Shown: piece by piece, positions 1-20,812 of the stretch
Position numbering within the stretch: position 1 is the stretch's first letter
Layout: each line of letters opens with the position of its first letter
Source of the DNA: a virus
Virus record (IMG/VR): IMGVR_UViG_3300008267_000501
Coordinates: 1-20,812 of that record
Length of the DNA: 20,812 bases
Strand: one strand, 5' to 3'
Notes under the pieces: model-generated
Told to the model about the DNA's origin: nothing
Seen by the model: the letters and a program-made list of their open reading frames with translations, nothing else
Databases searched by the model: none
Position numbers and translations under genes: made by a program

Positions 1-21
1 CTTTACAACAGGAGAATTGAT

Positions 22-969
22 ATGATTCCTGCACTGATTGCTGGTGGAGCAACCCTGCTTGGTGGCTATCTGAGTGCTAAGGCTACTAAAGATTCAGCCA
101 ATACTTCATTACAAGCTGGACGAGAAGCCAATGCAGCCAACCTTGAAGCAGCACGTATAGCTGCTGAGGCAGCGAAATTTAAACCATACAGTATTACATC
201 TGGCTTTGGTCGGGGCTTCTTTGATACAGAGAAGGGCACTGCTGGCTACGAGATTGATCCTCGTTTAGCTTCCTTTAGAGACACCCTCTATGGACAAGCT
301 GAGCAGACAATGGGAGGCATTGGTACTCCTGAAGAAGTAGCTCAGCAATATTACCAACAGCAGATGGGCTTGCTTGCTCCTCAAAGGACACAAGAAGACA
401 TCATGGCACGTGAGCGTAGCCTACAAACAGGACGTATAGGCCTTGGTGTTTCTGCTGGCTATGGTGGTGCAGGAGATGTCTCTGGTATGTTGAACCCAGA
501 TGACTTTGCACGTATGCGAGCACGTGAGCTTTCTAATGCACAGATTGCTAATGAGAGTACAACGTATGGACAAAATCTAATTGATAAACTTATTGCTCGT
601 GGAACAGGTTTGTTCACTGCTGGCGCTGGTGTTGAACAACTTGGTATGTCGCCAATGACTATGGGTGCTGACATTGGTAATAAGGCTTCTATTTCTCAAG
701 GCCAACAAGCTAATGCTTTGTTGCAGGGAGGCATGGCTGGCTCTAGAGCTATGTTAGACGCAGGAACCAATGCTGCACAATATAATCTTGCTGGTAACTT
801 AGCACTAGCAGGAGGCATCCAGCAAGCTGGTAAAACCATTGGTGGTATGTTTACACAACAACCACAACAGCCAGTATCCACTCCCTTTTCAGATTATTGG
901 AACTATGGAGGTTCTTCTTCAGACCCAACTCAACCAAATAATCCAATGTCTGGCATACGTTTTAGATAA
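22..969 (+). CDS. Putative internal virion / DNA-ejection protein
   Basis: This 315-residue protein has no motif that I can tie to a named enzyme family. It begins with a hydrophobic Gly/Ala segment (residues 2-18), followed by an Ala-rich helical stretch (about 20-52) and a long Gly/Gln/Ala-rich body, with a Gln/Pro/Ser-rich tail after residue 275. This composition is typical of podovirus internal core or ejection proteins that leave the capsid and line the channel through the host envelope. It is the first of four co-oriented genes with short spacing (9 nt to the next), the usual position of internal virion genes. The start is supported by an AGGAG-type ribosome binding site at about 10-14. 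The virion role is inferred from composition and neighbours; a tail-associated structural protein is the main alternative. Confidence 0.75.
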   Translation: MIPALIAGGATLLGGYLSAKATKDSANTSLQAGREANAANLEAARIAAEAAKFKPYSITSGFGRGFFDTEKGTAGYEIDPRLASFRDTLYGQAEQTMGGIGTPEEVAQQYYQQQMGLLAPQRTQEDIMARERSLQTGRIGLGVSAGYGGAGDVSGMLNPDDFARMRARELSNAQIANESTTYGQNLIDKLIARGTGLFTAGAGVEQLGMSPMTMGADIGNKASISQGQQANALLQGGMAGSRAMLDAGTNAAQYNLAGNLALAGGIQQAGKTIGGMFTQQPQQPVSTPFSDYWNYGGSSSDPTQPNNPMSGIRFR

Positions 970-978
970 GGAATAAAG

Positions 979-2112
979 ATGGCAACAACAGTTGAAGGAC
1001 TATTTAATTTACCAACAGCAGCACAGGCTGGTCAGCAATACCTTGAAGGTATGATGTCCTCTCCTGCCCAACTGAACCAGCTTAGCTTGTTACAACAGGC
1101 AGTGGCAATGGGACGTGATGCTGGTGCTGGTGTAGGCTATGTTGGTGGACGTTTGTTAGGTGGTAAAGCTCCTGATGAGATTCGCATTGAGGGTGTGAAC
1201 CAAGCAATGGCAGAAGCTACTAGAATTGGTGGCACAGATGCAGAGATATATGCCAATCTAGCTAAGGGCTTGGCTGCTCGTGGGCTTACACAAGATGCTA
1301 TGGCTGCAACAGAACGTGCTCGTACTGCTAAGCGTGATGAGCAAGCAATGACATTGGCAGCAAGCCAAGAAGCTCGTGCTGTTAAGGGTGAAGATCGTGC
1401 TGTCTCTGCTGAGCAACGTGCTCTGTTAGAAGAGGAACGTAGAGTACTTGCTGCTAGACAAGCATCAGAAGAATATACACAACGCATGAAAATATATCCT
1501 CTTGAGATTCAAGCGAAAGACTTGGCTCTCAGGAAAGCTGAGCAAGACCTTAATGGTGCTATGGGTGAGGCTACTATGGCTCAAGAAGCTTTGACCAAGG
1601 GAGTAAATCCAAAGACTGGTCAGCCATTAACAGCGGAAGAGGAAAGAGCTTTAAGAGCACGCCTTGCACAGGCACTTCTGGCAATCAATGCTGAGGCTAC
1701 TAGAATTACTCAAGAGAGAGCAGAGCATGAGCTTAAGATGAAGAAGTATGAAGCAGATATTAATCAAAGCAATGCAGCAGCAGCAGCGTCTAAGACAGCT
1801 AGTGGCATGGGCGCATTTAAACAGAAGGCTACTATTCAAGTTCCCGGATTTACTCCAATGGACAAGCCTACAACCTACGAGGTTGGTACAATGAATGGTT
1901 ATGGACAGGTGAGAGGGAAGGATGGTAATCTGTATAACAACGTAAATGAAGCCGCACGTGCACAAGGCATTGGTGGTGCTGCCGAAGCCCCTGCTGCTTC
2001 TCCTGCTTCTCCTGCTGCTACTCCTGCTGCTAAACCTACTAAGAAACCTGATCCAAAGTCTTTCTTTAGAAGCTCAGAGCCCGGAGCTTATACAGACCCA
2101 ATGGGAAATTAA
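979..2112 (+). CDS. Putative internal virion protein, coiled-coil rich
   Basis: This 377-residue protein is dominated by charged Ala/Glu/Arg/Gln helices between about residues 95 and 265 that look like long coiled coils. A low-complexity Pro/Ala/Ser tract follows at about 333-352, and the C-terminus is basic then Gly/Asp-rich. Between the two lies a short compact part (about 275-325) with a beta-rich look (VPGFTPMDKPTTYEVGTMNG). No catalytic motif is seen. AAGGA nine bases upstream supports the ATG start. The stop codon directly abuts the next gene's ATG at 2113, so the two are probably translated together. By composition and position it matches the middle member of the three-gene internal-core set of T7-like podoviruses; this is inference, not a recognised family match. 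Confidence 0.75.
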   Translation: MATTVEGLFNLPTAAQAGQQYLEGMMSSPAQLNQLSLLQQAVAMGRDAGAGVGYVGGRLLGGKAPDEIRIEGVNQAMAEATRIGGTDAEIYANLAKGLAARGLTQDAMAATERARTAKRDEQAMTLAASQEARAVKGEDRAVSAEQRALLEEERRVLAARQASEEYTQRMKIYPLEIQAKDLALRKAEQDLNGAMGEATMAQEALTKGVNPKTGQPLTAEEERALRARLAQALLAINAEATRITQERAEHELKMKKYEADINQSNAAAAASKTASGMGAFKQKATIQVPGFTPMDKPTTYEVGTMNGYGQVRGKDGNLYNNVNEAARAQGIGGAAEAPAASPASPAATPAAKPTKKPDPKSFFRSSEPGAYTDPMGN

Positions 2113-4137
2113 ATGGCAGACTATTATGCCTTAGAAGATGCTCTTGCTGCTGGTCTTACTCCAGCAGAAATTGTTCCTGCCTTAGCAGATAGGAACAACT
2201 ATGACTATCAGGCTGCTCGTCAAGCAGGAGTTACTGATGATCAAATTATTGCTACCCTGATGGGAGAAACTTCTTTTACAGCAGCCATGAAGCGTTTCAT
2301 CAATGCTGGTGGCAGCAGTATTAAAGGGGCAGTAGACCTCTTCGGTGGCCTTGATAAAGAGAGAGCTTTAGCAGAACGAACAGCAGCACAGATTGCTTCT
2401 GCCAATGCTCCTGTTTCTGGCATGGTTGGTGAGTTTGCTGGCGCTATTGCAGACCCTGTTACAGCCCCTGCCTTTGCTCTTAAAGCCTTGAAGGGTGCAA
2501 CCCTTGTTGGCACTATGGCTAAGCAAGGCGCAGTGCAAGGAGCCACTGGTGGCTTCTTAGAGCCTGTCCTCACACCAGAAGAAAGCCGCTTGAAGAATAC
2601 CATTGTTGGTACTGCTGTCGGTACTGTCTTTGGTGCTGGCCTTGGTAAGGCAAGTGATGAGGTTATTAAGTTTCTTGATAACAGAGCCATCAAAGCAGCA
2701 AACACAGACACCACTAAAGCTGCCATTGATGATGTGGCTAAGTTTATTGATAACCCACCAAGCAAACAAGCAGCAGAGCTACAGGCACAAGCAGTTGATT
2801 ATAGTGTTCCTGCCTACTTACGTAAAGCAGAAGCTGAAGGCACTCCTGTTCCTGCTGTGCGTGAGCCTCTTGACCCTGTGCAAGCCAAGCTTGTTGAAGA
2901 CCGCATTGCTAAGACAGAGGCTGAGATTGCTAAGCATGAGGCAGACCTTGCCAATGTACAGAAGCAACAACCAGAGAAAGAGGTTGGTGACTTCCTTGGT
3001 TTAAAAAACCCAACTAAAAGACCAACAGAGAAGCAAGTAGCTGCTTTGTTCAAGGCTCCAGAAGGACAAGACCTTCCTGCTAAGTTTGGCCTTGTTGCTC
3101 CAACACCAGAAGCCCCTGCTAAGCAAGTGGCTGCTTTGTTTAAGAGTGCAGCCCCTAGTGAAGTTCCTGTTATCAAACAACAAATCGTTGAAGCTGCAAA
3201 GCAAGGAACAGCACAGCAATATTTAATTAGACAAATTGAAACCAAGAAGGCCGAGGTTGAAAGACTTAAGGCTGCTGTGTCCCCTGCCCCTAGAGAATTC
3301 CCAATACAAGTCGAGACAAGACAAGGAGTTTTGCCACAACAAGTGGCTGCTCGTGATGCTCGTGTACAACAAGTGTTGGAACGTACAGGCAGAGCAAAAC
3401 CAATGCCTCCAGAAGCCCCTAGAATGGCTCAGGAAGCCCCTGTTCAAGGGGTTCCTATGCCAACCCCTACGGAAGTACCTACTGCTCCTACAAGAGGCTT
3501 CCAAAGTGGTGGCTCTGCTGCCACCCCTAGAGAGCTTCTGTATGCTGAGAGCGTTCCTTTCCCTACCAATGCAGAGAAGCTGCTTACTGGTGGACAAACA
3601 CGTGGTGCTAACGTAGCCCCTGTCTCAGACAATGAACAATTGAATGATCTGTTCTCTAAGGCTGTTGGTGTCCTTGGTGCTAAGGGCAGACAACTGCGTG
3701 GACGTGGAGAGTTTGGTGGTAGCCTTGAAGGAACAGTGAAGGCTGGTCAGAAGGCTGCTGCTCGAATGGAAAGAGAAGAAGGCTCAATAGAAGATTGGGT
3801 ATTTAAACAGAATGATGATGGTACATTCCCTAACATCGACAAGAGTTGGAACAGGGCTGAAGTCGAAGCTTTCCGTCCTGTCTATGAAGAAGCTAGAGCC
3901 ACACTATCTGCAAACCTCGCTGAGATTAATCGCTTGCGTGATGCAGGAGAACTTACTGACGATGCTTTACAAACACTAACATACAGAAGCCAGCTACCAA
4001 TTGGTATTCTTGGTATCTATCAGGGACAGAGAACAAAAGCTTCTGACACCCTTAATGCTTTCAAGCTGGCTAAGTCACAGTTTGAAGATGGCAAAGAAGT
4101 TAAAGGACTATTTCAACCCGGTGTTGATTGTCAATAA
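2113..4137 (+). CDS. Large internal virion protein, N-terminal partner
   Basis: This 674-residue protein starts with a short helical module (AGLTPAEIVPALADR) that appears twice in variant form (AGVTDDQIIATLMG at about 39-52). Gly/Ala-rich hydrophobic helices follow (about 66-180), able to insert in a membrane, then a long Pro/Ala/Lys/Gln-rich linker (about 215-480) with an internal duplication, KQVAALFK, near residues 304 and 336. A folded helical C-terminus (about 500-674) carries IYQGQRTKASDTLNAFK. From memory, that last segment resembles a region that in other phages sits directly before the part encoded here by the next gene, so this may be half of a split large virion protein. The ATG follows the previous stop without a gap. 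An ejection role is inferred; no lytic transglycosylase motif is evident. Confidence 0.75.
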   Translation: MADYYALEDALAAGLTPAEIVPALADRNNYDYQAARQAGVTDDQIIATLMGETSFTAAMKRFINAGGSSIKGAVDLFGGLDKERALAERTAAQIASANAPVSGMVGEFAGAIADPVTAPAFALKALKGATLVGTMAKQGAVQGATGGFLEPVLTPEESRLKNTIVGTAVGTVFGAGLGKASDEVIKFLDNRAIKAANTDTTKAAIDDVAKFIDNPPSKQAAELQAQAVDYSVPAYLRKAEAEGTPVPAVREPLDPVQAKLVEDRIAKTEAEIAKHEADLANVQKQQPEKEVGDFLGLKNPTKRPTEKQVAALFKAPEGQDLPAKFGLVAPTPEAPAKQVAALFKSAAPSEVPVIKQQIVEAAKQGTAQQYLIRQIETKKAEVERLKAAVSPAPREFPIQVETRQGVLPQQVAARDARVQQVLERTGRAKPMPPEAPRMAQEAPVQGVPMPTPTEVPTAPTRGFQSGGSAATPRELLYAESVPFPTNAEKLLTGGQTRGANVAPVSDNEQLNDLFSKAVGVLGAKGRQLRGRGEFGGSLEGTVKAGQKAAARMEREEGSIEDWVFKQNDDGTFPNIDKSWNRAEVEAFRPVYEEARATLSANLAEINRLRDAGELTDDALQTLTYRSQLPIGILGIYQGQRTKASDTLNAFKLAKSQFEDGKEVKGLFQPGVDCQ

Positions 4138-4145
4138 GGAAAACT

Positions 4146-6164
4146 ATGGCTGGTAAATTTGATCCAAAGTGCACATTGAACATCCTTGAGATGGCTGATA
4201 TGCACAAGCTTGTTGATGACATTGTAAAGAATGGTCAGCTAACACAAGCAGAAGCTAACGCTTTGAAGAGTGAACTAACAGGACGCATCATTAAAGAAGG
4301 TGCAAGCTTTAAGAAGATTAGAGCAATGACTGCTGAGTATATTATCAATGGCTACCTCACTGCCCCTACAAACATCTCAACCAACATTATGTCTGGTGCT
4401 GGGCAAGTGCTATTCAGTCCATTGTTACGAGAGATGGAAGCCATTGCTGGTAAGGTGACAGCAAACAAAGCTGACCAACGTAAGATGGGTGAAGGCCTTG
4501 TTATGCTCAAGGGAATGCTCCAAGGCTTTAGTGAAGGCATGGACTTTGCTAAGGCTGGTTGGGTTACAGGCAAGCCCCTCGACTTGAAGATTGATGCTGC
4601 CTCCTTTGGCATGACAGCTAAAGAGTTTAAAGATGCTCAAGTTAAATTTGGTTTCGATGATATTAGAGGAGAGGCTCTTAAGGAAGTGTTGTATGACCAA
4701 GCAAACCAAGCCATCCCCGGCACAATAGGCAAGGTGCTACGAGTTGGCTCCAAGGCTGGTGTGGCTATTGATGAGTTCTGGAAGGCCACTCTGCGTAGAA
4801 TGGAATTTAATGCTAAGGCTTACAGAGATGCTGACCTCTTGGCTGAGAAGTTTGGTGTGTCTAAAGAAGAAGCCTATGCTAAGGCAATAGAGAATCGCAT
4901 GAGTCCAGATAACTGGAATGAACGTATGCGTGAGACATTCGGTGTTAAGGGAACAACAGACATTGCCAACTTTGCCAAAGAGAAAGTGTTCCAAGAAAAC
5001 CTTGGTGGTCTTGCTCGTACAGTACAAGAACTCAGAGCTAAGAATCCCCTTGTTGGTGCGTTGATTATTCCTTTTGTTAAAACACCATACAACATTCTTA
5101 AAGAAGGTGCAGCATACATGCCGGGCATTGGAGCCTTGGCACGTAAAGAAATAATTGATCCACTGGTAGGCAGAGGAACAGGGAAGTTTGATTGGGCATT
5201 GGCTCAGCCTGTGCAGAGAGAGCGTCTCATTGCTAAACAAATGATGGGCATGGCTGCAACCCTATATGTCAATGCTCTTGTAGAGGAAGGGGCTATAACA
5301 GGCTCAAGCCCTAAAGGAGATTTGCCTAAGTTCTCTGTAAAGATTGGAGACTCTTGGTATAGCTATGCTCGTATTGAGCCACTAGCCACTATGTTTGGTT
5401 TGGTTGCTGACATGCATCAAACATACAATGATTATAGAGCAGACCCCAAGTGGAATAAAGAAACAGCAGATAAGATAGCTGGACACTTTGCTAAAGAAAC
5501 TGCACAAAGCGTAGCTGATAACATCTTAAACAAATCTTTTGTTGAAGGTATTGCTAAAGTTATTTCTGCTGCTTTGAACCCAGAGAGATATGGTAATGCT
5601 TTCATAGAAGCCTATTCAACTACAGCTATTCCTGCTGGTGTGGCTGCTATTGCACGAGGCTTTGACCCCTATGAGCGACAAGTAGTGGGCTTCCTTGATA
5701 AGCTTAAGGGACGAATTCCTGGCCTTAGAGACACGCTGCCTGTGCGCTATGACAACATGGGACAACCTATTCAGACAAGCATTAGTGAAGTGCTTGCTGG
5801 TGTTAAAGTGTTTACACCTACAGAGCTACAGAAGCGTTTGAATGCAGTTGATGTAGACATCAAAGGTATTGGTAAGAAGGTGGGTAGGGTTGAGCTTTCA
5901 GCAGAACAACTGTCACGATATGGACAGCTTGCTGGTGGGTACTTCTCTGCTGGTCTTGAGAAGACAATGAACAGCCCACAGTGGGGAAAGCTTGATTCCT
6001 TCCAACAAGAATATTATATTAAATCAATTCTTGAGAAGAGTAGAAGTGCTGCTGCAAGACGCTTTGCTGGAGAACTATATAAAACAGACCCTCAGTTTGC
6101 TGCTGACTTCTATAATGCTATCTTAGAACAACGAGGCTTACAGGGAAAATATGAAATGAAGTAA
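4146..6164 (+). CDS. Large internal virion protein, C-terminal partner
   Basis: This is the last gene of the late block, 672 residues from the ATG at 4146. That ATG is preceded by AAGGAAA at good spacing and is preferred over a TTG six codons earlier that overlaps the previous gene. Near residue 67 the protein reads GYLTAPTNISTNIMSG, followed by long amphipathic helices and the segment LVGALIIPFVKTPYNILKEG (about 301-320). That pattern recurs in the C-terminal part of large podovirus virion-associated (polyvalent-type) proteins. The end is helical and charged (about 545-672). No nuclease or lysozyme motif is seen. Its stop codon lies within an 18-bp dyad repeat, and a terminator follows 20 nt later, so late transcription probably ends here. 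The virion assignment is fairly secure from context; the precise role is unknown. Confidence 0.75.
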   Translation: MAGKFDPKCTLNILEMADMHKLVDDIVKNGQLTQAEANALKSELTGRIIKEGASFKKIRAMTAEYIINGYLTAPTNISTNIMSGAGQVLFSPLLREMEAIAGKVTANKADQRKMGEGLVMLKGMLQGFSEGMDFAKAGWVTGKPLDLKIDAASFGMTAKEFKDAQVKFGFDDIRGEALKEVLYDQANQAIPGTIGKVLRVGSKAGVAIDEFWKATLRRMEFNAKAYRDADLLAEKFGVSKEEAYAKAIENRMSPDNWNERMRETFGVKGTTDIANFAKEKVFQENLGGLARTVQELRAKNPLVGALIIPFVKTPYNILKEGAAYMPGIGALARKEIIDPLVGRGTGKFDWALAQPVQRERLIAKQMMGMAATLYVNALVEEGAITGSSPKGDLPKFSVKIGDSWYSYARIEPLATMFGLVADMHQTYNDYRADPKWNKETADKIAGHFAKETAQSVADNILNKSFVEGIAKVISAALNPERYGNAFIEAYSTTAIPAGVAAIARGFDPYERQVVGFLDKLKGRIPGLRDTLPVRYDNMGQPIQTSISEVLAGVKVFTPTELQKRLNAVDVDIKGIGKKVGRVELSAEQLSRYGQLAGGYFSAGLEKTMNSPQWGKLDSFQQEYYIKSILEKSRSAAARRFAGELYKTDPQFAADFYNAILEQRGLQGKYEMK

Positions 6165-6177
6165 CTTGCTAGTTACC
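6160..6177. promoter_or_regulatory. 18-bp dyad site 1 (operator-like)
   Basis: AGTAACTTGCTAGTTACC: 6-bp arms GTAACT/AGTTAC around a 4-bp centre. It is one of seven sites in the window with the form GGTWACT-N4-AGTWACC. It overlaps the stop codon of the last late gene and sits just before the bidirectional terminator, so it could bind a protein or add to transcript-end structure. Function is inferred. Confidence 0.6.
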
Positions 6178-6183
6178 AAAAAG

Positions 6184-6210
6184 AAAGGGGACTTAATAGT
6201 CCCCTTTTTT
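6184..6210. terminator. Bidirectional intrinsic terminator
   Basis: AAAGGGGACT (6184-6193) pairs with AGTCCCCTTT (6198-6207) around the loop TAAT, a perfect 10-bp stem. On the + strand it is followed by T residues through 6210; on the - strand the A-rich flank at 6178-6186 gives a U-rich tail. It lies between the convergent late (+) and replication (-) gene blocks and can serve both. The sequence evidence is strong; termination efficiency in either direction is inferred. Confidence 0.93.
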
Positions 6211-6211
6211 G

Positions 6212-6397
6212 TTATTTCACAGGTTCATCTTCTAGATCGTAGAAGTCTCCAATGTAAACAGTAACGAATGGTAGCTTGATAAGTACACCAGCGAAGGCTA
6301 CTACATTCTCCTCTTCACCGTTGGTAACGATGTGGCAGATGTCTTCGTTGTATTCAATATCGAAGCCAATGCCCTGACGGAATTTAAACATAATCAT
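6212..6397 (-). CDS. Small phage protein, unknown function
   Basis: The protein has 61 residues and begins MIMFKFRQGIGFDIEYNED. It is acidic, predicted mostly beta-stranded, with a hydrophobic stretch VVAFAGVLIKLPFVTVYIG (about 33-51) that looks more like core strands than a membrane helix. It is the last gene of the leftward block, 9 nt after the ribonucleotide reductase gene, and ends at the terminator. AAGGAG just upstream supports the start at 6397; a second in-frame ATG lies two codons later. Its position downstream of the reductase hints at co-expression only. No family is recognised. Confidence 0.75.
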   Translation of the reverse strand: MIMFKFRQGIGFDIEYNEDICHIVTNGEEENVVAFAGVLIKLPFVTVYIGDFYDLEDEPVK

Positions 6398-6406
6398 AAT
6401 TTCTCC

Positions 6407-8311
6407 TTAGATTTCACAAACACCAGACACACATGCAAGCATCTGTGTACCTTCAACATTGTCATCCACTTCAACTAAGCTGTCCCAATCAATCTCTTGT
6501 GGGGTTATAGCCATCAAAGCATCGTATTGCTCTTTAGTGCAATCCTCATAAGGAGCCTGTCGATACGAGCCACCATCATAGGGCAAGAAGGACACGCCAC
6601 TCATCTCATCAAAATACTCCCACACAAAAGCTCCAACTTCCATCCACTCATGTTCCTTAACAGAGATGGTGACAGAGGGCTTATGCTCACACCAGTGACG
6701 CTGGAAGATGAGCCACAAACGCAGATGCTCAAGGGCTGTTAAATCATCCCGCAACAAGGCTCCCTCTGGGGCTTTCTTAGGGAAGGTGAACACCATTGTC
6801 TGGTCAGGTTTCATCACACAAGGCTCTGCTTGAACCCCTGCTGCAATCAAGTGTTGCGTAAGAGGGTCTTTAATGTCTGCACGAACTCTACGATAATAAT
6901 AGGAAGCATGACGAGCATGAATACCAGAAGCACTATCGGTAAGCTGACTGACAGTGCCAGAAGGTTTAACACATGTGATAGCTGCGGATTGTGGTATACC
7001 CAATTCTTTAGCCAGTAGTTCATTTGTCGCAATACAGACATTCTTAATTTGCTCCAGTAAAACACCCACACCCATATCATTAGGGTTATTCAGTCGTGGG
7101 TTGTCCATGATGCCTGTCATTGATACACCCAGCAGACGCTCTTCCTCTGTGTTCTTTTGCCACACCTTACGCAGATAAGGGAAGTGGGTCAAGGTGCTCT
7201 GGAATGTACCTAAGATTGTGGCTAAACGTGCCTTACGTTTCAAGCTATCAACAGTGTCATCAGAACGAACTACAATCTCAGACAGGTTACAGAACTGATA
7301 TGGTCTAAGAATAATCTCAGAACATGGATTAGTTCCAAAGTCAAAGTCAGGAGAACGTCTTCCATTTTTCTTTACAATATTTTTAGCTGCTTCACGATTG
7401 AACACACCACGCTCACCACTCTTGCTCTCATACAGGCTAGTCCATTCTTGCATGAAGATGCCCATGTCAGGACGCTCTGTGTAGCAAGCACTGTTATTAG
7501 CCAATGCACGTTGTCCATCTTTCTCCCACCATGCACCACTCTTAGCATGACGCATACGGTCATCAGACAAGTTGGACAAGCTAATCATAGCACTGCGTCT
7601 GACACCACCAACAACTACAACCTCACCAATCTTACACATGATGTCATGGCACTCAAGGCTGTTGAGCTTACGTCCCTTGGCATTCTTGAAGATGTTTGTT
7701 ACAAAGGCAAAGAGTTCCTTCAGGGGTTCCGGGCCACTAGCACGTCCACCAAATACCTTCAGACGAGCGCCAGCAGGACGCACCTTAGACACATCGAACT
7801 TAGGAATCTCACCTGAGTAGAGCAAGGCAATGCACTGACGCAGAGCCTTAGCCCAACCTTCTTTGCTGTCTGACACTACAATTGTGGTATCGCTGTTGAA
7901 GAGTTGTTCAGGAATCTCAGGAAGCTTCTGTATAAACTGACGTTCAACAGAGAAGCCAACCCCTGTGCCACACAGCAGGATGTACATAGCCTCATCGAAA
8001 CTCTTAGGGTCATCTACAGGAAGATAAGAACAATTGTAGCCAGCAGTGTTGTCACGATCTAAGGCCTTACCAGCAGTCATCACACTACGCATAGAAGGCA
8101 TAACCTCCATGTTGTAGATGGCATTGTACAATTCTTTGTACATCCCATCAGCAATAGTGTAGTCATGTTCCTTCTTTAAATGGTCTGCCATGAAAGACAA
8201 GTAACGAGCTACTGTCTCATCCCAATTCTCACGTCTTTGTTCACTATCCAAGTAACGAGCATATCGACTCTTAGCTATGAACTGCTCATAACTTCCCATA
8301 TATGTCTTCAT
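6407..8311 (-). CDS. nrdJ: Class II (B12-dependent) ribonucleotide reductase
   Basis: The product converts ribonucleotides (probably triphosphates) to deoxyribonucleotides using adenosylcobalamin as radical source, feeding phage DNA synthesis in the cytoplasm. Visible landmarks are GYNCSYLP with the first redox cysteine (C94), NPCSEI (328-333) with the thiyl-radical cysteine C330 and its Asn/Glu partners, CNLSE with the second redox cysteine (C341), and a C-terminal CVSGVC pair (C627, C632) for re-reduction. These match the single-chain class II enzymes typified by Lactobacillus leichmannii RTPR (739 residues); at 634 residues this one is about 100 shorter. No small subunit gene is nearby, as expected for class II. 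Its start overlaps the stop of the upstream 52-residue gene (ATGA), indicating coupling. The family call is firm; triphosphate versus diphosphate preference is inferred. Confidence 0.95.
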   Translation of the reverse strand: MKTYMGSYEQFIAKSRYARYLDSEQRRENWDETVARYLSFMADHLKKEHDYTIADGMYKELYNAIYNMEVMPSMRSVMTAGKALDRDNTAGYNCSYLPVDDPKSFDEAMYILLCGTGVGFSVERQFIQKLPEIPEQLFNSDTTIVVSDSKEGWAKALRQCIALLYSGEIPKFDVSKVRPAGARLKVFGGRASGPEPLKELFAFVTNIFKNAKGRKLNSLECHDIMCKIGEVVVVGGVRRSAMISLSNLSDDRMRHAKSGAWWEKDGQRALANNSACYTERPDMGIFMQEWTSLYESKSGERGVFNREAAKNIVKKNGRRSPDFDFGTNPCSEIILRPYQFCNLSEIVVRSDDTVDSLKRKARLATILGTFQSTLTHFPYLRKVWQKNTEEERLLGVSMTGIMDNPRLNNPNDMGVGVLLEQIKNVCIATNELLAKELGIPQSAAITCVKPSGTVSQLTDSASGIHARHASYYYRRVRADIKDPLTQHLIAAGVQAEPCVMKPDQTMVFTFPKKAPEGALLRDDLTALEHLRLWLIFQRHWCEHKPSVTISVKEHEWMEVGAFVWEYFDEMSGVSFLPYDGGSYRQAPYEDCTKEQYDALMAITPQEIDWDSLVEVDDNVEGTQMLACVSGVCEI

Positions 8312-8466
8312 TTATTTCCTTCATTGTTTTGTAATATTCTTAGCACTGAATTGATAGCCTGAATAAGAATAAGCTGCTCTTGTAGTTCAATCTTATTTAG
8401 TGGAAGCACAGGTACAGGCCACCTTGCTCTTAAAGCATCCCAGAATTTTGTTACATCATCTGTCAT
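8308..8466 (-). CDS. Small protein, unknown function
   Basis: This 52-residue frame begins MTDDVTKFWDALRARWP, has a Pro-Val-Pro turn and then one long amphipathic helix (about 24-47, NKIELQEQLILIQAINSVL). The ATG overlaps the previous stop as ATGA, and its own stop overlaps the reductase start as ATGA, so it is locked into a translational chain. Without it and its upstream neighbour, 8312-8614 would be an unexplained gap in an otherwise gapless operon. Helical content suggests a protein-binding adaptor; no family is recognised and no function is claimed. Confidence 0.7.
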   Translation of the reverse strand: MTDDVTKFWDALRARWPVPVLPLNKIELQEQLILIQAINSVLRILQNNEGNK

Positions 8467-8618
8467 CCGAGTTCCTTTTCGAGCTTGTCGGCCTTGTCCT
8501 CTAGTAAATCCATAAACCTATCAACAAGATCATCGCTGCTGATGTCCAACAATTCTAATATTGTAACACAGTCTTCTCTTCTTAGCAAGTCAGCGATGTC
8601 ATACAGGGTGAGGCTCAT
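8463..8618 (-). CDS. Small acidic protein, unknown function
   Basis: This is a 51-residue, strongly acidic, leucine-rich helical protein beginning MSLTLYDIADLLRREDC and ending in a charged helix (EDKADKLEKELG). The start ATG overlaps the stop of the metallophosphoesterase gene and the stop overlaps the next ATG, both as ATGA. The sequence DIADLLRREDCVTILELLDISSDDLVDRF reads like a small helical protein-interaction module. It is absent from longer-ORF screens because of its size, but the two perfect overlaps argue that it is real. Confidence 0.72.
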   Translation of the reverse strand: MSLTLYDIADLLRREDCVTILELLDISSDDLVDRFMDLLEDKADKLEKELG

Positions 8619-9376
8619 GCGTAAGTCTCACGTAGGTAGTTAAGACTCACTGGCAGTTCATCGAAGCTACCTTCTACCACCTCATTGAACATCCACACAC
8701 CAGACCATGAGCCATTGGTTTGAGGAGTTAGATACTTCTCATCATGTTGGTAGCAGATGCCAGCAAACAAGCCTGTCATACGCTTACCATCAGCCCTACG
8801 AGCATAGGCAATGCCTCTGTCCTGTACGTGCCCCATGACACAACTCATATGCTTCTTAGCAAGCATCAACGAAGGCGAGCTAACAGGCCTTCCCATAACA
8901 CCAGAAGTAAAGTAATGACAATAAGCAATGCCGTCCAGCACCACAGGCTGAAGAAAATCATAACACTCCCAGCCATAAGAAGCGAGTTTAAGATCGTGAT
9001 AGCCAATGAGGCCATCCAACTTTCTGTCGCTCTCAATAGCTCTTTGAATGCGTTCCTCATGGTTTCCCAATAGAAAGACAAGACGTGGGTTCCACTGTTT
9101 GTCTTTATTTCTTTTAAGACGCTCCTGTTCAGTTTTAATCGGAGCAAGAAGAAGTTCCATTCCAGCATGCCCTGCTTCAATATCCGCTTGATAAGTTCTG
9201 CCTTCAAAGCTTTTCTTCCCTATATCATAAATTGAAAGACTTGGCATATCCCAATGATCGCCAAGGTGAATGATTACATCTGGTTTCTTTTCTGCTGCAT
9301 ACTTGCCAACCCATTCCAGATGTTCAAGAGATACTCCGGGTTTGCATTGTGTGTCAGGAATAACTAAGTGTCTCAT
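8615..9376 (-). CDS. Calcineurin-like metallophosphoesterase
   Basis: The 253-residue protein carries the binuclear-metal phosphoesterase signature in order: D8 in VIPDTQ, GDHWD (39-43), GNHEE (104-108), H154 in CHYF and GHVQ (182-185). These are the expected metal ligands and catalytic histidine of the superfamily that includes Mre11/SbcD nucleases and phosphodiesterases. Q10 replaces the common DxH histidine, as seen in a subset of phage members. The fold spans the whole protein and there is no extra domain. It sits between nucleotide-metabolism and DNA-replication genes, so a nucleic acid or nucleotide substrate is likely, but the substrate cannot be read from sequence. The ATG overlaps the preceding stop (ATGA) and lacks a good ribosome binding site, implying coupling. 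Confidence 0.9.
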   Translation of the reverse strand: MRHLVIPDTQCKPGVSLEHLEWVGKYAAEKKPDVIIHLGDHWDMPSLSIYDIGKKSFEGRTYQADIEAGHAGMELLLAPIKTEQERLKRNKDKQWNPRLVFLLGNHEERIQRAIESDRKLDGLIGYHDLKLASYGWECYDFLQPVVLDGIAYCHYFTSGVMGRPVSSPSLMLAKKHMSCVMGHVQDRGIAYARRADGKRMTGLFAGICYQHDEKYLTPQTNGSWSGVWMFNEVVEGSFDELPVSLNYLRETYA

Positions 9377-9630
9377 TGGTCTGTTAGGTTTTCTTTAATG
9401 TAGGTAGCCAAAGGGTCATCAAACTGTTCATTGAATTTTGCTTCAATATCATAGCCATAGACATGACCCAAGAAGCGAGCAAAGGAACGCAGCACATCAG
9501 GCCATCGTTCATTACCATCGAAGCTGGCATACTCTGTTAAAATTGTATCAGGGTATGTGCGATGATCAATTTCACAATTGTATCCTTTTGTTTCTACATG
9601 AAACATGTAACGTGTCTTATCATTGTCCAT
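9373..9630 (-). CDS. Conserved-looking small phage protein
   Basis: The product has 85 residues, is acidic and aromatic-rich (MDNDKTRYMFHVETKGYN...), with a likely amphipathic helix WPDVLRSFARFLGHVYG (about 43-59). It resembles small alpha/beta proteins common in phage replication regions, but I cannot name a family. GGAG at suitable spacing supports the start; the first 11 nt overlap the end of the upstream gene and the stop overlaps the phosphoesterase start. No membrane segment or metal-binding motif is seen. Confidence 0.75.
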   Translation of the reverse strand: MDNDKTRYMFHVETKGYNCEIDHRTYPDTILTEYASFDGNERWPDVLRSFARFLGHVYGYDIEAKFNEQFDDPLATYIKENLTDQ

Positions 9631-9802
9631 CTTTATTCTCCGTTTCTGGTACTGCTAATGACTGTCCCTGTGCAATGGCTTCCTTCAGCAAAGCAACCAA
9701 GCCAAAACGAAGCAGGGCTTCTTTGCCCTCCTTGTCTGCTTCAAAGGCGCAGTCTGCTGAGCCATCTTCATTCTCATTAAACTTTGTAACTGTAATATTC
9801 AT
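9620..9802 (-). CDS. Small acidic protein, unknown function
   Basis: This 60-residue protein starts MNITVTKFNENEDGSADCAF. It looks like two beta strands followed by one helix (about 26-47, GKEALLRFGLVALLKEAI) and a charged tail. The start overlaps the preceding stop as ATGA. Its size and fold pattern match the many small accessory proteins in phage replication operons. No function can be assigned. Confidence 0.7.
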   Translation of the reverse strand: MNITVTKFNENEDGSADCAFEADKEGKEALLRFGLVALLKEAIAQGQSLAVPETENKDGQ

Positions 9803-10101
9803 GTTTCAAAACTCCTTACTATATGAGGGTCACCATAACTACCGATAACAGGAAATACTTCTGCTTTGTTAACACGAGCCTCAATGCGTTCATCAGCATC
9901 TTTGAAAGAGTTAACCATGAAGTCTCCTGCGTCTTCCTTAATTACTTCCTTGGCTTCTTCTTTAGTACGTGCTAAGACGCACTGTAAGCCACCATACTCG
10001 CTGCTTGGGAAGGGAACCCAATAACCAACAAGATACATATACCACTGTTCATTAGTGCTTGGCTCTACTTGCTCTGTTTGTATTTTCTTTGGTTTGCCCA
10101 T
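9799..10101 (-). CDS. Small phage protein, unknown function
   Basis: The protein has 100 residues and a basic start (MGKPKKIQTEQ) followed by an aromatic-rich part (EQWYMYLVGYWVPFPSSEYG, about 18-37). A helical stretch rich in Glu and Lys (about 45-60) and a C-terminus with VFPVIGSYGDPHIVRSFET follow. AAAGGA upstream of the ATG supports this start even though the first 50 nt overlap the end of the HNH gene. The overlapped part of the HNH protein is only its low-complexity tail. No family is recognised. Confidence 0.72.
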   Translation of the reverse strand: MGKPKKIQTEQVEPSTNEQWYMYLVGYWVPFPSSEYGGLQCVLARTKEEAKEVIKEDAGDFMVNSFKDADERIEARVNKAEVFPVIGSYGDPHIVRSFET

Positions 10102-10522
10102 TATTTTTCCTTTGTAATTTCTCTAAAGCTGTCTTCTCTACATGGCAGGGTTTACATAACACCTGTAAGTTTTCTTTCTCACAGAACAACCTACTGATGT
10201 ATGTTTCCCAATCAACAAAGCCTGTCCTTGGATCAACAACAGGAAAGATGTGGTCAACCTGTACATCCTTGGCAACAAAATGGTTGCAGCAACTAGCGCA
10301 AGCGTAGTGCATTGCCAGCTTGTTTGTCTTCTGGTTAACCTGTCTTCCAATGTAAGCAGCCTTCAAAGCCTTAAACTTTGGAGGCCACCTACGTGTTGCT
10401 GTCCTTAGTGCTGAAACAACAAAGCTTCTAAACCTTGCTGCTGTCCACTCTGCATCGTTATACCTTAGTTCTGTACCACTGACAGAGGAGATTGGCAAAG
10501 CCCTCGACTTCTTTCTCGTCAT
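10052..10522 (-). CDS. HNH endonuclease
   Basis: A 156-residue free-standing HNH nuclease. The zinc knuckle is CASC (75-78) with CKPCH (123-127), and the beta-beta-alpha metal site is VDHIFP (89-94, H91 catalytic) with N118 in ENLQVLC. N-terminal to this is a basic helix (about 22-50, with TRRWPPKF) likely to contact DNA. Such enzymes are often placed as free nucleases in phage replication operons, either as homing-type elements or as recombination/packaging accessories; here no intron or interrupted gene is evident next to it. The start overlaps the end of the metallopeptidase-like gene by 65 nt, with GGGAG upstream of the ATG. The conserved core begins after the overlap. The nuclease call is firm; the biological role is open. 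Confidence 0.9.
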   Translation of the reverse strand: MTRKKSRALPISSVSGTELRYNDAEWTAARFRSFVVSALRTATRRWPPKFKALKAAYIGRQVNQKTNKLAMHYACASCCNHFVAKDVQVDHIFPVVDPRTGFVDWETYISRLFCEKENLQVLCKPCHVEKTALEKLQRKNNGQTKENTNRASRAKH

Positions 10523-10745
10523 GGCCTACTTCTCCCATTGTGAATTTAATTGCATGTACAAGCTCGTGAAAGAATGTAGCCCTTGTTGCTTGTTCGTTCA
10601 TGTTAGAGCGTATTAATATTTCATACTTGCCCGGATCACATGTACCAAAGTCTTGGAACTCATCAACATAAATTACTGTCCATTCACAACCTCCGAGCCA
10701 GAAACTGGAGGGAACCACATCTGATTTGGGAATCTTCTTAGCCAT
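10458..10745 (-). CDS. Zincin-like (HExxH) metallopeptidase-type protein
   Basis: The 95-residue protein holds FFHELVHAIKF with the zincin motif HELVH (60-64) and, about 15-17 residues on, a Glu in DEKEVEGFANLL (E79 or E81) fit to be the third zinc ligand. This spacing is like the small ImmA/IrrE-related and other phage zincins. It is preceded by a beta-rich half (WLGGCEWTVIYVDEFQDFG, 16-34). Target and activity are unknown; it could cleave a host regulator or be a structural zinc protein. The gene overlaps the exonuclease by 73 nt at its start and the HNH gene by 65 nt at its end, unusually long for this operon. Its ribosome binding site is weak, so coupling is likely. Confidence 0.8.
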   Translation of the reverse strand: MAKKIPKSDVVPSSFWLGGCEWTVIYVDEFQDFGTCDPGKYEILIRSNMNEQATRATFFHELVHAIKFTMGEVGHDEKEVEGFANLLCQWYRTKV

Positions 10746-11368
10746 AATAAAAGTCCATTCTCTTTAACCCTCTCTTCGCCCAGAGCCTCCAAGCAAACGG
10801 CAAGCATCTCGCTTTCTGTCTGCGCTTTGGCAAGCATCTTTGTTGCTTTCACCTCCCCTATTCCCTTGATACCCACAATGTTGTCTGCCCTGTCGCCCAT
10901 CAACATCTGCTTGTAAAAGAAGCGGAGTCCTTGTTCCTCTGAGACAAAGTACTTGTCTTGCTTCACAAAATTGTAATGCCATCCTGCCACCTGATTGAAG
11001 TCTTTGTCTACTGAAACAATGATACAATCATCTTGAAGCTCTGTTGCTCTGATTGCTATCAGGTCATCAGCTTCTTCATCAATGCTCATCGTTGCGCCCC
11101 ATGCGGTAACTAGGTAGTTACGTAACATCTCTAAGTGTGCTGGCTTCTCTTGTGTTCTGTTCCCTTTGTAAGGGGCAGTGACAGCTATGTCTTTCCTGAA
11201 GTTTGTTTTCCCTGTGAGGAATACTTCCCAACTTTCAAGACCTAGCTGTGTCATAAGGATGTCCTCAAGAAAGTTAGCCATCGTTGTAATGGCTTGGCTT
11301 TCTGAGTCATCCTTACAAGAGAAGGCAATGCGATAGCACATCACATCACCATCTACGAGAGCAATCAC
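10673..11368 (-). CDS. 5'-3' exonuclease (flap / T7 gp6-type)
   Basis: The 231-residue protein has the acidic cluster of the 5'-nuclease family: D6 and D8 in LVDGDVM, EEADD (98-102), D121 and D123 in SVDKDFNQ, and GDRADN (158-163). A helix-three-turn-helix follows (IVGIKGIGEVKATKML, 164-179) for duplex binding. The role is removal of RNA primers and 5' flaps, and probably host DNA degradation to nucleotides, together with the family A polymerase encoded three genes upstream, whose short form lacks this domain. The C-terminal 24 residues overlap the next gene and are not conserved-looking. The ATG overlaps the ssDNA-binding protein stop as ATGA. Confidence 0.92.
   Translation of the reverse strand: MIALVDGDVMCYRIAFSCKDDSESQAITTMANFLEDILMTQLGLESWEVFLTGKTNFRKDIAVTAPYKGNRTQEKPAHLEMLRNYLVTAWGATMSIDEEADDLIAIRATELQDDCIIVSVDKDFNQVAGWHYNFVKQDKYFVSEEQGLRFFYKQMLMGDRADNIVGIKGIGEVKATKMLAKAQTESEMLAVCLEALGEERVKENGLLLWLRRFPNQMWFPPVSGSEVVNGQ
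11105..11122. promoter_or_regulatory. 18-bp dyad site 2, inside exonuclease gene
   Basis: GGTAACTAGGTAGTTACG, arms GGTAACT and AGTTACG around AGGT, one end mismatch. It lies in the coding region (residues R-N-Y-L-V-T of the exonuclease) far from any promoter that I can see, which fits a stoperator better than a classical operator. It belongs to the seven-member family; function is inferred. Confidence 0.5.
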
Positions 11369-11805
11369 AGAACTACTTCAGCTTCTTCTTCCTGTCCAAC
11401 AGGAGCAAGAATAAGTTCTTTGATACGCAGAGCAGGGTTGTCCTTGCTATGCAGCAATGAAGGAGCATTACCATGCATAGCTGACATCTTGTGTGTGTAG
11501 CTGCTGATGGTTGCTTCTGCAACAGTACCATTACCAATCATGTCAGGAGAGACAAGACCGTTATTTTCATCAATAGCCTTGATGACATAGTTACTCTTGA
11601 CGATGATGTATTTACCACGTCCATACTTGTCATCTGGTTTCTCTTTCACCTTAACACCAAGCTCTGATGTAAGGCGTTGTGCAATGGAATCACTCAGGCC
11701 ACCGATACAAATCTCAAAGCGATTGTTATCTGCATTGAACTCCCGATTTGGGACTTCCATGTGCTTAGCCCAAAACAATTTACCCACTACTTTAACTTGG
11801 TTCAT
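11365..11805 (-). CDS. Probable single-stranded DNA-binding protein
   Basis: The 146-residue frame starts at the ATG at 11805, which has AAAGGA at the right spacing; the open frame runs 35 codons further but into the polymerase gene and without such a site. The N-terminal two thirds look like an OB-fold (VKVVGKLFWAKHMEVP..., FEICIGG, KYIIVKSNYVIKAID). The C-terminus is acidic (APVGQEEEAEVVL), as in SSB and T7 gp2.5-type proteins where the acidic tail contacts the polymerase and helicase. The position between polymerase and exonuclease genes matches T7-like replication modules. The assignment rests on fold impression, tail and context, not on a clear motif; it would coat ssDNA at the fork. Confidence 0.75.
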   Translation of the reverse strand: MNQVKVVGKLFWAKHMEVPNREFNADNNRFEICIGGLSDSIAQRLTSELGVKVKEKPDDKYGRGKYIIVKSNYVIKAIDENNGLVSPDMIGNGTVAEATISSYTHKMSAMHGNAPSLLHSKDNPALRIKELILAPVGQEEEAEVVL

Positions 11806-11845
11806 TCTTTTTCCTTTGTATAAAAACAATATTATAACACATTTT

Positions 11846-13549
11846 TCAATGTGTGTCACGCCATGTCTTGCCTGTATTAAACTCTCCAGATACAGGGCAA
11901 CGCAAGCCAAGAAGCTCTCCTGCCTCTTGTATGCTCTGCACTGCGAGTTGTCCTACAAGCTCGCCATCTTTTTCTTTTGTTTCAATCTGCCACTCATCAT
12001 GGACATTGACACAAAAGCCATACCAAATCTTCTTCTTCCTAAGTGCTTCATCTAACAAGACTAAAGCCTGTTTCATTACGATTGCGCCAGCGCCTTGCAA
12101 TAGGCTGTTAACTGCTGAGTGCTCAGAACGAACCCAAATTTTTCTACCATCCAACCCCGGTACAAAACCCTTGCTTGCATACTTGGATACGTTATTGCGT
12201 AATGTCTTGAGTGCGGGAGTGTTGGAAAGAAAACTTTCGATAAGCTTTTGTCCATCACGAGCATTACCACCGACAATTTTACCAATCTTCTCCGACCCTG
12301 CACCATAGAGAAAGGCGTAGATGAACGTCTTCGCTTCATCCCTTGTCGCAAGTCCTGCTGCCTTTTGATTTTGCGTATGTACATCCGTTCCATCTTTTGA
12401 ACTTCCTTCACAAACAGTTTTGATATAGGCATCATCCTTCATGTAGTGAGCCAGCATTCGTAGCTCAAGGCCACTGGCATCAGCGCCAACAAGAACATTG
12501 CCTTCATCCACAGTCCACAACTCACGACAGTCCTCACCATAGGGGCTTCCCTTGTTGGGAACCTGTGCCATGTTGGGGCTGCTGTGTGTCATCCTACCAG
12601 TGACAGCACCATTGGTTATCACACTACCATGCACCCTGCCTGTATCTCTCACTTCCTCAAGCCAGCTACCAACCTGAGCCACACGCTTTTGCAGCATGAG
12701 GTATTCAGAGAGAAGCTTAGCCTCTGGTAAGTCAATTGATACAAGCACTGTCTCATCGACAATCACACTTCCTTTGTCTGTCTTCTTGGTAAACTTAACA
12801 CCAAGCTTCTCAAGACGCTCAGCAATCTGTTGTCTACTTCCAGGATTAAAAGGAGTAACAATATCTTTTAGTGGTGCTCCTGTCCTCTTGTTCTTCCTTC
12901 CTGTTTCAACGTATGGAGGGAAGACAAGTTGCATGGTGTTCTCAATGCCCACCATCTTACCTTGAAGCATAGCCAACAAGCCCTGAGCTTTCTTAATATC
13001 CAGTTTAAAACCATGTTCTTTCTGCCTCTGAATAATTATTGCAACGTCATGCTCAAGCTTTATGCTTTGCTCTGAGAACTGTTCCTTCTCCAGCATCTTA
13101 GTAACCATCTCGTATGTTGCAACCAAAGCAGCAACATCATCCTTACAATATTCATAGAGAAGCTCAAGGTCTGGATTGTCCCATCGGTTACTAGCTAGTA
13201 ACCCAGTTTTATCTACATACGCTTCAGCATAGTCAGTCTTCTTTTGTCCTGTCCTCTCTCCCCATGCTGCTAAACTGTGGCCTCCTTCTAAATTTGGATT
13301 GTATAGTCTGGATAGTATCAATGTATCTATCGCCTTCTTCGCTGGTATCTTCACTCCCCAACATCTCTTCAAGACTCCAGCATCGAAGCCTATCAAGTTG
13401 TGTCCTATCACTTTGTCTGAGTTTTCTATTAAGGGAATGAGTGTAGTTGCTTCTGTGTGACATACATATCCATCTTCATTGTACGTGTAACAGCACCATA
13501 TGTGGTCGTGTGTGCTGTTTGTTTCTGTGTCTAGAAAGAGCCTCCGCAT
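11846..13549 (-). CDS. DNA polymerase, family A (T7-type)
   Basis: The 567-residue replicative polymerase has an N-terminal 3'-5' proofreading domain, with DTET (7-10), HNLIGFDA (50-57) and EYCKDD (133-138) as Exo I-III, and a C-terminal polymerase domain. Motif A is GADASGLELR (355-364, D357), motif B RDEAKTFIYAFLYGAG (403-418) and motif C VNVHDEW (514-520, D518). Y411 occupies the position of T7 Tyr526. At 567 residues it is shorter than T7 gp5 (704), and no large thumb insertion is apparent, so a thioredoxin-type processivity clamp is doubtful (inference). AAGGA upstream supports the ATG. The gene contains a perfect 18-bp palindrome of the dyad family. It works with the primase-helicase, SSB and exonuclease of the same operon. 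Confidence 0.97.
   Translation of the reverse strand: MRRLFLDTETNSTHDHIWCCYTYNEDGYVCHTEATTLIPLIENSDKVIGHNLIGFDAGVLKRCWGVKIPAKKAIDTLILSRLYNPNLEGGHSLAAWGERTGQKKTDYAEAYVDKTGLLASNRWDNPDLELLYEYCKDDVAALVATYEMVTKMLEKEQFSEQSIKLEHDVAIIIQRQKEHGFKLDIKKAQGLLAMLQGKMVGIENTMQLVFPPYVETGRKNKRTGAPLKDIVTPFNPGSRQQIAERLEKLGVKFTKKTDKGSVIVDETVLVSIDLPEAKLLSEYLMLQKRVAQVGSWLEEVRDTGRVHGSVITNGAVTGRMTHSSPNMAQVPNKGSPYGEDCRELWTVDEGNVLVGADASGLELRMLAHYMKDDAYIKTVCEGSSKDGTDVHTQNQKAAGLATRDEAKTFIYAFLYGAGSEKIGKIVGGNARDGQKLIESFLSNTPALKTLRNNVSKYASKGFVPGLDGRKIWVRSEHSAVNSLLQGAGAIVMKQALVLLDEALRKKKIWYGFCVNVHDEWQIETKEKDGELVGQLAVQSIQEAGELLGLRCPVSGEFNTGKTWRDTH
13186..13203. promoter_or_regulatory. 18-bp dyad site 3, perfect palindrome in polymerase gene
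   Basis: GGTTACTAGCTAGTAACC is a perfect 18-bp palindrome and the most symmetric of the seven sites. It encodes residues L-L-A-S-N of the proofreading domain, so the DNA-level symmetry is retained within a coding constraint. A regulatory role (binding of a dimeric protein) is inferred. Confidence 0.6.
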
Positions 13550-13558
13550 TTGGTTTCC

Positions 13559-13825
13559 TTATTCATATTCTAGTTCCTTCACCACAAGTGTAGCATACCC
13601 TGAGATGTCATGCCAACTGTCTGCATAGTATGGGTTGCCGTTAAGAATGCGAGCCATCTTATTACAAATCATGTCCAAGCTTTCTTGCATGGGAGGAGAC
13701 AAGTCATGCCAGTTACCACGTGTACGCACAACTCTCTTCAGTTCTTGTGCCGTGAGAGATACATCTCTGTAGTCACCATAGGTGTCTTGACGCTGTGCCA
13801 ATGTACCTTCAATTGTTAATGTCAT
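13559..13825 (-). CDS. DUF6378-like phage protein
   Basis: The 88-residue protein reads ...QRQDTYGDYRDVSLTAQ... then PMQESLDMICNKMARILNG (65-75 region) and DSWHDISGYATLVVKEL at the end. This order (QR-x-YGD near the start, an N-K-x-A-R-I-L-N-G helix, then D-S-W-x-D-I-x-G-Y-A) is the pattern that I associate with the DUF6378 family, small helical proteins widespread in phage replication regions, possibly MazG-like in fold. Function is not established; a nucleotide-related role is only a guess. It lies just upstream of the polymerase gene and shares its last bases with the polymerase leader (TATGAATAAGGA). Confidence 0.75.
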   Translation of the reverse strand: MTLTIEGTLAQRQDTYGDYRDVSLTAQELKRVVRTRGNWHDLSPPMQESLDMICNKMARILNGNPYYADSWHDISGYATLVVKELEYE

Positions 13826-14010
13826 ACCTTTGTTCCTAGTTCAATATTAATACATGTGCCATCAACTTTAAAACCATTAGCCCTTCCCTCTTCTATCTGT
13901 CGTTCAACTGATTTAATACATTCTTGTTTGTTAGTTGTATATGCTGATGATTGATAGAACTCACACTCGAGTCCCATGCAAGCATATAAAACAACGAGGT
14001 ATATTGTCAT
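13822..14010 (-). CDS. Small Cys-containing, possibly exported protein
   Basis: The 62-residue protein has a hydrophobic N-terminus MTIYLVVLYACMGLEC with no positive charge, followed by a polar body with four cysteines in total (C11, C16, and two further at about 31 and 53). The hydrophobic start and Cys content suggest a small envelope or periplasmic protein, but a canonical signal peptide or lipobox is not convincing. ATGA overlaps are present at both ends. No family is recognised. Confidence 0.65.
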   Translation of the reverse strand: MTIYLVVLYACMGLECEFYQSSAYTTNKQECIKSVERQIEEGRANGFKVDGTCINIELGTKV

Positions 14011-14306
14011 GTGTTCTTCTCCTTGAGCTTGGCTTCAATGTCTTTGATTATTGGATAGTAATACTCGCTGGTCGAGTATCCATGATCTTCAAAGTATGAA
14101 TCAATCTCCTGATTTGTCAGCCCTACCCATGTGCGCTGCTTTAAATAATCGTACATTGCCATCATTGCGTTCGAAAACCAACCCAGCATCAATGACTCAT
14201 CAATATCTTCAATCTGCCAGCTTGTCTTTTCTTTTGTCTGAATGAAAAACTTTGCCCACGCTTGTGCGTCTGGGTTGCTATGAATTTTCATGTCGTAATC
14301 ACTCAT
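14007..14306 (-). CDS. Conserved-looking phage protein, unknown function
   Basis: The 99-residue acidic helical protein begins MSDYDMKIHSNPDAQAWAKFF. The central segment MLGWFSNAMMAMYDYL (about 40-55) resembles a motif common in small phage proteins of replication regions (W-F-x-N-A-x-M-A). The C-terminus is a charged helix ending KDIEAKLKEKNT. The start overlaps the stop of the 50-residue membrane protein as ATGA. Function is unknown; it is likely cytoplasmic. Confidence 0.72.
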   Translation of the reverse strand: MSDYDMKIHSNPDAQAWAKFFIQTKEKTSWQIEDIDESLMLGWFSNAMMAMYDYLKQRTWVGLTNQEIDSYFEDHGYSTSEYYYPIIKDIEAKLKEKNT

Positions 14307-14455
14307 GGCTGTACCTTTGCTGCTATATAAAGCCCAACATTACCTAAACTATAGCCAACAAAGGCTATGCCTAGTCCTGTGTTTCCTTTTAGGAAGAGGT
14401 CTATAGCCACCACCAAATACACCACACCAACTATTGCTATCAACCATGTACTCAT
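14303..14455 (-). CDS. Small two-helix membrane protein
   Basis: The 50-residue frame begins MSTWLIAIVGVVYLVVAIDL and has two hydrophobic segments (about 4-22 and 29-46) separated by a short polar turn FLKGNTG. ATGA overlaps at both ends (14452-14455 with the upstream gene, 14303-14306 with the downstream gene) place it firmly in the translational chain. Its size and topology fit a holin-like, antiholin or superinfection-immunity protein, but the setting is a replication operon and no family can be named. Confidence 0.75.
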   Translation of the reverse strand: MSTWLIAIVGVVYLVVAIDLFLKGNTGLGIAFVGYSLGNVGLYIAAKVQP

Positions 14456-14709
14456 GCGTAAGCCTCATTGTATGAACGTAAAGAATCATCAACAAACTTG
14501 GTGTCTTTGTAAGACATAAAGTGTGTAACGTCTTCACCCTTAACAAAAGCATTCCAGTAATAGCCACCAATAAACCCAACAGAATAGTCAGGCTCTTCCC
14601 AATGAAACTCAATTAAAACTTCATCGGCATCTGGATGTTCCTCAAAGAAGTCTTGACGAAGACACAGAGAGGGAAAGTCACAAACACCTAGCAATATGTT
14701 GTCCATCAT
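14452..14709 (-). CDS. Small acidic phage protein
   Basis: The protein has 85 residues from the ATG at 14709 (MMDNILLGVCDFPSLCLRQD). It is acidic, with aromatic beta-rich content (EVLIEFHWEEPDYSVGFIGGYYWN) and FEEHPDADE. Start choice is uncertain: a GTG at 14736 overlaps the primase-helicase stop and would add nine residues, while AAGGA lies just before the paired ATGs at 14709 and 14706. No family is recognised. Confidence 0.65.
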   Translation of the reverse strand: MMDNILLGVCDFPSLCLRQDFFEEHPDADEVLIEFHWEEPDYSVGFIGGYYWNAFVKGEDVTHFMSYKDTKFVDDSLRSYNEAYA

Positions 14710-14732
14710 GTTCCTTAAAATTTGTCGTTTTC

Positions 14733-16337
14733 TCACAGCTTCTCATCCTCTGTTTCCACCATACGTCCTGTGTATTTACTATACACAAGGTTACACGCAT
14801 GTCCTGTTAAGCCAGCAAACCGATTCTTCAACACACGCACCTTGGTGGTGTTGCGTTCCTTCTCATCGTCTGCCTGACCATTACGCTCAAGGCCAAGCAC
14901 CATGTCAGAGAGTTGAGCAATGGAGCCTGAGCCACGTAGCTGAGCCAAGGTGGTAGCTACCCCTTCCTCATGCCCTTTGCCCCCATCAGGACGCTTCAGG
15001 TGGCTCACCAGCACTAGGCTGATACCTGTCCTCTGCACCAAGGTACGAAGCTCAGTCATTATACTGTCCAAAGCTTTGCGCTCGTCACCATTCTGTTGTG
15101 AACTTACAACAATTGATACATGGTCAAGGAAGATGTAGCCACAGCCAAAGGCCTTAGCAAACTCTTCTGTCCTGTTCACAATGTTCTGGATGTCTGTGCT
15201 GCCGAAGTGGTCAAACATATACAGCCTGTCTGTCCCAAGGGTGGCATCAAAAGCTGCCTTCTTCTCCTCCATTGTAGCATCACAGTCAGGTAAATGCAAG
15301 GGCTTGTTTGCAGCCAGAGACATGATGGATGTTCCTGTCTTACGCACACTCTCCTCCAAGAACATCAAGCCAATGTTGTCTTGTGTCTTGCAAAGGATGT
15401 GCCAGATAAGTTCACGCAAGAACTGACTCTTGCCTAAGCCTGAGCCAGCAGTGACAGTTACAAGCTCTCCCTTACGTATGCCATAGGTGAGCTTGTTAAG
15501 CCCCTCAAAGGGATAGGACACCTCTGCCTTCTCCAAGGGCTTGGACACCTGTTCCCACAACGTAGAGCCAGCAACAATGCCATCAGGCATGTGCTTCTCA
15601 GCAGCCCACCAGCGGTCAATAAACTCCTTCTCCTTCCCTGCCAAGAGCCAATCGCACCCATCCTTGAGGCCATCAACTCCCTTCATCACCTTCACCTTTG
15701 AGCCAAGGATGGAACACAATTGGTTGGCTCCCTGCTTTCCGGGTTCATCGTTATCAAAGCAGACAACAATGTTCTCAAAGCTATTGAGCCACTCGTAATG
15801 TTCCTTGGCATCCTTTGCTGCACCCCCTGCACCATTACGCACAGAGACAACAGGCCACTTGGAGCCAAGCATTTGGAAGACAGCAAGGGCATCATACTCC
15901 CCTTCAACAATGGTTAGATACTTGCCTCCCTTGGTGAACAGTTGCTGACCAAACAAACAGGTAGCTTTCCAATCCCCCTCAGTAACAAACTTCTTCTCCT
16001 TGATGCTTCGCTTCTTTGCTGCAAACAGCTTTCCATCATTGTCGTAGTAGGGAAACCATACGTGTGTGGTGTCTGATACCACTCCATACTTCTCGACAGT
16101 GCTTCTGCTTATACGTCTGCTTCCAATGGCTGGTGTAGCCAAGGTTTGGAATGCAACCCTGATGTCGTTTATAGCCCCATCATTAGGCTTTACTGGCACA
16201 CTCTGCATATATCCTTCATTCGTTGGCTTGGTGTGTGTGTTACACACGAAGCAATAGGTTGACCCATCTTCATTAACTGACATGCCATCACTGCTGTCAC
16301 AAGACAAGCAGGGCTGGTGAGTTTTAACAAAAGCCAT
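14733..16337 (-). CDS. Bifunctional primase-helicase (T7 gp4-type)
   Basis: The 534-residue protein unwinds DNA at the fork and makes primers. The zinc-binding domain is C10-x2-C13 and C29-x2-C32; the TOPRIM primase core has LTIVEGEYDA (141-150, E145) and CFDNDEPG (193-200, D195/D197). The RecA-like helicase part has Walker A GSGLGKS (298-304), a Walker B YIFLDH, a VLVSHL segment, and QLRGSGSIAQLSDMVLGLER near the end. This order matches T7 gp4 (566 residues). The ATG at 16337 (MAFVKTHQPC) is chosen because GGAAG stands five bases upstream and it touches the previous stop (TAATG); the open frame extends four codons to a TTG. No helicase loader is seen, as expected for this class. It pairs with the family A polymerase. 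Confidence 0.96.
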   Translation of the reverse strand: MAFVKTHQPCLSCDSSDGMSVNEDGSTYCFVCNTHTKPTNEGYMQSVPVKPNDGAINDIRVAFQTLATPAIGSRRISRSTVEKYGVVSDTTHVWFPYYDNDGKLFAAKKRSIKEKKFVTEGDWKATCLFGQQLFTKGGKYLTIVEGEYDALAVFQMLGSKWPVVSVRNGAGGAAKDAKEHYEWLNSFENIVVCFDNDEPGKQGANQLCSILGSKVKVMKGVDGLKDGCDWLLAGKEKEFIDRWWAAEKHMPDGIVAGSTLWEQVSKPLEKAEVSYPFEGLNKLTYGIRKGELVTVTAGSGLGKSQFLRELIWHILCKTQDNIGLMFLEESVRKTGTSIMSLAANKPLHLPDCDATMEEKKAAFDATLGTDRLYMFDHFGSTDIQNIVNRTEEFAKAFGCGYIFLDHVSIVVSSQQNGDERKALDSIMTELRTLVQRTGISLVLVSHLKRPDGGKGHEEGVATTLAQLRGSGSIAQLSDMVLGLERNGQADDEKERNTTKVRVLKNRFAGLTGHACNLVYSKYTGRMVETEDEKL

Positions 16338-16537
16338 TAGTACTTCCAATCATTCCATAGGGTTTGTTGTCTTACCTCAAGCTCTTCTTGTGACAAAGGA
16401 AGGGATTCTTTTTTTGTTAAGAGAGCTGTCTGGAAAGCTTCCATGAATTTAACATAACCAATCAAGGTTACAAGCTCCACACAATCTGCAATTGTGAAGG
16501 CCATAAACCTTTCTATCCTCTCGTCACTGTTCATCAT
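16337..16537 (-). CDS. Small helical protein, unknown function
   Basis: The product has 66 residues from MMNSDERIERFMAF; the open frame runs nine codons further but this ATG has AAGGG at good spacing and a more usual overlap with the zinc-ribbon gene (14 nt). It is helical, with a mildly hydrophobic middle (TIADCVELVTLIGYVKFMEAF) and a charged C-terminus containing EELEVRQQTLWNDWKY. It is placed between the zinc-ribbon protein and the primase-helicase, whose start touches its stop. A role in replication is possible from position only. Confidence 0.65.
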   Translation of the reverse strand: MMNSDERIERFMAFTIADCVELVTLIGYVKFMEAFQTALLTKKESLPLSQEELEVRQQTLWNDWKY

Positions 16538-16712
16538 CTTCAAACCCTTCTTCATCTGAAACATGTTGTAAGTCTTGCCTCTCTACAACATCAATGTCTT
16601 CTTTGACATGAGAGAAACAACCATTACACATGTCTACAAAATCACCACTCTGAACACTCTTACGTGTAGCTTCAAAGTCAGACAACACAGCATTACAACA
16701 ATAACATCTCAT
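16524..16712 (-). CDS. Small zinc-ribbon protein
   Basis: The 62-residue protein begins MRCYCCNAVLSDFEATRKSV and has two CxxC knuckles, C3-x2-C6 and C29-x2-C32, 22 residues apart, forming a zinc ribbon. A strongly acidic tail follows (EGFEDDEQ). Proteins of this kind, with the phrase CNAVLSDFEATRK, recur near replication genes of many phages; their function is not established. It is the first gene after the promoter at 16758-16786, with AAGGA upstream of its ATG, so it is the lead gene of the replication operon. DNA or protein binding is inferred from the fold. Confidence 0.85.
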   Translation of the reverse strand: MRCYCCNAVLSDFEATRKSVQSGDFVDMCNGCFSHVKEDIDVVERQDLQHVSDEEGFEDDEQ

Positions 16713-16739
16713 ATGTATTCCTTAATATAATTAACTAGA

Positions 16740-16781
16740 AGCTTCTAATATGTATTTATTGTACGATACATACAAGAAGCT
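16740..16781. repeat. 42-bp imperfect inverted repeat spanning a promoter
   Basis: The arm AGCTTCTAATATGTAT (16740-16755) is inverted as ATACATACAAGAAGCT (16766-16781), 14 of 16 positions pairing around a 10-nt centre. The centre and inner arms cover the -10 box, spacer and start site of the replication promoter. A 12-bp perfect palindrome TAGAAGCTTCTA (16736-16747) overlaps the outer arm. It may be an operator for a dimer or a cruciform/leader hairpin; only the symmetry is seen. Confidence 0.6.
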
Positions 16782-16786
16782 GTCAA
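16758..16786 (-). promoter_or_regulatory. Sigma-70 promoter for the replication operon
   Basis: On the - strand TTGACA (16786-16781) is separated by exactly 17 bp from TACAAT (16763-16758), which differs from the consensus -10 by one base. Initiation is expected near 16751, about 39 nt upstream of the zinc-ribbon gene start. It lies in the only sizeable gap between early and replication genes, with an 18-bp dyad site 10 bp upstream of the -35. Host RNA polymerase use is inferred. Confidence 0.85.
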
Positions 16787-16796
16787 GGGCATCATA

Positions 16797-16814
16797 GGTA
16801 ACTGGCTAGTTACC
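16797..16814. promoter_or_regulatory. 18-bp dyad site 4, upstream of replication promoter
   Basis: GGTAACTGGCTAGTTACC has perfect 7-bp arms GGTAACT/AGTTACC. It overlaps the stop codon of the 147-residue gene and sits 10 bp upstream of the -35 box of the promoter at 16758-16786, a place from which a bound protein could activate or repress. Role inferred. Confidence 0.7.
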
Positions 16815-17253
16815 ATGAAGAACTGTAGTATATATCATACTTACGTAAGTCTGGCATTGACAAGACGTTCTCTATTATAGCCTTTGTATGGATTAAATCA
16901 TCATAATAGCCATCATCATACAGGCCACTGCCAAAGAAGAAACCGTTGCTTGTAGGCAACAAGTCCTTTGCCTTCTTTGTATGTGCAAGCACTTCATTAA
17001 CCAAAGCAAGCAGCTTCTCTAGGTCTGCAACAGACACAAGGTATTCGGCACAGTTGTCCACACCACCTTGGACGTTATCAACAAACCACTTGTGGATGTG
17101 GTTAGCCTTGCGCCAATAGCCAGCCTCATATGAAAGTTCTTTGACTGTCATACCGTTAACCTTCAGGTCTTCAAGCTGGTCACGCAAAGCCTTGCCTCCA
17201 TCATCGTAGTCATAGATGTACCGCTTAGCGGTCAAGTACATGTCTAGTCCCAT
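16810..17253 (-). CDS. Conserved phage protein, unknown function
   Basis: The 147-residue protein begins MGLDMYLTAKRYIYDYDD and contains EAGYWRKANHIHKWFVDNVQGG (about 45-64), then DNCAEYLVS, a long helix (about 78-95), PTSNGFFFGSGLYDDGYYDDL (about 101-120) and a terminal helix. I recognise this order (MGLDMYL start, YWRKANxIHxWF, G-F-F-F-G-S) as a widespread family in phages and some bacteria, without known activity. It is sometimes mislabelled with enzyme names in databases. AAGGGG upstream supports the start. Its stop codon is inside dyad site 4. It is the last gene of the early block before the replication promoter. Confidence 0.82.
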   Translation of the reverse strand: MGLDMYLTAKRYIYDYDDGGKALRDQLEDLKVNGMTVKELSYEAGYWRKANHIHKWFVDNVQGGVDNCAEYLVSVADLEKLLALVNEVLAHTKKAKDLLPTSNGFFFGSGLYDDGYYDDLIHTKAIIENVLSMPDLRKYDIYYSSSW

Positions 17254-17254
17254 T

Positions 17255-17356
17255 TCATTTCCCCTTTTGTTTAAAGAATTTAATTACAAGCAACCCAATT
17301 ATAAACCCAATTACATACACAAAGAATATACCAATGCCATCAACATTGTTCCGCAT
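17255..17356 (-). CDS. 33-residue single-pass membrane protein
   Basis: The frame encodes 33 residues: a polar start MRNNVDG, one hydrophobic helix (IGIFFVYVIGFIIGLLVI, about 8-25) and a basic end (KFFKQKGK), predicting an N-out/C-in single-pass topology. GGAGG six bases before the ATG is a strong ribosome binding site; the first 17 nt overlap the upstream gene, and the stop is just before the next ATG at 17253. It is too short for usual ORF cut-offs but fills what would otherwise be a gap. Function unknown; holin-like or membrane-modifying roles are possible. Confidence 0.72.
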   Translation of the reverse strand: MRNNVDGIGIFFVYVIGFIIGLLVIKFFKQKGK

Positions 17357-17720
17357 TACCAGCCTCCACAAATGGAATGCCATTATGAATTGCCATTCTA
17401 GCAAACCTAGCCTTATGCACAGGCTTACCGAGTGGTGTTACAAATGAAGAGAACACGTATGGATTGTACAACACAGAAGTCCATTTCACCTCTTCCTTAG
17501 TCCAATCATAAGAGGATGTCAGGAAACCGACAACCCCTGCATGTACGTTCTTGCGTCTCTCACGCACCACACGCTGTCTTCCAGCCTCTGACACCTTGAA
17601 GACAGGGCTGTCTATAGCCAGCATTGTTCTGTGCCCTATAACCCTACCCTTGTCCTTACCTTCCAATGCCTTCACAGAGAAGACACGCTTGTGCAAATTG
17701 AAATATACAAACACTTTCAT
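17340..17720 (-). CDS. Conserved phage protein with basic centre
   Basis: The 126-residue protein begins MKVFVYFNLHKRVFSVKALEG. Then come GRVIGHRTMLAIDSPVFKVSEAGRQRVVRERRKNVHAGVVG (about 25-65), which I recognise as a conserved block in small proteins of many phages, and a beta-rich C-terminal half with YNPYVFSSFV. The Arg-rich helix (GRQRVVRERRK) suggests nucleic acid or nucleotide contact, but no function is established. The start overlaps the preceding stop as ATGA. It lies in the early block and is probably cytoplasmic. Confidence 0.8.
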   Translation of the reverse strand: MKVFVYFNLHKRVFSVKALEGKDKGRVIGHRTMLAIDSPVFKVSEAGRQRVVRERRKNVHAGVVGFLTSSYDWTKEEVKWTSVLYNPYVFSSFVTPLGKPVHKARFARMAIHNGIPFVEAGNAEQC

Positions 17721-17920
17721 TCCTTCTCTCCTATAAGGTCTTGCCTGATTGCATCAAGCTCTGCTAACACTTTCTTTCTTGAGCCTGTAAAACCCTCTCG
17801 CTTGAGGATGGCATACGCAGTTGTACCCTTGACAACTTTGATGCCCTGCATCTCTAGCTTAAGGGCTGTGCGAAGGGTTAACAAACGTGCTGCCCCTATC
17901 TGATTACCTGTGAATATCAT
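17717..17920 (-). CDS. Small basic phage protein
   Basis: The 67-residue, basic protein begins MIFTGNQIGAARLLTLRTAL and has KLEMQGIKVVKGTTAYAILK (about 21-40), a pattern shared by small helical phage proteins whose function is unknown. The size and helix-turn-helix-like spacing could suit nucleic acid binding, but no clear DNA-binding motif is present. ATGA overlaps join it to both neighbours. Because it is small, basic and early, it is one candidate for the protein that binds the 18-bp dyads; this is speculative. Confidence 0.75.
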   Translation of the reverse strand: MIFTGNQIGAARLLTLRTALKLEMQGIKVVKGTTAYAILKREGFTGSRKKVLAELDAIRQDLIGEKE

Positions 17921-18195
17921 GCTGCTTTCCTCATCAAAATCTCTAGGAAGTTCTCCCCAATGTAGGGAAGCTTAACCCAAACCTTACCCTGCCGCTTACC
18001 CTGAAAATCATACATGACTTCTTCATAGCCAGCAATGTCGTGGGCATAGATGCTGCCCATCTCTGTATACGTGCCAAAGACTGTAGCCATGCGTATGCTG
18101 CCACGCTTGTTGTCTTCAAGCACAGCCTCCCATCCATTACGCAGGACAACACGTGTCCCCTTCTTCAATGCATTTGTTTGTACATACTTGCTCAT
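17917..18195 (-). CDS. Conserved small phage protein, beta-rich
   Basis: The 92-residue protein contains KKGTRVVLRNGWEAVLEDN (about 11-29), then MATVFGTYTEMGSIYAHDI (about 36-54), followed by a C-terminal stretch with Gln and Lys. The first block looks like a small beta-barrel of SH3 or KOW type, and the wording RNGWEA...TEMGSIYAHDI recurs in many phage genomes. Function is not established. It overlaps the Gp88-like gene by ATGA at its start and the 67-residue gene at its end. Confidence 0.78.
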   Translation of the reverse strand: MSKYVQTNALKKGTRVVLRNGWEAVLEDNKRGSIRMATVFGTYTEMGSIYAHDIAGYEEVMYDFQGKRQGKVWVKLPYIGENFLEILMRKAA

Positions 18196-18824
18196 ACCAT
18201 CTCCTTGATTTGAAAAACCTTAGCCATCTTACGTGAATGTGCCACATATGCAACAACCTTCACATCCTTATTCCAACAGGCAGTGCATGTGTCACACTTG
18301 CCAGCTTGCAAACTACTAGGGCATACGTGCACACCACGTCTATGCTCATGCGTTTTGATAACCATTGATGTGGTTGTCCCTGCTATCTGCTCTTCTACAT
18401 TGTCGGCACTGAGGCGCACGACAACATTAGGCAAACTGTCCAAAGCCCCTAAGACATGGGCATACTTGTCAAACTTGTGCATACGTGTGGGCAGCCAATG
18501 CTTGACATGCGGGGTGAGCCTACAAACTTCATGGATTTTCCATGCCAAGTCAACAGAATAAATATCTCCGCTGTCAAACCATCGAAATTTCTTCTGCTTT
18601 GACAAAGCCTTGACCATGCGAGCCACCCAATCATCTTCTTGCCAGTCTTCTTTGTTGTTTTTACGCAACGAAATAGCATCAGGCATGTGATAAAACCCCT
18701 GTGTGGCATAACAACCTTGACAAACCTCGACAAGCTTGCCATCTTTGCCAATGCTCCCTTGACAAGTCTCAAGGGCTTGCAAGCTCCAGCTAAAACAGCC
18801 GAGCTTTGATGTACGACTAAGCAT
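18192..18824 (-). CDS. Gp88-family Cys-rich phage protein
   Basis: The 210-residue protein carries C10 and C21 (LGCFSWSL...CQGS), CQGCYATQGFYHMP (35-48), then FRWFDSGDIYS (about 81-91), HVKHWLPTRMHKF and PNVVVRLSADN. It ends with a cysteine cluster VCPSSLQAGKCDTCTACW. This order matches the phage 'gene product 88' family as I remember it. The cysteines suggest metal or iron-sulfur binding and the SGD and TRMHK blocks suggest a barrel-like enzyme, perhaps distantly like radical-SAM proteins; the activity is unproven. GGAGG before the ATG is a strong ribosome binding site. It is the largest early protein, so it is probably important soon after infection. Confidence 0.82.
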   Translation of the reverse strand: MLSRTSKLGCFSWSLQALETCQGSIGKDGKLVEVCQGCYATQGFYHMPDAISLRKNNKEDWQEDDWVARMVKALSKQKKFRWFDSGDIYSVDLAWKIHEVCRLTPHVKHWLPTRMHKFDKYAHVLGALDSLPNVVVRLSADNVEEQIAGTTTSMVIKTHEHRRGVHVCPSSLQAGKCDTCTACWNKDVKVVAYVAHSRKMAKVFQIKEMV

Positions 18825-18903
18825 AATATGCCTCCAAAAATAACATTGTCCAAACCAGCACCAATAAAACGGTGCATGTAACTGTGAATTGTCTATCTGT
18901 CAT
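18817..18903 (-). CDS. 28-residue single-pass membrane peptide
   Basis: The frame encodes MTDRQFTVTCTVLLVLVWTM plus LFLEAYYA: a short polar start and one hydrophobic helix of about 19 residues. AAGGAG six bases before the ATG is an excellent ribosome binding site, and the stop overlaps the start of the Gp88-like gene by 8 nt. The longer open frame up to 19041 is not used because it would run through the hairpin element at 18918-18958. Function unknown; small membrane peptides of this kind often alter host membranes or exclude other phages. Confidence 0.65.
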   Translation of the reverse strand: MTDRQFTVTCTVLLVLVWTMLFLEAYYA

Positions 18904-18917
18904 TTGATGCTCCTTGC

Positions 18918-18958
18918 TGGCAGGATTGCCACATAAACCCACCATTGATGGGCTTATG
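18918..18958 (-). repeat. Tandem-hairpin RNA element, copy 1
   Basis: In the leftward transcript, a 12-bp stem with loop AAU (18958-18932, containing two G-U pairs) is followed at once by the small hairpin UGGCA-AUCC-UGCCA (18931-18918). The element lies 7 nt after the stop of the 35-residue gene and 2 nt before the ribosome binding site of the 28-residue gene. There is no U tract, so it is not an intrinsic terminator. It is one of three copies; see the findings for covariation. Confidence 0.8.
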
Positions 18959-18965
18959 AAGTTTC

Positions 18966-19073
18966 CTACGACATACGCTCTACTAGATAGCCCTCTTCCT
19001 TGAAAACAACAGCCTCGGTGACAGGAACATTTTCTATCCAACGATTTAGGTTAGGCATAAATACACGATACAT
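18966..19073 (-). CDS. 35-residue protein, unknown function
   Basis: The frame encodes MYRVFMPNLNRWIENVPVTE followed by AVVFKEEGYLVERMS. GGAG at about seven bases from the ATG at 19073 supports this start; the open frame continues to 19196 but only through hairpin element copy 2 and into the upstream gene. The composition is compact and mixed, with no membrane helix. It is flanked on both sides by tandem-hairpin elements, a strong sign of a separately controlled cistron. No family is recognised. Confidence 0.6.
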   Translation of the reverse strand: MYRVFMPNLNRWIENVPVTEAVVFKEEGYLVERMS

Positions 19074-19087
19074 AATGGTCTCCAAAC

Positions 19088-19131
19088 TGGCAGGATTGCC
19101 ACATATAAGCCCACATTGTAGACCTATATGT
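19088..19131 (-). repeat. Tandem-hairpin RNA element, copy 2
   Basis: In the leftward transcript, 14 consecutive pairs (four of them G-U) close the same AAU loop (19131-19101), followed by UGGCA-AUCC-UGCCA (19101-19088). The lower stem sequence differs from copies 1 and 3, yet pairing is complete. It starts 9 nt after the stop of the 82-residue gene and ends about 4 nt before the next ribosome binding site. Confidence 0.82.
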
Positions 19132-19140
19132 AACTCCCTA

Positions 19141-19389
19141 TCAAATTGCAATTGCTTGCTTCTGTACTGACAGGCGCTTTCTGTCACGATGAACATGCAC
19201 CACAGCAGAAGGGCTAACCTTTACAATCTGCCCACCACGTGCCAGCTTAACTGACACCTTGAAAAACCCACGACTGACAATCTGCCCATTGTGGCGATGT
19301 CCCTTCATGTCATAAACCGTCAAAAATCTATTGCCATGGTTAGCAACAAATTGCTTCGCTACAAAAAAAGCCTTGATTGAATCAAACAT
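19141..19389 (-). CDS. Small basic protein, unknown function
   Basis: The 82-residue basic protein begins MFDSIKAFFVAKQFVANHGN and has a beta-rich middle (RFLTVYDMKGHRHNGQIVSRGFFKVSVKLARGG) and a basic C-terminus (VHVHRDRKRLSVQKQAIAI). The small beta-barrel look plus basic charge would suit nucleic acid binding, but no motif is decisive. GGGAG before the ATG supports the start. It is the first gene after the consensus promoter at 19471-19498, with dyad site 5 in its leader, so its expression is likely strong and regulated. As an early, basic protein it is a candidate regulator; this is inference. Confidence 0.72.
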   Translation of the reverse strand: MFDSIKAFFVAKQFVANHGNRFLTVYDMKGHRHNGQIVSRGFFKVSVKLARGGQIVKVSPSAVVHVHRDRKRLSVQKQAIAI

Positions 19390-19405
19390 AAAAACTCCCT
19401 TAAAA

Positions 19406-19423
19406 AGTTACTAACAAGTTACC
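19406..19423. promoter_or_regulatory. 18-bp dyad site 5, in an early leader
   Basis: AGTTACTAACAAGTTACC, read on the - strand as GGTAACTTGTTAGTAACT. It lies about 40-60 nt downstream of the start site expected from the promoter at 19471-19498 and 16 nt upstream of the 82-residue gene, a position where a bound protein would block elongation. One of seven family members. Confidence 0.6.
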
Positions 19424-19470
19424 TACAAAGCGTAGGGAAAACCCTGGTTTTTCTCTATGCTCTGAAGACC

Positions 19471-19498
19471 ATTATACAGGCATCGAAGGGGCTGTCAA
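19471..19498 (-). promoter_or_regulatory. Strong sigma-70 promoter, early
   Basis: On the - strand TTGACA (19498-19493) and TATAAT (19476-19471), both perfect consensus, are 16 bp apart. Initiation is expected near 19464, giving a leader of about 75 nt to the ATG at 19389. The box order lies in the gap right after the 185-residue gene, so it boosts the rest of the early operon. The leader holds an A/T palindrome (19438-19451) and dyad site 5. Confidence 0.87.
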
Positions 19499-19517
19499 CC
19501 CCTCCGATTCTGTCTCA

Positions 19518-20075
19518 TTATACCTTCTCGTTGATTTTAGCCATCGCTTGAAGAATCAATTCTGAGGCCATCTTATAACCCTTCTCATAGCAGAGCTGTT
19601 GAATTATCTCTAGGTTATTTAACATTTTATCTTCATCGGAGAATGTAACCTCTTCGATACCCTCTTCTCCCTCTTCGCTATCCTCTTTTGGGGCTTTGGT
19701 TACGTTACCCTCTTCATCGATAACCTTTGAACCTGATTCTAGGCCTCTTAAATCTTTGACTAGGCTTTGCACTGACTCATAATTGTCTATGATATTGAAC
19801 AGGGTTTGGCGTGTTGCCGATTCGCTGGCATGGTCGCATATCTTCTTAAATTCGCTTTTTCTTACTTTTGCAGTATTCGCATTGTAGAGCGATTTTGCTT
19901 GAGTACCATATCCTTCAATCATTGCTTGGTACTCTGCCTTATTTTCTACAGTGAAGACCCCTATAGTTTCTTTAAGGGTCTTAAGAAGCTTACCGTTTAC
20001 GTTAGCCTGTTCACATGCGAAGGCCGCGCCTAGTGCTTCAGGGCTTGTGCCCGCTGTTGTCTTTGTCTTTGCCAT
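19518..20075 (-). CDS. Acidic early protein, unknown function
   Basis: The 185-residue protein begins MAKTKTTAGTSPEALGAAFA at the ATG preceded by CGGAG; the open frame extends 14 codons further into hairpin element copy 3, which is not likely coding. The N-terminal half is helical (to about residue 110). A highly acidic linker (about 125-155, with KEDSEEGEEGIEEV) and a final helical part (EIIQQLCYEKGYKMASELIL) follow. No motif is recognised. Its position as second gene after the control region and its charge resemble host-takeover or DNA-mimic type early proteins, but this is speculation. It is followed within 20 nt by a new promoter. Confidence 0.78.
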   Translation of the reverse strand: MAKTKTTAGTSPEALGAAFACEQANVNGKLLKTLKETIGVFTVENKAEYQAMIEGYGTQAKSLYNANTAKVRKSEFKKICDHASESATRQTLFNIIDNYESVQSLVKDLRGLESGSKVIDEEGNVTKAPKEDSEEGEEGIEEVTFSDEDKMLNNLEIIQQLCYEKGYKMASELILQAMAKINEKV

Positions 20076-20100
20076 TGTGTTTCTCCGTTTAGGTTGGTTT

Positions 20101-20139
20101 TGGCAGTATCGCCACATAAGCCCTCATTCAAGGGCTTAT
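20101..20139 (-). repeat. Tandem-hairpin RNA element, copy 3
   Basis: In the leftward transcript, a 10-bp stem AUAAGCCCUU/GAGGGCUUAU with loop GAAU (20139-20116) is followed by UGGCG-AUAC-UGCCA (20114-20101), where the closing A-U of the other copies has become G-U. It starts 5 nt after the stop of the 57-residue gene; the next ribosome binding site is about 16 nt further. Same architecture as copies 1 and 2. Confidence 0.8.
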
Positions 20140-20144
20140 ATAGT

Positions 20145-20318
20145 TTACTGAGGTTTATTTGCTTTTACAGCGAAATATTCAATTATGAATTGTGGTGCCT
20201 CTACTTCTTGTGCAAGGGTAACAGTTGCCCAGTATTCCTCGGTTGTCATGGATGCAGTTGTTTTATGCTCCATTCGAATAAGTGCTGCCAGTATTTGCTC
20301 TTTCTGCTCTTTCGTCAT
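20145..20318 (-). CDS. 57-residue early protein, unknown function
   Basis: The frame encodes 57 residues beginning MTKEQKEQILAALIRMEHKT, then SMTTEEYWATVTLAQEVEAPQ and a C-terminal IIEYFAVKANKPQ. It looks all-helical and mildly acidic. AAGGAG eight bases before the ATG is a good ribosome binding site. It is the first gene downstream of the right-hand control region, with dyad site 6 between promoter and ribosome binding site, so it is likely the first protein made from this operon. A small helical first-gene product next to operators could be the regulator itself; no DNA-binding motif is visible, so this is only a suggestion. Confidence 0.75.
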   Translation of the reverse strand: MTKEQKEQILAALIRMEHKTTASMTTEEYWATVTLAQEVEAPQFIIEYFAVKANKPQ

Positions 20319-20334
20319 TCTCGTTTCTCCTTGT

Positions 20335-20352
20335 GGTTACTTGCTAGTTACC
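20335..20352. promoter_or_regulatory. 18-bp dyad site 6, before first early gene
   Basis: GGTTACTTGCTAGTTACC, read on the - strand as GGTAACTAGCAAGTAACC. It lies between the putative promoter (about +20 to +38) and the ribosome binding site of the 57-residue gene. Family member; a repressor site is the simplest reading. Confidence 0.65.
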
Positions 20353-20379
20353 GAGAACCATTCTCTGCAACATGTCTTC

Positions 20380-20410
20380 ATTCTAGCAGAGTATCGGTGC
20401 TACGTGTCAA
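20380..20410 (-). promoter_or_regulatory. Putative sigma-70 promoter, first early gene
   Basis: On the - strand TTGACA (20410-20405) and TAGAAT (20385-20380), with a spacer of 19 bp, longer than the ideal 17. The boxes match consensus in 6/6 and 5/6 positions. It points at the 57-residue gene and lies between dyad sites 6 and 7. The long spacer may mean that it needs an activator; this is inferred. Confidence 0.6.
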
Positions 20411-20439
20411 CGTGTCATTAATACCCTACTGCTTTGAAG

Positions 20440-20457
20440 GGTTACTTAGTAGTTACC
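20440..20457. promoter_or_regulatory. 18-bp dyad site 7, upstream of early promoter
   Basis: GGTTACTTAGTAGTTACC, read on the - strand as GGTAACTACTAAGTAACC, 29 bp upstream of the -35 box of the putative early promoter and exactly 105 bp from site 6. Member of the seven-site family; together with site 6 it brackets the promoter, a layout that allows looping. Confidence 0.65.
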
Positions 20458-20609
20458 TACCGCTTCCCCTACACCTATATACATGCAAGGGCTGTGCCAT
20501 GTATACTTAAGTAGTCATGTCGTTAATACCTTTGTTTGCAGACATGAGACAGTTGTAATGCTTACGTATTAACTTTATGTAAACACGTACTAAAGGCTTA
20601 CATGATTTA

Positions 20610-20687
20610 TGCACCATGTCAGTGCATTTTAGGTGTGTGTGCACTGTGTTGGTGCTTCATGTGCGAGCTTTGCACCATAGTGGGGCA
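20610..20687. repeat. Three iteron-like dyads at 30-31 bp spacing
   Basis: TGCACCATGTCAGTGCA (20610), TGCACTGTGTTGGTGCT (20640) and TGCACCATAGTGGGGCA (20671) are 17-bp direct repeats, each also a dyad TGCAC-N7-GTGCA with at most one or two mismatches. The start-to-start distance is 30 and 31 bp, about three helical turns, putting the sites on one face of the helix. Each is followed by a similar GTG(T/C)G. The arrangement is typical of iterons or cooperative operators; which one is not decided by sequence. Confidence 0.65.
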
Positions 20688-20812
20688 TATTGTGTGACAG
20701 TTAACCCATAGGTACTATATTAGGTGTTTACCCTGTAACTCTTAGGTATTACTTTCTGGCTGTTATTCCTGGCCTTGTAGTACTTAGGGTTTCAGGTGGC
20801 TTTAGAGGCTGC

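Follow-up and report, generated by a model that had tools for sequence, protein, structure and literature searches.

The closest described counterparts of the RNA element reported here are the RNase III sites of the T7 early mRNA (R0.3, R0.5, R1, R1.1 and R1.3), which are located between cistrons of a host-transcribed early region, in the interval from a stop codon to the next ribosome binding site. R1.1, for example, is used by RNase III in vivo and lies between genes 1.0 and 1.1 (PMC6121014). The T7 sites form irregular hairpins in which a small asymmetric internal loop separates a lower helix of some 5 bp from an upper stem of at least 9 bp: R1 has a 2x3 loop with 5 bp below and 9 bp above it, the 9-bp stem of R0.3 stands on a 2x3 loop too, and the internal loop of R1.1 is asymmetric as well. 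In the computed folds, the 3' side of the loop coincides with, or is adjacent to, the T7 cut positions, which we take to be 890, 1468, 3138, 5887 and 6448. The put RNAs of HK022, HK75, HK639, phiEt88 and CobraSix are likewise part of phage early transcripts; their GGCAAU occupies the 3' strand of an internal loop, and a lower helix that covaries comes after it. Palindromes between genes are also seen among intrinsic terminators and boxC/REP-like intergenic repeats.

These traits recur in an element that is present in three copies (W1 to W3) in the window, i.e., the whole stretch of 20,812 nt analysed here, a 20.8-kb phage fragment whose DNA polymerase is nearest to that of the Pelagibacter phages HTVC103P/104P (47.5% identity). 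The copies occupy the gaps 20144-20076 (W3), 19140-19074 (W2) and 18965-18904 (W1) of the leftward-transcribed early region, and their 3' ends fall a few bases ahead of the next ribosome binding site. The element is a real, conserved folded RNA that is new to Rfam and, in pattern and covariance-model searches, occurs in about ten distinct phage lineages. By analogy with T7, it might be an RNase III-type processing boundary that divides early cistrons and contains a built-in alternative fold; we assign this reading a probability of roughly 0.45. The copies (with bit scores for two covariance models, R1 and R2) and their surroundings are:

20380-20410, minus strand: possible promoter TTGACA-19-TAGAAT upstream of W3, with a spacer above the usual length
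20145-20318, minus strand: early gene upstream of W3 (57 aa, without Pfam match)
20147-20145, minus strand: stop codon UAA of the gene before W3, within the outer helix
20100-20150, minus strand: element copy W3 (R1 72.7 bits, R2 66.7 bits, fold z -6.27)
20150-20146 (CAGUA) with 20108-20104 (UACUG), minus strand: outer helix of W3, enclosing the inner stem and loop
20114-20101, minus strand: alternative mini-hairpin of W3
19518-20075, minus strand: early gene downstream of W3 (185 aa from ATG; 199-aa reading without Pfam match)
19498-19471, minus strand: host-type, sigma70-like promoter TTGACA-16-TATAAT (12/12), with the W2 core about 400 nt downstream
19141-19389, minus strand: early gene upstream of W2 (82 aa, without Pfam match)
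19143-19141, minus strand: stop codon UGA directly ahead of W2
19087-19140, minus strand: element copy W2 (R1 43.4 bits, R2 30.1 bits, fold z -4.70)
19140-19136 (UAGGG) with 19095-19091 (UCCUG), minus strand: outer helix of W2, whose inner stem contains G-U pairs
19101-19088, minus strand: alternative mini-hairpin of W2
18966-19073, minus strand: small early gene (MYRVF...) in the interval between W2 and W1
18968-18966, minus strand: stop codon UAG before W1, inside the element, where it begins the outer helix
18917-18968, minus strand: element copy W1 (R1 77.2 bits, R2 66.7 bits, fold z -5.15)
18968-18964 (UAGGA) with 18925-18921 (UCCUG), minus strand: outer helix of W1
18931-18918, minus strand: alternative mini-hairpin of W1
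18817-18903, minus strand: early gene downstream of W1 (28 aa, MTDRQFTVTC...)
18192-18824, minus strand: GP88-family gene (Pfam PF17338), which overlaps and follows the 28-aa gene
16786-16758, minus strand: sigma70-like promoter (11/12)

Further along the same strand, the early gene at 17340-17720 (minus strand) has a Pfam match to the mycobacteriophage L5 gp82 family (PF25735).

As a preliminary description of this DNA had stated, the copies fill all non-overlapping early gaps that are free of a promoter, the remaining two gaps being held by the 12/12 and 11/12 promoters. It had also set the copies apart from intrinsic terminators, in agreement with what is found: no U tract follows the stem, and W1 to W3 are absent among the terminator-like sites of the window. 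Within the early operon of the window, there is no convincing intrinsic terminator except at the operon end. The junction of the leftward early operon and the rightward structural genes, at 6181-6210, is marked by a strong terminator-like hairpin that is bidirectional, having T runs on both strands. The element differs from terminators and intergenic repeats also in its distribution: in an R2 scan of 369 host-class genomes (the class of Methylovorus) under stricter filters, only a Methylovorus prophage was found, and none of the other 368 genomes gave a match.

The transcribed strands of W1, W2 and W3 fold with -25.2, -26.3 and -23.9 kcal/mol, and none of 200 dinucleotide shuffles, to which the z-scores listed above refer, folds as well; the three minus-strand copies are real. 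The opposite strands fold much more poorly (z -1.3, 0.0 and -4.0), as expected if G-U pairs of the transcript are maintained. While the preliminary description had proposed two successive hairpins, the minimum-energy structure (fold A) is a single long hairpin, since the upstream flank pairs inside the claimed second hairpin. Fold A is composed of a 5-bp outer helix, a 2x3 internal loop with C-R-A on its 3' side and an inner stem of about 14 bp, the whole element measuring about 52 nt; its ensemble frequency in the window copies is 0.51-0.72. Every lineage has, some 6-9 nt ahead of the inner stem, a pentamer that complements the loop and 3' side of the second hairpin, and the paired strands are CAGUA/UACUG in W3, CAUUA/UAAUG in L016, UAAAA/UUUUG in L015, CAGGG/UCCUG in L009, UACUA/UAGUG in L198a and CGUGAU/AUCAUG in PP16.

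This pairing was examined by a swap test, in which the flank of each lineage was scored against the 3' hexamers of all lineages (17 lineage representatives, inner-stem starts placed by hand). The lineages' own pairings total 79, as compared to a mean of 54.6 and a maximum of 74 after permutation (0 of 100,000 equal); when each hexamer type is represented by a single lineage, 6 of 362,880 permutations are as good. In an alignment of 12 diverse sequences, whose outer helix was trimmed by eye (the swap test is independent of this trimming), fold A has 93.9% standard pairs, eight pairs with double changes and 33 cells altered on both sides, versus a shuffled mean of 11.9 and 3-5 in slid controls. 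Its covariation score is 0.566 versus 0.284 for shuffled and 0.07-0.10 for slid alignments, and the outer helix is 93.3% paired, with double changes in two of its five pairs. Covariation of both helices, outer and inner, extends over about ten phage lineages. Compensating changes and G-U pairs had been claimed from the window alone and are borne out, and selection at the RNA level is strongly supported, as the helices covary and the transcribed strand folds best. Of the two-hairpin architecture, the inner stem and, as a competing fold, the mini-hairpin persist; the description was incomplete, the outer helix making one long hairpin. RNAalifold prefers the two-hairpin form on close relatives, but as the sole fold it is ruled out, because the loop of the second hairpin covaries with the upstream flank.

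The same data bear on the idea that the copies have no function as RNA and are either dispersed DNA elements or DNA palindromes (TGGCA-N4-TGCCA) that bind a protein. We regard this as hardly credible: the core is palindromic in most copies and the window copies are alike, but there is covariation between the palindrome's loop and the upstream flank, G-U pairs are confined to the transcribed strand, the orientation is fixed with the genes, and the stem sequences differ.

A second structure (fold B) consists of the inner stem plus a GGC/GCC mini-hairpin. It is mutually exclusive with fold A, and for most members the energy gap between the two is about 0-5 kcal/mol, so that the RNA is predicted to be bistable, with fold A favoured in the window copies. 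The mini-hairpin shows no double change in the 12-sequence alignment; outside this alignment, its outer pair has changed from U-A to G-C in L079b and L198b, and the opposing base of fold A is altered as well. The near-invariant core of the element is GGCRAU-NN-(U)GCC. The motif UGGCR-N4-UGCCA given in the preliminary description thus holds for this core, whereas its closing U-A pair is loose (UGCCU, UGCCG and GGGC..GCCC occur). GGC, R, UG and CC pair in one or both folds, and this double constraint may explain much of their invariance; the near-invariance of A45 and U46 of GGCRAU is not accounted for by pairing alone. Core conservation is partly built in, because members were found by patterns containing that core, a circularity from which the covariation of the outer helix is exempt.

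Two exclusive folds could constitute a translation-responsive or ligand-free RNA switch that controls the translation or stability of the next gene, the decision being made by a ribosome at the stop codon in the outer strand. The small energy difference between the folds would suit such a device, as would the covariation of fold A alongside the invariant GGC/GCC of fold B with its U-A to G-C exchange in L079b and L198b. So would the layout: 19 of 21 members have a stop codon at -12 to +3 relative to the outer helix, and in most the next ribosome binding site comes a few nucleotides past the element. However, the genes downstream differ among phages, which makes gene-specific control unlikely; the backing for fold B is invariance, GGC/GCC being without double change; and L009 has no coding stop near the helix, nor was one identified in PPWS2. 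On balance, a switch of this kind appears rather unlikely.

The element was recovered in about ten lineages by patterns and by covariance models, the latter approach having been proposed in the preliminary description. An IMG/VR scan for GGGCTTATGTGGCRNNNNTGCCA returned ten stretches, and all ten have the element in a structured gap. Lineages were added by wider patterns, by R1 and R2, whose E-values are rough, and by blastn; the complete lineage count lies beyond these searches. Carriers comprise close GP88-bearing freshwater relatives of the window, L015 together with L079, L009, L016, L033, G009/L110 and L198 (among them several unrelated metagenomic phages), a prophage of Methylovorus sp. 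MM2 (L010), and the Pectobacterium phages PP16, MA2, CX5, PPWS2 and Irene (Kotilaviruses, Corkvirinae). The window and G009 have three copies each, L079 and L198 have two, and most genomes have one, so the threefold pattern noted at first holds for the window and G009 but not for most related genomes.

Several searches were negative. A scan of 18900-20150 with the Rfam 15 covariance models gave no match even at E up to 5, R1 and R2 found nothing in T7, phiKMV, SP6, LUZ100, HTVC103P, CRP-125, Lo5R7ANS or S2B, and blastn of the L110 and L016 copies against phages was blank. The pattern GTGGCGAT..GGAG matched more than 80 loci in viral contigs, none of which was confirmed by R2. Four loci with R1 E of about 0.05 (L066, L055, L051 and L069) were rejected as members, being without the inner stem or the flank pairing of the family. 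No account of the element was found in open-licence papers.

The carriers belong to different groups and include phages with and without a single-subunit RNA polymerase. Four near-full-length relatives of the window (G005, G006, G007 and G008, 38-42 kb) lack this enzyme (PF00940) and are thus probably reliant on host RNA polymerase throughout; the Kotilaviruses and the Methylovorus prophage, which also carry the element, differ from them in this respect. The genes downstream of the element differ between phages, and adjacent genes are not common to the carriers. Protein operators typically have invariant internal-loop bases beside a ribosome binding site, and so does the element; it could therefore be the operator of an RNA-binding protein encoded by each carrier phage, an option that the preliminary description had offered. 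Given the variety of carrier groups, with or without their own polymerase, and the lack of shared neighbouring genes, we find this highly doubtful. Different genes in different groups, with no shared regulator known, point instead to a host factor.

If that factor were RNase III, fold A would be its substrate, and the enzyme would cleave the 3' strand of the internal loop (GGCRA^U), in the manner seen for the T7 early mRNA. The predicted sites are:

20109^20108, minus strand: RNase III-type cut in W3, GGCRA^U, predicted by T7 analogy
19096^19095, minus strand: RNase III-type cut in W2, GGCRA^U, predicted by T7 analogy
18926^18925, minus strand: RNase III-type cut in W1, in the 3' strand of the internal loop, GGCRA^U, predicted by T7 analogy

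Such a cut would separate the early cistrons; the upstream message would end in a stable hairpin, and the downstream message would have its ribosome binding site freed. More speculatively, the mini-hairpin might represent an off-state, adopted while the outer strand is covered by a ribosome that terminates at the upstream stop codon, in which case upstream translation would set whether the RNA is cut or uncut. The modelled anatomy fits a T7-like processing boundary with an alternative fold added. The T7 analogy drawn in the preliminary description thus stands as regards the intercistronic early position and the R0.3/R1 shape, and remains a prediction as regards cleavage.

Other features differ between the two systems. 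The T7 sites have their upper-stem sequence in common and vary in the loop, whereas in the element the stems vary and the loop strand GGCRAU-NN-UGCC is near-invariant; a conserved competing mini-hairpin is peculiar to the element. R2 misses the T7 sites, and homology to them by sequence is ruled out, R1 and R2 being blank in T7. Against processing by RNase III, it can be held that A45, U46 and most of GGCRAUNNUGCC are near-invariant, although the enzyme does not depend on a particular sequence; the constraint imposed by two folds explains most of these bases, except A45-U46. The usual single copy per genome also argues against this reading, as T7 has several sites. Moreover, a cut at C-R-A would destroy the mini-hairpin, whose conservation would then be unexplained unless it is an off-state, and helix shape is generic, so that likeness to the T7 sites is weak evidence of a common enzyme.

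A host factor of another type would be RNA polymerase itself, bound by the nascent element to prevent pausing or termination in the manner of the HK022 put RNAs. The invariant GGC(R)AU corresponds to the GGCAAU of putL stem II and occupies the same spot, on the 3' side of the internal loop under the upper stem; residues 59-64 of putL are the centre of RNA polymerase contact, and A64 is essential. In addition, the element usually occurs once per genome in the early region, and in the window, L079, G005 and G007 a host-type promoter precedes it by about 200-400 nt (the spacing of about 400 nt seen for W2 recurs in the relatives G005 and G007). For comparison, HK022 putL was placed via the residues named in PMC9378689 (22 of 22 matched), and a put covariance model (R3) was built from seven puts. 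R3 finds HK022 putL (96.4 bits) and putR (57.9 bits), but no element at E up to 10; conversely, R1 and R2 do not find putL or putR. The element lacks the put-invariant stem I (GAACGGC..GUCGG) and the GGCG strand, has a longer upper stem and is intercistronic. Membership of the put family is therefore ruled out, GGCAAU being the one feature in agreement, though an action on RNA polymerase could remain. Striking as it is, the match covers six bases and is weak, and the early operon of the window has no convincing intrinsic terminator to overcome before its end, so that we consider anti-pausing or antitermination clearly unlikely. In HK022 (L115), a GGCAATCATGC motif lies in a small palindrome just downstream of Q, near 16848 on the minus strand (R2 E 0.5); this weak match is probably due to chance.

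Elements of these proposals can be combined. The element may be a hitherto undescribed bistable RNA that unrelated phages of Proteobacteria have in common and that is read by a host factor, with its fold chosen by the ribosome terminating at the stop codon in the outer helix, so that translation of one early cistron would be coupled to processing, transcription or translation of the next; we see this as possible, if somewhat unlikely. In any case, a covarying structured RNA family absent from Rfam is present in phages with little else in common, of which two, the Pectobacterium phages PP16 and CX5, have laboratory hosts. The family makes testable whether T7-like intercistronic processing is general in early phage operons, and whether sequence-specific early phage RNA elements exist beside nut and put.

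Relatives whose GP88 shows 51-62% identity lack the element. Six of the eight such relatives examined have, close to the corresponding position, one long hairpin each whose sequence (CUAGGGUUUUACCUAAU...GUAGAAUCCUAG and variants) is unrelated, and a hairpin of different sequence in this position favours a factor or enzyme that reads structure. In L134, a hairpin CCTAGGGTTTTACCTAAT...GTAGAATCCTAGAGTAT lies upstream of GP88 at about 3420-3445, with variants in L135, L136, L137, L139 and L140; it occurs once per contig, in the interval from a stop codon to the next ribosome binding site, and shows apparent compensating changes. In G009, two of the copies (L164 200-253 and L165 1530-1583) are preceded by a gene end that is identical to the letter, and the stems of the elements differ. 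To judge by this arrangement, it is as if a unit of gene plus element had been duplicated, with the stems then drifting while their pairing was retained.
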